The notes beneath the pieces were generated by a model. That model saw nothing but the letters and a program-made list of their open reading frames with translations. It searched no databases and was not told the origin of the DNA. From the NCBI GenBank assembly GCA_943788815.1, contig CALSRS010000001.1, forward strand, positions 1,983,501 to 2,047,500: a stretch of DNA of 64,000 nt, written 5' to 3'. Origin of the DNA: an uncultured Gammaproteobacteria bacterium. Its GTDB lineage: Bacteria > Pseudomonadota > Gammaproteobacteria > Eutrophobiales > Eutrophobiaceae. Of the stretch, positions 1 to 64,000 are shown piece by piece. The position numbers were made by a program, and so were the translations under genes. Every line of letters starts with the position of its first letter. Position 1 is the stretch's first letter.

Positions 1-20
1 TATCAAACGAAGGGGGAAAC

Positions 21-1052
21 ATGCAGAATAAAAAGCTATCGATCATTTCCGTTGTTACCGTGCTTACCATCAGTGCTGCACTCACCGCGCAGGCCGAGGA
101 TGACCTGGTCATCCGTCACCAGGGTAGTATGGAAGCCGGCGGCAGGGTTGAAGTTTGTAATACGGTAGACAGTGCAAACAACAGCGCGCGCCACTTTGGC
201 GGCCAGACGGTAGTGGACAGTATCTACGCCACCTATCAGTATCCAGTCAATCAGCGTTATGCGTATCCGATCCTGTTCAACCACGGTGGCGGCCATACAG
301 GGCGTTTCTATGACACCACGCCGGACGGTCGCGAAGGCTGGTTGACGTTATTTTTGCGCCAGGGATTTGCAACCTATGGTGTGGATCGTGTTAACTCCGG
401 TCGATCTGGCATCGACTCGTGTCAGGTCATCGCGGTCAGTACGGGTAAGGCACCATTGTCAACGATGCCATCGATGAATCGCTATTCGTTCGAGTCAGCT
501 TGGAAGGCGTTTCGCTGGGGGCCGCAATACGGAACAGCATATTCGAATACGCAATTCCCCATTGAAGCGGTGGACAACTACTATCCGCAGTTGGTTAATA
601 CCTATCGTGACGCAGAACAAGTTCCCAAATCAGTAGCAGCCTATTCAGCGTTGATCGACAAGATAGGCACGCCAGTGGTGCTGCAATCGTGGTCGTCGTC
701 AGGCCTTTTGATCTATCTGACTGCGGCGGCACGTCCGGACATGGTGAAGGGCATACTCGCGGTGGAAAGTTCCGCGACTGCGTTTGACAACATTCCACCT
801 GACGCGATGAAGAAGCTGGCCAACGTGCCGATTATCATTGTCATCGGTGATCGCGCTCAGGACAGAGTCGACGCATCGCGAGCGTTTCAGAAAAAGATGG
901 CTGCCATTGGCGGTGATGTGACCGTTGATGTGCTGCCCGAAGCTGGCATCTATGGTAACAGCCATACGCTACCACTGGAGAAGAACAACAGGCAGATCAT
1001 GTTCCGAATGATTGCGTGGATGGAAGGTCATATTTATAACAAGTCCAACTAA
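21..1052 (+). CDS. exported alpha/beta hydrolase (esterase-like)
   Basis: A 343-residue protein with a Sec signal peptide (hydrophobic residues 7-22, cleavage near AQA-ED). It has the alpha/beta-hydrolase layout: an HGGGH oxyanion-type motif near residue 90, a nucleophile elbow WSSSG at 224-228 (Ser226), a candidate acid in VIGDRAQD near 276 and a candidate His in NSHTLP near 315. The elbow has Trp instead of the first Gly of GxSxG. It probably hydrolyses an ester in the periplasm or outside the cell; the substrate is unknown. The start is supported by AGGGGG just upstream of the ATG. No co-directional partner lies close; the next gene is 377 bases away across a repeat-bearing gap. The fold assignment is fairly safe, the chemistry is not. 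Confidence 0.8.
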   Translation: MQNKKLSIISVVTVLTISAALTAQAEDDLVIRHQGSMEAGGRVEVCNTVDSANNSARHFGGQTVVDSIYATYQYPVNQRYAYPILFNHGGGHTGRFYDTTPDGREGWLTLFLRQGFATYGVDRVNSGRSGIDSCQVIAVSTGKAPLSTMPSMNRYSFESAWKAFRWGPQYGTAYSNTQFPIEAVDNYYPQLVNTYRDAEQVPKSVAAYSALIDKIGTPVVLQSWSSSGLLIYLTAAARPDMVKGILAVESSATAFDNIPPDAMKKLANVPIIIVIGDRAQDRVDASRAFQKKMAAIGGDVTVDVLPEAGIYGNSHTLPLEKNNRQIMFRMIAWMEGHIYNKSN

Positions 1053-1165
1053 GACTCACCAATGGGGCCAGTGCCGATTGATTGAATGGATTATTCATAT
1101 TTTACAGAGATGATCGATCGACACTGACCCTTATAAATACCAACGTCCCTACTAAACTTGATGCC

Positions 1166-1197
1166 ATTCCGGATTTTGCGAAGCAAATATCCGGAAT
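1166..1197. repeat. REP-like palindrome (copy 1 of a pair)
   Basis: ATTCCGGAT at 1166-1174 pairs exactly with ATCCGGAAT at 1189-1197, and the inner TTGC/GCAA continues the stem around GAA. Its edges (gccATTCCGG... and ...CCGGAATccag) match a dispersed type of extragenic palindrome. It lies in the 377-base gap 1053-1429, which otherwise shows no convincing gene. Confidence 0.75.
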
Positions 1198-1289
1198 CCA
1201 GGTAAGTATAATTGTCGCGCGAAGCACGGACCTATTAATATTTTTTGTAACCCCATACTTTTTTCTATCCCGACAAATTCTGGAAATGG

Positions 1290-1321
1290 ATTCCGGATAA
1301 GTCCTTCGAACTTTCCGGAAT
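1290..1321. repeat. REP-like palindrome (copy 2, degenerate)
   Basis: ATTCCGGA at 1290-1297 pairs with TCCGGAAT at 1314-1321 around a less well paired centre. The flanks are tggATTCCGG and CCGGAATgatgg, so it is inverted relative to the copy at 1166. Two inverted palindromes about 100 bases apart resemble a BIME-type arrangement. ORFs on both strands across this gap have no recognisable domain. Confidence 0.6.
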
Positions 1322-1429
1322 GATGGGAGGGAGCTATATTTTGAAAATCGTGGTCTGTCCCCAGTTTTCCAGCTAGAATTGCCGTTACTAATATATAACT
1401 GCCCATAAGGGCGTATCAGGAGAAATGCC

Positions 1430-2176
1430 ATGTTCCGTCCCCACACCATTATATATGTACTGACTATTGCCCTGTGTTCATTCGCTGGCGCCGTGTCTGC
1501 GCAGAACGCACCCGCCTACGCCACTGCTGCAGTTGCCGACAGCTCCCGTCCCGCTGCACAGCGCGCGGACGATGCTGCACGCATGCCTGCCACAATCGTT
1601 GCCTTTGCCATGGTTAAACCCGGTTCCGTGGTTGCGGAAGTTCGTCCCGGTCGTGGTTATTACACTCGCATACTTTCCAAAGCGGTGGGTGCGAACGGTA
1701 AGCTCTATTCAGTAGACAGTGCCGAGCGCGTGCAAGCAAGACCCGATCGCATGGATGGCATCAACGCCATTGCTGCCGAAGCGGGATATTCCAACATCGA
1801 AGTTGCCACGCCACCTTTTGCCTCACTTGCTGAGGTCGGTGGGCCGCTGGATGTAGTTTGGACTACCAACGGTTACCACGACATGATCAACGGCCAGACC
1901 CCGGAAGAAATGGCTGCCTATAATAAAAGTGTCTTCCGTGCGCTAAAGTCGGGTGGCTACTATTTCGTTCTTGACCACGCAGCGCAGGTTGGAACTGGTC
2001 TTTCCGCCACCGACACCATTCACCGTATTGATCCCGAAGCAGTAAAGGAACAGGTGTTGGCAGCTGGCTTTACGCTAGATGCTGACGGCGATGCCCTAAA
2101 CCGCGCCAATGATGACCGCACGACTCAGGGGAAATTCGAAAACTCACAATTTATGCTGCGCTTTCGCAAACCATAA
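1430..2176 (+). CDS. exported class I methyltransferase-like protein (COG4798 type)
   Basis: A 248-residue protein with a signal peptide (1-25, ending VSAQ). After it comes a Rossmann-type methyltransferase core. Motif I is seen as VAEVRPGRGYYTRIL near residues 68-82, followed by GANGKLYSVD, the usual strand with an acidic residue for the SAM ribose. Related exported predicted methyltransferases are known in Proteobacteria. SAM is a cytoplasmic cofactor, so an exported version is biochemically puzzling; motif I also carries Arg where many family members have Gly or Asp. It may bind something else or have lost activity. RBS AGGAGA sits 7 bases before the ATG. It stands alone, 105 bases before the GMC oxidoreductase. 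Confidence 0.72.
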   Translation: MFRPHTIIYVLTIALCSFAGAVSAQNAPAYATAAVADSSRPAAQRADDAARMPATIVAFAMVKPGSVVAEVRPGRGYYTRILSKAVGANGKLYSVDSAERVQARPDRMDGINAIAAEAGYSNIEVATPPFASLAEVGGPLDVVWTTNGYHDMINGQTPEEMAAYNKSVFRALKSGGYYFVLDHAAQVGTGLSATDTIHRIDPEAVKEQVLAAGFTLDADGDALNRANDDRTTQGKFENSQFMLRFRKP

Positions 2177-2207
2177 ATAATAGGGGTCGCAGACAAAAAT
2201 AATATTT

Positions 2208-2261
2208 GGGGGCAGAGTAAGAACTCGCCAATGTCGTAAATAGTTTTTTACACTGACCCCC
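2208..2261. repeat. hairpin of the dispersed GGGTCAGAGTAAAA family
   Basis: GGGGGCAGAGTAAGAAC pairs imperfectly with GTTTTTTACACTGACCCCC. A partial arm, GGGGTCGCAGACAAAA, starts at about 2183. It lies between two genes of the same direction and could end transcription of the methyltransferase-like gene. Confidence 0.6.
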
Positions 2262-2280
2262 AAGTATTAATGATTGCGAT

Positions 2281-3897
2281 ATGACTGAAGAGATTCATTA
2301 CGACTACATCATCGTTGGCGCCGGCTCTGCGGGTTGCGTCCTTGCCAACCGGTTATCTGAAAATGCCAACAATAAGGTATTGCTGGTTGAAGCTGGCGGG
2401 AAGGACAATTATTTCTGGATCAATATCCCGGTGGGTTATTTATTTACCATCAGCAATCCTCGTACAGACTGGTGTTATAAGACTGAGCCTGATCCTGGTC
2501 TTAACAGTCGCAGTATTGCCTATGCCAGAGGCAAGGTCCTTGGGGGATGCTCTTCTATTAATGCCATGTTGTATATGCGAGGTCAGCAAGGTGATTATGA
2601 TCATTGGGCTGAACTAGGTAATCAAGGTTGGGCATGGAAGGATGTATTGCCCATTTTTAAATACTCTGAAGATTACCAGCATGGTGCAGACAGCTATCAC
2701 GGTAGTGGTGGCGGGCTTAGAGTTGAGGAGAGCAGGGTTAGTTGGGAAATCCTGGATGCCTGGCGCGAAGCTGCAGCCGAGTTTGGGATCCCGAAGATCG
2801 ATGAATTTAATCGTGGTGATAATTTTGGCAATGCCTATTTTCAGGTGAACCAAAAGCGGGGAGTGCGTTGGAGTGCGGTAGATGGTTTTTTAAAACCTGC
2901 CTTGCAACGAAAAAATCTGACAGTCATCACTCATGCCCAGGTGACAAAATTACTCATTGAGGCGGGAGCAAATTCAAAACGCGCAACCGGCATTATGCTG
3001 ATCACAGATAAAGGACAGCAGCAAACGATAAAAGCTGATCGCGAAGTGATATTGGCCGCAGGCGCCATAGGCTCGCCTCAGTTGTTACAGGTATCGGGTA
3101 TAGGTCCTGCCGAGCTGTTGCAAAAAACTGGTGTGCCGTGTCTTCATGATTTACCTGGGGTGGGTGAGAATTTACAGGATCATTTGCAAATACGCACAAT
3201 CTATAAAGTCCAGAACACGGTGACATTGAATCAGCGCTTTCATTCAATACTGGGAAAAATGAGTATGGGCCTGGAGTATCTATTGTTTAAAACCGGTCCA
3301 TTAACGATGCCGCCTTCTCAACTGGGCGCCTTTGGCAAGAGTGATCCCATGCAGCAAAGTGCAAATATTGAATGGCATGTGCAACCCTTGTCATTGGATC
3401 GTTTTGGCGAGCCATTGCATCGTTTTAATGCCATTACGCCCTCAGTTTGCAACTTGCGCCCCACCAGCCGGGGTCATGTGCGCATCAAGAGTGCCGATGT
3501 CGATGATTATCCAGCAATTACTACGAATTATTTATCTTCTGAAGAAGATCAAAAGATTGCCATCAATAGCCTTAGAGTGACCCGGGAGATAATGGCAACC
3601 AGGGCATTAGCGCCTTTCTCCCCAAAGGAATGGAAGCCCGGGCCACAGGTAACAACGGACGAGGAACTGTTATCTGCCGCCGCTGATCTTGGGTCTACTA
3701 TTTTTCATCCGGTGGGTACGTGCAAAATGGGCAATGATGCTATGTCGGTGGTGAGTGATCGTCTGAAGGTTCACGGCGTAGAAGGGCTGCGAGTCATTGA
3801 TGCCTCCATCATGCCGCGCATCACCTCGGGAAATACCAATGCGCCAACGACGATGATTGCTGAGAAGGGAGCAGAATTTATTTTAGCTGATAAATAA
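2281..3897 (+). CDS. GMC family FAD-dependent oxidoreductase (choline/alcohol dehydrogenase-like)
   Basis: A 538-residue protein, normal for bacterial GMC enzymes. The N-terminal FAD-binding fold DYIIVGAGSAGCVLANRL starts near residue 8. The GMC signature region GKVLGGCSSINAMLYMRG lies near 85-102. The C-terminal catalytic segment has HPVGTCKMG near 480 and SGNTNAPT near 520, giving the His/Asn pair that acts on the alcohol. There is no signal peptide, so it is cytoplasmic, unlike most redox proteins of this window. GMC enzymes of this type oxidise primary alcohols, choline or polyethylene-glycol-like compounds; no betaine genes are nearby, so the substrate is open. The RBS is weak. The Na+/solute symporter genes converge on its 3' end. 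Confidence 0.88.
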   Translation: MTEEIHYDYIIVGAGSAGCVLANRLSENANNKVLLVEAGGKDNYFWINIPVGYLFTISNPRTDWCYKTEPDPGLNSRSIAYARGKVLGGCSSINAMLYMRGQQGDYDHWAELGNQGWAWKDVLPIFKYSEDYQHGADSYHGSGGGLRVEESRVSWEILDAWREAAAEFGIPKIDEFNRGDNFGNAYFQVNQKRGVRWSAVDGFLKPALQRKNLTVITHAQVTKLLIEAGANSKRATGIMLITDKGQQQTIKADREVILAAGAIGSPQLLQVSGIGPAELLQKTGVPCLHDLPGVGENLQDHLQIRTIYKVQNTVTLNQRFHSILGKMSMGLEYLLFKTGPLTMPPSQLGAFGKSDPMQQSANIEWHVQPLSLDRFGEPLHRFNAITPSVCNLRPTSRGHVRIKSADVDDYPAITTNYLSSEEDQKIAINSLRVTREIMATRALAPFSPKEWKPGPQVTTDEELLSAAADLGSTIFHPVGTCKMGNDAMSVVSDRLKVHGVEGLRVIDASIMPRITSGNTNAPTTMIAEKGAEFILADK

Positions 3898-4061
3898 AAG
3901 GTCCACGGAGTGGACGGTTTGTATGACTGGGTTCCCGCTTCGGCTTTGTCTCCATGAGTCGCTCTATCGCCTACATCGATATAGGTGTTCGCTAGAATGA
4001 TGGTATATAGGCGTTCGTGGGAATGACGGAGCTTATGCTGCAAAACTCGACCCCATAATGC
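3898..4061. repeat. degenerate extragenic repeat between convergent genes
   Basis: This gap contains GTCCACGGAGTGGAC (a short palindrome at about 3901-3915) and repeated phrases ttcgctagaatgatgg and ttcgtgggaatgacgg. These resemble decayed edges of the CCGGAATGA-type extragenic palindromes seen elsewhere here. It separates the convergent GMC and symporter genes and probably includes the terminators. Confidence 0.45.
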
Positions 4062-5915
4062 TTAATGATCTATTGCCTGCTCTATTCGAACGGCGGGTCC
4101 ATATCCTTCTGGTTCACGAATGCTATCCACCATGTCGCGTACTTTCTGGCTCGGTTCATCAAACAGGGGTGTTAACGCAAGGCATATTCCAAAATTCAGT
4201 AACATGCCAACCACGCCGATGCCCTGAGGGTTAATCCCTTGTTCAAAAATACCAAACGTCCACGGCGCCATACCAAAAGAAACACAAGCGACAATATAGG
4301 ATCCGGTAAAACCAATACCCACCAGCATTCCTACGACGGCGGGAATGGTGCCGACGCGCTTCGAAAACACGCCCATTATGAGGACCGGGAAGATGCTCGA
4401 CGCGGCCAGGCCGAAGGCAAAGGCGACTACCTGGGCAACATATCCAAACGGGTAAATACCAAACAGTCCTGCAATTACAACGGCAATACCAATCACGGCT
4501 CGACCCACCAGCAGGCGTTGCTTCTCTGTAGATTGGGGGTTGATGATTCGATAATAAATATCATGTCCAACGGCAGAGGATATCACTAGCAGCAGTCCAC
4601 TAGCGGTTGATAGGGCGGCCGCTAGACCACCTGCGGCAAGCAGCGCGATGATCCAGGAGGACAGTTCTGCCATCTCGGGCGTGGCCAGTACGGTGATGTC
4701 CTGGTCGGGTCCACTCAATCCCATGTTACGTAATACCTGTCGGCCATCCGTTCCGTTATTACCTGTACTGTCTATCCAGCGCTGGTGATCGCTTTGAATG
4801 TCCAGCATGGCTGCAGTCCCCAAAGACCCAGTGCGAAAAATTTCATTATCTTCACGATTAGAATACCGCACGACTCCATCACCATCATCGAGCCAGTAAA
4901 TCAGGCCGGTTTGTTCCCAATTATCGTACCACTCCGGCAGGGATTCTGTCGTTGCCCCATTGAGGCTCTCAATCATGAAATAACGGGCAAAGGCCGCGGT
5001 GGCAGGCGCTGTTAAATATAAAATTGAGATAAACAGCAAGGCCCACATGCCACTCCAACGGGCCGCGCGAACATTTTTGACGGTATAAAAGCGAACCAGT
5101 ACATGTGGAAGACCTGCGGTGCCGGCCATGAGGGCAAGGGTAACAAAAAAGACATTCACTTTGTCCCAACTCCCCACAAAGGTATCGGTATAACTCAAAA
5201 ATCCAAGATCTTGTTGGATCAGGTTTAAACGCTCCAGCAAGTAAACAGTCTGCCCGCCGGCAAATTCTGGTTTAAGTGTTGCACCCATGGCAATAGAAGG
5301 GACAGGTATCCCGGTCAATTTTATGGCAATGGCAATCGCCACGATTAAATAAGCCGTGATCAGTACCCAGTACTGGGCCACCTGTGTCCAGGTGATACTT
5401 TTCATTCCACCAAGGGTGGCATAGACAAACACGATCGCCATGCCAAATATGACACCCGTATTAATATCGACTTCCAAAAAGCGACTAAAGACAATTCCAA
5501 CGCCGCGCATTTGGCCTGCCACATAGATAAAACAGATGAACAGGGCGCAAATGACGGCAACCACCCGAGCCAGGTCTGATTCGAATCGCTGGCCGACAAA
5601 ATCAGGCATGGTGAATTGGCCAAATTTTCGTAAATAAGGAGCTAGCAGTAAGGCAAGCAAAACATATCCACCTGTCCATCCCATTAAATAGACCCCGCCA
5701 GCATAGCCCATAAATGAAATCAAACCCGCCATAGAAATAAATGATGAAGCGCTCATCCAGTCAGCGGCAGTGGCCATGCCATTTGCCATGGCGGGCACAC
5801 CCTGACCTGCTACATAAAACCCGCGAGTGTCACGGACCCGGGTTATCCAGGCGATAGCTAAGTAGAGTGTGAACGTGACGCCGACAAATATAAATGTCCA
5901 GGTTTTAGTATCCAT
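4062..5915 (-). CDS. sodium:solute symporter, VC_2705-type large subunit
   Basis: A 617-residue polytopic membrane protein of the SSS family. It starts with a transmembrane segment near 5-22, followed by RGFYVAGQGVPAMANGMATA, the family's early substrate/Na+ region. A long loop at about 320-410 sits between transmembrane helices, as in the VC_2705 subfamily, and a helix with AAGGLAAALSTASGLLL follows near 440. It imports a small organic acid or similar solute with Na+. The DUF4212 gene ends two bases before its start, so the pair is one operon and probably one transporter. It is the only complete secondary transporter in the window. The substrate is not readable. Confidence 0.88.
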   Translation of the reverse strand: MDTKTWTFIFVGVTFTLYLAIAWITRVRDTRGFYVAGQGVPAMANGMATAADWMSASSFISMAGLISFMGYAGGVYLMGWTGGYVLLALLLAPYLRKFGQFTMPDFVGQRFESDLARVVAVICALFICFIYVAGQMRGVGIVFSRFLEVDINTGVIFGMAIVFVYATLGGMKSITWTQVAQYWVLITAYLIVAIAIAIKLTGIPVPSIAMGATLKPEFAGGQTVYLLERLNLIQQDLGFLSYTDTFVGSWDKVNVFFVTLALMAGTAGLPHVLVRFYTVKNVRAARWSGMWALLFISILYLTAPATAAFARYFMIESLNGATTESLPEWYDNWEQTGLIYWLDDGDGVVRYSNREDNEIFRTGSLGTAAMLDIQSDHQRWIDSTGNNGTDGRQVLRNMGLSGPDQDITVLATPEMAELSSWIIALLAAGGLAAALSTASGLLLVISSAVGHDIYYRIINPQSTEKQRLLVGRAVIGIAVVIAGLFGIYPFGYVAQVVAFAFGLAASSIFPVLIMGVFSKRVGTIPAVVGMLVGIGFTGSYIVACVSFGMAPWTFGIFEQGINPQGIGVVGMLLNFGICLALTPLFDEPSQKVRDMVDSIREPEGYGPAVRIEQAIDH

Positions 5916-5917
5916 TG

Positions 5918-6265
5918 CTAACTAACTTTTCCCTTGTTTACACCATCAGAGTCAGCCTTTAAGGATTCCAAAAGTTTATGATGTCGGCGATCAAGTCGCT
6001 CCATAAAGATGCAATACATTAAAATGCACAGGACGAAAATCATGATGCTGCCCTGCTGAGCAAACCAGAATCCCAGTGGAAAGCCGGTAAAAGGAAGATA
6101 AAATTGATTGAGCCAATCTGCGAATAAGACACCGCAACCCAGTGATGCAAAGGCCCAGATAAACAACAGTCCTGCGATTAGGCGGAGGTTATCACGCCAA
6201 TATCTTTTTAATGCAGCTTGAACTTCAGGAGAATGATAATCGGGCTCAATGTTTTTATCGTTCAT
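5918..6265 (-). CDS. DUF4212 small subunit of the sodium/solute symporter
   Basis: A 115-residue protein with two transmembrane helices (about 30-50 and 70-95). The cytoplasmic N-terminus contains the DUF4212 pattern YWRDNLRLI. Proteins of this family always accompany VC_2705-type symporters, and here the gene is immediately upstream of the large subunit with a two-base gap. Its own start is at the head of the operon. Confidence 0.88.
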   Translation of the reverse strand: MNDKNIEPDYHSPEVQAALKRYWRDNLRLIAGLLFIWAFASLGCGVLFADWLNQFYLPFTGFPLGFWFAQQGSIMIFVLCILMYCIFMERLDRRHHKLLESLKADSDGVNKGKVS

Positions 6266-6313
6266 GTTTTTATTATCATTATTTTCGAACTTTAAGAATT
6301 GAAAGATAAACTA

Positions 6314-6399
6314 AAGGGGGCAGGGACAAAAGAGGATCTTTCTCAAGTGACGCTGATTCCTTTTTATATAGATAGCGGATAGTTTTTACTCTGGCCCTA
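6314..6399. repeat. hairpin of the dispersed family
   Basis: The left arm GGGGGCAGGGACAAAA and right arm TTTTTACTCTGGCCCT can pair imperfectly over about 80 bases. The right arm overlaps the stop codon of the small secreted protein gene that follows on the minus strand. Probable terminator for that gene. Confidence 0.5.
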
Positions 6400-6855
6400 A
6401 TTTTTCAACTGCTGTTGATAGCGAGTTTGCACCGCTTCTCGAGCATTTTCCGAACTGACGGCCTGGCACTGGCTGTTAGCAGATCGGTCGTCAATTTTGT
6501 CTCGGTTCCTATCCAGGATCATGGTCTGTCTATCCAGGGTATTGATCCCGGTATAGATTTGTGACTCCCAGTTATAGCTATCAAATGTGACTTTCATCGG
6601 GTGATTAACGGTATCCACATCCATACGCCATGTGCCGGTTTCCCGGTTGGGCCGTAACACCATCGTGACATTCTCTTCACCACTGCGTTTTTGAAAGATC
6701 CAGTAATTCTCACTTTGAAACTGCATCGCCACTGCGTCCCATGAAGAAGGGCACTTCATGGCACTCACGTCCACATAATCATCCTTAGCTTCATTTTCTT
6801 GTGCCCAGATAAGTGTGACTTGTGACAAGAGTACGAGCAGTATCAGTGATTTCAT
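6397..6855 (-). CDS. small secreted protein of unknown function
   Basis: A 152-residue protein with a signal peptide (1-18, ending IWAQ). The mature part has two Cys (in MKCPSSW and NSQCQAV) that could form a disulfide, and alternating polar/hydrophobic residues suggesting beta strands. I recognise no family. It is on the same strand as the lectin-like gene upstream, with a hairpin-bearing gap between them (6868-6932), so co-transcription is uncertain. Confidence 0.6.
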   Translation of the reverse strand: MKSLILLVLLSQVTLIWAQENEAKDDYVDVSAMKCPSSWDAVAMQFQSENYWIFQKRSGEENVTMVLRPNRETGTWRMDVDTVNHPMKVTFDSYNWESQIYTGINTLDRQTMILDRNRDKIDDRSANSQCQAVSSENAREAVQTRYQQQLKN

Positions 6856-6867
6856 ATTTTTAATTAG

Positions 6868-6932
6868 GCTCAGAGTAAAAATTAAAGTTTATAAAACGGG
6901 TCGGAAAAATATTTCTCATATGATTCCGACCT
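6868..6932. repeat. hairpin arms of the dispersed family
   Basis: GGCTCAGAGTAAAA at about 6868 is followed by GGGTCGGAAAAATATTTCTC and ATTCCGACC (ends about 6932). GGGTCGGAA pairs with TTCCGACC. It lies between two minus-strand genes. Confidence 0.5.
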
Positions 6933-6946
6933 ATTTTTATTTTGGC

Positions 6947-7597
6947 TTACTGAGCGGCGAAGCAATATAACAACGCGTCCCCTCCGGAGCTTTGTAACTG
7001 TTCCTGACTGCAGCCTCGTGATGGGTGAGATGAGTTCCAGGAGGTTGTACCGCCACCGGAACGATCATGGTGACCAACCATGGCACTACCTGCGCTGCCG
7101 TTGGTCCAGTTACTGCAAGTGCGATCCTCTCCAGCTGGAAGTGCTCTGCCGTGTGAGTCAGAGCCGGTTAGTATGTCATGCCGATTAGGCTTATCGCCAC
7201 GGCCGTTGACGACGTTTCCGTTCTCGTCAATGGCGGTGTCTTTGTACAGGTAATTACGGTCGCGCTCGTTGTCGCCATGCAGATCAGCAACGTCAGGGGC
7301 TATCCGTACACCCTTGGCATTGTGCCAGGGTCCAGCGCCGATGCGGTCGCGGGCATTAACGGCATTTGCTCCCTGGGTACTAAGGTAGGCGCGCCATGTG
7401 TTGTTACCAGCACCGGCGGACTGCGCGAGACTCTGGCAATGCGCATCTGCTCCAGCCAGACCGCCCAGATTGGCACCATTGCCTATAGGCGTGCTGGTGA
7501 TAAAGAAGGTCATGGGCTCTTGATCCTGGGCAAGCGCCAGCTTAGTGCCTGCAAGTAATAGTGTGATGATTGCAAAAACGGTATACATCTTATTCAT
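6947..7597 (-). CDS. secreted lectin-like protein (endostatin / C-type lectin-like fold)
   Basis: A 216-residue protein with a signal peptide (1-23, ending ALAQ). The mature domain opens with MTFFITSTPIGNGANLGGLAGAD, then ADAHCQSLA and TWRAYLST. It continues with CSNWTNGSAG and ends with ALLYCFAAQ. This order (early Cys, TWRAYLS, CSNWT, final YCF) is typical of small bacterial domains of the collagen XVIII/endostatin-like or C-type-lectin fold, usually secreted. A binding role at the cell surface is inferred; no catalytic residues are evident. RBS GAGGAA lies before the ATG. Confidence 0.65.
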   Translation of the reverse strand: MNKMYTVFAIITLLLAGTKLALAQDQEPMTFFITSTPIGNGANLGGLAGADAHCQSLAQSAGAGNNTWRAYLSTQGANAVNARDRIGAGPWHNAKGVRIAPDVADLHGDNERDRNYLYKDTAIDENGNVVNGRGDKPNRHDILTGSDSHGRALPAGEDRTCSNWTNGSAGSAMVGHHDRSGGGTTSWNSSHPSRGCSQEQLQSSGGDALLYCFAAQ

Positions 7598-7876
7598 AAT
7601 TTTTTCCTCTTCTACTCGTAATTTTTATTAAAGACGACCTTGATAAATGGGGTCGCCTGAATTTCTTCTGACAGTCACAATAACACAAATCAATTATTGT
7701 ACTAAAGGGGTCGGTGGGGTCAAAAAGTCATCATTTTTGCGTTTTTGCCCGAACTGGAAGCGATGATTTCCCCGGTTTTTGATAAGTCATTACCTTTAAG
7801 TAGATTTTGCGGTAATGTATTAGAGAAGTATCTTTTTTCAATAGACAAATAATCATACCCGGGGGGTAAAGTCGAT

Positions 7877-9739
7877 ATGGACAAACCTGATAAGGATAAA
7901 TCTGGCAAGAGCAAACCTGAAGAGAATTCTGTTGATCGTCGAAGCTTTATAAAAGCCGCTGCTGCCAGTGGTGCGGCCCTGGCTGCGGGTGCACACTCCT
8001 TGAGTGCGCAGGTTAGCGGTGGGACAGCCGCTGGTGCTGCTGCGACCGAGGTAATAGAAATCGTCAGCGACAGGAAACACGGGTCCGATTTCATGATGGA
8101 CGTCTTGAAGCAAATGGACTTCGAGTTTATGACCATAAACACGCACTCTGACTCAGCCGGACTACAAGAATCTGTTATTAACTATATGGGGAATGTAAAC
8201 CCGGAGCTGATTACCGGCCTCCACGAAGAAGTATGTGTCGCTATGGCGCACGGCTATTACAAGATCGAGGGCAAGCCACTGGCGACATTGATATATGGGT
8301 CAGTCGGATTACAGCATGCCTCAATGGCCGTCTACAGCGCCTTTTGTGACCGGGTTCCGATCTTTATAATGCTCGGTAACCAGCGCCATAATCCCAACTC
8401 CCGAAGCGTCCAGGATGCCCCTGCAATGGTGCGTGATTTTACCAAGTGGGATGACTCGCCACTCTCACTTGAGCATTTTGCGCAGTCTGCCGTGCGTGCC
8501 TATTCGGTGGCAATGACCACGCCTACCATGCCGGTGGTGCTCTCGGTGGACAAAAAATTGCAGGAGATGATTATCCCCAAAGGGGAGAAGCTGCGAATAC
8601 CAAAATACACACCCAATACACCGCCAGCGGGTGACCCCAACGCCGTCAGGGAACTGGCGAAGATGCTAGTGGATGCGGAACTCCCCGTGCTGGGCGTGGA
8701 ACGGGCAGCGCGTTCACAAGCCGGCTTGGAATACATTATAGAACTGGCCGAGTTGCTGCAGGCCGGGGTGGTGGACACCATACAGCGGATGAATTTTCCT
8801 TCCCGGCATCCACTGTTGCAAGAACCCAGTATATTTGGCGAAGCCGACATGGTGTTGGCGCTGGAGATGCCGATGCTGTCTCATTCCAGACTCAAAGAGG
8901 GTGCGAAACTGGCCAGTATCAGCGGTTTTGATCTGTTTACCCGGAGTAATTACTGGCATTTCGGCGACTACCAGGAACCCGATTTTTCGATTGCCGCTGA
9001 TGCTGAGGCAACACTTCCATTACTTATCGAAGAGGTTAGGCAGCAGATGTCAAGGAGCAAACGATCTGCCGTTCGCGCGCGCGGTGCCAAGTTTGCCGAG
9101 ATCAACAAGCAGAACCGAGAGCGTGATAAGGCGTTTGCTGCCAATGGCTGGAACGATAGCCCGCTCAACACCGCACGCGTGGCTGCCGAGTTGTGGGAAC
9201 AGATCAAAAACAAGGACTGGTCGCTGGTTTCACGCAGTGACGGTATGAGCGACTGGGCATGGAAGCTCTGGGACTTTAACAAGTACTATCATCACATCGG
9301 TCAGTCCGGCTCGGTAGGCGTCGGTTATAGCAATCCCGCGTCGGTTGGTGCGGCATTGGCGAACCGCAAGCACGGGCGCCTGTCCATTAACCTGCAAAAC
9401 GACGGTGACTTTATGTTTCTGCCATCGACATTGTGGACGGCGGCGCATCATAAGATTCCTATGCTCACCGTCATGCACAACAACCGGGCCTATAACCAGG
9501 AAATCATGTTAATTTCTCGTATGGCCGCCTTGCGTGATCGGGATGTCTCCCGATGCACCATTGGTAGCGTCATCGATAATCCCAATATTGATTTTGCACA
9601 GATGGCCAGAAGTATGGGCTGGTACGCAGAGGGTCCTATTGAGCATCCATCGGAACTGGCGCCGGCGATGAAACGGGCCATTGCTGCAGTTGAAAGCGGT
9701 CAGCCAGCCTTGCTAGATACCGTCACACATCCGAACTAG
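7877..9739 (+). CDS. Tat-exported thiamine-diphosphate-dependent enzyme (acetolactate synthase-like)
   Basis: A 620-residue protein with a twin-arginine signal: VDRRSFIKAAAASG then a hydrophobic stretch ending LSAQ near residue 46. The rest follows the three-domain TPP enzyme plan. The N-terminal PYR domain has GLHEEVCVAMAHGYYK near 118, whose Glu should activate the cofactor. A middle domain follows. The C-terminal PP domain has NDGDFMFLPS then MHNNRAYNQE near 515-545, the Mg-TPP motif. Such enzymes decarboxylate or ligate 2-oxo acids and normally sit in the cytoplasm; folding with cofactor before Tat export would explain a periplasmic form. The cytochrome c gene starts 12 bases after its stop, which suggests electrons from a 2-oxo acid or aldehyde pass to that cytochrome. 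Substrate unknown. Confidence 0.85.
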   Translation: MDKPDKDKSGKSKPEENSVDRRSFIKAAAASGAALAAGAHSLSAQVSGGTAAGAAATEVIEIVSDRKHGSDFMMDVLKQMDFEFMTINTHSDSAGLQESVINYMGNVNPELITGLHEEVCVAMAHGYYKIEGKPLATLIYGSVGLQHASMAVYSAFCDRVPIFIMLGNQRHNPNSRSVQDAPAMVRDFTKWDDSPLSLEHFAQSAVRAYSVAMTTPTMPVVLSVDKKLQEMIIPKGEKLRIPKYTPNTPPAGDPNAVRELAKMLVDAELPVLGVERAARSQAGLEYIIELAELLQAGVVDTIQRMNFPSRHPLLQEPSIFGEADMVLALEMPMLSHSRLKEGAKLASISGFDLFTRSNYWHFGDYQEPDFSIAADAEATLPLLIEEVRQQMSRSKRSAVRARGAKFAEINKQNRERDKAFAANGWNDSPLNTARVAAELWEQIKNKDWSLVSRSDGMSDWAWKLWDFNKYYHHIGQSGSVGVGYSNPASVGAALANRKHGRLSINLQNDGDFMFLPSTLWTAAHHKIPMLTVMHNNRAYNQEIMLISRMAALRDRDVSRCTIGSVIDNPNIDFAQMARSMGWYAEGPIEHPSELAPAMKRAIAAVESGQPALLDTVTHPN

Positions 9740-9751
9740 GGAGGAATGATA

Positions 9752-10126
9752 ATGTACTTAATTAAAAAATCCCAGTTAGTCTGTAGTCGCATCATCATTG
9801 CCTTGATGTTTTTAGTTGGCGCGCAAAGCGTTCATGCGCAAACGACCGCAGAAGAAAGAGGCAAGCAGGATTTCGTCACTTATATGTGTTACGGCTGTCA
9901 TGGCTTTACGGGACAAGGCGGGCAAACCGATGTGGCACCAAGGATCAATGTCGATGTTCATACCGCTGAGTCAATGGCGGCCTACGCGCGCAACCCTGGT
10001 GGCAGGATGCCGCCGTATCATACCGAGGCTCAGATCCCTGATCAGGCCTTACGGGATATATACGCGTATTTGAAATCGCTTCCGCCATCACCTGCCTGGG
10101 AAGACATCCCACTTCTCAATGATTAA
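9752..10126 (+). CDS. small c-type cytochrome paired with the TPP enzyme
   Basis: A 124-residue monoheme cytochrome with a signal peptide ending VHAQ. The heme site CYGCH lies near residue 50 (MCYGCHGFTGQGG), and a likely Met ligand is in GGRMPPYH. I place the start at ATG 9752 rather than the ATG at 9746 because GGGAGG at 9739-9744 is then spaced by 7 bases. That RBS overlaps the stop of the TPP enzyme gene, so the two are tightly coupled. It is the probable electron acceptor of that enzyme in the periplasm (inference from gene order). Confidence 0.85.
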   Translation: MYLIKKSQLVCSRIIIALMFLVGAQSVHAQTTAEERGKQDFVTYMCYGCHGFTGQGGQTDVAPRINVDVHTAESMAAYARNPGGRMPPYHTEAQIPDQALRDIYAYLKSLPPSPAWEDIPLLND

Positions 10127-10136
10127 AATTTAAATT

Positions 10137-10200
10137 AAGGTGACAGTTAACTTAATTAGTTTATCTTTATAGTTGAAATAATTAAGTTAACTGTCACCTT
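10137..10200. terminator. perfect 22-bp inverted repeat, bidirectional terminator candidate
   Basis: AAGGTGACAGTTAACTTAAT (10137-10156, plus TA) is matched exactly by its reverse complement at 10179-10200, leaving a 20-base loop. It fills the gap between the convergent cytochrome (ends 10126) and LVIVD (ends 10208) genes. The stem is AT-rich with no U-tract of classic length, so it may be a mobile hairpin as well as, or instead of, a terminator. Confidence 0.75.
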
Positions 10201-10207
10201 ATTTCTT

Positions 10208-11830
10208 TCACTCTGAGCTTAAATTGACGATGTCCCGTGCGTAACCGGTGAGTCTGACAATATGTAGCCCACCACCGGGTCGATCCGTTCCGTAGATCAA
10301 GCCTCGATCATCCACCTCGACGTTGTTGATGACTCCTACTCGTTGACACGCGCTGGTTGGTGATTCGAACCCGAATTCGCCTCCTTCCCTGGTCTCTGCG
10401 TTTGAGCAAGTCGGGACCGTGTTCTCGTTTGGGGCAGGAATGAAATAGGCAAGCTCGTGTGGGGCGAAGGGATCGCGGATGTCCCAAACGCGGATGCCTG
10501 CGTTGAAGTAGGCGATGATGGCCAGTTTGCCGTAATAAGGTGGGTAGAACGATTCCGATGAAGAGTGCACTCCGTGCCGCCCGCCACGTGCGCAATAGTC
10601 ACCTTCTTGCACCCGGATAGTCGATAGCGGCCAGGGACTAATTTCATGGGTCACATCGACGATGAACGCCAGCTGTGGCGCCGAGCGTCCCTGCGTCAGC
10701 TCTTCGGGCGGGTAATTTGACGCGCAGTTGTTGGACCGCCCCGCCTCTGACGACACGAGTAGCAGATCTCGATTTCTCTTTAGAGGGTGTGTCTGGAATC
10801 CGGGTGTTGGTTGGTTGAAGATGGGAAACGCGGTGTGTCCACCCTGGTCGGGAGACATAACGATATGACTGACCATCGGGGCGAGCATTTCAGCCTCTGT
10901 AGGGGTGCGTGGGTTCTTGAATTCTGTCAGTAACTTCAGTCGATCGACGATCATGAGTATGCCGTTGCTGCCCGTGCCATGTGCCATGTAGATTCGGTTC
11001 TTCAGCCTGCCAGCAGAGATCGCACCGTGGAGGCCGACGCCCCCTTCAATGTGGCCGATGTAGCTGGTGGCACCAGGCTGTTGGCCTGGCATGCCGTAGT
11101 CACGTATATATTTGGGTCTGGCTGGGTCACTAAGATCGTAGATAATGAGATGGTTGCTGCCGGTCCAGTCATCATTGTTTCTACGCCCTGCCAAAAAAGC
11201 CATCCCTGTATCGCATTCCCACCAGTTTTTGTGCGTCCCTGCCAGGTCATCGACGACAGTGGTCAGTTGCGTTGGTTTGAGTGGATCCGTGACGTTCCAG
11301 ATCTCGTGTGCACTGCTCCCGTAAGATCGAAGTAAATACCATTCGCCGTCATCACCGCTTGGCAGGGTCGTACCACTACACACCTGCACCATCTGCGAGC
11401 CACCTTCACCGCGTCCGCTCCCGGTGGGAATATGTGCAAGATATTTAGTGTTTGCGGGATCAGTGACATCCACTATGGACGTCCCATTCTTTTCCATCTG
11501 TCCAGTCAGGGAATTCAACATGGGTTCCCGATTGTGGTGGCCGATGTATGCGATTTGGCGCCCGTCCTGATTAATGATGAGGGGTTGGTAGGCAGAGCGT
11601 CCCTGCAGATCGTTGTAGCCGACGATCTCCATGTTCCAAACTGACGAGACATCACTGGGCCCGGGTGGAGGCGGCTGTTCAGGTGGGGGCGGACCTCCGC
11701 CAGTCAGCGTGATGGAGGGAATATGCGGTCCGTTCGGCGGGTACTGCTGTGCGTCGGCTGGCGCAAGCAGCGCCGCAGCCAACAGGCAGATTATGAGCAA
11801 TTGGCTGTTATGTTTTGTACGAACGCGCAT
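10208..11830 (-). CDS. secreted LVIVD-repeat beta-propeller protein
   Basis: A 540-residue protein with a signal peptide (1-27, ending ADAQ). A proline-rich linker containing GGGPPPPEQPPPPGP lies near 44-58. The rest carries LVIVD-type repeats, seen as IVDVTDPANTKYLAHI, IYDLSDPARPKYIRDY and VWDIRDPFAPHELAYF, which build a beta-propeller. Several Cys in the C-terminal half probably form disulfides. LVIVD proteins are usually secreted and non-enzymatic or of unknown function. It converges on the TPP/cytochrome pair and shares its repeat type with the fusion protein at 27644. RBS GGAGAGAGG is clear. Role unknown; ligand binding or scaffolding is a guess. Confidence 0.8.
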   Translation of the reverse strand: MRVRTKHNSQLLIICLLAAALLAPADAQQYPPNGPHIPSITLTGGGPPPPEQPPPPGPSDVSSVWNMEIVGYNDLQGRSAYQPLIINQDGRQIAYIGHHNREPMLNSLTGQMEKNGTSIVDVTDPANTKYLAHIPTGSGRGEGGSQMVQVCSGTTLPSGDDGEWYLLRSYGSSAHEIWNVTDPLKPTQLTTVVDDLAGTHKNWWECDTGMAFLAGRRNNDDWTGSNHLIIYDLSDPARPKYIRDYGMPGQQPGATSYIGHIEGGVGLHGAISAGRLKNRIYMAHGTGSNGILMIVDRLKLLTEFKNPRTPTEAEMLAPMVSHIVMSPDQGGHTAFPIFNQPTPGFQTHPLKRNRDLLLVSSEAGRSNNCASNYPPEELTQGRSAPQLAFIVDVTHEISPWPLSTIRVQEGDYCARGGRHGVHSSSESFYPPYYGKLAIIAYFNAGIRVWDIRDPFAPHELAYFIPAPNENTVPTCSNAETREGGEFGFESPTSACQRVGVINNVEVDDRGLIYGTDRPGGGLHIVRLTGYARDIVNLSSE

Positions 11831-11886
11831 TCCTCTCTCCTTCGTACGGGTATCCCCGTTTTATCTATTCATCTTATTCCAAAAAA

Positions 11887-11940
11887 GGGGTCGGAGACAA
11901 AAGAGAATCATATTTGAGGTCACAGTAATAACTCGAGAAA
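11887..11940. repeat. hairpin-family copy upstream of the LVIVD gene
   Basis: GGGGTCGGAGACAAAAGAGA followed about 25 bases later by GAGGTCACAGTAATAACT. The first arm is the best match to the family core. It sits 5' of a minus-strand gene and 3' of nothing, so it is not simply a gene terminator. Confidence 0.5.
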
Positions 11941-12024
11941 GTTACAAGAGACGCTAAGTCGTGAAATTTAAAACATTACGATCAAGGAAAGAAAGAACGT
12001 ACGTCTGAATATCCGTGTAGCTCC

Positions 12025-12546
12025 TTATTCATTGACGACATTGATTTCGCCTGCATCAGACATTAATTCTTTCAAATGACGAAATAAGACTCTGGCCGAC
12101 TTGGGCGGTTTGTTCCCGAGCTGTTCCTTTTTGGCATTTCTTACCAGTTGGCGTATGTGCTGGCGATCAAGCTTGGTAAATCGTTCGCACAATTCTTCAA
12201 GTAGCTTATCGTCCCCTGCTAATAAAGCATCTCGCCAGCTTTCTACCTCATGAAATGCTTTTATTTTCATGCCATGAGGTTGGCGCAGAGTTTCCAGCGC
12301 AATCTGTATTGCGTCGATATCTTCGTCACGTAGGAGTTTGCCTATATGTTTGAGCTGACGCCTTAAGGCCTCCATCTTCAATTGCCTGGTGGCCAGGATG
12401 GCCACGCGAAATGATTCTGAAAGGGGAAGTTGATACAGGGCTTTGTCAGGCAGTTCGACGAGTTCCCTGCCCAGGTCACGCAATGCCAGAAATTCGCGCT
12501 TAATTTGAGACTTACTTTTTCTCTCGTTCTCTTCTGTATCTGGCAT
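12025..12546 (-). CDS. darP: ribosome-associated protein DarP (YjgA, DUF615)
   Basis: A 173-residue protein with the DUF615 signatures KSQIKREFLALRDLG and LVELPDKALYQLPL, then the helical RRQLKHIGKLLRDED. The family associates with the late large ribosomal subunit in Gammaproteobacteria and Betaproteobacteria. It is cytoplasmic and of normal length. It starts 6 bases after the yaeQ stop codon, so it is translated from a yaeQ-darP transcript; its own RBS is weak, consistent with coupling. These two housekeeping genes interrupt the run of exported redox genes. Confidence 0.92.
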   Translation of the reverse strand: MPDTEENERKSKSQIKREFLALRDLGRELVELPDKALYQLPLSESFRVAILATRQLKMEALRRQLKHIGKLLRDEDIDAIQIALETLRQPHGMKIKAFHEVESWRDALLAGDDKLLEELCERFTKLDRQHIRQLVRNAKKEQLGNKPPKSARVLFRHLKELMSDAGEINVVNE

Positions 12547-12552
12547 GAATTT

Positions 12553-13095
12553 TTACTGCCCTGTTAATGTCTCAATTAATACCTCAAGCCTGTCATCGTC
12601 GTTGGCCAACCAGACTTGTTTATCCTGGATAGTACATTGTAACTGCATATTACGCTGAGCGAGTGCGACCAGTCCCTGGCTGCTGGCGATGGGCAGGTTA
12701 AATACACAGAGGTTTTTGATTTGCGAAAGCTTATCGCGATTTTGTTCCCACCATAAGTCGGCACCGCGGCCTCCATAGCTGTAAACAATGACTTGCTGCG
12801 CCCGGCCACTGGCCTTACGCAGGCGGCGCTCATCAGGCAGACCTAGGTCTATCCACAGTTCTATCGCCCCGGTGAGATCCTTTTGCCAGAGATCTGGTTC
12901 GTCCTCGGTACTGATACCGCGGCCAAATATGAGATCTTCATGGGCATGTAGTGCAAACGCCAGTAATCGTAACATCATCCGCTCATCGGTTTCTGAAGGG
13001 TGACGAGCGATAGTCAGGGTATGATCATAATAATAATGCCGATCGATATCAGCAATGTTCAGCTCAGCTTTGAATATTGTTGCTTTAGTGGCCAT
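12553..13095 (-). CDS. yaeQ: YaeQ family protein
   Basis: A 180-residue protein with the family features FKAELNIADIDRHYY at the N-terminus, HPSETDERMMLRLLAFALHA near 32-51 and DLTGAIELWIDLGLP near 72-86. YaeQ proteins have a PD-(D/E)XK nuclease-like fold (the E-DLW...W-DLG segment belongs to it), with no firmly established activity. Cytoplasmic. First gene of the yaeQ-darP pair. Length is typical. Confidence 0.92.
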   Translation of the reverse strand: MATKATIFKAELNIADIDRHYYYDHTLTIARHPSETDERMMLRLLAFALHAHEDLIFGRGISTEDEPDLWQKDLTGAIELWIDLGLPDERRLRKASGRAQQVIVYSYGGRGADLWWEQNRDKLSQIKNLCVFNLPIASSQGLVALAQRNMQLQCTIQDKQVWLANDDDRLEVLIETLTGQ

Positions 13096-13260
13096 GGGAA
13101 CACATTAGGGTAGTTAGAACTTGGATGGTAACAGACTATCGCTCTGGGCGATCTGAAAAAGTATTAACCGAAGCAGACTGCCACTTTATTAAGTGGCGCC
13201 GTATTTGGCCTACCTGTATTGCCGGGAAGTTTTTGAGGTAAGAAAAAAAGAAGTTAGTTT

Positions 13261-13674
13261 TTACTCTGAACCTAAATTGCCTTTGAGTTCATTTATTTCT
13301 TCCTTAGAAATAGATGCGAAATATCCCAGGCCGCACGAAGGGCCAGTATGAAAATCAGGGCCAGCCTTGTCCATCACGGTAATGACATCCACGTTACAAA
13401 GACGGTTAGTAGAAGTTGAGTACATAATACTGTCATTAAACTTGAGTCCATTACAAACACGCGGCAGCGTATTTAGATAGTAATCATTGACGCCAGTTCT
13501 AAACACGACATTGGAATTGTCGATGATATCAACTTGCTTGATGCTGCTGGTAGAGATACAGGACATGTCTTTATCTGCATCATCTGTTTCTTGTGCTATG
13601 GCAGTAGAAAAGTTGAAACAATAAACTGCAAAAACCAGGAAAGCATTTAAATGTATGTGTTTAAGGTTACGCAT
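13261..13674 (-). CDS. small secreted protein, DUF6491-like
   Basis: I start at ATG 13674 (137 residues) because it gives a normal signal peptide (MRNLKHIHLN to STAIAQ) and has TTGGAG about 10 bases upstream; a longer frame begins at 13722 without a clear RBS. The mature part has four Cys in the order MSCIST, RVCNGLK, RLCNVDV and PSCGLGYFA. With LNTLPRVCNGL this resembles the DUF6491 family of small periplasmic proteins. The function of that family is unknown. It stands alone. Confidence 0.6.
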   Translation of the reverse strand: MRNLKHIHLNAFLVFAVYCFNFSTAIAQETDDADKDMSCISTSSIKQVDIIDNSNVVFRTGVNDYYLNTLPRVCNGLKFNDSIMYSTSTNRLCNVDVITVMDKAGPDFHTGPSCGLGYFASISKEEINELKGNLGSE

Positions 13675-13953
13675 AAGGGTATTGCTCCAATTTTCAGTCT
13701 TATAACTATAACGCTTGTGCATCTAAAACGTTTACCTAAATAGTGAATAGGGTGCAGACCGTGGTTTTCTACATGGAACTTAGCTAGTCTGGAGATAAAC
13801 GTCTTTTTTATGGTGTAATCGTTCTTAATTTTAAAAAATTTTAATGAAGAAATTTATGAATGAGATCACCAAGGAGAGCTTATCTGAAAATGAACTTTTA
13901 CATTTAATAGCAGTTGATAAGGTATGCGAAATATTCCTGCCATCGATCTGTAG

Positions 13954-14538
13954 CTACGGTTTGTCGTGTGACCAGGGATCACCGGGTTGCTCGATGACGC
14001 CAGAGGTCCATGGGTTAATGCCATAATTCGCCGCCTGGGGCATCGTCACAGCCCGTAGCGTCGTCGCGTTGGCAACGAAATCCTCTGGCACAATGTCATT
14101 TAAATTTAGCAGCAACGCCACAAGACTATAGATCTCGTCGGGTTCAAGGGATTGTGGCGCGTAATAGGGCATAGAGCGGTGAATATAATCGTACAAGGTC
14201 GTCGTACAGCAATACCGGTTTGCGATATTCGGGTTTATACCAGTGTCGCCGGGATTTTCACTCGCGGTCGGTCCATGACAATTTGTGCATTTCGCATCAT
14301 AGATTTTTCGGCCTTGGGCGACTGTCCCTGAGCCAGCCGGGAGTCCCGTGCCATCGGGTTCGATGTCAATATCCCAGGCTGCTATTTCAGAATCTGATGC
14401 GTCCCTTCCAACAGGTTGATTTACAAGATTAGATCCGTCCTGCGCGGCAACTTCAACAGCGCTTGCGATGAATAAGATTATCCCAGCGAGTGCAAACAAC
14501 ATTGTCATAATTGATCGTTTTTGATTAAGACCAGACAT
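13954..14538 (-). CDS. c-type cytochrome, SoxD-like subunit (pair 1)
   Basis: A 194-residue monoheme cytochrome. Signal peptide to about residue 33 (ending VAAQ), then WDIDIEPDGTGLPAGSG, the same lead-in as the SoxD-like protein of pair 2. The heme site CTNCHGP lies near 82-88 and a likely Met ligand in HRSMPYYAP. It overlaps the 3' end of the molybdoenzyme gene by 14 bases, so the two are translationally coupled and should form one complex in the periplasm. An adjacent Cys-Cys (RYCCTTT) is unlike pair 2. It should take electrons from the molybdenum subunit. No other sox genes are nearby. Confidence 0.82.
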   Translation of the reverse strand: MSGLNQKRSIMTMLFALAGIILFIASAVEVAAQDGSNLVNQPVGRDASDSEIAAWDIDIEPDGTGLPAGSGTVAQGRKIYDAKCTNCHGPTASENPGDTGINPNIANRYCCTTTLYDYIHRSMPYYAPQSLEPDEIYSLVALLLNLNDIVPEDFVANATTLRAVTMPQAANYGINPWTSGVIEQPGDPWSHDKP

Positions 14539-15859
14539 TGGTGACCCTCCCGCTTGAGTGGACTTGCCAGGTCTCTATACCGTTATAGGATGCACCCTGT
14601 GGGGCGTATTTCGCGAGCCATTCATGTGTTGGTTGTTTGAACCCTTGGTCATCCCAGGCCCGACTGGTCAATTTCACCGTTTCACCGTTCCAGGTCCACG
14701 GGAAGGTGAACATGGTCGCCATTTTCGGTAACACAGGGCCATGCAAGCGCGCAGTGTGCCATGTCGCACCACTATCGGTACTGATCTCAACACCGGCGAT
14801 CTTGCCATAACCAGAATAGGCCATGCCGCGTAGCTCATTCGCTGGTGGGGTTTGGGCCAAATTCATTCCACCTGAGGGTGTGATGATGTGTGAACGCACA
14901 CCACATTGGACCGAATACTGAAGTGATCTACCGTCATCCGTATGATCGGCGTAGCGAGACGTTTCTTCGCGCATTTGGAACATGCTGCTTCCAAACTGTA
15001 TGCGCCGGATCCATTTATTGCTGGTATTGCCCTCGTAACCAGGGAGTAAAAGACGTACCGGATAACCGTTCTCAGGTCGCACTGGCTCGCCGTTTTGCCC
15101 GTACATCAAGTAGGCATCGTTCCAGAGCTTGTCGATGTCGATGCTGCGCGCCAGGCCCGCGCCGTCGTAAGATTCCACCAGTGCCCAGGTTGATTCTGGC
15201 TTCACATTCACCAGTTCCATGACTGTGCGAAACGGTACTCCCACCCATTCACATGCGCTTGAACGGCCTAGGGAATCAAGGATCGTCGAGTTCTCTTTCA
15301 CTTTGCCTCCGCTAGGGGCTTCCCCATTGCCCTGGCACTCCCAATAAAAAAAGTGCTTTTCGGCACCCAGGCGCATGAGGTCCTCAAGCGTGAACACCAT
15401 TGGGCGTTCAACCATGCCATGGACGAGCAGACGGTATTTCGACGGATCGATGAGTGGGATGCCTGAATGATGTCGTTCGAAGCAGAGATCAGATGGCGTT
15501 ACAGTGCCGATAATCTTGGACCAGTCGGTACTCGATCCTGTGGCATATATCCGCGAGCCACTGATTTCAATCGTACGTTTGAGATCAACAAATGGGGATC
15601 TTCGTCCTACCTCGGTCGGCGCGGCGCCAGCCTGTGACCACGGCGTATCGGTATTGTTGTTTACATAATTATCGGGGGTCGGTTGTGGCATGAGATTTTG
15701 ATGGCTGTATACCTGACCGAGGGCTGCGCGACTTGCTGCCCAGCCCACAACTGCACTACCTCCGCCGAGTAACAGGCGACGACTAATCTTGAATTTCTTC
15801 TCGTCAGAAGCACGAAAAAAATCTAAATCCGAATCTTTAGTCCCTGAATTTTTAGCCAC
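14525..15859 (-). CDS. Tat-exported sulfite-oxidase-family molybdoenzyme, SoxC-like (pair 1)
   Basis: A 444-residue protein with a twin-arginine signal near residues 24-50 (KISRRLLLGGGSAVVGWAAS). The Mo-pterin domain has FYWECQGNGEAPSG near 172-185, whose Cys should ligand molybdenum. RPENGYPVRLLLPGYEGN near 260 and the C-terminal dimerisation domain (ISTDSGATWHTARLHGP) follow. The family oxidises sulfite or sulfane sulfur, but distant members act on other substrates. The exact SoxC pattern EC(S/A)GNS is altered to ECQGNG, unlike pair 2, which hints at a different substrate. It heads an operon with the cytochrome gene. RBS GGAGGAATT lies before the ATG. It diverges from the exported amidohydrolase gene. 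Confidence 0.85.
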   Translation of the reverse strand: MAKNSGTKDSDLDFFRASDEKKFKISRRLLLGGGSAVVGWAASRAALGQVYSHQNLMPQPTPDNYVNNNTDTPWSQAGAAPTEVGRRSPFVDLKRTIEISGSRIYATGSSTDWSKIIGTVTPSDLCFERHHSGIPLIDPSKYRLLVHGMVERPMVFTLEDLMRLGAEKHFFYWECQGNGEAPSGGKVKENSTILDSLGRSSACEWVGVPFRTVMELVNVKPESTWALVESYDGAGLARSIDIDKLWNDAYLMYGQNGEPVRPENGYPVRLLLPGYEGNTSNKWIRRIQFGSSMFQMREETSRYADHTDDGRSLQYSVQCGVRSHIITPSGGMNLAQTPPANELRGMAYSGYGKIAGVEISTDSGATWHTARLHGPVLPKMATMFTFPWTWNGETVKLTSRAWDDQGFKQPTHEWLAKYAPQGASYNGIETWQVHSSGRVTNVWS

Positions 15860-16019
15860 AACAATTCCTCCTGGGTTGAAACCATCCTAGCAGAATTATT
15901 GTTATACAAAAAGTAAATAGACGACAGCTCGTGGTTTGCAAAAAATTTGGATATCAAAATTTACTTCCAATACACTTCTAAAATAGTATTTTGGCAAGTA
16001 GTGCTAATTGGAGGATGTG

Positions 16020-17672
16020 ATGAAAGGACAATTTTGGATAGTGGCATCGATTGCCATTGCGTTAGTGATTCTAAGTGAGCGAAGCGCAGTGGCTCAGCAG
16101 ACCGCGTCCGATTTTGTGCTGATGAACGGCAAGGTCATTACGGTAGATGACCGCTTTACCATCGCCGAAGCCGTCGCGGTTCTAGGTGAACGCATCATAG
16201 GCGTAGGCACGAATGAAGAAATTGCCGCATTGGCTGGACCAAATACCACGATGATCGATCTGCAAGGACGATCTGTTGTCCCTGGTTTGATCGATAATCA
16301 TGGTCACATCATGGAGGAAGGACCTATCTGGCAGTTGGAGTTGCGACTGGACGGCATCGAGTTGCGTACCCAAGCACTACAAATGATCCGCGAACAAGCG
16401 ATAGCATTGGGAGCAGGTGAATGGGTGTTCACCCTCGGCGGCTTTTCGATGGATCAGTTCACCGATGATCAAAGTGATTTCACTCGCGATGAACTCGACG
16501 CGGTGGCGCCGAATAATCCTGTTCTTCTTCAGGTCACGCGGGAACACACCTTCTTAAATAGTCTCTCAATAGAGGCCGCGGGTCTGGAACAATCAAACGA
16601 GTCGTGGATCGTGCGCAACGAGGCCGGTCGTCCCACCGGCGTTATCGAAGCCGAAGGCATACGCAGTGTTTCCGATGTACGTCCCCCACCTCCGACGGAG
16701 ATTTTCGAAGCCAGTAGCATGGCAATGATCGAAGACATGAATCGGGCGGGTCTGACAACCATAGGTGGGCCATGCCCAGCCGATTACATTGATCGCTTTC
16801 GTGCATGGGGTGATGAGGGTCGCCTCAATTTACGGTTTTTTTGCTTTATGCGCACAAGATTATCCAATACGACAAATCAGGTGGACGAACTATTGCCTCA
16901 GATTGCGACCTTGAAACCGTTTCAGTGGGGCAATTGGGTAGACATGACTGCCTATGGCGAAACTGTATACCGGCCATTGCACGATAGTATGCTTGCTACG
17001 ACGACAAATCCATCAGAGGAAAATCTCTATCAGTGGCGCCGGATTGCAACTGAGATCGCGCGGGCCGGTTTGCCTTTACATGTGCACGCCACAGTCGAAA
17101 ATACAATCACTACATTCCTGGATCAGATCGAACTGGTTAACCGCGAATTTCCAATCCGTAACCTGCGTTGGGCGCTGGCCCATGTGGATCAGGTCAACGC
17201 GTCACATCTGCAGCGCATGAAGAACCTGGGTATGTATCTCGCGGTTCACACCAGACCCACCGTGATGGGTGGGATCTACATGCGTGCCCATGGTGAGCGT
17301 ACGCTCGACATGCCGCCGCTTGAGTTGATCCAACAAAGCGGTATCGTCTGGGGACTGGGGAGTGATGCCTTCGAGGTGAATCAATACCGCCCGTTCACCA
17401 CACTATGGTGGGCGGTGACCGGAAAGATGGTCGGCGGTACGACGGTGCTGCGGCAGACCATCAGTCGCGAGGATGCGCTGATTGCCCATACACGCCAAAA
17501 CGCGTTTCTGGTTTTCCAGGAGAATAATCTCGGATCGATTCAGGCGGGAAAGTTAGCCGATCTAGTAGTTCTCGACCGCGATTACCTCACGATCCCAGCT
17601 GATGAGATTAAGGATATACAAGCTGTGATGACCATGGTTGGCGGACGAATTGCTTATGTGGCGTCAGAGTAA
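16020..17672 (+). CDS. exported YtcJ-like amidohydrolase
   Basis: A 550-residue amidohydrolase. I use ATG 16020 because GGAGG at 16010-16014 precedes it by 5 bases; the frame could extend to a TTG at 16008. A signal peptide (about 1-26, ending AVAQQ) is followed by FVLMNGKVITVDDRF, the N-terminal beta-sandwich. Metal-site residues are visible in DNHGHIMEEG (HxH), LHVHATVEN, WALAHVDQVN and the catalytic Asp in WGLGSDAFEV. A C-terminal GSIQAGKLADLVVLDRDYL closes the sandwich. The family hydrolyses C-N bonds in amides, ureas or cyclic imides with one or two metals. Its export places that chemistry in the periplasm, next to a TonB receptor gene and a SoxCD-like pair. Substrate unknown. Confidence 0.87.
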   Translation: MKGQFWIVASIAIALVILSERSAVAQQTASDFVLMNGKVITVDDRFTIAEAVAVLGERIIGVGTNEEIAALAGPNTTMIDLQGRSVVPGLIDNHGHIMEEGPIWQLELRLDGIELRTQALQMIREQAIALGAGEWVFTLGGFSMDQFTDDQSDFTRDELDAVAPNNPVLLQVTREHTFLNSLSIEAAGLEQSNESWIVRNEAGRPTGVIEAEGIRSVSDVRPPPPTEIFEASSMAMIEDMNRAGLTTIGGPCPADYIDRFRAWGDEGRLNLRFFCFMRTRLSNTTNQVDELLPQIATLKPFQWGNWVDMTAYGETVYRPLHDSMLATTTNPSEENLYQWRRIATEIARAGLPLHVHATVENTITTFLDQIELVNREFPIRNLRWALAHVDQVNASHLQRMKNLGMYLAVHTRPTVMGGIYMRAHGERTLDMPPLELIQQSGIVWGLGSDAFEVNQYRPFTTLWWAVTGKMVGGTTVLRQTISREDALIAHTRQNAFLVFQENNLGSIQAGKLADLVVLDRDYLTIPADEIKDIQAVMTMVGGRIAYVASE

Positions 17673-17846
17673 AACTCAAAAAAATTTGCTTTAAAATGTT
17701 AGTCATTAAATCTATTGCAGACAAGGATGCGCGTATACCAATTTTCTTTATATCAATCTCAGACTATTTATATTAATCCATAATCTGTTCTAAATTTTCT
17801 TGTAATATTCATCACGCAAGATATTTAAATTTAAAAAAAACGCTAA

Positions 17847-19982
17847 ATGAAAAACACGTACGGACATTTATTATATATGCTGGCTAGTCTGGTGATTATT
17901 AGTCATAGCAGTGGGCTCATTGCAGATGAACATATCGTTCCCCAGAATGGCCAGGATAAGCAGCTTGAAGAAAGTGACGATGCCGTGGTTAGCTTTTCTT
18001 CTGCTTACTTCGAAAGATTTCAACCTCAGACTGCCCTGGAAATGGTTCAACAGCTTCCTGGTTTTCAATTAGATAACAGCACTAATGATACAAGGGGTTT
18101 TGGTGGAGCTGCGGGTAATCTGCTTATTAATGACAGACGGCCCAGTGCCAAGCAGGACGTCCCATCCACCATACTTTCGCGAATTCCATCCGGAATTGTC
18201 GAGCGGATTGAATTGATACGTGGGCAGGCCCGTGGAATTGATCTTCGCGGGCAATCTGTCATGGTGAATGTGATCATCAAAACTGATTCTCCCGCTGCGG
18301 TGAGATGGGAGGCAAATGTACGTAAAAGTTTCGAACATGGTCCCTTGGTACCTGATCTTAGTGTGTCACTGACAGACTCCCTGTTAGGTCTCGAATATAA
18401 TACCGGTTTCACCATCAGAAAGACGGCGTTTGGGAGATTTGGACTGGATAAGGTTTTTGATGGTAGCGGTAACTTGATTGAAAATCGACATGACAGTCGA
18501 GAAAACAGATTGCCCTATTTAAACACTAACCTTGGTGCCCAAAAATATTTTGGTGAAACGCTGGTTAAGTTTAATAGCATTTTTACCATCGATAACTTTA
18601 ACCAATTCCTTGAATCTGATCGAGTACCGGTGGAGCTTAGTATCGATCCCAGGGACGAATTTTTTGATTCTAAAACTCACAGGACGAAGCTGGAAATCGG
18701 TGCGGATGCAGAGCGCGAAATCATTAATAATTTAAAGGGCAAGGCCATCATGCTTTTTTATTATGAGGATGAAAATTCATTTCAATCTCAACGTGTGCTG
18801 AATTCTTTTGATGTGCAAACTCGTTTTAGAGTATCTGATAAGGATGCGATCACTGAAGAAATTATTGGCAGGGTTGAATTCGACTGGACGGGAATAAATC
18901 AGCACTTGATACAAGCAAACTTCGAGGGCGCGTTTAATACACTAGATGGCTCATTAGAGCAGACGCTCGATATCGGTGCTGGTCCAGTGATTGTGGATGT
19001 TCCTGGCGCCGACTCTGTAGTGGATGAAATGCGTTGGGATGTGCTCGTGACCGATACTATCACCCTGGGACAATACGAACTCGATCTTGGAATAGGTGCG
19101 GAGACTTCAACGATCAGTCAGATAGGTGATGCAACGCAGGAAAGAAGTTTTACTTACATCAAACCCCGCATTGCCCTGAGTCATACTACCCAAGAGGGGC
19201 ATCAAACGCGGTTTAGACTGGCTCGCGAGGCATCACAACTGGATCTCAATGATTTCGTCAGTGCCACTGTGCTGGAAGACAACGATGTGGCGTTGGGCAA
19301 CCCTGATCTTCGTCCTGACACGACCTGGATAACAGAATTGGGACACGAAAGGCGGTTCGGCCGTAATGGTTCGATAAAACTGACCCTGTTTCATCACTGG
19401 ATAACGGATGTGCAGGATCTATTACCTCTGTCCGCAAATTTTGAGGCACCTGGAAATATAGGCGATGGACGACGCTGGGGACTAGAGGTGGAAGGGACTA
19501 TTCCATTGGAGTGGCTGGGACTCGCGGGTGCCAAACTGGATATCAAGGCACGTCTACAGGATTCCACCGTGGTGGATCCAGTCACTGGTATAAATCGTGA
19601 ACTTTCCTCGGTAAGCGGTCATGGTCCATTAAGTTATGACGTGGATAACAGTTATGCCTACGATATTAGATACAGACAGGATTTCTCGTCTTCCCGTGTC
19701 TCCTGGGGCTGGTCTGTTATCAGCAGGGCAGACAGGCCACTTTATAAAGTTAATGAACTGGATATTTTTGATGAAGGTGCATCAGTACTAACGTTTATAG
19801 AGACCAGCCGCTGGTTGGGAGTAAAGATTAAATTATCCTGGGAGAATATCCTGGACTTTACAGAGAGTAGGCAAAGGACGGTTTATGTTGGTGAAAGAGA
19901 TTTATCACCCGTAGACTTTAAGGAAGTTCGTGCACGTACTCGCGGCAGCCATGCTTACTTTATCGTAAGTGGCACGTTTTAA
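17847..19982 (+). CDS. TonB-dependent outer-membrane receptor (paralogue 1)
   Basis: A 711-residue protein with a signal peptide (1-26) and a short acidic segment before the plug. The plug starts at FERFQPQTALEMVQQLPGFQLD, contains LLINDRRPSAKQD and ends in VERIELIRG and VNVIIKT. A beta-barrel follows; near its end are the conserved LGNPDLRPDTTWITELG and the C-terminal FIVSGTF with terminal Phe. The family imports large or scarce substrates with TonB energy. It is clearly paralogous to the receptor at 48064. The lack of iron-regulatory genes and the enzymes around it suggest an organic substrate. The upstream 173 bases are AT-rich and the RBS is not clear. Confidence 0.9.
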   Translation: MKNTYGHLLYMLASLVIISHSSGLIADEHIVPQNGQDKQLEESDDAVVSFSSAYFERFQPQTALEMVQQLPGFQLDNSTNDTRGFGGAAGNLLINDRRPSAKQDVPSTILSRIPSGIVERIELIRGQARGIDLRGQSVMVNVIIKTDSPAAVRWEANVRKSFEHGPLVPDLSVSLTDSLLGLEYNTGFTIRKTAFGRFGLDKVFDGSGNLIENRHDSRENRLPYLNTNLGAQKYFGETLVKFNSIFTIDNFNQFLESDRVPVELSIDPRDEFFDSKTHRTKLEIGADAEREIINNLKGKAIMLFYYEDENSFQSQRVLNSFDVQTRFRVSDKDAITEEIIGRVEFDWTGINQHLIQANFEGAFNTLDGSLEQTLDIGAGPVIVDVPGADSVVDEMRWDVLVTDTITLGQYELDLGIGAETSTISQIGDATQERSFTYIKPRIALSHTTQEGHQTRFRLAREASQLDLNDFVSATVLEDNDVALGNPDLRPDTTWITELGHERRFGRNGSIKLTLFHHWITDVQDLLPLSANFEAPGNIGDGRRWGLEVEGTIPLEWLGLAGAKLDIKARLQDSTVVDPVTGINRELSSVSGHGPLSYDVDNSYAYDIRYRQDFSSSRVSWGWSVISRADRPLYKVNELDIFDEGASVLTFIETSRWLGVKIKLSWENILDFTESRQRTVYVGERDLSPVDFKEVRARTRGSHAYFIVSGTF

Positions 19983-20080
19983 TAATTTGGAATCAAAGAC
20001 AAAGTAAAATGACACGTAGATGATACAGGAGATATGGAATTATATTTGATGTGTCGATGGGCATATGGGTGAAGTTCAGG

Positions 20081-21253
20081 TCACTGCCATTCAATAAGGT
20101 ATTGCAGTCGGGCACCCAGTCCATCAACCACTTCACGGCGATATGTGTTGTTCTCGAATTTAGTGTGGCCGTAGTTTCCAGAGATCCAGAATTGATCGTT
20201 CAAATACCAGTTTAGTGAGAATACCCAGGCATCCTGGCTACCACCCTGGATAGCACCGTCATTCAGGTCGATGGATTCGTACCGTAACCCAAGCTGCCAA
20301 GTGCCGGGCCCACCGTCAAAAACTGGTCTGTCTACCTCCTGGAGTGAAAACCCACCACCTCCGTAATTTCGCATTTCGCCCGTGATATTCCAGATACCGG
20401 CAAGATAACAGCCACTCAGATAGGAATTGGGTTCCAGGATCGTCGGCACCGAGGCACGGATCATCGCGCATTGACTTTCGAGTGAAACAGAACCGATCGA
20501 GCCGGCCAGCTCGAAACCAAATAATAATTCCTTATTCGCAACATCACCAGTATCCACAAAACGTTCTCCCGATCTGAGCAGGGACCTTGCGCTGTAGCGG
20601 AATAGATCTTGCTCTTCATGTGCTTTACGCCAGCTGGCATAGGCCCCGATATGCAACAGGTAACCCTCAGGTACTGGCGGCTCTAAAGTGATACGAGTCG
20701 AATAGATTGTTCCAGCTTTTTCAAAGTGGTGTTTATCTATCTCGTGCTTTAACGCGGCCACAAAAAAAGTCCAATTTTTCCCCTCATGTAAAAGCCCTAT
20801 GCCTATCTGGTTGCCGGCCGGAAAACCTTCTACCGTCGATACCTCCATGAATTCACGGTAGGCCGGTGTAATTATTTCGTCGATGGGGTCCAGGAAACCA
20901 ACCTGGACAATAAGAGGGCCTGTATCATAAGCAAAATATGCATCCCTGATATCGAGATCGCCTTCTTTGAATTCAGTTTTTACGTAGTAGTCCAGGTCTT
21001 TTAGTAAGGAACCACGAACTGTTAAGTCTATTCTTCGAAAATAAATATCGTTGAGCCTGGCATCATCAGGCGTTTCGATGGATTCGAAGCTGCCAAAAAT
21101 ACGCCCGCGTGCGCGCAAGGTTGGGCCTTTCCATTTCTCGACAGATGCGTCAGTACTAGTTGATTGGGCGAGGGTTACAGTGGGTATTTGCATAATCAAT
21201 AATGCAAACCCACAAACGAGGATGCGGCTACAGTTAATTACTTTTTTTTGCAA
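20081..21253 (-). CDS. OprO/OprP-type (phosphate-selective-like) outer-membrane porin
   Basis: A 390-residue barrel protein with a signal peptide (to TLAQ near residue 30). It matches the OprO/OprP family layout: RARGRIFGSFE, FRRIDLTVRGSLLKDLDYY, VQVGFLDPID, then LGLRYESIDLNDG and a C-terminal NYGHTKFENN...LIEW. The family forms trimeric channels for phosphate or other anions; neighbours give no sign of phosphate metabolism, so an organic anion is equally likely. The start codon is TTG at 21253 with GGGAG 7 bases upstream; no ATG in the frame suits the signal peptide better. It converges on the TonB receptor gene. Confidence 0.85.
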   Translation of the reverse strand: MQKKVINCSRILVCGFALLIMQIPTVTLAQSTSTDASVEKWKGPTLRARGRIFGSFESIETPDDARLNDIYFRRIDLTVRGSLLKDLDYYVKTEFKEGDLDIRDAYFAYDTGPLIVQVGFLDPIDEIITPAYREFMEVSTVEGFPAGNQIGIGLLHEGKNWTFFVAALKHEIDKHHFEKAGTIYSTRITLEPPVPEGYLLHIGAYASWRKAHEEQDLFRYSARSLLRSGERFVDTGDVANKELLFGFELAGSIGSVSLESQCAMIRASVPTILEPNSYLSGCYLAGIWNITGEMRNYGGGGFSLQEVDRPVFDGGPGTWQLGLRYESIDLNDGAIQGGSQDAWVFSLNWYLNDQFWISGNYGHTKFENNTYRREVVDGLGARLQYLIEWQ

Positions 21254-21366
21254 ACCGGCACTCCCAATTAAATGATAGCTTCAAAATTAGTTATCGAGAT
21301 ATTAAAGAGCATATTCCAGGCCAGCATGTAAAACAAATATTTAAAAAAATAGTGTCAGATAAAAAA

Positions 21367-21420
21367 AGAGGTGAGAGACAATCAAGAAAAATAATTAAGT
21401 GACACCTCTAATTTTTTTTT
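21367..21420. repeat. hairpin plus T-run in a divergent promoter region
   Basis: AGAGGTG (21367-21373) pairs with CACCTCT (21403-21409), followed by a run of T up to 21420. It looks like an intrinsic terminator on the + strand but lies between two divergent genes, upstream of the DUF481 gene. An odd place for a terminator; either attenuation or an inserted hairpin element. Confidence 0.6.
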
Positions 21421-21543
21421 CATCATCTCTGTTTATATTGCAATAAATCCTATCATCAAAATGTAGTCTGCTTTGTTAAATGAATTTCATATCCTGTACA
21501 CTGCCAGCCAACAAATAAACACTTAAACCTGTTTGGAGACTAT

Positions 21544-22587
21544 ATGAAGTTAATACATAACATAATCTTTTTATTTTCCATTGTCGTAATTCCTGTGATT
21601 GTTCATCCCGTTTTTGCTGATACTATAACGACTAAAAACGGTGCAATCCTGGTGGGGCAAGTCACAACTATTACCCCTGAGGCGGTAACGATGGAAACCG
21701 AGTATGCCGGAACAATTACCATCGATACCGGGATGATTATTGGTTTGTCGACAGATATGAGCCTATCTAGCAGGCTGGAAGACGGAACATTGCTTATCGG
21801 GAAAATAGAAATTTCCGATGATGGGTACATAAATATTCGAAATGAATCTATCGACATGCGAACTTCCATGGACGATCTCATGGCCTCCTGGCTACCAGAT
21901 TCATCGCCACCAACAGAGGCAGGCCTACCGCAGGAACGTCAATGGCATTACAATGTGGGTGCAGACATTACCGGTAAGAGAGGGAACTCTAAAGAGAACG
22001 GTACCAGCATCCGTGCCGAGGCTGTACTAGGCAGTGATCATGATGTGCTTAAAATCTATACCTCTGTCGATCGCGCAGATACAGGTGGTGAAGATACCTC
22101 AGATGAAATTATATTTGGGTCCTCGTATACCAGTTATTTTTCAGAAAAATTTGGTTGGTATGTGAGCAGCGAACTGGAGCGTGATCCGTTTGAAAGTATT
22201 GACCTTCGGGCATCGGCCTCTGCAGGTATGAGTTACTGGATTTATAATCAATCAGACTTTTCCCTTGAGCTACAAAGCGGTGTTGGTTATCGGCATGAGT
22301 CCTTTGAGGATGGCGTTAATAAAGATACCCCAACCTTAAATATACGAATTAATCATCTATGGCAGGTAAGCACCTGGATGAATTTGACTAATTCTTTAAT
22401 ATTCACGCCATCTATTTCTGATTTTTCTGATTATTTGCTGGCGCAAGATTCAGGGATAACTATGCCCATAGGTGGTAGCCGTTGGAGCCTGAGGCTGGGG
22501 TTGCAGAATGATTACAAGAGCGAACCTGCAGAGCTAAGAAAGAAATTGGACACTACTTACTACTCAAGATTATTACTCAGTTTTTGA
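21544..22587 (+). CDS. DUF481 outer-membrane-like protein
   Basis: A 347-residue protein with a signal peptide ending VFA near residue 25. An N-terminal beta segment contains TITTKNGAILVGQVTTITPE and a repeat of the same type (LIGKIEISDDGYINI). The C-terminal 200 residues are the DUF481 barrel (NVGADITGKRGNSKENGTSI, then alternating strands to RLLLSF). DUF481 proteins are salt-inducible or copper-related outer-membrane proteins of unsettled function. RBS GGAG lies 7 bases before ATG. It is downstream of the divergent porin promoter region and upstream of the second SoxC-like gene. Confidence 0.78.
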   Translation: MKLIHNIIFLFSIVVIPVIVHPVFADTITTKNGAILVGQVTTITPEAVTMETEYAGTITIDTGMIIGLSTDMSLSSRLEDGTLLIGKIEISDDGYINIRNESIDMRTSMDDLMASWLPDSSPPTEAGLPQERQWHYNVGADITGKRGNSKENGTSIRAEAVLGSDHDVLKIYTSVDRADTGGEDTSDEIIFGSSYTSYFSEKFGWYVSSELERDPFESIDLRASASAGMSYWIYNQSDFSLELQSGVGYRHESFEDGVNKDTPTLNIRINHLWQVSTWMNLTNSLIFTPSISDFSDYLLAQDSGITMPIGGSRWSLRLGLQNDYKSEPAELRKKLDTTYYSRLLLSF

Positions 22588-22661
22588 AATTTATAGAGTC
22601 AGTGTAAAAACAACTATTTTGTCTAGACTCCTTTTAATTTGTTCGACAGGCACGCTTTCCT

Positions 22662-22690
22662 TTGACTTGGAACATCCAGTTTGCTAGCCT
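22662..22690 (+). promoter_or_regulatory. candidate sigma-70 promoter for the second SoxC-like gene
   Basis: TTGACT (22662-22667), 17-base spacer, then TAGCCT (22685-22690) preceded by TGC as an extended -10. The -35 matches consensus in 5 of 6. The same layout occurs before the binding-protein gene at 24889. Prediction by eye only. Confidence 0.45.
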
Positions 22691-22717
22691 TTTTTTATTA
22701 ATCACGGGGGGTATATC

Positions 22718-24037
22718 ATGAGTTCAAAAGAATCTAGCCGCAGGCAATTTATCAAGACCAGCGCGGCACTGGCCAGTGTCGGTGCCGGCATAAGCCTGCC
22801 AGTAAGCGCCCAGATTCCACGACCACCTGGGCTTCCGCCACTACGTCCAGATGAACATTACGATTACGGTATCCGTTCTCCTTATGTTACCTCGAAGCGG
22901 ATCGGTACTAACGGTCAGCGCGGTTCTGATCCCCGTGATGGCAGGCCGCGTGACTATGGGTTCCGTACTCCTCACCATGAACTATTCGGGACGATTACAC
23001 CGTCCTCGTTACACTTCATTATCAATCATGCCTACGACCCACCTAATATCAACCCCGCAGAACACAAGCTGATGATCCACGGGCTGGTTGAAAACCCTGT
23101 TATGTTGAGCATGGATGATTTATATCGACTGCCTGCTGTATCCAAAGTCCATTTCATCGAGTGTTCCGGTAATAGTAACGTCACCGGAAAGGGATTTCAC
23201 CCGGGGTGGTTGCGTACGCAACCGGAGGCTACGGTTCAGGATACCCATGGGCTGGCAAGTTGTAGTGAATGGACCGGTGTGATGATGTCCACAATACTTG
23301 AACACGTTGGAGTGAAGAAAGAGGCTACGTGGTTTATCGCCGAGGGTGCAGAGACCGGTCATCATGCCAAGAGTATTCCTATGTGGAAGGCCACGGACGA
23401 TGCCATGATTGCCTATGCCCAGAACGGCGAACCCATCCGCCCGGAACAGGGTTACCCATTACGCCTGGTGGCACCCGGATTTGAAGGTGTGAATAATGTG
23501 AAATGGCTGCGGCGCATCAAGTTCACCAACCAACCTCAATTGGCCAAACGGGAAACCAGTAATTATACCTCCGAGAGATCCGATGGTACCTTTCGCTGGT
23601 TTGAATTTGAGAATGGGACAAAATCGGTGATCTCTCGTCCCTCGGGACAGATGAAACTAGCTGGCCCCGGTTACCATGATATTACCGGTATAGCCTATTC
23701 CGGACGTGGCAAGATCGTCCGGGTGGAGGTCTCTACCAATGGTGGTCGAAACTGGCAAGATGCCGAGATACAAGGTCCCGTCCACAGCAAGGCATTCACA
23801 CGGTTTCGCCTGCCCTGGTTCTGGCAAGGGGATGAGACGGTACTGATGTCCCGCAGTTACGATGACAAGGGCGACCGCCAACCCTCAGTGGCCGAAATTA
23901 ACGAGGAGCTAGGCCTGAAACTGAGTCACGAGTGGCTGGAAGCGGGTAATCCCGGCACCAGTCATTTTAACGGCATCCAGCCTTGGCGTGTGAAGCGTAA
24001 CGGGGAGGTGGAAAATGCGTTATTTTTTAATGTTTAA
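22718..24037 (+). CDS. soxC: Tat-exported sulfane/sulfite dehydrogenase molybdenum subunit, SoxC-like (pair 2)
   Basis: A 439-residue protein with a twin-arginine signal (SSRRQFIKTSAALAS, to PVSAQ near 31). The Mo-pterin domain has VHFIECSGNSNVTG near 143-156, the full SoxC-type Mo-Cys motif. RPEQGYPLRLVAPGFEG and a C-terminal domain with ISRPSGQMKLAGPGYHDITG and VSTNGGRNWQDAEIQGP follow. In thiosulfate oxidisers SoxC with SoxD removes sulfane sulfur electrons; alone it may oxidise sulfite or another small molecule. SoxA, B, X, Y and Z are absent here. It overlaps the cytochrome gene by 23 bases. RBS GGGGGG lies before ATG. It is closer to bona fide SoxC than pair 1. Confidence 0.88.
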   Translation: MSSKESSRRQFIKTSAALASVGAGISLPVSAQIPRPPGLPPLRPDEHYDYGIRSPYVTSKRIGTNGQRGSDPRDGRPRDYGFRTPHHELFGTITPSSLHFIINHAYDPPNINPAEHKLMIHGLVENPVMLSMDDLYRLPAVSKVHFIECSGNSNVTGKGFHPGWLRTQPEATVQDTHGLASCSEWTGVMMSTILEHVGVKKEATWFIAEGAETGHHAKSIPMWKATDDAMIAYAQNGEPIRPEQGYPLRLVAPGFEGVNNVKWLRRIKFTNQPQLAKRETSNYTSERSDGTFRWFEFENGTKSVISRPSGQMKLAGPGYHDITGIAYSGRGKIVRVEVSTNGGRNWQDAEIQGPVHSKAFTRFRLPWFWQGDETVLMSRSYDDKGDRQPSVAEINEELGLKLSHEWLEAGNPGTSHFNGIQPWRVKRNGEVENALFFNV

Positions 24038-24611
24038 GCGCGGTTTCATATTGGGTCTTTTGGCCCTGTGTTTCACGACTGCCGGGGCACAGGAATCACC
24101 TTTCGGCGATCTGGGACGTGCCCCCACCGCCGCAGAAGTCGAGACTCTGGATATTTCTATCATGCCGGACGGTGAAGGGTTACCACCCGGCCGGGGTACG
24201 GCACGCGAAGGTGAACCAATATACATGACACAGTGTGTGATGTGTCACGGTCCTAACCTGGAAGGCCGGCGCGATTATCGTGTTGGTCGCCTGGCAGGTG
24301 GTGTTGGAACAATAGGGACTGAAAACCAGGTGAAGAGTTTCGGCAGCTACAATCCTGTGGTCACAACATTATGGGATTACACCCGCCGTGCCATGCCTAG
24401 ATTCAATGAAGGGTCACTGACGAATGATGAGATTTACGCCCTGAGTGCGTACATACTCTACAAGAACGGTATCATCGGACAAAACGAGGTCATGAACGCC
24501 GATAGCCTGCCAAAGGTGGAGATGCCTAACCGCAATGGCTTCATCCCCCCGGCCCTGGAAGATATTCCCGACATCGATGCACGCGGCTGTCGCAATGGAC
24601 GTTGTCGCTGA
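24015..24611 (+). CDS. soxD: SoxD-like c-type cytochrome (pair 2)
   Basis: A 198-residue monoheme cytochrome. Signal peptide (ending GAQE) is followed by SPFGDLGRAPTAAEV and LDISIMPDGEGLPPGRG, typical of SoxD. The heme site CVMCHGPNLEG lies near residue 75, and TTLWDYTRRAMPRF near 120 gives the Met ligand. A short tail ends in two Cys (RGCRNGRCR). Its RBS, GGGGAGGTGG, lies inside the end of soxC and the genes overlap by 23 bases, so the subunits are made together. It accepts electrons from the molybdenum subunit in the periplasm. Confidence 0.87.
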   Translation: MRYFLMFKRGFILGLLALCFTTAGAQESPFGDLGRAPTAAEVETLDISIMPDGEGLPPGRGTAREGEPIYMTQCVMCHGPNLEGRRDYRVGRLAGGVGTIGTENQVKSFGSYNPVVTTLWDYTRRAMPRFNEGSLTNDEIYALSAYILYKNGIIGQNEVMNADSLPKVEMPNRNGFIPPALEDIPDIDARGCRNGRCR

Positions 24612-24680
24612 TGGAGTCAGAGTAAAACTTTTTAAATGTGAATTCACATTGGTCTGACATCATGGTGCTTTTCACCGTCA

Positions 24681-24698
24681 CCCTGGCGAAAGCCAGGG
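24681..24698. repeat. REP-like palindrome CCCTGGC-GAAA-GCCAGGG
   Basis: Perfect 7-base arms around GAAA, inside tcacCCTGGCGAAAGCCAGGggtcca, a common form of extragenic repeat in Proteobacteria. It follows the SoxD-like gene. Confidence 0.8.
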
Positions 24699-24745
24699 GT
24701 CCAGTAATAATTACGAGTCTACGTCGTGGACACTTAAATTGATTG

Positions 24746-24767
24746 AATGCCGGGCAAGCCCGGCATT
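24746..24767. repeat. REP-like palindrome with 10-bp perfect arms
   Basis: AATGCCGGGC (24746-24755) and GCCCGGCATT (24758-24767) around AA. It lies 47 bases after the palindrome at 24681, a two-element cluster in the 277-base gap between the SoxD-like and binding-protein genes. Confidence 0.8.
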
Positions 24768-24815
24768 ACATTAAATTCAATTTATTTTGAGTAAGCTTTA
24801 CGCTGCCCCTTTTAA

Positions 24816-24844
24816 TTGATTTAACCTTACAATTGAGCTAGTTT
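24816..24844 (+). promoter_or_regulatory. candidate promoter for the NMT1-like binding-protein gene
   Basis: TTGATT, 17-base spacer, TAGTTT, with GAGC just before the -10. The arrangement, a TATTAAT after it and an ACGGGGG translation signal further on match the layout before the SoxC-like gene at 22718. By eye only. Confidence 0.4.
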
Positions 24845-24888
24845 CTTTCTATTAATATCATTTATTGTTTACTTAATACGGGGGTAAT

Positions 24889-26001
24889 ATGGCAATGAAT
24901 TCCTATAAATTAATAAATCCAATAGCCTACAGGCAACTCTTCAGATATATCTATAGCATGCTTGGATTGCTGTTCCTATTGATTGCGCCGGTCCAGGCCC
25001 AATATATGCACGACGGGGAACTGATATTAAGAATGGGTGATGTGTCAGCCAATAAATTTCCGTTTATCCTGGCCAAAGATCAAGGGATGTATAAAAAAAA
25101 CGGGCTTAACGTCGTACCGAAATTCTCTCCGGGTTCTGTAGCAACCATCAACAAGAGTGGGATAGAAGTCGCACCTGAAAACATATACGACCCTGACGAT
25201 AAAACCATCGAATTTACACTTTATGTTGGAGGTTCTGGGCCGATGATCGCCAGAGTCATGCGTACACCCGATGCGGAGCCACCGACTGAACGAGTAGTCC
25301 TTGGTACCACCCATCACGTATCACGTTGGCGCATATTTAGCGGCCCTGAAATCAAGTCTCTGGAAGATCTTAAAGGTAAACGCCTGGGTTTTTCTGGTGT
25401 GGGTGCTGTCAGTCATAACTACTGGTTAAATTTCGTGGAGCATATGGGTTGGGACCCGCATACCGATGTCACTTTAGTGGGTGGAACACTTAATGTGGAT
25501 TCATTAAAGGAAGGAAAAATTGATGCACTGATGGGTCCCGAGCTGCATGGCACTATGGCTCTGATGAATGACTTTCCTATGCTCGCCGATTTGGGGGATT
25601 ATGGATTTCCTGTTGCTGGTTCCGCCCTGCAGGTGAACCGAAAGTGGTATGAGAAAAATCCTGAGGCTGCAAAAGCTTTTGTTAAAACTGGCGTAGAGGC
25701 CATTGCCTTTATGAAATTAAACAAGGCGGAAGCCGAGAAAACCATGATTAAATGGTATGGCATGAAGAACCAGGAAGCACGTGACCTTTTTTATACTGAA
25801 CTTTTGAAAATGGACTCCAAGCCTTACCCGCCATATAAAGGCACCAAGATGATTATGCAGTTCTATGGCGGCTGGGACGCTCGTACAAAGTTTAAGCCGG
25901 AAGATTTTTACGACGATACCATCATCAAGGAGCTGGATGAAAGTGGCTATATCGATAGCCTGTATCCAGGTGGGAAAGCTCCTGCACAACCAGATCAATA
26001 G
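24889..26001 (+). CDS. exported NMT1/THI5- or SsuA-like solute-binding protein
   Basis: A 370-residue protein with a signal peptide ending PVQAQ near residue 38. The periplasmic binding-protein fold of the NMT1/TauA/SsuA type is visible: KFPFILAKDQGMYKKNGLN near 58, LEDLKGKRLGFSGVGAVSH near 158, LNVDSLKEGKIDALMGPELH near 205 and the interdomain VNRKWYEKNPEAAKAF. Such proteins feed ABC importers of sulfonates, nitrate, pyrimidines or aromatic acids, but no permease or ATPase gene is present here. It may serve a distant importer or bind ligand for a different purpose. It is followed after 24 bases by the MmgE/PrpD gene, so the two form an operon. Confidence 0.82.
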   Translation: MAMNSYKLINPIAYRQLFRYIYSMLGLLFLLIAPVQAQYMHDGELILRMGDVSANKFPFILAKDQGMYKKNGLNVVPKFSPGSVATINKSGIEVAPENIYDPDDKTIEFTLYVGGSGPMIARVMRTPDAEPPTERVVLGTTHHVSRWRIFSGPEIKSLEDLKGKRLGFSGVGAVSHNYWLNFVEHMGWDPHTDVTLVGGTLNVDSLKEGKIDALMGPELHGTMALMNDFPMLADLGDYGFPVAGSALQVNRKWYEKNPEAAKAFVKTGVEAIAFMKLNKAEAEKTMIKWYGMKNQEARDLFYTELLKMDSKPYPPYKGTKMIMQFYGGWDARTKFKPEDFYDDTIIKELDESGYIDSLYPGGKAPAQPDQ

Positions 26002-26025
26002 CAACTAGAATCTCAAGGGGTCAAC

Positions 26026-27531
26026 ATGAGCTGGAGCCGAGTTCAACGCCGGGATTTTCTGAAAAGCTGGGGTGTTGGGGCAGCAGCGTTTGCATTACCA
26101 AAATTTTCTCTCGCCCAGGATATGGCAAATGATCCATCAGCAATAGGTCATGGCAATACCACCGTGGCCGAGGATATGGGTCAGTGGATTGCGGCGCTAA
26201 ACTATGAAGACCTGCCAACCGCGGTTGTCGAAAAGGCCAAGCGGCTTCTGCTCGACACAGTGGGATGTGCCTTAGGTGGGTTTAATGCGGAGCCGGTAAG
26301 GTTTGCACAGGAAACGGTTTTCCTTAAGGGGGGGCATCCTCAATCAACCCTGATTGGACTGGGTCGCAAGGTCTCCGCGGACCAGGCCGCGTTCATCAAC
26401 GGTATGGCTATACGCTATCTTGATTTTAACGACTACACACCTCCTGGAGGTCATCCCAGTATCAATCTCGCACCAGCATTAGCGGTGGCGGAGATGCAAA
26501 ACCTCACAGGGAAAGATCTGTTGCTCGCTATAATTATCGGTCACGAAATCTATGTGCGGATGCGAGAGGCTACCATCGGCGACGACTGGAGCGATGGCTT
26601 TGACATGGGGACTGTTCCACTTAATTACACATCAGCAGCATTGTCTGCCAAATTATTTGGGCTTGATGGGAATGGGATTGCCAATGCCATGGCGATTGCC
26701 GGGGCGCATGGTAATACCCTGGCCGAAGTTCGCCGAGGTGGGATGCTCAGTGGTGGAAGCATGACTCCATCAAAAGGGACTGCCGGTCCCATGGCGGTTC
26801 GCAATGGGACGTTTGCCGCGATGATGGCAAAGCAAGGGATGACTTATCCGCTTACCATTTTTGAAGGGGCATATGGTTTTAAGAATTATGTTACCCGAAG
26901 ATTGGATGAAGACACGCTTCGTAATAGAAGCGGTGATTTTAAGGTCTTGTTAAGTATGACCAAGCTGTGGCCATGTCACAAATATTGTCAGGGTCCTGTT
27001 GCCGCAGCAGTTGAAGTCTATGAGCAAGGTGTAAGAGCAGAGGATATTGAGAGCGTTGATTTATATCTCAGTGAGATGGGGATTGAAAATCAGCAGGTAT
27101 ATAACGTCAGTGAAATCACCGTGCGCGAGCATGCCGATCATAATATGCCGTACTACACGTCCAGGGCATTACTGGATGGTAACGTTACCGATCATGATTT
27201 TGATCCTGAACGCTTTCGTGAACCTCAAGTGTTGGACATGATGAAGCGAGTTAACTTAAAGTTAAATCCCGATCTGGATGACCACGTTGAGAATTGGGAT
27301 GCGGTCAAAATCGAAGTAAAACTTCGTAATGGTGAGGTACATAAGGCCGATGTATTCGATCCACCAGGTTCCCTGGAGAATCCCCCAACTGACGATATGC
27401 TGGTGAAGAAATTCATGGGATTGGCACAAGGGCCTTTAGGTAGAGAAAAAGCAGAGAAGGCCGTTGATACTATCCTTAATGTAGACCAGATAAGCGATCT
27501 TGGTCGACTGATGAGTATGCTTACAACCTAG
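26026..27531 (+). CDS. Tat-exported MmgE/PrpD family protein
   Basis: A 501-residue protein. Residues 6-32 form a twin-arginine signal (QRRDFLKSWGVGAAAF, ending SLAQ). The family body follows: KRLLLDTVGCALGGF near 68, FINGMAIRYLDFNDY near 122, GHEIYVRMREA, MTKLWPCHKYCQGPVAAAVE near 310 and the C-terminal LDMMKRVNLKLNPD and VFDPPGSLENPP. Family members are 2-methylcitrate dehydratase, cis-aconitate decarboxylase and an epimerase of iminodisuccinate, all normally cytoplasmic. The exported form suggests dehydration or isomerisation of a di- or tricarboxylic acid in the periplasm. It is cotranscribed with the solute-binding protein. A copy of its last 361 bases occurs at 30161-30521. Confidence 0.87.
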   Translation: MSWSRVQRRDFLKSWGVGAAAFALPKFSLAQDMANDPSAIGHGNTTVAEDMGQWIAALNYEDLPTAVVEKAKRLLLDTVGCALGGFNAEPVRFAQETVFLKGGHPQSTLIGLGRKVSADQAAFINGMAIRYLDFNDYTPPGGHPSINLAPALAVAEMQNLTGKDLLLAIIIGHEIYVRMREATIGDDWSDGFDMGTVPLNYTSAALSAKLFGLDGNGIANAMAIAGAHGNTLAEVRRGGMLSGGSMTPSKGTAGPMAVRNGTFAAMMAKQGMTYPLTIFEGAYGFKNYVTRRLDEDTLRNRSGDFKVLLSMTKLWPCHKYCQGPVAAAVEVYEQGVRAEDIESVDLYLSEMGIENQQVYNVSEITVREHADHNMPYYTSRALLDGNVTDHDFDPERFREPQVLDMMKRVNLKLNPDLDDHVENWDAVKIEVKLRNGEVHKADVFDPPGSLENPPTDDMLVKKFMGLAQGPLGREKAEKAVDTILNVDQISDLGRLMSMLTT

Positions 27532-27643
27532 TAATAACGATTTGTTTTTTTTGGGTTGTAAAGATTAAGAGTATCCTTCATCAGAAATTAGCTCCGTTTT
27601 TTTTAATTCACGGTAAAAACAAACAGACGGATTGGTGATAATA

Positions 27644-30085
27644 ATGAGCACAAGACCTGATCTTTTCTTTCGATTATTAATGAACAGTTGTCTTGGTCTA
27701 ATGATATTGGGCCATGTAACTAATGCAATCGCCCAGGCGCCTATAATTCAGCCTGGCGCACCGGGAGAACCTTCACGGAATCTTTCTTCGGATGAAGCTA
27801 TTGAGATCGCAGTAACCAGCTATTCGCCGGACGACGTGGTATTTATGCAGGACATGATCCCACACCATCACCAGGCCATTTTGATGGCCGAACTGGCAGC
27901 AGATCGGACCAATAATCCGGATCTGGTCGACCTGGCTGGCCGTATCAACGGCTCACAGCAGGATGAAATCGAATTTATGCAAACGTGGTTACGTGAGCGT
28001 GGTGAACAAGTACCTGAACCAACCGCGCACGATGCAATGCATACCGACCACAAGATGGCTGGAATGGCGACACCGGAGCAGATGGCCGAATTGGCTAACG
28101 CGGATGGCACAGACTTTGATCAATTGTTCCTCACGTTGATGATCACTCACCACGAGGGTGCCGTCACCATGGTGGAAGAACTCGATGATAAACCAGGTTC
28201 CGCATATGATCCGGTGCTTTACGAGTTCACCAGTGACATCGACAATGATCAAACGGCAGAGATCGAGCGAATGAACTCTCTGTTGATTGGTTTATCTTCT
28301 GATCCCCGTGCCGGTTTGTCCCCAGGTTTTGATGATGCTGGTGAGGCGATACTAAACCTGGAACTGATGGTGTCCTTGCCCAGGCCACCGGGATTTTTTG
28401 ATCCAAATAACCCCGTCGGACTTCCCATGGAAAAACCGGAAGACGAAGAAGATTCCGGTGATGATGAAGACGAGGAAGACAAGGCCAAGGTCACCGAACC
28501 GCAAGAGCGTTATCCATTATTAAGTTTTTCCAATACAGACATGGCCTTTAGTAGAGACGTACTGGTGACCGGTAGTTACCATGGCTTTAACATTTACCGC
28601 CTGGAGGGCAATGGAATCCCGAATCAAATCAGCTCGGTAGTATGCCCCGGGGGGCAAGGGGACGTCTCTGTGGTGGGTGATCTTTTAATCATGTCTGTCC
28701 AGGATACCCGGGGAAGATTGGACTGTGGGCTTGAGGGAATAGATGAGGACGTGAGCGAAGAACGCTTCCGTGGTATTCGTATTTTTGACATCAGTGACCT
28801 GACCCGCCCGATACAAGTAGGTGCGGTACAGACCTGTCGCGGTTCACACACGCATTCAGTTGTCGCAGGGCCAACACAAGACGGCAAGATCATTGTTTAC
28901 AATTCTGGCACCTCATCCATCCGCGAGGATGAGGAACTGGAAGGTTGCTACGACGATACGCCAGGGGATTATCGTACTGCTCTTTTTCGCATAGATGTCA
29001 TTGAGATCCCCATTGATGATCCATCAAAATCACGCATTGTTCATAGTCCTGCAGTGTTTGCAGATCCTCAGGACGGTACCCTGGCCGGATTGTGGCGTGG
29101 TGGTGACCATGGCGATGATACTCAGGAGACCAACCAGACAAACCAGTGCCACGACATCACCGTCTTTCCTGAAGCCGGGATTGCCGCCGGGGCATGTTCA
29201 GGCAACGGTATTTTGTTTGATATCTCTGATCCGCTAGATCCACAACGTATGGATGTGGTCGTCGATACGGGTTTTGCCTATTGGCACTCTGCAACCTTTA
29301 ATAATGATGGCACCAAGGTCCTGTTTACCGACGAATGGGGTGGTGGTAGTCGGGCGCGCTGCCGTGCTCACGACCCACTTGACTGGGGTGCAGACGCTTT
29401 TTACGACATAATTGATGGCAAGCTAGAGTTTCGTAGTCACTTCAAGATGCCGGCACCACAGATGGACCAGGAAAATTGCGTGGCACATAACGGGTCAATT
29501 ATTCCGGTCCCGGGGCGCGACATCTTCGTACAGGCCTGGTATCAAGGTGGCGTCTCAGTCATTGATTTTACGGATTCAGCCAAGCCGGTAGAAATTGCGT
29601 TTTTTGATCGAGGTCCTATACACGAGGAACATCTTATCTCAGGTGGTTACTGGTCTACCTACTGGTACAAGGGTCGAATTTATGGAACGGAAATCGCTCG
29701 CGGTTTGGATGTGTTAAGACTTGTGCCCAGCGAGTACCTGTCTGTCAATGAGATCACTGCTGCGGAGCTGGCCAATCAGGGTGGTGTATTTAACCCACAG
29801 CAACAGTTCAGTGTTACTTGGCCAAGTGAGCCAGTTGTAGCCAGGGCGTACCTCGATCAACTACAGCGTGGCACAGAACTAAGGGAATCAGTCATTGACG
29901 ACATCACAGATGCCCTCGACCGTGCCGAATCACACTTTCAAAGTGGTGCGCTCAATAATGATCTTGCTACCATATTAACGTCCTTAGCAAGGGATATAGG
30001 TAGAGGAAACCGAGATGCAATTATGTACAAGTCCCGGACAGGTCTGGCCAGAACGCTGGATGAGCTTGCAGGTAGGCTACGTTAA
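27644..30085 (+). CDS. secreted DUF305-LVIVD fusion protein
   Basis: An 813-residue protein. I start at ATG 27644, 6 bases after GGTG; the frame could begin at a TTG at 27632. Signal peptide to AIAQ near residue 31. The DUF305 domain follows at about 50-210: FMQDMIPHHHQAILMAELA and LMITHHEGAVTMVEEL give the two His-rich metal-type helices. Then an acidic linker near 268-288 (DEEDSGDDEDEEDKAK). The second half is a beta-propeller of LVIVD type, with IRIFDISDLTRPIQVGAV, ILFDISDPLDPQRMDVV and VSVIDFTDSAKPVEIAFF. A helical tail ends the protein. DUF305 domains are often near copper or metal-stress genes. The fusion of both parts is seen directly; function is unknown. Confidence 0.82.
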   Translation: MSTRPDLFFRLLMNSCLGLMILGHVTNAIAQAPIIQPGAPGEPSRNLSSDEAIEIAVTSYSPDDVVFMQDMIPHHHQAILMAELAADRTNNPDLVDLAGRINGSQQDEIEFMQTWLRERGEQVPEPTAHDAMHTDHKMAGMATPEQMAELANADGTDFDQLFLTLMITHHEGAVTMVEELDDKPGSAYDPVLYEFTSDIDNDQTAEIERMNSLLIGLSSDPRAGLSPGFDDAGEAILNLELMVSLPRPPGFFDPNNPVGLPMEKPEDEEDSGDDEDEEDKAKVTEPQERYPLLSFSNTDMAFSRDVLVTGSYHGFNIYRLEGNGIPNQISSVVCPGGQGDVSVVGDLLIMSVQDTRGRLDCGLEGIDEDVSEERFRGIRIFDISDLTRPIQVGAVQTCRGSHTHSVVAGPTQDGKIIVYNSGTSSIREDEELEGCYDDTPGDYRTALFRIDVIEIPIDDPSKSRIVHSPAVFADPQDGTLAGLWRGGDHGDDTQETNQTNQCHDITVFPEAGIAAGACSGNGILFDISDPLDPQRMDVVVDTGFAYWHSATFNNDGTKVLFTDEWGGGSRARCRAHDPLDWGADAFYDIIDGKLEFRSHFKMPAPQMDQENCVAHNGSIIPVPGRDIFVQAWYQGGVSVIDFTDSAKPVEIAFFDRGPIHEEHLISGGYWSTYWYKGRIYGTEIARGLDVLRLVPSEYLSVNEITAAELANQGGVFNPQQQFSVTWPSEPVVARAYLDQLQRGTELRESVIDDITDALDRAESHFQSGALNNDLATILTSLARDIGRGNRDAIMYKSRTGLARTLDELAGRLR

Positions 30086-30100
30086 CGATCATGAGTCGTC

Positions 30101-30120
30101 ATTCTGGCGAATGCCAGAAT
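30101..30120. repeat. REP-like palindrome ATTCTGGC-GAAT-GCCAGAAT
   Basis: Perfect 8-base arms around GAAT. It lies 15 bases after the DUF305-LVIVD gene and 40 bases before the MmgE/PrpD fragment, at the junction of that duplicated piece. Confidence 0.8.
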
Positions 30121-30160
30121 CTAATAATATAAGTCGTACACATGATAGACGTTTGTATTA

Positions 30161-30521
30161 ACTGGATGGTAACGTCACCGAGCATGATTTTGATCCTGAA
30201 CGCTTTCGTGAACCACAAGTGTTGGAGATGATGAAGCGAGTGAACTTAAAGTTGAATCCTGATCTGGATGACCACATCGAGAACTGGGATGCAGTCAAAC
30301 TCGAAGTAAAACTTCGTAATGGTAAGGTACATAAGACCGATGTGTTCGATCCACCAGGTTCCCTGGAAAACCCACCGACTGAGGACATGTTGATAAAGAA
30401 ATTCATGGGCTTGGCACAAGGGCCATTAGGTCAGGCAAAAGCGGAGAAGGCTGTTGATACTATCCTCAATGTTGATCAGTTAGCCGACCTTGGTCAAGTG
30501 ATGAGCATACTCACGTCCTAG
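30161..30521 (+). pseudogene. 3' fragment of a second MmgE/PrpD gene
   Basis: This 361-base stretch aligns without gaps to 27171-27531, the end of the intact MmgE/PrpD gene, including its stop codon. It encodes about 119 residues from LDGNVTEHDFDPERF to MSILTS; I count about 17 mostly conservative differences by eye. An in-frame TAA at 30159-30161 and the loss of similarity upstream show that the first three-quarters are missing. There is no RBS before the GTG at 30219, so expression is unlikely. The frame is still open, which suggests recent truncation or a conserved short product. The fusion-protein gene lies exactly between the two copies. Confidence 0.85.
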
Positions 30522-30719
30522 TATGGAGGGTTAAGGTGGTCGGGGTGATTTTATAAAACACTCCGGCATTTTTTATTTATCACTCATAGATTGAGCCCTG
30601 CTTTCTCACCGGGGCATAAAGTATTCGATTTTCATCTATTTTTCACTTTCTGGTCACCGGGTATTCACATGTCGTGATTCAATATTACAAGCTCAAAACA
30701 TACCATAGGAGATAAAGTA

Positions 30720-31202
30720 ATGTTAAATCTGAAGAAAATGTTTGTTGTTGCAATTACAGCCATGATGTTGAATCTGCCAGCGAAGGCAATGCAATCAGAC
30801 ATAGTAGATACGGCTGTCAGTGCTGGCTCCTTCAACACACTGGTTGCTGCGGTTAAGGCAGCCGGCCTCGTGGATACACTTAAAGGTGAAGGCCCGTTTA
30901 CTGTTTTTGCCCCCACCGATGAGGCATTTGCTGCTTTGCCAGCCGGTACCGTCGAGGACCTGTTGAAACCAGAAAACAAGGATAAACTCGTGTCAATCCT
31001 CACTTACCATGTAGTTCCTGGTAAAGTCATGAGCACTGACCTGTCGGGCAAAACTCTTGATGTGTCCACTGTCCAGGGCTCATCGGTGAAGATCGATGCA
31101 ATGGCCGGAGTTAAAGTCGACAATGCAACAGTCACGGCTGCTGACATTGAGGCCAGTAATGGCGTCATCCATGTAATCGATACTGTCATTATCCCGATGT
31201 AA
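30720..31202 (+). CDS. secreted fasciclin (FAS1) domain protein
   Basis: A 160-residue protein with a signal peptide (1-22, MLNLKKM to PAKA). One FAS1 domain follows: [40 protein letters not shown] near 58-77, [15 protein letters not shown] and [18 protein letters not shown] at the C-terminus. FAS1 proteins mediate adhesion or act as periplasmic/cell-surface binding domains; single-domain exported forms are common in marine and photosynthetic Proteobacteria. AGGAG lies 9 bases before the ATG. An intrinsic terminator follows at 31230. Confidence 0.93.
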
Positions 31203-31229
31203 GAGAGCCTTCTCTCTCGACTACTACTA

Positions 31230-31257
31230 AGCGGAAAATACCATTTCCGCTTTTTTA
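31230..31257 (+). terminator. intrinsic terminator after the fasciclin gene
   Basis: AAGCGGAAA (31230-31238) pairs with TTTCCGCTT (31245-31253), followed by TTTT. Stem, short loop and U-tract are all present. Confidence 0.85.
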
Positions 31258-31258
31258 G

Positions 31259-31305
31259 GGTCAGAGTAGAATTTTATACTGATATATAAATTTTCTACTC
31301 TGGCC
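31259..31305. repeat. hairpin of the GGGTCAGAGTA family
   Basis: AGGGTCAGAGTAGAATTT pairs with AAATTTTCTACTCTGGCCT with few mismatches. It sits directly after a complete intrinsic terminator, so a termination role would be redundant; this favours an inserted element. Confidence 0.7.
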
Positions 31306-31339
31306 TGAAATTTTTACAAATAAATCATGGAGAAAGAAT

Positions 31340-31813
31340 ATGAAGATTGATATAGGTATATCAGAATCCAGCCGCCAAGAGATTGCAGAAGGTTTGTCTC
31401 GCCTGCTGGCTGACAGTTATACGTTGTATTTAAAGACGCACAATTTCCACTGGAACGTAACAGGACCGATGTTTACTACCCTGCACACGATGTTTGAGGA
31501 AGAATATACAGAACTGGCAGTGGCTGTGGATGATATTGCCGAGCGAATCCGTGCCCTGGGTGTGTTTGCCCCCGGCTCATACAAGGAGTTTGGCGAGCTT
31601 TCCAGTATTAAAGAGGAGACTTCCGTCCCTCCCGCGAAAGATATGATCAAGCAGTTGGTGGAAGGCCACGAAGCAGTGGCGAAAACGGCGAGGTCGGTTT
31701 TTCCTTCAACAGAGGAGGCAAACGATGAATCCACCGCCGATCTGTTGACACAACGTATGCAAGTACATGAAAAAACTGCATGGATGTTGAGAAGCCTGCT
31801 CGACGATGAGTAA
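31340..31813 (+). CDS. Dps family ferritin-like protein
   Basis: A 157-residue four-helix protein. The Dps ferroxidase pattern is seen in [19 protein letters not shown] near 31-49 and [20 protein letters not shown] near 57-76. The length is typical, and the short N-terminal tail lacks many Lys, so DNA binding is uncertain. Dps proteins store iron using hydrogen peroxide and protect DNA. GGAG lies 8 bases before ATG. A katG fragment begins three bases after its stop, consistent with a former dps-katG oxidative-stress locus. Confidence 0.88.
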
Positions 31814-31815
31814 CT

Positions 31816-32131
31816 AAAGAAGCTGCCGGTATTGAGGAGCAGGTGTTCGGTTGGATAAACACAATGGACAAAGGAAAAGGCGTGGAAACGATTACCAGCG
31901 TCCTTGTAGCTGCCTGCCCGACCAATCCTATACAGTGGGACAATGATTACTTTGATATCCTGTTTAAATAGGACTGGGAGTTGACCAAGAGCCCCGTCGT
32001 AGAGTCACCCTCCAATGATGTCTACCGCTGATATCGCCCTGAAAGCAGATCCTGATTATGAAAAGATCTCGCGACGCTTCTATGAAAATCTGGATGAATT
32101 TGCCAATGCCTTCGCCAGGACCTGGAAAAAT
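31816..32131 (+). pseudogene. decayed internal fragment of a catalase-peroxidase (katG) gene
   Basis: Translated, this reads [12 protein letters not shown], then [15 protein letters not shown], an in-frame TAG, DWELTKSP, a deletion of about 20 codons with a frame change, then [19 protein letters not shown] and [18 protein letters not shown]. Each piece matches KatG encoded at 58551 ([59 protein letters not shown]), roughly residues 290-420 of 744. Start and end of the gene are missing. It follows dps directly. A frame starting at 32015 is only the tail of this remnant running into unrelated sequence. Confidence 0.9.
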
Positions 32132-32158
32132 TCCATATCCAGTACGGCTGGTTGCATT

Positions 32159-32542
32159 TCATTCAGTACCGAGCTGGTACGGGCAAACCTCGGCAGGCCC
32201 TCGGGGGTGATAGTTATTTGTCAACACGATGGCCTCTGTCGGGGTATCGATAAAGTTCTTGTCCAAAATACCATTTTCATTTGTATCATGATAACCAGGC
32301 ACTGTAATACGACCAGTACCAACATTAGCTATGAGGTAATTCCCATCATCGTTAATCGGAAATCTTGCCTCCCTAATCGGATCTCTAATATCACTGATTG
32401 CATAAACAGAATTGTATGCCTGGAATACCATTAATCGTCAGCAGGCGAATTAAATAGGTGGATATTCAATTCAGCAGATTTGGCTGTCATAGACAATGTG
32501 GAAAGAATAATCAGTAAAAAGTTTTCACACGCTGGGCTTCAT
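32159..32542 (-). pseudogene. broken DUF2141-like secreted protein gene
   Basis: On the minus strand, an ATG at 32542 (frame shifted by one) precedes a signal-peptide-like stretch FLLIILSTLSMTAKSAELN and IHLFNSPADD, then a stop. From 32431 another frame continues with [12 protein letters not shown] and then [17 protein letters not shown] and [13 protein letters not shown]. The HDxNxNGxLDxNF...PxEA pattern is that of the DUF2141 family, small exported proteins of unknown function. The two frames and the abrupt end at the katG fragment show a pseudogene. The 200 bases upstream (32546-32748) hold nothing I recognise. Confidence 0.65.
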
Positions 32543-32748
32543 GAAATTTAAATTCATCCAAATAGAGATACATATAATATGAAATTACGTGATTAAAAAA
32601 TCCTGCAAGAGATTCAAGCTGACAGTGAATTTGATTTTCAGTCAGGAGTCCTTTCATCTGAACTACAGGTTAAATATTGATATCATTGCCAGTCTTGTAA
32701 ATTAAAGGCCCTTGAAAACCACATAAAATATATACAAGAAATGAATGG

Positions 32749-34266
32749 TTACAGAGTGTCCAGGAATTCAGCAGCTTGTAATTGGATCTGTTTTTTATCT
32801 GTAGTTGAAAATCTATCGAGGTTTCTATAGGAAAGCGACATGCGCTGGTTACCCTTGAGCTTGTCTTTGTGACGAATGAGGTAATCCCAGTACAGCGTGG
32901 TAAACGGGCAGGCTTTTTCACCAACACGTTTACCTGGGTCGTACTCACAACTATCGCAGTAGTTCGACATTCTTTTTATATAGTTACCTGTCGATATATA
33001 TGGTTTGGAACCGACAAGCCCGCCATCTGCATACAATGCCATTCCCAGGGTGTTAGGGAGCTCCACCCATTCATGTGCATCGGCATAGACACCCAGATAC
33101 CAGTTACACACAGATTCGACATCAATACCAGCAAGATTTGCAAAGTTTCCGGTTACCATAAGGCGCTGTATATGATGCGAGTAAGCATATTTTCGCGTCA
33201 TACTAACTACCTGGGACAGACAATTCATTTGCGTGTTTCCATCCCAGTAGAAATCTGGAAGATCTCGCCTTGCATCGAGTTCATTCAGGTCTTTATAGTC
33301 AGGCATGTATAACCAGTAAACACCGCGTATATATTCCCGCCAACCAATGATTTGTCGAATAAATCCTTCCACTGCATTAATGGGTGCGTCGCCGCGATGA
33401 TAAGCCTGTTCTGCTTGCTGACATGTTTCCAGGGGATCGAGCAGGCCACAATTAATATATTGTGAGATCACGCTATGGTATAAAAACGCCTCATCTGTCA
33501 GCATGGCGTCCTGGTAATCACCGAATGATTGCAGGTGATATTTTATGAAATGACACAGGACCTTGCGGGCCTGGGATGCGGTCACCGCATACCAGAATGG
33601 CTCCAGATCGCCAAACGCATCTGGAAAATGTTCTTCCACCATCTGTAGGACAGATAATGTGGTTTCATCAGGCCTGAATTTTCTCGGCGCTTTGATTTTT
33701 TCACCCGGTTTGAGTGTTTTACGATTCTGCTTGTCGAAATTCCATTTACCGCCAATGGGATCCTTACCTTCCATAAGTAGCCCGGTTTTTTTCCTCATTA
33801 ACCTGTACCAGTACTCCATGACCAGTTCTTTTCTATCCTCGGCCCAGTCACTGAATTCCTCTGTCGTCGAGATAAAGCGGGAGTCAGGCAGGATCCTGAT
33901 CTCAATGTTATATTGGACCCCGGTTTCCTCGATCGCATCTGCCAACCAGTATTCACCTGGTTCGGTAATGACAAGTTCATCAAATTCCGATTCGTCAAGG
34001 TGTGAACATATAATATCGATTATGCCGTCATACTCCGTTGAATCTTCTAACCTAATGTAGCTAAGATTCACATCTTCTGCGGTCAAATCTTCGGCGAAGT
34101 GCCGCATTGCGGAATAGATAAAAGCAAGCTTCTTTTTGTGATGATTGACCGCCTGGTGTTTCTCTTTCACCTCCGCCATTAACACCAGGTCACCGTCTTT
34201 ATATTCTTTCAGGGCGGCAACATCTTTTGATAGTTGATCTCCAAGCACAATAATCAATGAGGACAT
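32749..34266 (-). CDS. FeS-type photolyase/cryptochrome (PhrB/CryB-like)
   Basis: A 505-residue protein of the iron-sulfur bacterial cryptochrome and photolyase class. N-terminal SSLIIVLGDQLSKD and the photolyase-related domain, then the FAD region with VNTAEGF-like NAVEGFIRQIIGWREYIRG near 305-323 and HHIQRLMVTGNFANL near 375. The FeS ligands are seen as CNWYLGVYADAHEWVE (first Cys) and NYCDSCEYDPG...KACPF (three Cys) near 440-460. Known members repair (6-4) photoproducts with light or act as photoreceptors. It is the last gene of a minus-strand set with an SDR and two small proteins, divergent from a MerR-type regulator, which suggests light or stress induction. Cytoplasmic; length typical. 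Confidence 0.92.
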   Translation of the reverse strand: MSSLIIVLGDQLSKDVAALKEYKDGDLVLMAEVKEKHQAVNHHKKKLAFIYSAMRHFAEDLTAEDVNLSYIRLEDSTEYDGIIDIICSHLDESEFDELVITEPGEYWLADAIEETGVQYNIEIRILPDSRFISTTEEFSDWAEDRKELVMEYWYRLMRKKTGLLMEGKDPIGGKWNFDKQNRKTLKPGEKIKAPRKFRPDETTLSVLQMVEEHFPDAFGDLEPFWYAVTASQARKVLCHFIKYHLQSFGDYQDAMLTDEAFLYHSVISQYINCGLLDPLETCQQAEQAYHRGDAPINAVEGFIRQIIGWREYIRGVYWLYMPDYKDLNELDARRDLPDFYWDGNTQMNCLSQVVSMTRKYAYSHHIQRLMVTGNFANLAGIDVESVCNWYLGVYADAHEWVELPNTLGMALYADGGLVGSKPYISTGNYIKRMSNYCDSCEYDPGKRVGEKACPFTTLYWDYLIRHKDKLKGNQRMSLSYRNLDRFSTTDKKQIQLQAAEFLDTL

Positions 34267-34315
34267 GATTAGAAGCTGGGTTTTAAACGATGTGTCATCA
34301 TGGCATTAATAATAA

Positions 34316-35068
34316 CTACCATTCTATTAATTGCCCATCCCAGGCATAAAACTTTCCAGAATCATCAGGTTCCAATCCGGTTATAACATCATATAGATGG
34401 TCCACTGCCTGTTCAGGGGGGAATAACTTGTGTTCCGGGACATTCTTCTGGAACGGCTTGGAGAGTTTGGTATCGGTAGTGCCGGGATGAAGTAGAGATA
34501 AAATCAAATTCGGATTCTTTCTTTTCATCTCGATGGAAAGCGTTTTGAAGTACATATTTAATGCTGCTTTGCTGGCCCTGTATGAATGCCATCCGCCGAG
34601 GCGATTGTCGGCTATACTACCGACCCGGGCAGAAAGGGCCGCAATAATGGACTTGTGCTTCGTGTTCATCATCGGAATGAATGTTTTTGCCACAATAACC
34701 GGGGCAAAGGTATTGACAGAAAAAACATGTTGCATTGCCTCGGGTGAGAGGTCTTCCAGACGCTTTTCGGGTGAAACAATATCGTCATGTAGTATACCGG
34801 TCGCAATAAAAAGCAAATCTATCTGCTCTATCTTGTTGCGTAGGGCGTCGGCGCATTTTTGCACTGATTCAGCATTGGTAATGTCGCATTGCAGGGTTCT
34901 TTCTGTACTATCATCCTGTATTTCGCCATTACGCGTAACACAATAGACATTATCAAATCGCTCGTCTCGCCGCAGTTTGGTGACCATCGCATGTCCGATT
35001 CCACCACTGGCGCCAAACACGACTGCATTGGCGCCCTTGTTAAAAACCAATATGGTACCCTCGCTCAT
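34316..35068 (-). CDS. short-chain dehydrogenase/reductase
   Basis: A 250-residue SDR. The nucleotide-binding motif is FGASGGIGHAMV near 18-29, and the active site is YRASKAALNMYFK near 163-175 with Ser in ALSARVGS upstream. It uses NAD(P)H on an unknown carbonyl. SDRs of this kind often sit beside FeS photolyases in light-responsive loci. It follows the 56-residue membrane protein gene by 16 bases and precedes the photolyase gene by 49. Confidence 0.88.
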   Translation of the reverse strand: MSEGTILVFNKGANAVVFGASGGIGHAMVTKLRRDERFDNVYCVTRNGEIQDDSTERTLQCDITNAESVQKCADALRNKIEQIDLLFIATGILHDDIVSPEKRLEDLSPEAMQHVFSVNTFAPVIVAKTFIPMMNTKHKSIIAALSARVGSIADNRLGGWHSYRASKAALNMYFKTLSIEMKRKNPNLILSLLHPGTTDTKLSKPFQKNVPEHKLFPPEQAVDHLYDVITGLEPDDSGKFYAWDGQLIEW

Positions 35069-35084
35069 TCTTCACGGAAAGTGT

Positions 35085-35255
35085 CTACCGGTAACCGTTG
35101 CTGTTGCGATAATTACTACCGGTACGCTGCCTGACCGGCTGACGGCGCCATGGCTTTCTGGATACCTCAGTGAATTTTTCCATCGACATCACCAGTCCAG
35201 CGAGGATGACCGAAAATAAGATAAAAGAAGGAATTGTCATTAGTATAGTGTCCAT
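35085..35255 (-). CDS. 56-residue single-pass membrane protein
   Basis: ATG at 35255 is preceded by GAGGAG with 7-base spacing, a strong RBS. The product MDTILMTIPSFILFSVILAG begins a single transmembrane helix (about residues 5-24), then a basic cytosolic tail rich in Arg, Asn and Gln (WRRQPVRQRTGSNYRNSNGY). It lies inside the photolyase operon, between the 80-residue secreted protein and the SDR. No family recognised. Its position and RBS make it likely real. Confidence 0.7.
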   Translation of the reverse strand: MDTILMTIPSFILFSVILAGLVMSMEKFTEVSRKPWRRQPVRQRTGSNYRNSNGYR

Positions 35256-35308
35256 GTTAGTTCTCCTCTTGTAATTTGTATTAGTCTAGTTGTATTGAAT
35301 GAGTCTGC

Positions 35309-35551
35309 TTATTGACTCACAAACTCTGATTTGAGCTCATCGGTCTTGTCGGCCTGTATGGATTTCAACCGTGTGTAGACCTCCTGGTGCATCTTCTCCA
35401 CTGACATGCGCAGAGTCTCCAGGGTAAATTGCTTGTTATACATTTCATCTACATTTGCAGAGGTATTCGCAAATGTTGGATTTGTGATGCTCAACGCCAT
35501 CAGTAAAGATACTAAAATACTTAAATTAATCAGTTTGTTATGTGTTTTCAT
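35309..35551 (-). CDS. small secreted helical protein, first gene of the photolyase operon
   Basis: An 80-residue protein with a signal peptide (1-29, ending TFANTS). The remaining 50 residues are a charged helix (MYNKQFTLETLRMSVEKMHQ...). RBS AAGGAG lies 7 bases before ATG. It is about 23 bases downstream of the predicted start site of the promoter at 35581-35609. No family recognised; a periplasmic partner or stress protein is a guess. Confidence 0.7.
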   Translation of the reverse strand: MKTHNKLINLSILVSLLMALSITNPTFANTSANVDEMYNKQFTLETLRMSVEKMHQEVYTRLKSIQADKTDELKSEFVSQ

Positions 35552-35566
35552 GGTGTTCTCCTTATT

Positions 35567-35588
35567 TGTATAGTTTTTGTACTATACA
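35567..35588. promoter_or_regulatory. operator-like palindrome TGTATAG-N8-CTATACA
   Basis: Perfect 7-base arms overlap the -10 box and start region of the photolyase-operon promoter. A second TGTACA is at 35615-35620, just upstream of the -35. This TGTA-rich pattern fits binding of the divergent MerR-type regulator as a repressor. Confidence 0.6.
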
Positions 35589-35609
35589 TAAACTTTACAT
35601 ACATGTCAA
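35581..35609 (-). promoter_or_regulatory. sigma-70 promoter of the photolyase operon
   Basis: On the minus strand: TTGACA (35609-35604), exactly 17 bases, TATAGT (35586-35581). The -35 is consensus and the -10 matches 5 of 6. Start of transcription would be near 35574, giving a leader of about 23 bases before the ATG at 35551. Confidence 0.75.
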
Positions 35610-35761
35610 ACCCCTGTACACTTTTTTTATTGTTCATATTAATCCACGCTTTACTGGCTTAAATGACCATACAACGGCGTTTGTCTCTACATATATAATG
35701 TATGGTACAAAGCATGATCAAACTGCATAGGCAGATAAAAAAAACAGGAGGCAGGTAAAAA

Positions 35762-36715
35762 ATGACACAAAACAAGGGCTATAAGATTGGGGCAGTATCC
35801 AAACTCACTGGTATCCCACCGGAAACACTCCGTATCTGGGAACATCGTTACGGAATTGTCAGTCCCGGTAGAGGTTCATCCGGAGCCAGGGAGTATAGCG
35901 ACAGTGACATTAAGTACTTATCGATTATTAAGCAGTTGCTTGCCAGCGGTGATTCCATCGGCAACCTGGCTAATCTGTCGATAACGGAATTAGCAGAGCG
36001 CCTTGATGGCTATTCAAAACTCCAGAGGGGTTCAGACTCACATGGCAATCTTAACGATATCAGCTCAGTGTGTGTATTCGGGCCCACCCTGCCGGGCCAA
36101 CTGGAAAAATATAAAAATGAAACAAGCCCGATTAACTTCATCGGTCTGTATAGCAACAATGCAGAGTTCGAATCAAAAGTTCAACAGGCAAGACCGGACC
36201 TGTTGATACTTGAGTATCCAAACATACTTGAAAACGACATAAAGCCGATTAGGGAGAAGTTCAAGTTATCCACGGCGAGGTATTTGTTGATCGTTTACCG
36301 TTTTAGTTCTACCGCTTTGGTCAAAAAATTGAAAAAAGACGGTTTTTTAATGCATTGTGGGTCAGTCGATTATAATCAGATCATGAACTTGTGTAATGTC
36401 TCTTTGCCTGACGAGTCAGTAAACAAGAGTTCAATTCCAGGGTCTTACAGAACCCGGGTTTTTTCAGATATTGAGCTGAGCAAGATTGCAACGATTCAGA
36501 CCAATGTAAATTGTGAATGTCCTCACCACCTTGCCCAGATTTTGACCAATCTCGTTGCCTTTGAAACCTATTCAAAAAATTGTGAAGACAGCAACGATGA
36601 TGACGCAAAGTTACACGCCGAACTATATGATGTAACCGCCAGTGCCAGGACTGCGTTTGAAATTATACTGGAAAAAATACTGACTTTGGAAAACATTGAT
36701 GTTAAAAATTTGTAG
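35762..36715 (+). CDS. MerR family regulator, LitR/CarH-like without an obvious B12 His
   Basis: A 317-residue protein. The N-terminal MerR DNA-binding domain is YKIGAVSKLTGIPPETLRIW EHRYG (residues 7-31) with AREYSDSDIKYLSIIKQLL. The C-terminal region resembles the cobalamin-binding-type domain of LitR/CarH proteins (VCVFGPTLPG, ARPDLLILEYPNI, LIVYRFSS). I do not find the ExH and DxHxxG B12 ligands, so it may sense light through a partner or not bind B12. It is divergent from the photolyase operon. RBS AGGAGG lies before ATG. It probably represses that operon in the dark; inference from family and position. Confidence 0.82.
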   Translation: MTQNKGYKIGAVSKLTGIPPETLRIWEHRYGIVSPGRGSSGAREYSDSDIKYLSIIKQLLASGDSIGNLANLSITELAERLDGYSKLQRGSDSHGNLNDISSVCVFGPTLPGQLEKYKNETSPINFIGLYSNNAEFESKVQQARPDLLILEYPNILENDIKPIREKFKLSTARYLLIVYRFSSTALVKKLKKDGFLMHCGSVDYNQIMNLCNVSLPDESVNKSSIPGSYRTRVFSDIELSKIATIQTNVNCECPHHLAQILTNLVAFETYSKNCEDSNDDDAKLHAELYDVTASARTAFEIILEKILTLENIDVKNL

Positions 36716-36912
36716 AATTATACAAGTCGTTCCATACTTCGGATTTCTTGCAAGAGATGCAAATACTATCCATGTTAACTTTCAAGTGTTTCTAACTGGC
36801 TCTGTCACAATAACAACAGAAGGCCCAATAAGTAGACTGATTAAACGATTGTTTGTCGCTACGACGGGGGTGCACTACATAATTTGGGACGCTTCTAAGT
36901 GAATTATTAATC

Positions 36913-37590
36913 ATGGCAACTGATACAAAAAATATTTATGCACAATTACTGTCTTTAATAACTTTTCAGCCGCATTTGATTTTTCAAACTATGTGGAAAT
37001 CCCATCCGATAGGTATGTTGTTGTTACCGATGTCTAGAATTCAACGGGCGACATGAAAGCTGGTCTATATAAAGCCGTCAATATTGTTGGTGTATCGATA
37101 ATCACATCCATACGCAATGCAATGAAGCTGTTGGAGGTACCCTAGATATTTGGCGGTAACGGGTAAAGCCTTTGTATACCTCGCAGATATTAGGCAAGGT
37201 TGAGACTGCCTTTGTATCAAAAAAAAGGCAGAGATACAGTTTGGATTGAATCTCAGAGTCGGAGTCGTTCCAGTTACTCGTCATTGAAGGACAGGTGGTG
37301 TTTATTGGGGAGAATATAAGAAAGAAGTGGTCGGTAATACCAATTTTAAGAAATTCGACGGCGTTTTGAGGGAAGTAATCTCCGGTTCGAAAAATGATCG
37401 TGCCGAACTCGAAACCTATCTCCAGCAGCTTTATCTAAATTACGAATGTGTCTACGGGATCCACGCCACAGATTCGGCCCTCATCACTTGTATAATCAAT
37501 AATCGCTCAGGAGACCATTTACATTTTGTAGATAGATCAGATGGTGGCTATGCGGCAGCAGCAGAAAAGATGAAGCAACAAATTCGATAA
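36913..37590 (+). pseudogene. decayed DUF3095 gene
   Basis: From ATG 36913 the translation begins MATDTKNIYAQLLSL, then needs a frameshift to read FSAAFDFSNYVEIPSDRYVV, VTDV, stop, NSTGDMKAGLYKAVNIVG. After a gap it resumes at 37327 as KKFDGVLREVISGSKNDRAE, LETYLQQLYLNY, YGIHATDSALITCI and HLHFVDRSDGGYAAAAEKMK. The order (DV.ST..GLYK.VN..G, then KFDG.LREVISG and FVD..DGGYA.AA) is that of DUF3095 proteins, nucleotidyl-cyclase-like. Most of the middle is missing. The region 36716-36912 before it holds nothing recognisable. Confidence 0.82.
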
Positions 37591-37692
37591 TTAAAAGATT
37601 CAGGGTCAGGTCTTTAGGCTTGAACTGAATATGCCAGGATTAGGAGAAATCAAGTGGTTCTCTTTTAACTCCGACACCTTTATTATGACTTT

Positions 37693-39588
37693 ATGATTCC
37701 AATATACCGTAGTGTCATTGCTACTGTCACATACGCAGTGTGTATCACGCTGTTAGTCGCAGCTACGGCACAGGCACAAAGCACAGTCAGACCAAAGCTG
37801 TACGGCAAACACTGGATGGCACTCACCGGCAAGCCCTTGGCGGCAACCGCGGGTGCCTTAACATTTTCCCGCGGCGGTAACGCGGTGGATGCGGCCTGCG
37901 CCATGTTGGCGGCTGCCTCCACCATGTGGGATACGCTGAGTTGGGGTGGCGAGACACAGGCCCTCATTTACAATCCTAACACTCGAAAGGTTATAGGGAT
38001 TAACGCCCTGGGGGTGGCGCCCACCGGTGCCACAGTGGATTTCTTTCGCGAGCAGAACATGGTCTACCCACCAGAGTACGGACCATTGGCCGCGGTGACG
38101 CCCGGAACCCCAGGCGGCCTGATGGTGATGCTGGCCGAATACGGCAAGCTAAGTCTTGCCGAAGTGCTCGCCCCCGCTATGCAAATGGCTGAAGGTTATC
38201 CGATTGAGGAAGCGAGTATCGTGGAAATGGATGAGAACCGCGATGTCATTGCCGAGTGGCCGGAATCAAAACGATTATTCCTTCCCCATCTTGACGTAAA
38301 CAACCCCGATAGATGGGCAGCTCCCCGGCCGGGTGAGATATTTCGCCAACCTGATCTGCTCGCAACACTGCGTAAACTGATCGATACAGAGGCGAAAGCC
38401 CTGGCATCAGGCAAAGATCGCAAGGCCGCGATTTATGCTGCCTATGATCGTTTCTATCGAGGTGATATCGCTGAGGAAATTGTACGCAGTAACCGAGAGG
38501 GCGGTGGCCTGTTCACTATGGCAGATCTTGACAACTGGCAAGTACACATCGAAGAGCCTGTCACGACAAACTACAAAGGCATAGACGTCTACAAGCTCGG
38601 AACCTGGGCGCAGGGACCGGTGTTACTGCAGGCACTCAATATTCTGGAGAAAGTTGATCTCAGAGGCATGGGGTATAACAGCGTGCGATACATCCACTGG
38701 TTGTACCAGGCCATGAACCTGGCATTCGCCGATCGGGATTTCTATTACGGCGATACTTACTTCCCACCACAAGAACCCATTGCGGGATTGTTGTCGAAAG
38801 ATTATGCAGCTCAACGACGCTTGTTGATTAACGAAAAGAAAAACAGGACAGACTTAAAACCAGGTGATCCCTACCCATTCCAGGGTGAGGAAAATCCATT
38901 CGAAGACTTGCGCAAAGCCTGGACACCCATCCCACCTGTAGTCGTTGGAAAGGGAGATAGCAGCACCCAGCAAGCATTCATGTTAGATCAAGACGAGGCC
39001 TTTCTGGCGGGTACTACCTCCATCCAGGCAGCAGACGCCGAGGGATGGGTGGTATCGATGACGCCCAGTGGTGGTTGGATACCTGCATACATCGCGGGTA
39101 ATACAGGTATTGGTCTGAGCCAGCGTATGCAAAGTTTCGTGCTGGACGAACGGCTCAACCCCTATAACGTGGTGCAACCAGGACAGCGGCCGCGAGTTAC
39201 CCTGACGCCCAGTATCGCCATGATCAACGGCAGGCCACTGATGGCATTTTCAGTGCAGGGGGGAGACATCCAGGAACAGAATCTGTTGCAATTCTTTCTT
39301 AATATTGTTGAGTTCCGCATGGACGTGCAGCAGGCGGCAGAGGCCGCCAACTTTACCAGTCACCAAATGCAGACCTCCTTCGGCGATCACAATGCTGAGC
39401 CAGGCAGAATCGAGCTTATGCCCTCAGTTGATCCATACACCCAGGCACAACTCAAGATGATGGGCTACTCCGTTGAGGTAGTAGATCGCACCTATAACCC
39501 GATCACCGCCATCATTATTAACCACCGGGAAGGAAGTATGGAAGGTGGGGTAGGCGACACCGGGGATGACTATGGTATCGCGTGGTGA
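37693..39588 (+). CDS. exported gamma-glutamyltranspeptidase family enzyme
   Basis: A 631-residue protein with a signal peptide (to TAQAQS near 30). The large-subunit part has LAATAGALTFSRGGNAVDAAC near 53, GGETQALIYNP and TPGTPGGLMVML near 137. The autocleavage/nucleophile site is AGTTSIQAADAEGWVVSM near 440, where a Thr of GTT should become the N-terminal nucleophile of the small subunit; in classical enzymes this reads (H)TTHxS. The end is GGVGDTGDDYGIAW. The family transfers or hydrolyses gamma-glutamyl groups (glutathione) or acylates cephalosporin-like amides in the periplasm. The altered site suggests another amide. No operon partner. Confidence 0.87.
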   Translation: MIPIYRSVIATVTYAVCITLLVAATAQAQSTVRPKLYGKHWMALTGKPLAATAGALTFSRGGNAVDAACAMLAAASTMWDTLSWGGETQALIYNPNTRKVIGINALGVAPTGATVDFFREQNMVYPPEYGPLAAVTPGTPGGLMVMLAEYGKLSLAEVLAPAMQMAEGYPIEEASIVEMDENRDVIAEWPESKRLFLPHLDVNNPDRWAAPRPGEIFRQPDLLATLRKLIDTEAKALASGKDRKAAIYAAYDRFYRGDIAEEIVRSNREGGGLFTMADLDNWQVHIEEPVTTNYKGIDVYKLGTWAQGPVLLQALNILEKVDLRGMGYNSVRYIHWLYQAMNLAFADRDFYYGDTYFPPQEPIAGLLSKDYAAQRRLLINEKKNRTDLKPGDPYPFQGEENPFEDLRKAWTPIPPVVVGKGDSSTQQAFMLDQDEAFLAGTTSIQAADAEGWVVSMTPSGGWIPAYIAGNTGIGLSQRMQSFVLDERLNPYNVVQPGQRPRVTLTPSIAMINGRPLMAFSVQGGDIQEQNLLQFFLNIVEFRMDVQQAAEAANFTSHQMQTSFGDHNAEPGRIELMPSVDPYTQAQLKMMGYSVEVVDRTYNPITAIIINHREGSMEGGVGDTGDDYGIAW

Positions 39589-39754
39589 TTAATACGACGC
39601 TGTTAAATTTTAGATTTATCTCTATATCCAATAAGCGTTTATTGATTAGACCCAGATATTTGCCAGGATGACAAAATACGTATGCGGGAATGACAGATTT
39701 TGTAATTATTTAAGATAATATGATGATATGTCACTAAATAATTGAGACAAGACA

Positions 39755-40444
39755 ATGAACTATTTCAAAATCATTAAAAAGAACCTTACAATGAAAAGCA
39801 TGAAAAGAATTTTATTACCCTTATTACTAATAACCAATGTGTTGGCTTTAACGGCCTGCTCTAAAATAGGTGATTTAATGCAAGATGGACAAACCGACGG
39901 ACTTTATGCAGAAATTACGACTAACCGGGGCACTATCCTCATAAAATTGACGATGGAAGAAACCCCAATGACGGTTGCCAACTTTGTTGGCTTAGCGGAA
40001 GGAAAGATTAAGAATGGGGCAAAAGCGGAGGGAGTTCCTTATTATGACGGCTTATTGTTTCATCGAGTGATTAGTAAGGCCAATGGGGATAATCAGGACT
40101 TTATGATCCAGGGTGGTGATCCTACAGGTACAGGTCGAGGTGGACCCGGTTACAGATTTGCAGATGAATTCCATCCTTCTTTAAGTCATAACAAGCCCGG
40201 TGTGCTCTCTATGGCCAATGCAGGGCCCGGTACCAATGGTAGTCAGTTTTTCCTTACCATCGTTGATACTCCCTGGCTCGATAATAAACATAGTGTATTT
40301 GGACATGTTGTGGAAGGGATGGATATCGTCAACTCCAGTATGACCGGCGATGTGATGCAAACGGTAAAGATCATTCGTGATGGTGACGCTGCTGAGAATT
40401 TTGATGCCGCTAAGATATTTGCAGAGATGAGCGGTGTGAAATAG
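39755..40444 (+). CDS. cyclophilin-type peptidyl-prolyl isomerase, lipoprotein
   Basis: A 229-residue protein. A lipobox LALTAC is at residues 32-37, so the protein is probably anchored in a membrane facing the periplasm. The cyclophilin domain starts at [16 protein letters not shown] and contains [34 protein letters not shown] and [14 protein letters not shown]. It assists folding of exported proteins. A second Met at residue 12 (ATG 39788) is an alternative start. The thioredoxin-like gene follows after 67 bases. Confidence 0.9.
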
Positions 40445-40511
40445 GGTGTCAGAACGCTTGTTTCCAAAATAGATAAGTTAACTATAACTTTATTTATATC
40501 AACCTAAACAC

Positions 40512-41027
40512 ATGCCGATAAAACTATTCGCCACCTTGTGGCTCTGTCTATTTTTTACAGCAGCGAATGCCGTAGGCTATGGTGATAAAGCACCTGAGTG
40601 GACAGGAAATGATCTGGTTGATGGTTCACAGATCGAATTTCCCGAAATCCTGAACGGCAAACCCGCTGTCCTCGTCTTTTGGGCAACCTGGTGTCCTTAT
40701 TGCAAAGCATTTATGCCCTACGTGAAAGAGATACAGGCCGAGTACGCAAAACATGGGATACAGATTATTTCTTTTAATGCTTTAGAGCGCGGTATTGGTA
40801 ATCCAAAGGCCTATGTTGATTCATTAAACTTCCCTTTCATCGCGATAGCGGATGCGGATAATATTGCTCAACAATACAACGTACAGTTTATTCCAGGATT
40901 AATGATAGTGAATGGAGATGGCATGGTTGTATATCGTCGAAGAAGTACCAATCTCCCCGCAGGTAAAACTGTCTCCCAACAATGGGCTGAAGAAGTCAGG
41001 CAAGTGTTAGATATCCTTATCGAGTAG
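40512..41027 (+). CDS. periplasmic TlpA-like thioredoxin
   Basis: A 171-residue protein with a signal peptide (1-20) and a thioredoxin fold: VLVFWATWCPYCKAFMPYVK near 55-74 gives the redox CPYC site, and VQFIPGLMIVNGDG near 130 has the cis-Pro. It probably reduces cytochrome c maturation apoproteins or other thiols in the periplasm, in line with the many cytochromes here (inference). Its last 21 bases overlap the tail of the opposite-strand gene at 41007. Confidence 0.87.
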   Translation: MPIKLFATLWLCLFFTAANAVGYGDKAPEWTGNDLVDGSQIEFPEILNGKPAVLVFWATWCPYCKAFMPYVKEIQAEYAKHGIQIISFNALERGIGNPKAYVDSLNFPFIAIADADNIAQQYNVQFIPGLMIVNGDGMVVYRRRSTNLPAGKTVSQQWAEEVRQVLDILIE

Positions 41028-41501
41028 TAGTGTCATTGCGAATCTCGAGAAAAATTTATTACTTTTTTCTGAATCCAAAAAAATTCCCGCAGAGCCTGAC
41101 CCTGCAGAAGGTAGGTATCCCATGAGAATTTGTTTTATCCCTTCCGCTCCTGTTTGAAACGACGTGAGACTCTGGGAGACTGAGGCTTCAACAGCTACCC
41201 AATCCAGTGTGAACCATCCGGTACTTTTGAGTCCTCCCAGCAGCAGTATAAAACCCCCTGTAATAATCGTAGCGGTCTTCACAAATCGTCGAAAGATCCA
41301 GCCAAGAAAAAATCCGCCGAGATAGCTGCCTCCAAACAAAAGTAAAGCGGGGGAATAGTCTTTCATCCATGCAATTACGCCAGCAACAGACGTAAGTCCT
41401 GCCGCGACAACTGATTTGGCATGCCAAGGCGGGTTTGTTCCAAGGCGAGTTCCATCTGGATCAGATACTTTTCTTTTCAGTAATTCCCATAAAAAATCCA
41501 T
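41007..41501 (-). CDS. FUN14-like membrane protein
   Basis: A 164-residue protein with three hydrophobic segments: SVVAAGLTSVAGVIAWM, LLLFGGSYLGGFFLGWIF and TATIITGGFILLLGGLK near 80-97. The glycine-rich GGSYLGGFFLGW and the TGGFILLL...W pattern are those of bacterial FUN14 proteins, whose role is unknown. The C-terminal 50 residues (after the helices) are hydrophilic. RBS GGGGAG lies before ATG. It overlaps the thioredoxin gene tail to tail by 21 bases, which makes the true C-terminus certain by sequence but unusual. Confidence 0.65.
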   Translation of the reverse strand: MDFLWELLKRKVSDPDGTRLGTNPPWHAKSVVAAGLTSVAGVIAWMKDYSPALLLFGGSYLGGFFLGWIFRRFVKTATIITGGFILLLGGLKSTGWFTLDWVAVEASVSQSLTSFQTGAEGIKQILMGYLPSAGSGSAGIFLDSEKSNKFFSRFAMTLLLDKDI

Positions 41502-41723
41502 TAATACTCCCCGGTCTGGTAAGAATTGCCCTAATTAACACCGGGCAGACTACGGTTTCTAATATTTAGGGTCAAAATAAAGCTTCGGTGACGAAAAGAC
41601 AATAATTCTTAATGCAGGGGGGTAGTTTTATTTTATAATCGAGAAGTTGATGTGATTAAATTAAGCTGTCCCGCTTATTTTAAGTACACAGATTCAATTA
41701 AAGAATAGCTAATGGAGATGACA

Positions 41724-42254
41724 ATGAAACGATTACTCTTACTTTGCGCACTCACCACTATATGTCTTACCGCAACTGCTGAACATGAGCGGGTGGAAGG
41801 GAAACCGGTTGCGGGGATCCGAAACCTGAAAGTTATCGATAGCATGGTGGCCTGTGCCGGATCGATTACACCCGAGAACGTTTCCGGTATCAAGGATATG
41901 GGTTTTGTCTCCATAGTCAATCTGCGTCGGCCTGATGAAGACAACGCCAGGATTGAAGAGGAGGCAGCTGCAGCTCAGTCTGTCGGTCTGACTTATGTAC
42001 ATATTCCGTTTAATAGTAGAGCACCAGATACCGCGGCTGTAGATGAGTTTTTGGCCGCATTTTCCAATCCTGGTATGGAGCCCTCTTTTGTTCACTGCGC
42101 CGGGGGTAGCCGCGCTGCCGCCATGTGGTATGCGAAGCGGGTCATTCTCGATGGTTTGGACAAGGATCATGCCCTGGAAGAAGCACAACGCCTGGGTCTG
42201 GGTAGCGAATCTCTGACAGCTTTTATTAACGACTATATCGAATCTAGTCGCTAA
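41724..42254 (+). CDS. exported protein-tyrosine-phosphatase-like protein (DUF442/Blh-like)
   Basis: A 176-residue protein. I use ATG 41724 because GGAG lies 6 bases before it and the signal peptide MKRLLLLCALTTICLTATA then starts correctly; a frame from 41712 would add MEMT. The phosphatase domain has SITPENVSGIKDMGFVSIVN and LRRPDEDN near 40-66, and the catalytic loop HCAGGSRAAA near 127-136 (His-Cys-x4-Arg). This loop form is found in DUF442-type proteins rather than classical PTPs. It may dephosphorylate a small molecule in the periplasm. A hairpin terminator follows. Confidence 0.8.
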   Translation: MKRLLLLCALTTICLTATAEHERVEGKPVAGIRNLKVIDSMVACAGSITPENVSGIKDMGFVSIVNLRRPDEDNARIEEEAAAAQSVGLTYVHIPFNSRAPDTAAVDEFLAAFSNPGMEPSFVHCAGGSRAAAMWYAKRVILDGLDKDHALEEAQRLGLGSESLTAFINDYIESSR

Positions 42255-42262
42255 TAATAATA

Positions 42263-42299
42263 GGGTTAGGAGCTATTTAATTTAAATCATTCCTAACCC
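42263..42299. terminator. hairpin GGGTTAGGA / TCCTAACCC
   Basis: Perfect 9-base arms (42263-42271 and 42291-42299) nine bases after the phosphatase-like gene. No long U-tract directly after it. A relative of the GGGTC-type hairpins. Confidence 0.65.
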
Positions 42300-42389
42300 A
42301 GTATTTAATACATTATTTTTATTTCTGTATTGGAATCAATCGGTGGTTGTGACAAGATAAAACAAGTCTATTAAATTAAGGGGACAGAT

Positions 42390-43448
42390 ATGAAGAGAGT
42401 TTGTGGGATTACATTATTATTAGGCAGCATGCTTGGAGTGATGAGTGTGTTGCAAGCACAAGACGAAGCACCAAGCGATCCGAATTATCCGGCCTGGGCC
42501 TGGGCAATCCCTGGACCAGATGATCATCGTACTCCGACTCCACCTCTAGATGATACAAAGTATACTTTACCCGGTTCAAATTTTTCCTTTACCCTGGGTG
42601 AGGCTCAGGGCCGCGATCCAAATGATCGCAGTGTCCGTTTCGGTCCGGCCGACTGGTTTCCCGAGGACCATCCAACCATGCCTAAAATTGTCGCTGATGG
42701 TGATGATGAACGGGGCATAACCCCGTGTTCTCTATGCCACCTGCCCAATGGCAAGGGCCGTCCCGAGAATGCACCACCTGCAGGGCAGCCAAGGGAATAC
42801 ACGATTGCGACGTTGATGGATATGAAGAACGGGCAGCGTGCCAGTGCTGATAAGCGTAAGGGTAATATTTTTCGAATGAACAAATATGCTGAACTCATGA
42901 CCGTGGAGGAAATCAACGAGGTAGCGGAGTATTACGCCGCCATGAAATGGACACCCTGGATTATCGTGAAGGAAGTCGAGGAAGTCCCAAAGGTGTACAG
43001 TTCCATTGGTATGTGGATACCCAGTGAGGGAGATGAAGCTGGCATGGAACCCATCGGTATGCGGGTCATTGAGACACCGGAAAATGTTTTCGATGCTGAG
43101 ATTTTGCGTGGTCCCCGGTCTAAATGGATTGCCTACGTACCTGTGGGTGCCGTGGAAAAAGGTAAAGACCTTGTCACCACTGGAGGTAACGGCAAGACCA
43201 TGGCGTGTGCTACGTGTCACGGTCCGGACCTGCATGGGATGGGTGCCATGCCCAGTATTGCTGCGCGTTCACCAAGCTACATTGCCCGTCAGCTTTACAG
43301 TTACCAGACAGGCGACCGCAATGGCACTATGGCAGTCATGATGAAAGGGGTAGTCGCCAACATGACCAATGAAGATTTTGTGAACATTACTGCCTATCTG
43401 GCATCGTTGCCTGCACAGGCTGAGACACCCACTTTTAACACGGAGTAG
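42390..43448 (+). CDS. periplasmic diheme c-type cytochrome
   Basis: A 352-residue protein with a signal peptide ending VLQAQ near 24. Two heme sites: CSLCHLPNGKGRPENAPPAG near 112 and CATCHGPDLHGMGAMP near 273. Each is followed by a Met-containing segment (MNKYAELMT; MAVMMKGVVANM). The first ~60 mature residues (ending PPLDDTKYTLPGSNFSFTL) are unlike simple cytochromes and may dock to a partner. It is upstream of an acyl-CoA ligase, a monoheme cytochrome and a heme-propeller protein on the same strand. RBS AGGGGACAG lies before ATG. Confidence 0.88.
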   Translation: MKRVCGITLLLGSMLGVMSVLQAQDEAPSDPNYPAWAWAIPGPDDHRTPTPPLDDTKYTLPGSNFSFTLGEAQGRDPNDRSVRFGPADWFPEDHPTMPKIVADGDDERGITPCSLCHLPNGKGRPENAPPAGQPREYTIATLMDMKNGQRASADKRKGNIFRMNKYAELMTVEEINEVAEYYAAMKWTPWIIVKEVEEVPKVYSSIGMWIPSEGDEAGMEPIGMRVIETPENVFDAEILRGPRSKWIAYVPVGAVEKGKDLVTTGGNGKTMACATCHGPDLHGMGAMPSIAARSPSYIARQLYSYQTGDRNGTMAVMMKGVVANMTNEDFVNITAYLASLPAQAETPTFNTE

Positions 43449-43463
43449 AGCTCCGAAGAAATC

Positions 43464-43515
43464 TAAAGGAGCTGGAGATAAAGGATAAGTATCCTCAATG
43501 TCTCCAGCACCTTTA
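43464..43515. terminator. hairpin with 14/15-paired arms after the diheme cytochrome gene
   Basis: TAAAGGAGCTGGAGA (43464-43478) pairs with TCTCCAGCACCTTTA (43501-43515), one mismatch. It is 15 bases past the stop. It shares the GGAGA core of the dispersed hairpin family. Confidence 0.7.
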
Positions 43516-43613
43516 ATAATACAAATCGGTCATAGTCCAATAATTTAGTTGCTAAGCCTGAACGAAATAAAATGATTTATTAATAGATCCAGTGTTAGTA
43601 CAGCCTGCTCTAT

Positions 43614-45257
43614 ATGAAAAAAAATAATAAATATGACCAGGACCTTGATCAAAACGAAGCTAATCATGTTCCGCTTTCACCCCTTAGCTATATTCGACGC
43701 ACGGCTGAAGCATTCCCAAATCACACAGCGCTTATCCACGGTGATATAAACTATACCTGGTATGAGACCTATACCAGGAGTCGCCGACTTGCCAGTGCCC
43801 TCGCTGCGCGAGGTGTGATGAAAGGAGACACCGTGGCCGTAATGGCACCCAATGTGCCAGCGCTGTTCGAGGCACACTTTGGTGTGCCCCAATGCGGCGC
43901 AGTGTTGAATGCACTCAATATTCGTTTGGACGCCGCTACTATCGCATTCATCCTGGCGCATGGCGAGGCGAAGGTGTTGATTACGGATCGTGAGTTCTCG
44001 ACGGTTATTCGTGATGCATTAGACAAGCTTGAACATAAACCACTCGTGGTCGACATTGACGATGCTCTGGCTCAGTCTGGTGAGTTGTTGGGAGAGATCA
44101 CCTATGAACAACTATTAAATGAAGGCGATCCCGAATCCCCGTGGATATTGCCTGACAGTGAATGGGATGCAATATCACTGAATTACACCTCCGGCACCAC
44201 GGGAAATCCAAAGGGTGTTGTGTATCATCATCGCGGTGCATACATGAATGCCATAGGTAATATTCTGGCCTGGGCAATGCCGAAACTGCCTGTGTATTTA
44301 TGGACCTTACCCATGTTTCATTGTAATGGCTGGTGTTTCCCCTGGTCCGTTACTGCCATGGGAGGGACGCATGTGTGTCTGCGCGGGGTTGACCCCAAGG
44401 CTGTATTTGATGCGATACAAAAACACGATGTGACCCACCTATGCGGTGCCCCCATCGTCATGAACTTGTTGCTTAACTCGCCCGAAGCGGCAGATTTTAA
44501 TTTGTCTCGAAGGATAAATATGATGACAGCGGGAGCGCCGCCACCGGCTGCTGTGCTAGAAGGGATGGATAAGCTGGGCTTTGACGTCACCCATGCCTAC
44601 GGACTGACCGAGGTCTATGGGCCTGTCACCTTGTGTGACTGGCATCCGGAATGGAATGAACAAGCACTGGCGGAACAGGCAATATTGAAGGCGAGACAGG
44701 GGGTGAAGTACCAGGTTCAGGAAGAATTTTTTGTTGCCGATCCTAAGACCCTGGAACCGGTCGTCGCTGATGGTAAGACGATGGGTGAACTCATGTTTCG
44801 CGGTAATGTTGTGATGAAAGGTTATCTTAAAAATCCCAAAGCCACAAAAGCGGCTTTTTCCGGTGGATTGTTTCACACAGGTGATCTGGGTGTAAAGCAT
44901 CCCGACGGCTATATCGAGATTCGCGACCGATCGAAAGACATCATAATCTCAGGTGGTGAGAATATTTCGTCTATCGAGGTCGAGAGTGCGTTGTACCGCC
45001 ACTCTGCTGTGATGGAAGCAGCTGTTGTTGCCCGCTCCCATGAGAAGTGGGGCGAAACCCCTTGCGCTTTTATAACCCTAAAGCCTGGAGCGTCGGTGAC
45101 TGAAGATGAACTCAAAGCATTTTGTCGTGAAAACATGGCCCACTTTAAATGTCCAACAACTTTTATCTTTACCGATTTGCCAAAAACCTCTACTGGTAAA
45201 ATCCAAAAATACATTCTTAGAACAAGAGCGGAAGAGCTTGAGGTGCAAGTAGAATAG
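43614..45257 (+). CDS. acyl-CoA synthetase (AMP-binding, DmdB-like)
   Basis: A 547-residue adenylate-forming enzyme. The P-loop is LNYTSGTTGNPKGVVYHHRG near 189-208, the A5-type motif MTAGAPPPAAVL and HAYGLTEVYGPVT near 325, and the hinge DRSKDIIISGGENISSIEVE near 440. The C-terminal catalytic Lys is in PKTSTGKIQKYILR. It makes acyl-CoA from a fatty, aromatic or 3-methylthiopropionate-type acid with ATP. There is no signal peptide, so it acts in the cytoplasm, perhaps on a product of the periplasmic enzymes. It lies within the cytochrome gene set. Confidence 0.88.
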   Translation: MKKNNKYDQDLDQNEANHVPLSPLSYIRRTAEAFPNHTALIHGDINYTWYETYTRSRRLASALAARGVMKGDTVAVMAPNVPALFEAHFGVPQCGAVLNALNIRLDAATIAFILAHGEAKVLITDREFSTVIRDALDKLEHKPLVVDIDDALAQSGELLGEITYEQLLNEGDPESPWILPDSEWDAISLNYTSGTTGNPKGVVYHHRGAYMNAIGNILAWAMPKLPVYLWTLPMFHCNGWCFPWSVTAMGGTHVCLRGVDPKAVFDAIQKHDVTHLCGAPIVMNLLLNSPEAADFNLSRRINMMTAGAPPPAAVLEGMDKLGFDVTHAYGLTEVYGPVTLCDWHPEWNEQALAEQAILKARQGVKYQVQEEFFVADPKTLEPVVADGKTMGELMFRGNVVMKGYLKNPKATKAAFSGGLFHTGDLGVKHPDGYIEIRDRSKDIIISGGENISSIEVESALYRHSAVMEAAVVARSHEKWGETPCAFITLKPGASVTEDELKAFCRENMAHFKCPTTFIFTDLPKTSTGKIQKYILRTRAEELEVQVE

Positions 45258-45306
45258 GAGACAGACCACGTTTTACATGGTGCAATATTAAAAATATTAA
45301 TAAAGT

Positions 45307-45349
45307 GGGTCGGAGACATTTTAGAATAATTATATTTTATCTCCGACCC
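45307..45349. terminator. perfect GGGTCGGAGA / TCTCCGACCC hairpin
   Basis: Ten-base perfect arms (45307-45316, 45340-45349) 50 bases after the ligase gene. The best-formed copy of the dispersed hairpin family. Confidence 0.75.
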
Positions 45350-45402
45350 TATATATATTGTAGTATCATTTAACGATGCTCAATCGAGGGGGGGGAAGGG
45401 TT

Positions 45403-45867
45403 ATGAATAAGAGACTAATCGTATGGCGGTGTCTGCTAACGATGATGAGGGGGCTTTTTCTATTTCTTATGTTGCCTATCTTCGCGCAGCAATTCGTTGT
45501 GGCGCAGGAGCTGACCGACAGTCAGATGTTGGGCAAGATATTATTTCTTCAACGTTGTTCTGCCTGTCATATGCCTGCTCCCAGACAGCAGGCCATGCCG
45601 GAACTGCCAACTTATGGCCCAAAACTGGAGGGGTTTGTTCACGACAGTGCGACCGCACAACGGGCGCGCAATGCTATTGAGAATGGGACGCCTCGTATGC
45701 CAGGTTTTAAATACGGTTTAACGGCCCAGGAAATGGACAGCATTGTTACATATCTCAAGATATTTAAAATAAGCGATTTTCTTCGGCCTGGACAGGAAGT
45801 CGATGGCGGTCCTGACAAGATTATCTCTGTGGAGGAGATGAATACCGTTGAGGCGCCGGATGATTAA
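45403..45867 (+). CDS. small monoheme c-type cytochrome
   Basis: A 154-residue protein starting at ATG 45403, which follows GGGGGGAAGGG; the frame could extend to 45376 but that adds a poor N-terminus. Signal peptide to VVAQ. The heme site is CSACHMPAPRQ near 50, and a likely Met ligand is in GTPRMPGFKYG near 102. Followed after 86 bases by the heme-propeller gene, so the two probably form a pair, comparable to the TPP/cytochrome and SoxC/SoxD pairs. Confidence 0.85.
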   Translation: MNKRLIVWRCLLTMMRGLFLFLMLPIFAQQFVVAQELTDSQMLGKILFLQRCSACHMPAPRQQAMPELPTYGPKLEGFVHDSATAQRARNAIENGTPRMPGFKYGLTAQEMDSIVTYLKIFKISDFLRPGQEVDGGPDKIISVEEMNTVEAPDD

Positions 45868-45953
45868 GTCGGTTGGATAAGTGACGTTGCTGATAAAAAA
45901 ATCAACTTTATTTATGAAGATGCATAAAGCGAGATTAAAGAGGGGAATCCATT

Positions 45954-47732
45954 ATGCGTAAAGTGACATTAAGATTATTAGATGTAGCAGTATATTCAGT
46001 GTGTATTTTGCTTGGTTCGATGTCCATTGATGTCGTCGCTGAAAATAGATTGGAAGGGACCATCACTTCGGCGAGCGGGGAGACATTATACGGGGTAGTG
46101 GTGACAGCACATGCAGCGGGCAAAACGTACTCGACCTCAGTCTTTACCAATGACAACGGTATGTACAATTTTCCCTCTTTGGAACAGGGAAATTATAAAG
46201 TATGGGCCCAGGCTACAGGATTTGACCGGGAGGAGGCCAGTGTTAATTTGGGTGATTCAGGCAGGGTGCGGCAGGACTTTAGCTTGCCTGCATTTAACGA
46301 TATTGCGAGGCAATTGACCGGTAGCGAATGGATAGCAAACTTGCCGGAAGATACCAGGGAAGATCATCGTATGAAGCTGATCTTCAGAAACAATTGCGCG
46401 GGTTGTCATATACCTAACTTTGTTTTGCAAAATCGGTTTGATGAGGACGGCTGGCGCAAGATTGTGACGACGATGGAAAAGTTGACGATTTTTGGGGTCC
46501 CACCAGGACCGGACAGCCCGGTGGCGCCATTAATCCAGCATTATAATGATGAGTTATCTGCTTACCTGGCTAAAATTCGCGGCCCCGGTGAGATGCCAAT
46601 GGAGCTTAAACCGTTTCCACGTCCGCGGGGAGAGGCAGCCCGAGTAGTGATTACCGAATACAATATGAAATCAGGATTAACCGGGGAATATGTGGTGCAG
46701 GACGGTAGCGACTGGACAATGGGGATAGCCTCTAAATATGAGGCAAAAGGGCCGCATGACGTCGAACCGGATCCTTTTGGGTATATCTGGATCGCAGATT
46801 CTCAGGTTGACGGGCTGCGAACCGTCTCCAGGTTAGACCCTGGCACAGGCGAAATTCGGGACTATAAACTGCCGAGTAAAGATGGTCTTGCTGGTGCAAG
46901 TCATGGGCTGGTAATCGATCAAAAGGGAAATGCATGGTTCAATGGAGATGGCGGATTTATCAAGGTGGATCCACAAACAGATGTGACTAGCTACTATAAA
47001 CCACCTGCCGGTGTCGGCGCTGTGGGAGGAACACTGGATGTGGATAATCAGGGCCGGATCTGGGCATCCTCTCGCGAGGGGGCCATCCGCTATGATCCAT
47101 CGACTGGAATATATACAGATTATAAATCCGAGATTACTGCATATGAAGGAAGGACCTATGGTGTTGCCGTGGACGCATTGGGGAATGGTTGGTGGGCCCA
47201 GATGGCGATTGACAAAGTAGGTATGGGTAATGGCCGAACTGGGGAAGTCAAGATCGTCGACATCGACAGGGTTGATAGGTGGGATGATTTAATGACCGAA
47301 GATGATAAGGAAATATTTGCTTCGATTGGATCTGACTGGAATTCAGCGACGCCATGGGCGCAAGGCCCACGGAGGTTAGGTGGTGAAAAAAATGGTAACT
47401 ACATCTGGGTTGCCAATTACTGGGGTAATAATATTTCCAGAATCGATATTCGTACTCACGAGGTGAAGAATTTTGAATACCCTAACCAATCAGCTTTTCC
47501 AGGTATTTATGACACCACCATCGATAAAAACGGAATGGTGTGGATGAATTTGATGAATGCAGATACGGTGGCCAGGTTTAATCCGAAAACAGAAGAGTGG
47601 ACGGAGTTCAGGTTGCCCACACTTGGGACGGAAACACGTTTTATCTCGGTCGACAATTACAAAGATCAGGTGGAAGTTTGGGTGCCATCATATAGAACCA
47701 ATAAAATATTTCGTATTCAGTTTAGAAATTAA
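45954..47732 (+). CDS. exported CarboxypepD_reg / heme / Vgb-like propeller protein
   Basis: A 592-residue protein with three parts after a signal peptide (ending VVAEN near 27). First a carboxypeptidase-regulatory-like Ig domain (LEGTITSASGETLYGVVVTA, MYNFPSLEQGNYKVWAQATG) to about 105. Then a c-type heme segment with CAGCHIPNFVLQNRF near 150. Then from about 240 a virginiamycin-B-lyase/SMP-30-like beta-propeller (GEIRDYKLP, NAWFNGDGGFIKVDPQTD, RIWASSREGAIRYDPSTG, MVWMNLMNADTVARF). Vgb-type propellers cleave cyclic ester bonds in known cases; here the propeller may bind a substrate or partner with the heme as electron acceptor. The TonB receptor gene follows at 48064. RBS GAGGGG precedes ATG. 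Confidence 0.85.
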   Translation: MRKVTLRLLDVAVYSVCILLGSMSIDVVAENRLEGTITSASGETLYGVVVTAHAAGKTYSTSVFTNDNGMYNFPSLEQGNYKVWAQATGFDREEASVNLGDSGRVRQDFSLPAFNDIARQLTGSEWIANLPEDTREDHRMKLIFRNNCAGCHIPNFVLQNRFDEDGWRKIVTTMEKLTIFGVPPGPDSPVAPLIQHYNDELSAYLAKIRGPGEMPMELKPFPRPRGEAARVVITEYNMKSGLTGEYVVQDGSDWTMGIASKYEAKGPHDVEPDPFGYIWIADSQVDGLRTVSRLDPGTGEIRDYKLPSKDGLAGASHGLVIDQKGNAWFNGDGGFIKVDPQTDVTSYYKPPAGVGAVGGTLDVDNQGRIWASSREGAIRYDPSTGIYTDYKSEITAYEGRTYGVAVDALGNGWWAQMAIDKVGMGNGRTGEVKIVDIDRVDRWDDLMTEDDKEIFASIGSDWNSATPWAQGPRRLGGEKNGNYIWVANYWGNNISRIDIRTHEVKNFEYPNQSAFPGIYDTTIDKNGMVWMNLMNADTVARFNPKTEEWTEFRLPTLGTETRFISVDNYKDQVEVWVPSYRTNKIFRIQFRN

Positions 47733-48063
47733 TAATAGATTGAGTTTGAGTACTATTTAATAATTATTTTGCGAGAGAACAGTTTGATTATGGGGTGAAA
47801 ATAAATTTGCAACGGCAAGTCAGGCAGGAGAATACTCATAAAATGAGAAAGACCATGTTGTTGAGGATTACATGGTCGTAGGTACAAGGTATGCAGGTAG
47901 GAGATCTGCATTAGCAACTTTAATAAGGTGTGTACGGACTATGCCTCCAGATTATCCATAAAAAAGTAGAGATAAAAGATAATCAATCTTAAATGTTTCC
48001 GACCTATTTTTGTTTACCTTTGGAAATGTTACTCTTCCTGCGTTTATACGTAGAGAGAAGTAT
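47733..48063. other. gap before the second TonB receptor gene
   Basis: 331 bases with no gene I recognise. A hairpin-family copy lies at about 47966-48010 (GTAGAGATAAAAGATAATC ... GTTTCCGACCT). The rest is AT-rich. No clear promoter seen. Confidence 0.5.
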
Positions 48064-50265
48064 ATGCTTGTTGTTGAAAAAAATGTTTCTAACTGGCCAT
48101 TGTTAGAAACGATTTCCAGCGTTATAAAACCTGTTCTAGTCGGGTCATGCCGATTTTTTTTATGTAGTACTATTCTTACTGGCATCTCTTTTACTTCAAG
48201 CGCACAGATCGAATCAACAAGGGTTGATAATGCGTCACCTGTTGTTGAATATCCGGCAACTTTTTTTGCACGTTATAAACCGAGTACGGCTTTGGACATG
48301 GTGCAGCAGATACCAGGCTTCCAACTTGACGACGGAGGTGGTTTACGTGGATTCGGTAGTGCCGCAGGGAATATCCTGATTAATGATAGCCGCCCCAGTG
48401 CTAAGCAAGATCTCCTCTCTGCCATCCTCGCACGTATTCCAGCCAGTTATGTTGAGCGAATCAATTTAATCCGGGGACAAGTTCAAGGTGTTGACCTGCA
48501 GGGACAGACTGTCGTTGCCAATATCATACTTTACAATAATGTCCCCGCGGCAATCCGATGGGAGGCATTAATCCGAAGGAATTTTAATTCTCGTCCAATG
48601 ACGGGTGAAATTGGTTTGTCATTTTCTGATCGCTGGAAGGACATTGACTATACAACAGGATTTAGTGTGCGCCGTTCTAGCACAAGTTTTGAAGGTTTTG
48701 AAAATATATTTGATGGTAATCGCAACCTCACCGAAGCGCGTGTTGATGATGATTTAAGAAAAAATATTGAACTTGAAGGCAATCTTAATGCATCGACTGA
48801 TATCGGTGAAACATTGGTTCACTTAAATACCAATTGGGCTTACAAGAATCGTGTTACATTCCGAACATCTGATTTTGTGGGATCAAGGACAGGTAGTATA
48901 GGGAGCAATGAAGTTTTTGATCAGGCACATGATTTCATACTATTCGAATTAGGTATAGACGCTGAACGTAGCTTGTCACAATTCTTATTTGGCAAGGCCA
49001 TTTTTCTTTTTAATGGTACGGTTGTGGACATCAAGGCAAATCAACGTAATATTGATTCAATCAGTGATGAATTCCTGTTAATAAGATTAGCGGATACAGA
49101 TACTAATACTACAGAGCTCATTTCACGCTTGGAGTTTGATTGGCTTAAGTGGTCTGACCACGTTGTCCAGGCTAATTTCGAAGGGACATATAATATTTTG
49201 GACGGCTCCCTTGCGCAAACCGAAAATGATGGGTCTGGCTCTGTTTTAGTGAACGTGCCCGGCGCCAATACCAAGGTAGAAGAGACAAGATGGGACATCT
49301 TACTGAAGGACACCTGGTCTCTGACAGATACTGTAGTGGACTATGGCCTTGGGGTAGAGTTTTCTACCATCTCACAGACGGGAGATAGTGAGCAAAAGCG
49401 GAATTTTGTTTTTCTTAAGCCTCAGGCCACCTTAAGCTACTCACCCAAAAAGAATCAGCAAACAAGATTACGCCTGTTGCGTGAGCTTGCCCAACTCAAC
49501 TTCAATGATTTTGTTAGTTCCACACTTTTTGATGATGACGAATTAGCTTTGGGAAATCCTGATCTTAAACCTGAGTCAACATGGATAGCAGAGCTTAGCC
49601 AGGAGCGGCGCTTCGGTGAGCTGGGTGTTGTAACGTTAAAAGTATTCCATCACTGGATAAAAGATGTACAGGATTTGCTACCTGTCGATCCCGAAAATGA
49701 AGTCCCCGGTAATATTGGTAATGGCCGTCGTTGGGGTCTGGAGTTTGAGAGTACGGTACCGCTGGAGTGGTTGGGACTGATGGGCGCAAAACTGGATTTT
49801 AAGGCTCGATGGCAAAATTCAAGTGTAAGTGATCCGCTAACGGGTGAGGGTCGCGAGCTTTCAGGAAAAGGTGGCTCAGGCGGCATGCCATTTATACCAT
49901 TTCGCGATAAGAATGATGACTATGAATATATCTTTGATATCGCCTATCGTCAGGATTTTGATGAGGCCAAGGTGGCATGGGGTTGGGATATAGCGGATCG
50001 TGCGGAGCGTTTGATATTCAAAGTTAATGAACTGGATATTGTCGATGAGAGCGAGCTTGAATTAAATACGTTTATAGAGACTACCCGTTGGGCGGGAATT
50101 AAAATCCAGTTGATAGGACAAAATATTCTCAATCTCGCGGAGGTGCGTAATCGGAGTGAATTTATAGGTGAACGTAACTCTACTATTTCAGACATTGAAG
50201 GTTATGAATACAGGTATCGGACCAAAGGCATGCGGTGGACATTTTTGCTGAGCGGGTCTTTTTAA
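48064..50265 (+). CDS. TonB-dependent outer-membrane receptor (paralogue 2)
   Basis: A 733-residue protein. I use ATG 48064 (GAGAGAAG before it) instead of a TTG at 48010. The signal peptide is long, ending SSAQ near residue 45. The plug matches paralogue 1 closely: STALDMVQQIPGFQLD, ILINDSRPSAKQDLLS, YVERINLIRGQVQG, VANIILYN. The barrel carries FVSSTLFDDDELALGNPDLK and ends in WTFLLSGSF with terminal Phe. The two receptors of the window are thus a paralogous pair with different enzyme neighbours, here the heme-propeller and cytochrome genes. It imports an unknown substrate. Confidence 0.9.
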   Translation: MLVVEKNVSNWPLLETISSVIKPVLVGSCRFFLCSTILTGISFTSSAQIESTRVDNASPVVEYPATFFARYKPSTALDMVQQIPGFQLDDGGGLRGFGSAAGNILINDSRPSAKQDLLSAILARIPASYVERINLIRGQVQGVDLQGQTVVANIILYNNVPAAIRWEALIRRNFNSRPMTGEIGLSFSDRWKDIDYTTGFSVRRSSTSFEGFENIFDGNRNLTEARVDDDLRKNIELEGNLNASTDIGETLVHLNTNWAYKNRVTFRTSDFVGSRTGSIGSNEVFDQAHDFILFELGIDAERSLSQFLFGKAIFLFNGTVVDIKANQRNIDSISDEFLLIRLADTDTNTTELISRLEFDWLKWSDHVVQANFEGTYNILDGSLAQTENDGSGSVLVNVPGANTKVEETRWDILLKDTWSLTDTVVDYGLGVEFSTISQTGDSEQKRNFVFLKPQATLSYSPKKNQQTRLRLLRELAQLNFNDFVSSTLFDDDELALGNPDLKPESTWIAELSQERRFGELGVVTLKVFHHWIKDVQDLLPVDPENEVPGNIGNGRRWGLEFESTVPLEWLGLMGAKLDFKARWQNSSVSDPLTGEGRELSGKGGSGGMPFIPFRDKNDDYEYIFDIAYRQDFDEAKVAWGWDIADRAERLIFKVNELDIVDESELELNTFIETTRWAGIKIQLIGQNILNLAEVRNRSEFIGERNSTISDIEGYEYRYRTKGMRWTFLLSGSF

Positions 50266-50501
50266 GATGAAAATTAACAGGAAATAGATCATATTATATA
50301 AATAAAAATATAACGGAGATAAAAAAGGTCGAAAGAAAAAAAGGAATAACTCTCAAATATATATAGTCTATAAACTGTCATCATTCCCCCAATCAGAGTG
50401 CCATTGAAACCTCAAAGACTGACAGCATGATCTGAATCAAATCGAGCAGTATAATAAGCACATATGATGATTTCCCTGCATAGAATTCCAGGGGAGCAAG
50501 C

Positions 50502-51086
50502 TTGTCGAGAAAAATACTTATCATCCAGGGACATCCTGACTCTGGTGGCGATCATTTCTGTCATCTACTGGAGGAGCATTACGAAAAGAATGCCAAACAG
50601 GCTGGTCATAAGGTTAAAAAGATTGATGTTGGTCATCTGAATTTTTCCTTACTCAAAAGTAAACATGAATATGAGAAAGAATCTCCTGAGGAGGATATCC
50701 TCAAGTCACAGGAATTGGTCAACTGGGCCAATCATCTTGTGTTTATCTTCCCACTCTGGTTGGGGGGCATGCCTGCATTATTAAAAGGTTTTCTGGAGCA
50801 ACTAGCACGACCAGGTTTTGCTGTTGAAATCCTGGATAACGGGATATGGAAGCGCAAGTTGAAAGGAAAGTCTGCACGGGTAATTGTCACCATGGGTATG
50901 CCTGCCATGGCATATCGATGGTTTTTCTTCGCACACAGTCTTAAGAACCTGGAACGAAATATACTTAACTTTGTTGGAATTAAACCCGTGAGAAATACAT
51001 TGATCGGACTCGTTGAAAATATGAATGATAGCCGACGCGAGAAAATCCTGGCAAAAGTTGCGTCCCTTGCCCACAAGGGGATGTAA
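50502..51086 (+). CDS. NAD(P)H-dependent quinone reductase (flavodoxin-like)
   Basis: A 194-residue protein with a TTG start, preceded by GGGGAG at 5 bases. The flavodoxin-like fold is seen in ILIIQGHPDSGGDHFCHLL near 4, VFIFPLWLGGMPALLKGF near 82 (FMN binding), and VTMGMPAMAYRWFF near 130. Family members (KefF/MdaB/YwrO type) reduce quinones or regulate potassium efflux systems. No Kef transporter is present here. Cytoplasmic. Confidence 0.85.
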   Translation: MSRKILIIQGHPDSGGDHFCHLLEEHYEKNAKQAGHKVKKIDVGHLNFSLLKSKHEYEKESPEEDILKSQELVNWANHLVFIFPLWLGGMPALLKGFLEQLARPGFAVEILDNGIWKRKLKGKSARVIVTMGMPAMAYRWFFFAHSLKNLERNILNFVGIKPVRNTLIGLVENMNDSRREKILAKVASLAHKGM

Positions 51087-51155
51087 ACAGACAGGTAGTT
51101 TTTACCTCTGACCCTGTTATTTAGCAGGTACAAACAACAATTTTTAACTAATCTA

Positions 51156-51290
51156 TCAGGCGTTAGATTTTGTTGGTGCCATAAAGCTAGATTTCCCACC
51201 CTTTTTTGCTTGTTTGGCGGCGCGTTTTTCCTTGAGCGTCATGGCGGGTTTTTTCATTGCTTCGCGGCTGCTGTTGCGTTCTTTTGACAT
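51156..51290 (-). CDS. 44-residue lysine-rich protein
   Basis: ATG at 51290 follows CAGGAGATGACC (RBS at 6 bases). The product MSKERNSSREAMKKPAMTLK...KEKRAAKQAKKGGKSS ends in SFMAPTKSNA. Short basic proteins that begin MSKERN.NRE and contain KKPAMT..EK are common in Proteobacteria; their function is unknown and RNA or ribosome binding is only a guess. It stands alone in a 413-base gap otherwise free of genes. Confidence 0.7.
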   Translation of the reverse strand: MSKERNSSREAMKKPAMTLKEKRAAKQAKKGGKSSFMAPTKSNA

Positions 51291-51499
51291 GGTCATCTCC
51301 TGGTCTGTGTTTGAGACAGGTTGGTTTAACGAATAACAATGCCCACAGTACTCCTATAATTGGAAACAGACCATGGTTTTACAAAATTATGAATGGCTGG
51401 AGGTAAAAGCTAATTGTTAATCTCAAAAAATTACCAGTGTATTTTTTACCACATTGATTACTACCAGGATTTACAGGATAGATGTTATGTTAGGAGAAT

Positions 51500-51805
51500 A
51501 TGAAGAAATGTCTTTTTTGTGCAGAAGAGATACAAGATGAGGCTATTAAGTGTCGTTTTTGCAATGAGTTTATCGATACTGCGCACACTTCAAAAATAAA
51601 GTGGTATTTCTCGAGTTCAGTTATTGTTGTCGCACTAGTCTCTGTTGGTCCATTTGCATTGCCATTAGTATGGTTTCACCCTCTTTATAATAGAGTGACA
51701 AAAATTATCCTAACAATCATCATTATTGGTTTTAGTATCTGGTTATTTATTCTTACCAAGGACATCTATGTAACATTGATGCAGCAGTTCAAGCTGATTA
51801 GCTGA
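51500..51805 (+). CDS. zinc-ribbon membrane protein
   Basis: A 101-residue protein. The N-terminal zinc ribbon MKKCLFCAEEIQDEAIKCRF has CxxC...CxxC (CLFC, CRFC). Two transmembrane helices follow (SSSVIVVALVSVGPFALPLV and ILTIIIIGFSIWLFIL). Such zinc-ribbon-plus-membrane proteins are common with unknown role. RBS TAGGAG precedes ATG. Confidence 0.8.
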   Translation: MKKCLFCAEEIQDEAIKCRFCNEFIDTAHTSKIKWYFSSSVIVVALVSVGPFALPLVWFHPLYNRVTKIILTIIIIGFSIWLFILTKDIYVTLMQQFKLIS

Positions 51806-51958
51806 ATTACAAGAGAAAGAGCCGGTTTTATCTGGTGTGTTTGAAAATAAATTGGGGCGCTTCATTTTAAAAATGCTATATTTAAATCAAGCAATATCGG
51901 GCATTAAGACCTATATGTGAGATAAGCTTCAGACTACAAACATAAAGAGATATCAGTT

Positions 51959-52609
51959 ATGGAAAAGCAATCCGATGAGCAGGCAGCCAGTCAGGATGTT
52001 AATTCTGAAGAGGACGCACATATCCTAAATGAGATTTACCATAAGCTTGATAATGAACAAGACAAGCTTATCAAGCACTGGATCAACTGGAGTCGAAGCA
52101 AGGTCATCGGCGAACTTACCCTGTCGGTAATTTATTGTATCGTCGCTTTGATTTTCATCCTGCTTTTTGCATTTAGTTCCTTCCTTGATCAACAGGTCGC
52201 CCATGCCAAGGTCCTGCTGCTATTTTCACTTATGACTGTCTCCAACCTGATAGGCCTCCTGACCATGAAGAACGAAAGAGTTTCCAATGCACTGATTGTT
52301 GTACTGCTGGGTGGTCTTTGTCTCTATCTCTTTATTTCGGGTGGGGTAGATAATACTGGCCCCTTATGGTATTTCGTCTACCCCATTGTTGCGCTTTTTA
52401 TCCTTAATCTCTGGGAAGGGATTTTCATGACTGTCATATTATTTTGGGCAACTATGATGGTGTATTCTTACCAGGTTATAAATTTAGATTACAGTCTTTA
52501 TTCTGGTAGTTTCATTACCCGATTTTTCGCAGTTTATATTGCCATTGCTATCATGTCGTTCCTATATGCTTACAACCGCAGCAAAAATGACCTCATGCAC
52601 CGCGAGTGA
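51959..52609 (+). CDS. lone membrane sensory module (six-helix, diguanylate-cyclase-type input domain)
   Basis: A 216-residue protein with a soluble N-terminus of about 50 residues and six hydrophobic helices. The loop SGGVDNTGPLWYFVYPIVAL near 122 is typical of the membrane input domain found at the start of GGDEF and histidine kinase proteins. It ends YNRSKNDLMHRE right after the last helix, where the effector would start. No GGDEF, EAL or kinase domain is encoded after it before the next gene. It may be a truncated signalling protein or work with a separate partner. Confidence 0.65.
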   Translation: MEKQSDEQAASQDVNSEEDAHILNEIYHKLDNEQDKLIKHWINWSRSKVIGELTLSVIYCIVALIFILLFAFSSFLDQQVAHAKVLLLFSLMTVSNLIGLLTMKNERVSNALIVVLLGGLCLYLFISGGVDNTGPLWYFVYPIVALFILNLWEGIFMTVILFWATMMVYSYQVINLDYSLYSGSFITRFFAVYIAIAIMSFLYAYNRSKNDLMHRE

Positions 52610-52679
52610 AGTTGGGTCACCTCATTTAATTATCATTGTTTTGCCTGGTGTCGTATTTAAAATTATAAAATAATAAGAC

Positions 52680-53171
52680 ATGGTCTTCGACTATTACCAC
52701 CGCCTCGGGAAGAAGCAAAAATCTATTTATCGCAAAAGTGACAGTATTGAAAATATTGTTCTGAATCATCCTGAGTATTTCTGTCAATCAATTGATTCCT
52801 TACAGGCTGCACTAGCTTCTGAAGACAGGAAGAAAACTAAGAAAGTTTCTCATGCTTTAGTCAATGAAATATTAAGTGATTTAAATGTCGTTACCGTAAA
52901 AACGAAAGTTTTGAGTGCAAGACCCTCCAGCGATTGGGGGGAGCTGCATGGTTTGTATGAACCGGTAGATGGAAAAATGAAAGCGACGATTACCATCTGG
53001 ATGAGAACGGCCAAGCATAAAAAAGTTGTGGCATTTCGTTCTTTTTTAAGAACAATTCTTCATGAGCTATGTCATCATCTGGATTATGAGTTATTAGAAT
53101 TGGCTGATTCTTTTCATACAGAAGGTTTCTTTAAAAGGGAATCGAGTTTGTTCAAGCAGTTAATTTCATAA
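52680..53171 (+). CDS. HExxH putative metalloprotease
   Basis: A 163-residue protein without a signal peptide. The only clear motif is ILHELCHHLDYELLELADSF near 128-147, with HELCH as zinc-binding active site and a distal acidic residue. I recognise no close family; it resembles small SprT- or DUF-type metalloproteases. Neighbours give no clue. RBS is weak. Confidence 0.6.
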   Translation: MVFDYYHRLGKKQKSIYRKSDSIENIVLNHPEYFCQSIDSLQAALASEDRKKTKKVSHALVNEILSDLNVVTVKTKVLSARPSSDWGELHGLYEPVDGKMKATITIWMRTAKHKKVVAFRSFLRTILHELCHHLDYELLELADSFHTEGFFKRESSLFKQLIS

Positions 53172-53399
53172 GTTTAATAGGGTCGAAGACGAGAGATACG
53201 TATTTTTGGCAATCTCCAGGTCAAAATTATATGCAATTTATATCTCCTCTAAATATATAGTTACTTAAATATCGTAATGGAGTTTCTAAACCTTATCTGA
53301 CTAAATAATGGATTTTTATTCATAAATGGATTAAAAAGTCAGACATACATAAAAAGTGCCTGGGAATCTTTTCGGGTATAACAACAAGGGAGTAGCAAA

Positions 53400-54344
53400 A
53401 TGGATCAACTTATTGTCTCCGGTGTATTACTTTTCTTCATCATTTCTATCCTCAAGTCGGGTATAAAGTTTGTGCCACAAAACCGTGCCTATGTTGTGGA
53501 ACGATTTGGTAAGTTTCATTCAACCAAAGTGGCCGGACTGAATTTTATTATCCCATTCATCGACCGTATTGCTTCTAATCGATCATTAAAGGAACAGGCC
53601 GTGGACATACCCAGTCAGGGAGGGATTACCAGGGACAACATATCTTTGACTGTGGACGGTGTGCTGTACTTTCGTGTACTGGATCCCTACAAGGCGACCT
53701 ACGGAGTGGATGACTATATTTTTGCTGTCTCACAACTCGCTCAGACTACCATGCGTTCAGAACTAGGTAAGATGGAACTGGACAAGACCTTCGAAGAACG
53801 TGACCAGTTGAATGCAAACATTGTTCATGCCATTAACGATGCTGCAGCACCCTGGGGGATACAGGTGATGCGCTATGAGATCAAGGACATCGTACCTCCG
53901 TCGTCGATCATGGATGCCATGGAGGCACAGATGAAGGCAGAGCGTGTCAAGCGCGCCCAGATACTGGAATCCGAAGGGGATCGTCAGGCCGCCATTAATC
54001 GGGCCGAGGGAGAAAAGCAGTCTGTAGTTCTGTCAGCAGAGGCCGACAAGTCTGAGCAGATTCTGCGCGCTGAAGGTGAGGCAAGTGCTATTTTAGCTGT
54101 AGCCGAGGCACAGGCTGCGGCATTGCGGCAGATTGGTGCCGCGGCCAATACTGATGACGGGCAAAAGGCCGTGCAGTTGGACCTGGCAACCAGAGCCATT
54201 GATGCGAAGAAGGCGATTGCGAAAGATTCGTCAGTCGTGTTGTTACCGGATAATTCCACCGAGGCCGCCAGTATTGTGGCCGAGGCCATGACTATCATCA
54301 AGACACTAAACAAGGGGAAGACCGATGGACTGGATAAGCAATAA
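53400..54344 (+). CDS. SPFH-domain (stomatin/QmcA-like) membrane protein
   Basis: A 314-residue protein. An N-terminal membrane helix (VLLFFIISILKSG), the SPFH domain FVPQNRAYVVERFGKF near 24, GLNFIIPFIDRIA and the coiled coil EGEKQSVVLSAEADKSEQIL. It forms oligomeric ring or cage assemblies in the inner membrane. The NfeD gene overlaps its 3' end by 20 bases. RBS AAGGGAG precedes ATG. Typical length. Confidence 0.93.
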   Translation: MDQLIVSGVLLFFIISILKSGIKFVPQNRAYVVERFGKFHSTKVAGLNFIIPFIDRIASNRSLKEQAVDIPSQGGITRDNISLTVDGVLYFRVLDPYKATYGVDDYIFAVSQLAQTTMRSELGKMELDKTFEERDQLNANIVHAINDAAAPWGIQVMRYEIKDIVPPSSIMDAMEAQMKAERVKRAQILESEGDRQAAINRAEGEKQSVVLSAEADKSEQILRAEGEASAILAVAEAQAAALRQIGAAANTDDGQKAVQLDLATRAIDAKKAIAKDSSVVLLPDNSTEAASIVAEAMTIIKTLNKGKTDGLDKQ

Positions 54345-54780
54345 TCTTGCCAATGTTCTGATCATTATCGGCCTTGTATTGTTGGCCATTGAGGTCGGTG
54401 TGCTTGGATTTTCAGTAATGGTTCTGTTTTTCATTGGGCTGGGCTGTTTGCTTAGCGGGATATTGATCTTCGTTGGGGTCTTGCCAGCGACGGTGGTCAG
54501 TGCGCTTACAGGTGTGGCGATCCTGTCCTTTCTGAGTGCCGTGATCCTGTGGAAGCCGTTGAAGAAATTACAGAACGAGGTTGTGGAGTCTAACGTCAAG
54601 AGTGATCTTATAGGACACAGCTTCGTTCTGGAAACTGATATTTCGTCCAGGGATCATGGGGTCCACAATTATTCGGGGATAGAGTGGAAGGTTAAGAGTG
54701 ACGATCCTATTTCTGCCGGCACAGAGGTGGAGGTGATCCACGCCGACGTGGGTGAATTTAAGGTGGCTGTCAAAGGCTGA
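54325..54780 (+). CDS. NfeD-family membrane protein
   Basis: A 151-residue protein with three membrane helices (LANVLIIIGLVLLAIEVGVL, VMVLFFIGLGCLLSGILIFV, TVVSALTGVAILSFLSAVIL) and a C-terminal OB-fold (GHSFVLETDISS, GTEVEVIHADVGEF). It pairs with the SPFH protein, whose gene it overlaps. Together they affect membrane protein quality control. Confidence 0.92.
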   Translation: MDWISNNLANVLIIIGLVLLAIEVGVLGFSVMVLFFIGLGCLLSGILIFVGVLPATVVSALTGVAILSFLSAVILWKPLKKLQNEVVESNVKSDLIGHSFVLETDISSRDHGVHNYSGIEWKVKSDDPISAGTEVEVIHADVGEFKVAVKG

Positions 54781-54832
54781 ATGTTTATTTCATTTCTTCC
54801 CCATCATCTCCAACCTCTTTTCATAATAAATA

Positions 54833-55258
54833 ATGATTAATATAAGTGAGTCGACACAACTGGCCAGACTAGAACTGTCATTGTTTCTATTACGAATCGG
54901 CGTCTTTATTGTATTATTAGCCTGGACGTTGGATAAACTTTTAAACCCAGCTCATGCCATCAGTATTTTTGAGGAATTCTATTTTATAAGTGGTCTAAAA
55001 AATTCGGTGATGATGGGCGTCGGCGTCATTGAATTAGTATTCATCCTGATCTTCGTGGCAGGTATATGGAAGCGTTATACTTACGGTATTGTAATCCTGG
55101 TACACACTATCTCGGCGATTGCGCCCTGGGAAAAATACACCGTCGAACTTGGCGCCACCTACAGTATGCTGTATTACGCGGACTGGCCTATGCTGGCGGG
55201 CGCTATCACATTGTATGTATTACGTGATCTGGACGTGAAGTATACGCTTGCGCGCTGA
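54833..55258 (+). CDS. DoxX-like membrane protein (tandem copy 1)
   Basis: A 141-residue protein with four membrane helices. It reads LFLLRIGVFIVLLAWTLDKL near 19, VIELVFILIFVAGIWKRYTY near 63, and ends LYVLRDLDVKYTLAR. The pattern fits small DoxX-type proteins. The next gene encodes a clear paralogue. Functions of this family range from quinone interaction to sulfur oxidation and are unknown here. Confidence 0.75.
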   Translation: MINISESTQLARLELSLFLLRIGVFIVLLAWTLDKLLNPAHAISIFEEFYFISGLKNSVMMGVGVIELVFILIFVAGIWKRYTYGIVILVHTISAIAPWEKYTVELGATYSMLYYADWPMLAGAITLYVLRDLDVKYTLAR

Positions 55259-55302
55259 AATGCAGAACGACAGCGTATTTATTTTAGGTTAAATATATAT
55301 TT

Positions 55303-55728
55303 ATGAATGCCACTATAAACCCGGATTATAAAAAGCGGATAGAAACATGCCTGTTCTTATTACGTCTAGGCGTGTTCATAGTCATGTTTGTATGGACCAT
55401 GGGTAAGTTTTTTGACCCGGCGCATACCATCAGGTATTTCAATCGCTTTTTTCTGATTGGTGGATTGGTTAAACCTATAGTGTATACAATAGGTGTTATT
55501 GAGATGTTATTCATAGTGGCATTTCTGGGCGGACTGTGGAAACGGTATACCTACGGCGTAGTGCTTTTTCTCCATTCCGTCTCAACTTTTATGACCTGGA
55601 AGAAATACACCATCGATATACACCTGTTGTTCTTCACTGCATGGCCCATGCTGGCGGCATGTGTTGCTTTATATGTACTTCGAGATCTGGATGTAAAATT
55701 TACTGTTAGACAATGGTTTAAAAAGTAA
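55303..55728 (+). CDS. DoxX-like membrane protein (tandem copy 2)
   Basis: A 141-residue paralogue of the preceding gene, sharing LFLLRLGVFIVMFVWTMGKF, VIEMLFIVAFLGGLWKRYTY and CVALYVLRDLDVKF. Forty-four bases separate the two genes. Equal length and aligned motifs show a tandem duplication, now diverged. A hairpin-family copy follows at 55730-55774. Confidence 0.75.
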   Translation: MNATINPDYKKRIETCLFLLRLGVFIVMFVWTMGKFFDPAHTIRYFNRFFLIGGLVKPIVYTIGVIEMLFIVAFLGGLWKRYTYGVVLFLHSVSTFMTWKKYTIDIHLLFFTAWPMLAACVALYVLRDLDVKFTVRQWFKK

Positions 55729-55729
55729 A

Positions 55730-55774
55730 GAGGTCGAAGGCATAAAAGAATAAATCTCAAGTGACTCCGACCCC
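55730..55774. repeat. hairpin of the dispersed family between convergent genes
   Basis: GAGGTCGAAG pairs with CTCCGACCCCT, about 30 bases apart. It separates the DoxX-like gene from glnN and could end both transcripts. Confidence 0.55.
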
Positions 55775-55784
55775 TGATTTTATA

Positions 55785-57959
55785 TTATTTAATAAATAAC
55801 ATTTCTTGATACTTGGGCAAGGGCCATAGATCATCTGCAACTATGGACTCAAGCATATCAGCATGTGTTCGTACTTCATCCATCAATGCTCGAATTGTGT
55901 CTGCACAATATTTCATATGTGCTTCAGCTGAATCAAAGTCATGTTTCGCCTTTGCCTCTTTGAGTTTTTTGACTGCTGCCATCATGTTGTCAGTTTCACT
56001 TGCAAGCGCTTCAATGATCGCTCCGCCAAGTTTTATTTTGAGGTCTGCCATACTCGTGGTTGTCTCTGATAATTCGGAAAGGTACTTCATTGATGCCGGA
56101 TATATCCGGGTTGTTGCAAGATCAACTACCAGGTCGGCTTCCACGCCTATCGAAAGGATATATTGCTCTGAATATACTTCAAACCGGCTTTCCAGTTCCA
56201 CGGGGCTGAGGACACCGGTATTTTTAAAGAGGTCAATTACAGATTCTTCTCTCAGGGCTAGCAGGGCATCTGCGGTGGTAGGAATGTTTTTTAAACCCCG
56301 TTCTTCTACTGCCATCTTGTGCCATTCAGGTGAATATCCATCACCCCCGAATATCACATTGCCATGTAAGCTCATGATCTCTTTTAGTACACTAAGCACA
56401 CCATCAGCGAGGTTCTTGCCAGCATCTAATTCTACTTTCAGTTTGTCGGCTATCCAGTTAAGGGAGTCGGCCAACATGGTATTCATGGCGACCAGTGGTC
56501 CAGAAACGGATTGTGATGAACCAACGGCACGAAATTCAAAACGGTTACCTGTAAAGGCAAAAGGCGATGTTCGATTGCGGTCACCCGGATCGCGTTTAAA
56601 GCTCAGTATTTGCGACAGGCCAAGATCCATATCCCCGCCGTCTATAGAAGCGGTAACCTTGCCATCCTTAATATCATTAAATACACCTTCGAGCTGATCA
56701 CCCAGATACACGGAGAGGATAGCCGGCGGTGCTTCATTGGCACCCAGACGATGGTCGTTGGAGGCCGAGGCGATAACTGCGCGCAATAATGGTCCATATA
56801 GGTGTACACCACGAATTACTGCACCACAAAAGAGCATAAAGTTAAGGTTTTTGTCTGGTGTATTGCCAGGATCCAGAAGGTTGCCCTGTGTGGTATTACC
56901 GATGGACCAGTTAACGTGTTTACCAGAACCGTTTAGACCAGCGAAGGGCTTTTCATGTAAGAGGCAATGAAAACCGTGTTTCTTTGCGGTGCTTTGCATG
57001 ATCGTCATCATTAGCTGCTGATGGTCAGCGGCTACGTTGGCTGATTCAAAATAGGGTGCAATTTCAAATTGTCCCGGGGCTACTTCATTATGATGGGTCT
57101 TGGCCGGTATGCCCAGCTTGTAGAGTTTGTCCTCAAAGTCCTGCATGAATACCTGAACACGCGCAGGGATAGCACCAAAATAATGATCATCAAACTGCTG
57201 TCCTTTTGCCGGGGCGGCACCAAACAAGGTACGACCTGCAAGCAGGAGATCCGGACGAGCATTGGCAAAATGAGTGTCTATCAGAAAATATTCTTGTTCC
57301 GCACCACAACTGGAACTGACATTGGAAATTTCGGTTTCACCCATCAGCGAGAGTACTTTTTGGGCGGCTTTGTTCATGGCAGAGTTGGAGCGTAATAGTG
57401 GGATTTTTTTGTCCAGTGCTTCACCTGTCCATGACATGAAAACGCTTGGTATCATTAGCGTTGCGCCGTTATCGGTTTGCATAATATAGGCGGGACTTGT
57501 TGGATCCCATGCTGTGTAACCACGTGCTGCATTGGTCATGCGCAGGCTTCCATTAGGGAAGGAGGAACCGTCGGGTTCTCCCTTAATCAAAAGGCTGCCA
57601 GTGAACTCGGAGATGGCGTTACCACCTGGTTTGGTGGCAATAAAGCCATCATGTTTTTCAGCAGTAACATTGGTCATCGGATAAAAAATATGGGAGAAAA
57701 ACTTTACGCCTTTTCCAATGGCCCATTCTTTCATTGCTGCTGCAACCACGTCTGCCACAGCAGGCTCAAGTGGCGCACCGGTCTCTACCGCGTTCTTCAT
57801 TGATTTGTAGGCATTCTTGGACAGCGCCTCTTCCATCTTAACAAGATTGAAGACATCGCTTGCCCATATTTTACTTAGTGGTTCGGGCATACTCGTTTGG
57901 TATGGGGTACGTTTACTGATGTCTTGAATAGCCTGTATCCGTGCTGTGTTTCCGCTCAT
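55785..57959 (-). CDS. glnN: type III glutamine synthetase
   Basis: A 724-residue protein, the length of GSIII and far longer than GSI (about 470). The GSIII pattern is seen in GAEQEYFLIDTHFANARPDL near 219, THHNEVAPGQFEIAPYFE near 288, FAGLNGSGKHVNWSIGNTTQ near 343 and SNDHRLGANEAPPAILSVYL near 397. It makes glutamine from glutamate and ammonia with ATP. RBS AAGGAAAA precedes the ATG. No ntrB/ntrC neighbour. GSIII is common in Bacteroidetes and cyanobacteria and less so in Gammaproteobacteria, so an ancient transfer is possible. Confidence 0.93.
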   Translation of the reverse strand: MSGNTARIQAIQDISKRTPYQTSMPEPLSKIWASDVFNLVKMEEALSKNAYKSMKNAVETGAPLEPAVADVVAAAMKEWAIGKGVKFFSHIFYPMTNVTAEKHDGFIATKPGGNAISEFTGSLLIKGEPDGSSFPNGSLRMTNAARGYTAWDPTSPAYIMQTDNGATLMIPSVFMSWTGEALDKKIPLLRSNSAMNKAAQKVLSLMGETEISNVSSSCGAEQEYFLIDTHFANARPDLLLAGRTLFGAAPAKGQQFDDHYFGAIPARVQVFMQDFEDKLYKLGIPAKTHHNEVAPGQFEIAPYFESANVAADHQQLMMTIMQSTAKKHGFHCLLHEKPFAGLNGSGKHVNWSIGNTTQGNLLDPGNTPDKNLNFMLFCGAVIRGVHLYGPLLRAVIASASNDHRLGANEAPPAILSVYLGDQLEGVFNDIKDGKVTASIDGGDMDLGLSQILSFKRDPGDRNRTSPFAFTGNRFEFRAVGSSQSVSGPLVAMNTMLADSLNWIADKLKVELDAGKNLADGVLSVLKEIMSLHGNVIFGGDGYSPEWHKMAVEERGLKNIPTTADALLALREESVIDLFKNTGVLSPVELESRFEVYSEQYILSIGVEADLVVDLATTRIYPASMKYLSELSETTTSMADLKIKLGGAIIEALASETDNMMAAVKKLKEAKAKHDFDSAEAHMKYCADTIRALMDEVRTHADMLESIVADDLWPLPKYQEMLFIK

Positions 57960-58492
57960 GCTGTTTTCCTTTTCCTGGTTGTTGTTATAGATATAGTTCC
58001 TTTTGGGTCACTTCTTATATATGACACAGAGTAACGTAATATTTTTTGCAAAAGTCATGCCATATGCAAGGTGTTTAGTTGAATATCGATAAAATGGGAT
58101 GAAATATTTATGTTCATAGTCAATTTATACATTAGGGCTATAGGTTCAAACTCAAAAGACTATCATTGAAACACCTCCGGGGCACGTAGGTCATATTTTC
58201 TATGTGCTAACATAAAAGGCATGGACATCAGTTCATGGTCTTTATTCAGGATATTAAACGGTGGAATTCAAAGATTATTATTCAATTTTTATTGAGGTCT
58301 GTACGGGTGAAAATTAATCATGGTCTCAGATGGTATTTCACCAGGCAAAAATTTGGACTTCCAGGATGATTCATTACTGCTTTTCGTCAACACACGAAGC
58401 TGCAAGGAGTGTATATCGATCTCTACGAAAACCGCTACACAAAACAATTAGCCGAAGAGAAACTGGCCACCGGAATTAAGTAGCAAATAAAA
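57960..58492. other. long gap between the glnN and katG genes
   Basis: Contains the glnN upstream region and no recognisable gene. A + strand stretch near 58395-58480 reads KLQGVYIDLYENRYTKQLAE EEKLATGIK then stop, in one open frame, and looks like the last piece of a lost gene, but I cannot assign a family. No tRNA or repeat seen. Confidence 0.45.
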
Positions 58493-58533
58493 GAAACGGA
58501 GCCAAGAGAGCAATGCCCATTTGACTCCGTTTC
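58493..58533 (-). terminator. hairpin after katG
   Basis: GAAACGGAG (58493-58501) pairs exactly with CTCCGTTTC (58525-58533), 18 bases beyond the katG stop on the minus strand. Confidence 0.7.
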
Positions 58534-58550
58534 TGTTTCCAGGTTTATGA

Positions 58551-60851
<2,301 letters not shown>

Positions 60852-61103
60852 TTAAAACTAAAATATTAATAGTAAATATATATCGATAGATTTTGCCGGA
60901 TGATGGAAAGTGGACAGATATATCTCCTAGCTTATTCAGTTTATAAGTATGACCAGAATCGAGGGATACAAACAGTTTAATAATTTTAGCGTTCGTGTCT
61001 GTGCAGTTTTCAGTGCTGAACGAGACATTATCCTGATAAATTTTTAGTATTAAGGGAAAGAGATGTCGGAAGGTGTATCAATACTGGTATTGAGCGGAAA
61101 ATT

Positions 61104-61529
61104 TTAATCAATGGCTTTCAGGATCATCTTTCCCTCAATCATAGTTGGTGCGCCGGGTATCATGGTCATCAAGGTCAATTGCCAGTTTCCCGATTCGACC
61201 AGGTTTGCCCGGTAGCGATAAATTCCTGGCGTATCTGAGGATAAGGCCGCAAGTTCTGTACTCCTGTCTGGTTTACCATCGGGGGTCATGTCTATTCGAT
61301 CTGCAAAAATCATTGCATCCGTGACTGGTTCACTGGTTTCTTTATGAATAATACGGACTGAAAATTCAATTCGGTTTCCTACCGACACTTCATTTTCTAT
61401 CAACTCAAAAATATAGTGATCAGGATTACCAAACACCGGGATAGTTAAGCCTGCCAATAACAGGAAAAATAGTGTGGTAGAAAAAACAAAATTTTTGAAT
61501 ATAAAATAGTTGTTGTAGTTTAACTTCAT
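61104..61529 (-). CDS. exported FixH/YtkA-like protein
   Basis: A 141-residue protein with an N-terminal hydrophobic segment (FSTTLFFLLLAGLTIPVFG), then one beta-sandwich domain with NRIEFSVRIIHKETSEPVTD and GIYRYRANLVESGNWQLTLM. This is the layout of YtkA/FixH-type domains, often linked to copper or cytochrome oxidase assembly. No oxidase genes are nearby. It diverges from the PQQ dehydrogenase gene. Confidence 0.62.
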   Translation of the reverse strand: MKLNYNNYFIFKNFVFSTTLFFLLLAGLTIPVFGNPDHYIFELIENEVSVGNRIEFSVRIIHKETSEPVTDAMIFADRIDMTPDGKPDRSTELAALSSDTPGIYRYRANLVESGNWQLTLMTMIPGAPTMIEGKMILKAID

Positions 61530-61715
61530 TGGTTGAGGATAGCATAAAAATGAGCCTGGACATCGATTTTAGTATTGTGTTTAAACTTCTTGTAGCTAGT
61601 CTAAATTAATGGATGAGATGTATTATGAATCTGGGGTGTGTCTCTTTTTTTGCAAATATATGCCATCATACATCACTGAAATAAAATACCAGAAGTTCTT
61701 GTGCGGAGAATGATT

Positions 61716-63509
61716 ATGATAAAACTAAGTGTCCCAGGTTTGCTATTATTTGTTTCATCCATGTTAGTTACCGGTGCCAGTCATGCACAATCAGTGAATG
61801 AAAATTCAGTAACACAAGAAATGTTATTGAATCCAGATCCAGCGGACTGGTTACTATTCAACCGGACCTATGATAATCATCGTTTCAGCCCTCTGGATGA
61901 GGTCAATAAAAATAATGTAGACCAATTGAAGATGGCATGGTCACGTGGAATGTCTCCCGGTACACAGGAAATCATTCCTCTGGTGCATCAAGGTGTCATG
62001 TTTATCATTCATCCTGCTTATGAAGATGACTATATACTTGTTCAGGCACTAGATGCGACTAATGGTGACCTCGTTTGGGAGTACCGTCGTGACATAGCGG
62101 ACGACATTAGTGAATATGCCAGCATCACACGAAACCGTGTGATGAGTATCTATCAGGACAAGCTTTATTACAGTACACCCGATGGTTATATCGTTGCTCT
62201 GGGTGTCGACAACGGTGAACTTCACTGGGAGGCTAAAGAACACGATTACACCAAGGGCACCAAGAATACAACGGGTCCTATGGTAGCTGGGGGCAAGGTG
62301 ATAACTGGTCGTAATTGTGAATATGGCGAGGATAACCGGGAAGAGTGTTTCATCGCTGCCCATGATGCCATGAGTGGTGATGAGGTTTGGCGATTCATTG
62401 TGCCCGCAGGCCCTGACGATCCAGGCGGGGATACCTGGGGTGATAAATCTGCTGGGTCACGCACTTGTTCTCCCTGGGGTTTACCAGGTGGTTACAACCA
62501 CGAACAAAATTTAATTTACTGGATGGTGGGTAATTCAAGTCCCCATACCCGTTACAAACGATACCATGGCAATCCATTTGCCATTCCTTTGTCTTCACCT
62601 ACCGAGTTGTATTGCAATTCCACCCTGGCACTGGATGTGAATACTGGCGAGTTGGCCTGGTATTACCAGCATTTACCGGGCGATGACTGGGATTATGATC
62701 CGGCCCATGAACAGATACGATTTACATCGGCATTTAATCCTGATCCCGAATCAGTAAAATGGATTAATCCAAACATCCCAAGGGGAGTCGAGCGGGAAAT
62801 GGTGGTTGGGGCTGGGGAATCGGGGGGACTTTGGGTACTGGATGCAATCACCGGCGAGTTCCTTTGGGCCATGCCATTTCCTTTTGATGACCCTGACTTT
62901 TATATTGCCGATATTGATATTGAATCGGGTCAGACATCTATACATCGTGACAAGATCCTCACGGGAGATGATCATGTCCTTGAAAAGATCTGTTTTGCCA
63001 ACACTCGAAGTTACTGGCCCATGGCATACGACTCTGGTCGCAATGCCTTATATATCCCATACCACGATGCCTGCGATAAACGCCGAGCGGCACTGATGAC
63101 AGGTAATGGTCATATTATGCAGGGATTCATTCGTACTGGTGCCGACGCCGATGATTGGGTAGGTATTGCAAAAATTGATATGGAAACCGGAAAAATTGAT
63201 CGTATTCATACGCAACGCACGCCCAGCAATGGAGCGGTGCTGTTGACCGCCGGTGATCTGCTTTTCTGGGGAGACATGGATCGAAGGTTAAGGGCATTTG
63301 ATCCAGATAACGGTGCAGTCCTGTGGGAATCGGTAGTCGGAGGCATCATACAGAATAGCACTATCACCTATGCAGTTGACGGCAAGCAGTACATTGCCGT
63401 ACTCACCGGTGAAGGTACCGGTGGAACTGGTAGCAAAGTTGCGTTGGTGCCGGAAATGGAATTCGTTCGTGGACACAACGCAATTTACGTCTTTGCCTTA
63501 ACGGAGTGA
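61716..63509 (+). CDS. exported PQQ-dependent dehydrogenase-like quinoprotein
   Basis: A 597-residue protein starting at ATG 61716 (GGAG at 7 bases; a GTG at 61701 is the upstream limit). Signal peptide ending SHAQ near 25. The eight-bladed propeller is clear: DWLLFNRTYDNHRFSPLDEV near 44, DGYIVALGVDNGELHWEA, DDWDYDPAHEQIRF near 327 (catalytic Asp region), AGESGGLWVLDAITGEFLW near 366 and GDMDRRLRAFDPDNGAVLWE near 525. It oxidises an alcohol or aldehyde. The adjacent Cys-Cys near residue 110 of methanol/ethanol dehydrogenases is absent (SEYASITRNRVM in its place), though a CEYGEDNREEC loop occurs later. No C-terminal heme; the partner cytochrome is probably one of the small ones in this window. 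Confidence 0.9.
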   Translation: MIKLSVPGLLLFVSSMLVTGASHAQSVNENSVTQEMLLNPDPADWLLFNRTYDNHRFSPLDEVNKNNVDQLKMAWSRGMSPGTQEIIPLVHQGVMFIIHPAYEDDYILVQALDATNGDLVWEYRRDIADDISEYASITRNRVMSIYQDKLYYSTPDGYIVALGVDNGELHWEAKEHDYTKGTKNTTGPMVAGGKVITGRNCEYGEDNREECFIAAHDAMSGDEVWRFIVPAGPDDPGGDTWGDKSAGSRTCSPWGLPGGYNHEQNLIYWMVGNSSPHTRYKRYHGNPFAIPLSSPTELYCNSTLALDVNTGELAWYYQHLPGDDWDYDPAHEQIRFTSAFNPDPESVKWINPNIPRGVEREMVVGAGESGGLWVLDAITGEFLWAMPFPFDDPDFYIADIDIESGQTSIHRDKILTGDDHVLEKICFANTRSYWPMAYDSGRNALYIPYHDACDKRRAALMTGNGHIMQGFIRTGADADDWVGIAKIDMETGKIDRIHTQRTPSNGAVLLTAGDLLFWGDMDRRLRAFDPDNGAVLWESVVGGIIQNSTITYAVDGKQYIAVLTGEGTGGTGSKVALVPEMEFVRGHNAIYVFALTE

Positions 63510-63588
63510 AGGAACAATTGGGTACAGACGACGCTTAATAGTATTGATTATGCTTCATATAACACAGTAGTCTGTAATTTATAAATAG

Positions 63589-64000
63589 TTACTCCTTATT
63601 AATATTAATAATGTTTCCTATTTGTCCTCCAGCCTTAGTCTCCAGGGTACGCTTCTCTTCAAGTCCTGAAAGCAAAGTTTTGGCCTGTGAATTGCCATAC
63701 TCTTCAGCGGCCTTAGTTGCCCATACTTGAGCCTGTTCGGATTTGCCAAGTTTCTCGTAAGCGACGGCGACATTGTGTGCCAGTTGGCCGGCTTCACTTT
63801 TAGATGCCTGACTTATTCCGGCTTCCCAGGTATTGGCAGCTTGTTGCCATTGTTCAGCTTCGGCAAGTTTTGTTCCCTTTGCCAAGACCGAATCTGTCCC
63901 TGACCCGCCAAAATATTTCCTTTCAACCGGCATGGGTATGGGTGCGATGCGCTTTGCATATTCCATCCCGGCGAGGTGGATGAGATCACCTATGACCTGC
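63589..64000 (-). CDS. partial TPR-type protein running off the window
   Basis: The C-terminal end of a protein whose start lies beyond 64000; the open frame continues past the apparent ATG at 63966 as QVIGDLIHLAG. It reads RIAPIPMPVERKYFGGSGT, LAEAEQWQQAANTWEAG, ASKSEAGQLAHNVAVAYEKL, EQAQVWATKAAEEYGN, giving one or two TPR-like repeats. The arrangement resembles DUF6340-type proteins (RIxP...VxRxYY then a TPR), mostly known from Bacteroidetes. It converges on the PQQ dehydrogenase gene. Confidence 0.6.
   Translation of the reverse strand, partial: QVIGDLIHLAGMEYAKRIAPIPMPVERKYFGGSGTDSVLAKGTKLAEAEQWQQAANTWEAGISQASKSEAGQLAHNVAVAYEKLGKSEQAQVWATKAAEEYGNSQAKTLLSGLEEKRTLETKAGGQIGNIININKE

Follow-up and report, generated by a model that had tools for sequence, protein, structure and literature searches.

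Does the gene pair at positions 7877 to 10126 encode an enzyme that uses thiamine diphosphate (ThDP, or TPP) outside the inner membrane and hands its electrons to a cytochrome c of its own? To our knowledge, ThDP enzymes are regarded as cytoplasmic or organellar. The window, that is, the whole stretch of 64,000 nucleotides that was analysed, carries the following features of this locus:

7877..9739, + strand: benzoylformate-decarboxylase-like, ThDP-dependent enzyme of 620 residues, presumably exported by Tat (ORF, Pfam, PDB sequence matches, structure model)
7877..8008, + strand: twin-arginine signal peptide DRRSFIKAAAASGAALAAGAHSLSA, with an estimated cleavage after Ala44 (pattern, Pfam)
8078..8398, + strand: TPP_enzyme_N domain, residues 68-174 (Pfam)
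8225..8227, + strand: Glu117, the cofactor-activating glutamate, preceded by His116 (Glu in 104/105 Tat-clade and 12/12 non-Tat enzymes)
9248..9718, + strand: TPP_enzyme_C domain, residues 458-614 (Pfam)
9401..9484, + strand: metal/diphosphate motif Asp509-Gly510...Asn535-Asn536 (all four residues in 105/105 Tat-clade and 12/12 non-Tat enzymes)
9739..9744, + strand: GGGAGG, ribosome-binding site for the cytochrome, in overlap with the stop of the TPP gene (sequence)
9746..10126, + strand: dedicated monohaem cytochrome c, starting at 9746 or more likely at 9752
9887..9901, + strand: CYGCH haem attachment motif, Cys48, Cys51 and His52 (C..CH in 97/97 partner cytochromes, for which it was also a selection criterion)
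10007..10009, + strand: Met88, likely axial haem ligand, in RMPPY (Met in 97/97 partner cytochromes)
10133..10204, no strand: inverted repeat with 34-nt arms and a 4-nt loop, just past the cytochrome stop (sequence)

The two TPP domains of the window enzyme score above their Pfam cut-offs (TPP_enzyme_N, E 5.8e-12; TPP_enzyme_C, E 2.1e-22) and match 47/47 members at E 0.01, and TPP_enzyme_M gives a weak match (18 bits, cut-off 30.4). With Glu117 and the DG...NN motif in place, the sequence-only reading was right about both halves and their intact-looking motifs. Position 140, the equivalent of His70 of benzoylformate decarboxylase in the sequence alignment, is His in 101/105 Tat-clade members and Tyr in four, the window protein among them; S91, which we equate with Ser26 of benzoylformate decarboxylase, is present in 98/105, and we take Ser26 and His70 to be active-site residues. 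The structure model (pLDDT 84.6) predicts a benzoylformate-decarboxylase-like fold over residues 66-620, which align with 4q9d at Z 36.9 and an rmsd of 2.5 over 491 residues and with 4k9q at Z 36.0; the sequence record of 4q9d names a benzoylformate decarboxylase, its structure title a putative ThDP enzyme. Judged by its Pfam domains, the Glu and DG...NN motif and the predicted three-domain fold, the window enzyme is a member of the ThDP decarboxylase/acetolactate-synthase superfamily. The earlier label of acetolactate-synthase-like needs correction: in fold, benzoylformate decarboxylase and acetolactate synthase score alike (VIA Z 36.9 and 36.0 versus 35.9), while the sequence is nearer to benzoylformate decarboxylase, to which all four best PDB sequence matches belong. 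Identity as an acetolactate synthase (TIGR00118, 86.5 of 538 bits) or as a pyruvate oxidase (NF006377, 55.5 of 742 bits) was rejected with NCBIfam.

The protein begins with MDKPDKDKSGKSKPEENSVDRRSFIKAAAASGAALAAGAHSLSAQ, in which the twin Arg at residues 21-22 is followed by a hydrophobic segment and then by an A-x-A-like end; the Tat motif with its hydrophobic region reads VDRRSFIKAAAASGAALAAG. Pfam TAT_signal matches the window enzyme at E 8.2e-4 and 19.6 bits, below the 22.7 cut-off, and matches just 14/47 members at E 0.01, at least six of these rows starting past the signal. By pattern, a Tat-like N-terminus occurs in 102/103 Tat-clade members whose N-terminus is readable. TatC is found in the window's genome (228 bits), and the motif, the hydrophobic region and this TatC make the window enzyme a predicted Tat substrate.

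The GGGAGG of the cytochrome gene and the TAG stop of the TPP gene (9737-9739) have one base in common. Both the twin-arginine signal and this coupling of the two genes, as claimed earlier, were thus found as described. Of the two in-frame ATGs at the start of the cytochrome gene, the one at 9746 comes first and the one at 9752 has the more usual distance from the ribosome-binding site. The ORF matches Pfam Cytochrome_CBB3 (3.2e-10). Arg82 is conserved in 97/97 partner cytochromes, an IPLL tail is conserved too, and a hydrophobic N-terminal stretch is present in 95/97; by its CxxCH, its axial Met and this N-terminal stretch, the partner is a class I monohaem cytochrome c. The inverted repeat behind it is likely the boundary of a two-gene unit.

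Conservation of the pair was followed in a FastTree tree, built with long-branch warnings, of 123 homologues (129 TPP rows minus 4 duplicates and 2 short rows, L016 and L119). One Tat-TPP clade from Acidobacteriota and Proteobacteria accounts for 105 of them; clade counts leave out L104_11744, L019 and four far Tat-TPP rows (L008_15045, L009, L018, L123). Bradyrhizobium and Caballeronia are among the carriers. Among plasmid records, 13 had a match and nine were taken in, H4, H5, H9 and H12 being left out. The same cytochrome subfamily is encoded next downstream in 97/103 clade members with readable downstream DNA, while six members with room downstream have no cytochrome neighbour. The sequence-only reading had proposed counting how often a cytochrome follows, and had named as refutation that most homologues lack both the Tat signal and the cytochrome; within the clade the opposite was found, and homologues with neither do exist (12, more distant) but lie outside it. 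Since nearly all clade members have both signal and cytochrome, we regard the pair, the signal and the motifs as solid.

A profile search placed the cytochrome directly 3' of the TPP gene in 73/80 homologous loci, against a background of 5/356 other ORFs of at least 300 aa in the same loci. Three of these five cases (L031_5594, L054_5283, L054_10455) turned out on the tree to be additional Tat-TPP genes, so that the background becomes 2/353; the other two (L029, L032) match PQQ-dehydrogenase seeds. The adjacency of TPP enzyme and cytochrome therefore exceeds chance. A plain ORF rule, by which a C..CH ORF lies directly downstream or upstream, gave a lower count (57/79 loci, L023 having no closed ORF) because it missed overlong or overlapping ORFs. 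L100 was considered as a fused TPP-cytochrome protein and rejected: by its coordinates its frame differs from that of the TPP ORF, which makes it an overlapping reading frame. Enzyme and cytochrome distances are correlated (r 0.60; highest of 500 permutations 0.22, the permutations leaving shared ancestry in). On the tree, the Tat signal accounts for 3 changes only and the cytochrome for 6, and related loci are thus not independent events; a test on independent pairs had just 3 pairs, too few to test (1 in the same direction, 2 with no difference, p 1).

The cytochrome subfamily was also searched across whole genomes. In the window's own genome, its profile has two matches (117.8 and 110 bits), adjoining two Tat-TPP paralogues, and the next best reaches 32. 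In 16 other genomes, all chosen as carriers of the enzyme and five of them for exceptions lacking the neighbour, 23/25 cytochrome matches of at least 100 bits have a Tat-TPP gene no more than 1 kb upstream. Of the remaining two, one is a partner cytochrome that stands by itself in G993, where two of three TPP copies have no cytochrome neighbour. Counted from the enzyme side, 24/34 listed TPP genes in these genomes adjoin a cytochrome, some of the others being cut by a contig end; six weak or non-Tat-like TPP matches left off this count (G704:C133, G697:C69, G1004:C121, G997:C4, G1001:C203, G1002:C308) share no contig with a listed cytochrome. Under even sampling, the window's class gave its own genome alone among 369 at 1e-80, at most three candidates per genome being scored in that search; its phylum gave, at 1e-120, its own genome and one non-Tat hit among 299; and the phylum of G698 gave 12/297 genomes with the enzyme. 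The Tat-TPP enzyme is rare under even sampling.

None of the 12 sister enzymes without a Tat signal has this cytochrome. An aldehyde dehydrogenase lies within 2 kb in 7/12 of the sister loci, a small set that was picked by search score and includes five with flanks of at most 1.5 kb, versus 2/105 Tat-clade members. In L138 and L140 the annotation places an alpha-hydroxy acid oxidase close to the non-Tat gene. In the Tat locus L045 the gene immediately upstream encodes a flavoenzyme that resembles lactate dehydrogenase and bears an RR signal of its own; it may supply the 2-oxo acid. The idea that the pair belongs to a fixed catabolic pathway was rejected: aside from the pair itself, clustering of the neighbours over 80 loci gave no cluster in more than 8/80, and PQQ dehydrogenases, TcuA-like flavoproteins and FMN hydroxyacid dehydrogenases each occur near the pair in a minority of loci. 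Sulfonate cleavage (Xsc-like, feeding a SoxC-like sulfite dehydrogenase) was considered because a SoxC-like molybdoenzyme gene with its own cytochrome lies nearby in the window, L011 and L060; these are 3/105 members only, the enzyme reaches 67 of 676 bits with the Xsc model, and this candidate was dropped.

The reading that we favour, and hold to be rather probable, is that the pair forms a periplasmic oxidoreductase, in which a benzoylformate-decarboxylase-like enzyme oxidises a 2-oxo acid (with decarboxylation) or an aldehyde and passes the electrons on to a cytochrome c dedicated to it. The ThDP enzyme would fold in the cytoplasm, load ThDP and a metal ion there, and be exported folded by Tat. 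In the periplasm it would attack its substrate, CO2 being lost from a 2-oxo acid, and the remaining ThDP-bound carbanion/enamine would lose two electrons, one at a time, to the monohaem cytochrome, directly or via a putative flavin. The product would be a carboxylic acid and the electrons would go to a terminal oxidase; haem-copper oxidases have three matches in the window's genome. Cytoplasmic sisters, judged by their neighbourhoods, would instead release an aldehyde to an NAD-type aldehyde dehydrogenase, a route that the Tat enzyme would skip. What makes this the best explanation is the conservation of the pair, the specific cytochrome, the correlated distances, the exchange of the aldehyde dehydrogenase, L045, the predicted fold, TatC and the oxidases. 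Export, the loading with ThDP, the oxidation itself, the transfer of electrons and the kind of substrate are inferred. The sequence-only reading is thus supported in part: for its catalytic proposal, oxidation with cytochrome c as acceptor, the support is indirect and comes from the aldehyde dehydrogenase that replaces the cytochrome near the non-exported sisters.

The main competing explanation, which we consider unlikely, has the enzyme act in the periplasm as a non-oxidative decarboxylase, lyase or carboligase that makes only an aldehyde, the cytochrome serving another periplasmic dehydrogenase (PQQ or molybdenum) that oxidises the product. Benzoylformate decarboxylases are non-oxidative, and they are the nearest solved relatives; moreover, PQQ-dehydrogenase-like genes lie within 8 kb of 12/105 clade members, and the SoxC-like molybdoenzyme near three, including the window. 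However, the three SoxC-like enzymes bring their own cytochrome, no second dehydrogenase is widely conserved, and the cytochrome is nearly always directly behind the TPP gene. In another reading, the cytochrome carries electrons from or to a different route, and the two genes adjoin through co-transfer or co-regulation of two periplasmic proteins that have no direct reaction with each other. Adjacency by itself proves no physical partner, and the six clade members without the neighbour fit such an arrangement; we find it improbable given that strong members of the cytochrome subfamily occur almost only behind Tat-TPP genes across 17 genomes and that the pairs are repeated two or three times within one locus (L031, L054).

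Export itself could be doubted, the signal having been called by pattern and weak Pfam scores, and the enzyme might then work in the cytoplasm behind a Tat-like N-terminus. This we hold to be very improbable: the N-terminus is kept throughout the clade, with one exception among readable members, and is missing from the 12 sisters, haem attachment to cytochrome c requires the periplasm, and 95/97 partner cytochromes have the hydrophobic N-terminal stretch.

If the pair is indeed a periplasmic oxidoreductase, cells could draw electrons from 2-oxo acids or aldehydes without taking these up into the cytoplasm, and ThDP would be added as a cofactor class to periplasmic respiration. We propose tentatively, and a little short of an even call, a respiratory enzyme class in which a dedicated haem c takes electrons one at a time from a periplasmic ThDP carbanion, with no part played by NAD, lipoamide, ferredoxin or quinone; the class would recur across Acidobacteriota and be scattered over Proteobacteria. 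A function would then be available for a family with relatives annotated just as 'thiamine pyrophosphate-binding' or '-requiring' protein, and the compact two-gene unit offers a test bed for direct haem oxidation of a ThDP intermediate. Among the matches listed in the preprint-free open-access literature, none describes such a system, and the ThDP enzyme with its export signal and its own cytochrome suggests an undescribed way of oxidising organic acids outside the inner membrane.

The closest known enzyme, benzoylformate decarboxylase (4k9q, 4q9d, 1bfd), has like the window enzyme the three-domain ThDP fold, the catalytic Glu and DG...NN, at 18-24% identity in structural alignments. Unlike it, the window enzyme has a Tat signal and, in place of an aldehyde dehydrogenase, a cytochrome c partner, and scores 140.4 of 493 bits with the benzoylformate decarboxylase equivalog PRK07092 (NCBIfam), far below its cut-off. 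The mandelate pathway runs in the order hydroxyacid oxidase, decarboxylase, aldehyde dehydrogenase, to which the neighbourhoods of some cytoplasmic sisters are similar. The best NCBIfam match, PRK08327 (210.5 bits, cut-off 456), is a 'thiamine pyrophosphate-requiring protein' with no function named and is also the best match of the sisters L138 and L140; the window enzyme differs in its score below cut-off, its Tat signal and its cytochrome. The pyruvate oxidase PoxB and pyruvate:ferredoxin oxidoreductase also use ThDP and oxidise the intermediate left after decarboxylation, with electrons going to quinone or FeS; they differ from the proposed system in these acceptors and in working on the cytoplasmic side. 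Periplasmic oxidation with cytochrome c as acceptor is known from SorAB-type sulfite dehydrogenase and PQQ alcohol dehydrogenase. D-malate:cytochrome c oxidoreductase likewise oxidises its substrate outside the inner membrane and passes electrons to cytochrome c (PMC12294151); the word 'thiamine' is absent from the text of that article. These periplasmic cytochrome c-linked dehydrogenases rely on molybdenum, PQQ or something else for catalysis, whereas the enzyme proposed here would rely on ThDP.

The two genes form what looks like a unit of their own in the window, since the genes on both sides (6947-7597 and 10208-11830) run on the opposite strand.

7877-9739, + strand: thiamine diphosphate (ThDP, TPP) enzyme of 620 residues with a twin-arginine N-terminus (ORF and Pfam)
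9746-10126, + strand: cytochrome c of 126 residues (ORF and Pfam)
10133-10204: inverted repeat 3′ of the cytochrome gene, with 34-nt arms that are 88% complementary

The sequence-only reading had described a Tat signal, both TPP-binding halves with their motifs and an overlap between ribosome-binding site and stop codon; Pfam, ORF reading and the sequence itself bear out all of these, the first base of the GGGAGG ribosome-binding site of the cytochrome gene being the last base of the enzyme stop codon. Allowing up to 3 mismatches, the repeat arm has no other copy in the window. The neighbouring gene at 6947-7597 (− strand) encodes a secreted DUF1554/LenF-like protein (weak matches), and look-alikes identified by eye (L013:3710-4342 and L014:3751-4377) follow the paralogous TPP-cytochrome pair. 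A SoxC-like molybdenum enzyme with a twin-arginine signal and its own cytochrome c lies at 13954-15859 (− strand); such a pair directly adjoins the TPP-cytochrome pair in L011, from the same genus as the window, and in L060, and lies within 8 kb in 3 of the 105 Tat-clade members described below.

Pfam finds both ThDP-binding domains in the enzyme. The acetolactate-synthase-like label given to it earlier fits less well by sequence, where the closest solved structures are benzoylformate decarboxylases; by fold it is nearly as good. An AlphaFold2 model (alignment of 47 sequences, pLDDT 84.6, pTM 0.83) matched 4q9d over residues 66-620 (Z 36.9, rmsd 2.5, 491 residues) and 4k9q (Z 36.0), with acetohydroxyacid synthase 6wo1 just behind these benzoylformate-decarboxylase-type structures (Z 35.9); because these values are nearly equal, fold alone scarcely tells the two enzyme types apart. 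Among the matches listed for 25 NCBIfam models, none exceeded its cut-off, the best being a “thiamine pyrophosphate-requiring protein” of no named function.

Among 53 genomes of the family to which the window belongs, 7 contain a match with an E value of 1e-100 or better. A scan across named genomes of bacteria and archaea gave at least 374 relatives, the best 80 of which are mostly from Acidobacteriota, with some from Alpha-, Beta- and Gammaproteobacteria. How often a small cytochrome c follows the enzyme across genomes, the check proposed by the sequence-only reading, can be stated for these best 80 loci: by cytochrome profile, 73 have one directly downstream, and two of the seven others end at a contig end. 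When the same test is applied to the 356 remaining ORFs of 300 aa or longer at these loci, only 5 have a cytochrome directly downstream, and three of the five are additional Tat-TPP genes. One Alphaproteobacterial locus repeats the arrangement:

L054:5283-12852: three tandem Tat-TPP/cytochrome pairs

We gathered 129 homologues, reduced to 123 by removal of duplicates and short rows, calling Tat signals by pattern (twin-Arg or Lys-Arg motif plus hydrophobic stretch) and cytochromes by profile plus C..CH within 900 bases. FastTree placed 105 in a Tat clade (local support 98) beside a branch of twelve non-Tat sisters (support 96). All 105 retain the DG...NN residues, and all but one (104) the catalytic Glu. 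Ninety-four have both Tat signal and cytochrome, six a Tat signal without cytochrome, two a Tat signal but are cut off downstream, and two a cytochrome but are cut off upstream; the last, L032, has a cytochrome and a Tat-like N-terminus just upstream in a different frame. These rows share ancestry and are not independent trials, and the changes on the tree (three for Tat, six for cytochrome) are too few to test correlated change.

Whole-genome searches with the cytochrome profile addressed the same association from the other side. In the window's genome two matches are strong (117.8 and 110 bits; the third reaches only 32 bits), and each neighbours one of its two Tat-TPP paralogues. Sixteen other genomes, chosen as enzyme carriers and including those of five exceptions, gave 25 matches of at least 100 bits, 23 of them following a Tat-TPP gene at a distance of no more than 1 kb, and 13 weaker matches, mostly elsewhere (4 in that position); from the enzyme side, 24 of 34 listed TPP genes adjoin a cytochrome. 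Of the two remaining strong matches, one stands free in G993, a genome that has three copies of the enzyme, two of them with no neighbouring cytochrome; the other is in G1002, and its contig has no TPP match at 1e-60.

L008:9428-9802: cytochrome of the paralogous pair, window's genome
L008:9814-11754: Tat-TPP enzyme of the paralogous pair, window's genome
L187:4420-4746, − strand: free-standing partner-family cytochrome, genome G993

Arg82 and Met88 are invariant in 97 partner cytochromes, as is CxxCH, which was however a selection criterion, and an I-P-L-L tail is common at the C-terminus (75-80% per position). The pairwise distances among the enzymes track those among the cytochromes with a correlation of 0.60, uncorrected for shared ancestry (permutation maximum 0.22, n=500). 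On this genomic evidence, we consider the cytochrome the dedicated partner of the Tat-TPP enzyme.

No partner-type cytochrome was found at the twelve non-Tat sister loci. Instead, an aldehyde dehydrogenase lies within 2 kb in 7 of the 12 versus 2 of the 105 Tat-clade members (Fisher p 5e-7, with non-independent rows and flanks of at most 1.5 kb in 5 of the 12 non-Tat loci). In Salipiger abyssi the enzyme is flanked by two aldehyde dehydrogenases, with an alpha-hydroxy acid oxidase also present; Sulfitobacter dubius and Acidovorax carolinensis are further examples, whereas in Phyllobacterium zundukense an NAD(P)-dependent oxidoreductase takes that place. In Caballeronia, 8 bases separate the gene of the exported-type enzyme from a c-type cytochrome gene downstream. 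This apparent exchange of partners points to oxidation as the enzyme's role.

A more distant Tat-TPP group (22-23% identity) is also present in the window's genome:

L008:15042-16937, − strand: distant Tat-TPP enzyme
L009:8696-10603, − strand: distant Tat-TPP enzyme

Their surroundings contain TonB-dependent-receptor-like and PQQ-dehydrogenase-like genes (named by eye), and no partner-kind cytochrome directly behind either enzyme. At L018, a relative from another genome, a C..CH protein without a match to the partner-cytochrome profile follows with a 4-base overlap, and at L123 one lies 261 bases away. Export and cytochrome pairing may therefore have had more than one origin among ThDP enzymes, in a region where the tree is too weak to decide.

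In the cytoplasmic sisters, decarboxylation would yield an aldehyde that an NAD-type enzyme then oxidises. The exported enzyme would work in the periplasm, which offers no NAD, and its electrons would go to the cytochrome. TatC and a terminal oxidase, which this model requires, are both represented in the window's genome, the latter by three haem-copper oxidase matches. Directly upstream of one Tat-TPP gene lies a gene whose product may supply the 2-oxo acid:

L045:6658-7857, + strand: lactate-dehydrogenase-like FMN enzyme with a twin-arginine signal

The window also encodes, at 4062-6265 (− strand), a VC_2705-type sodium/solute symporter with its small subunit, relatives of acetate symporters, which could take up the putative carboxylic acid product.

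Among the papers listed by full-text searches of an open-access library (without preprints or most subscription journals), judged by title and opening of the abstract, none describes a ThDP enzyme that works in the periplasm and is paired with a cytochrome; the pair may constitute a new class. One-electron acceptors such as ferricyanide can oxidise ThDP carbanions, and the E1 component of 2-oxo acid dehydrogenases is classically assayed by ferricyanide reduction; by analogy, cytochrome c may be the natural counterpart of ferricyanide, taking the electrons directly or by way of a flavin. The pair would combine two known kinds, a ThDP enzyme and a periplasmic dehydrogenase with a cytochrome acceptor.
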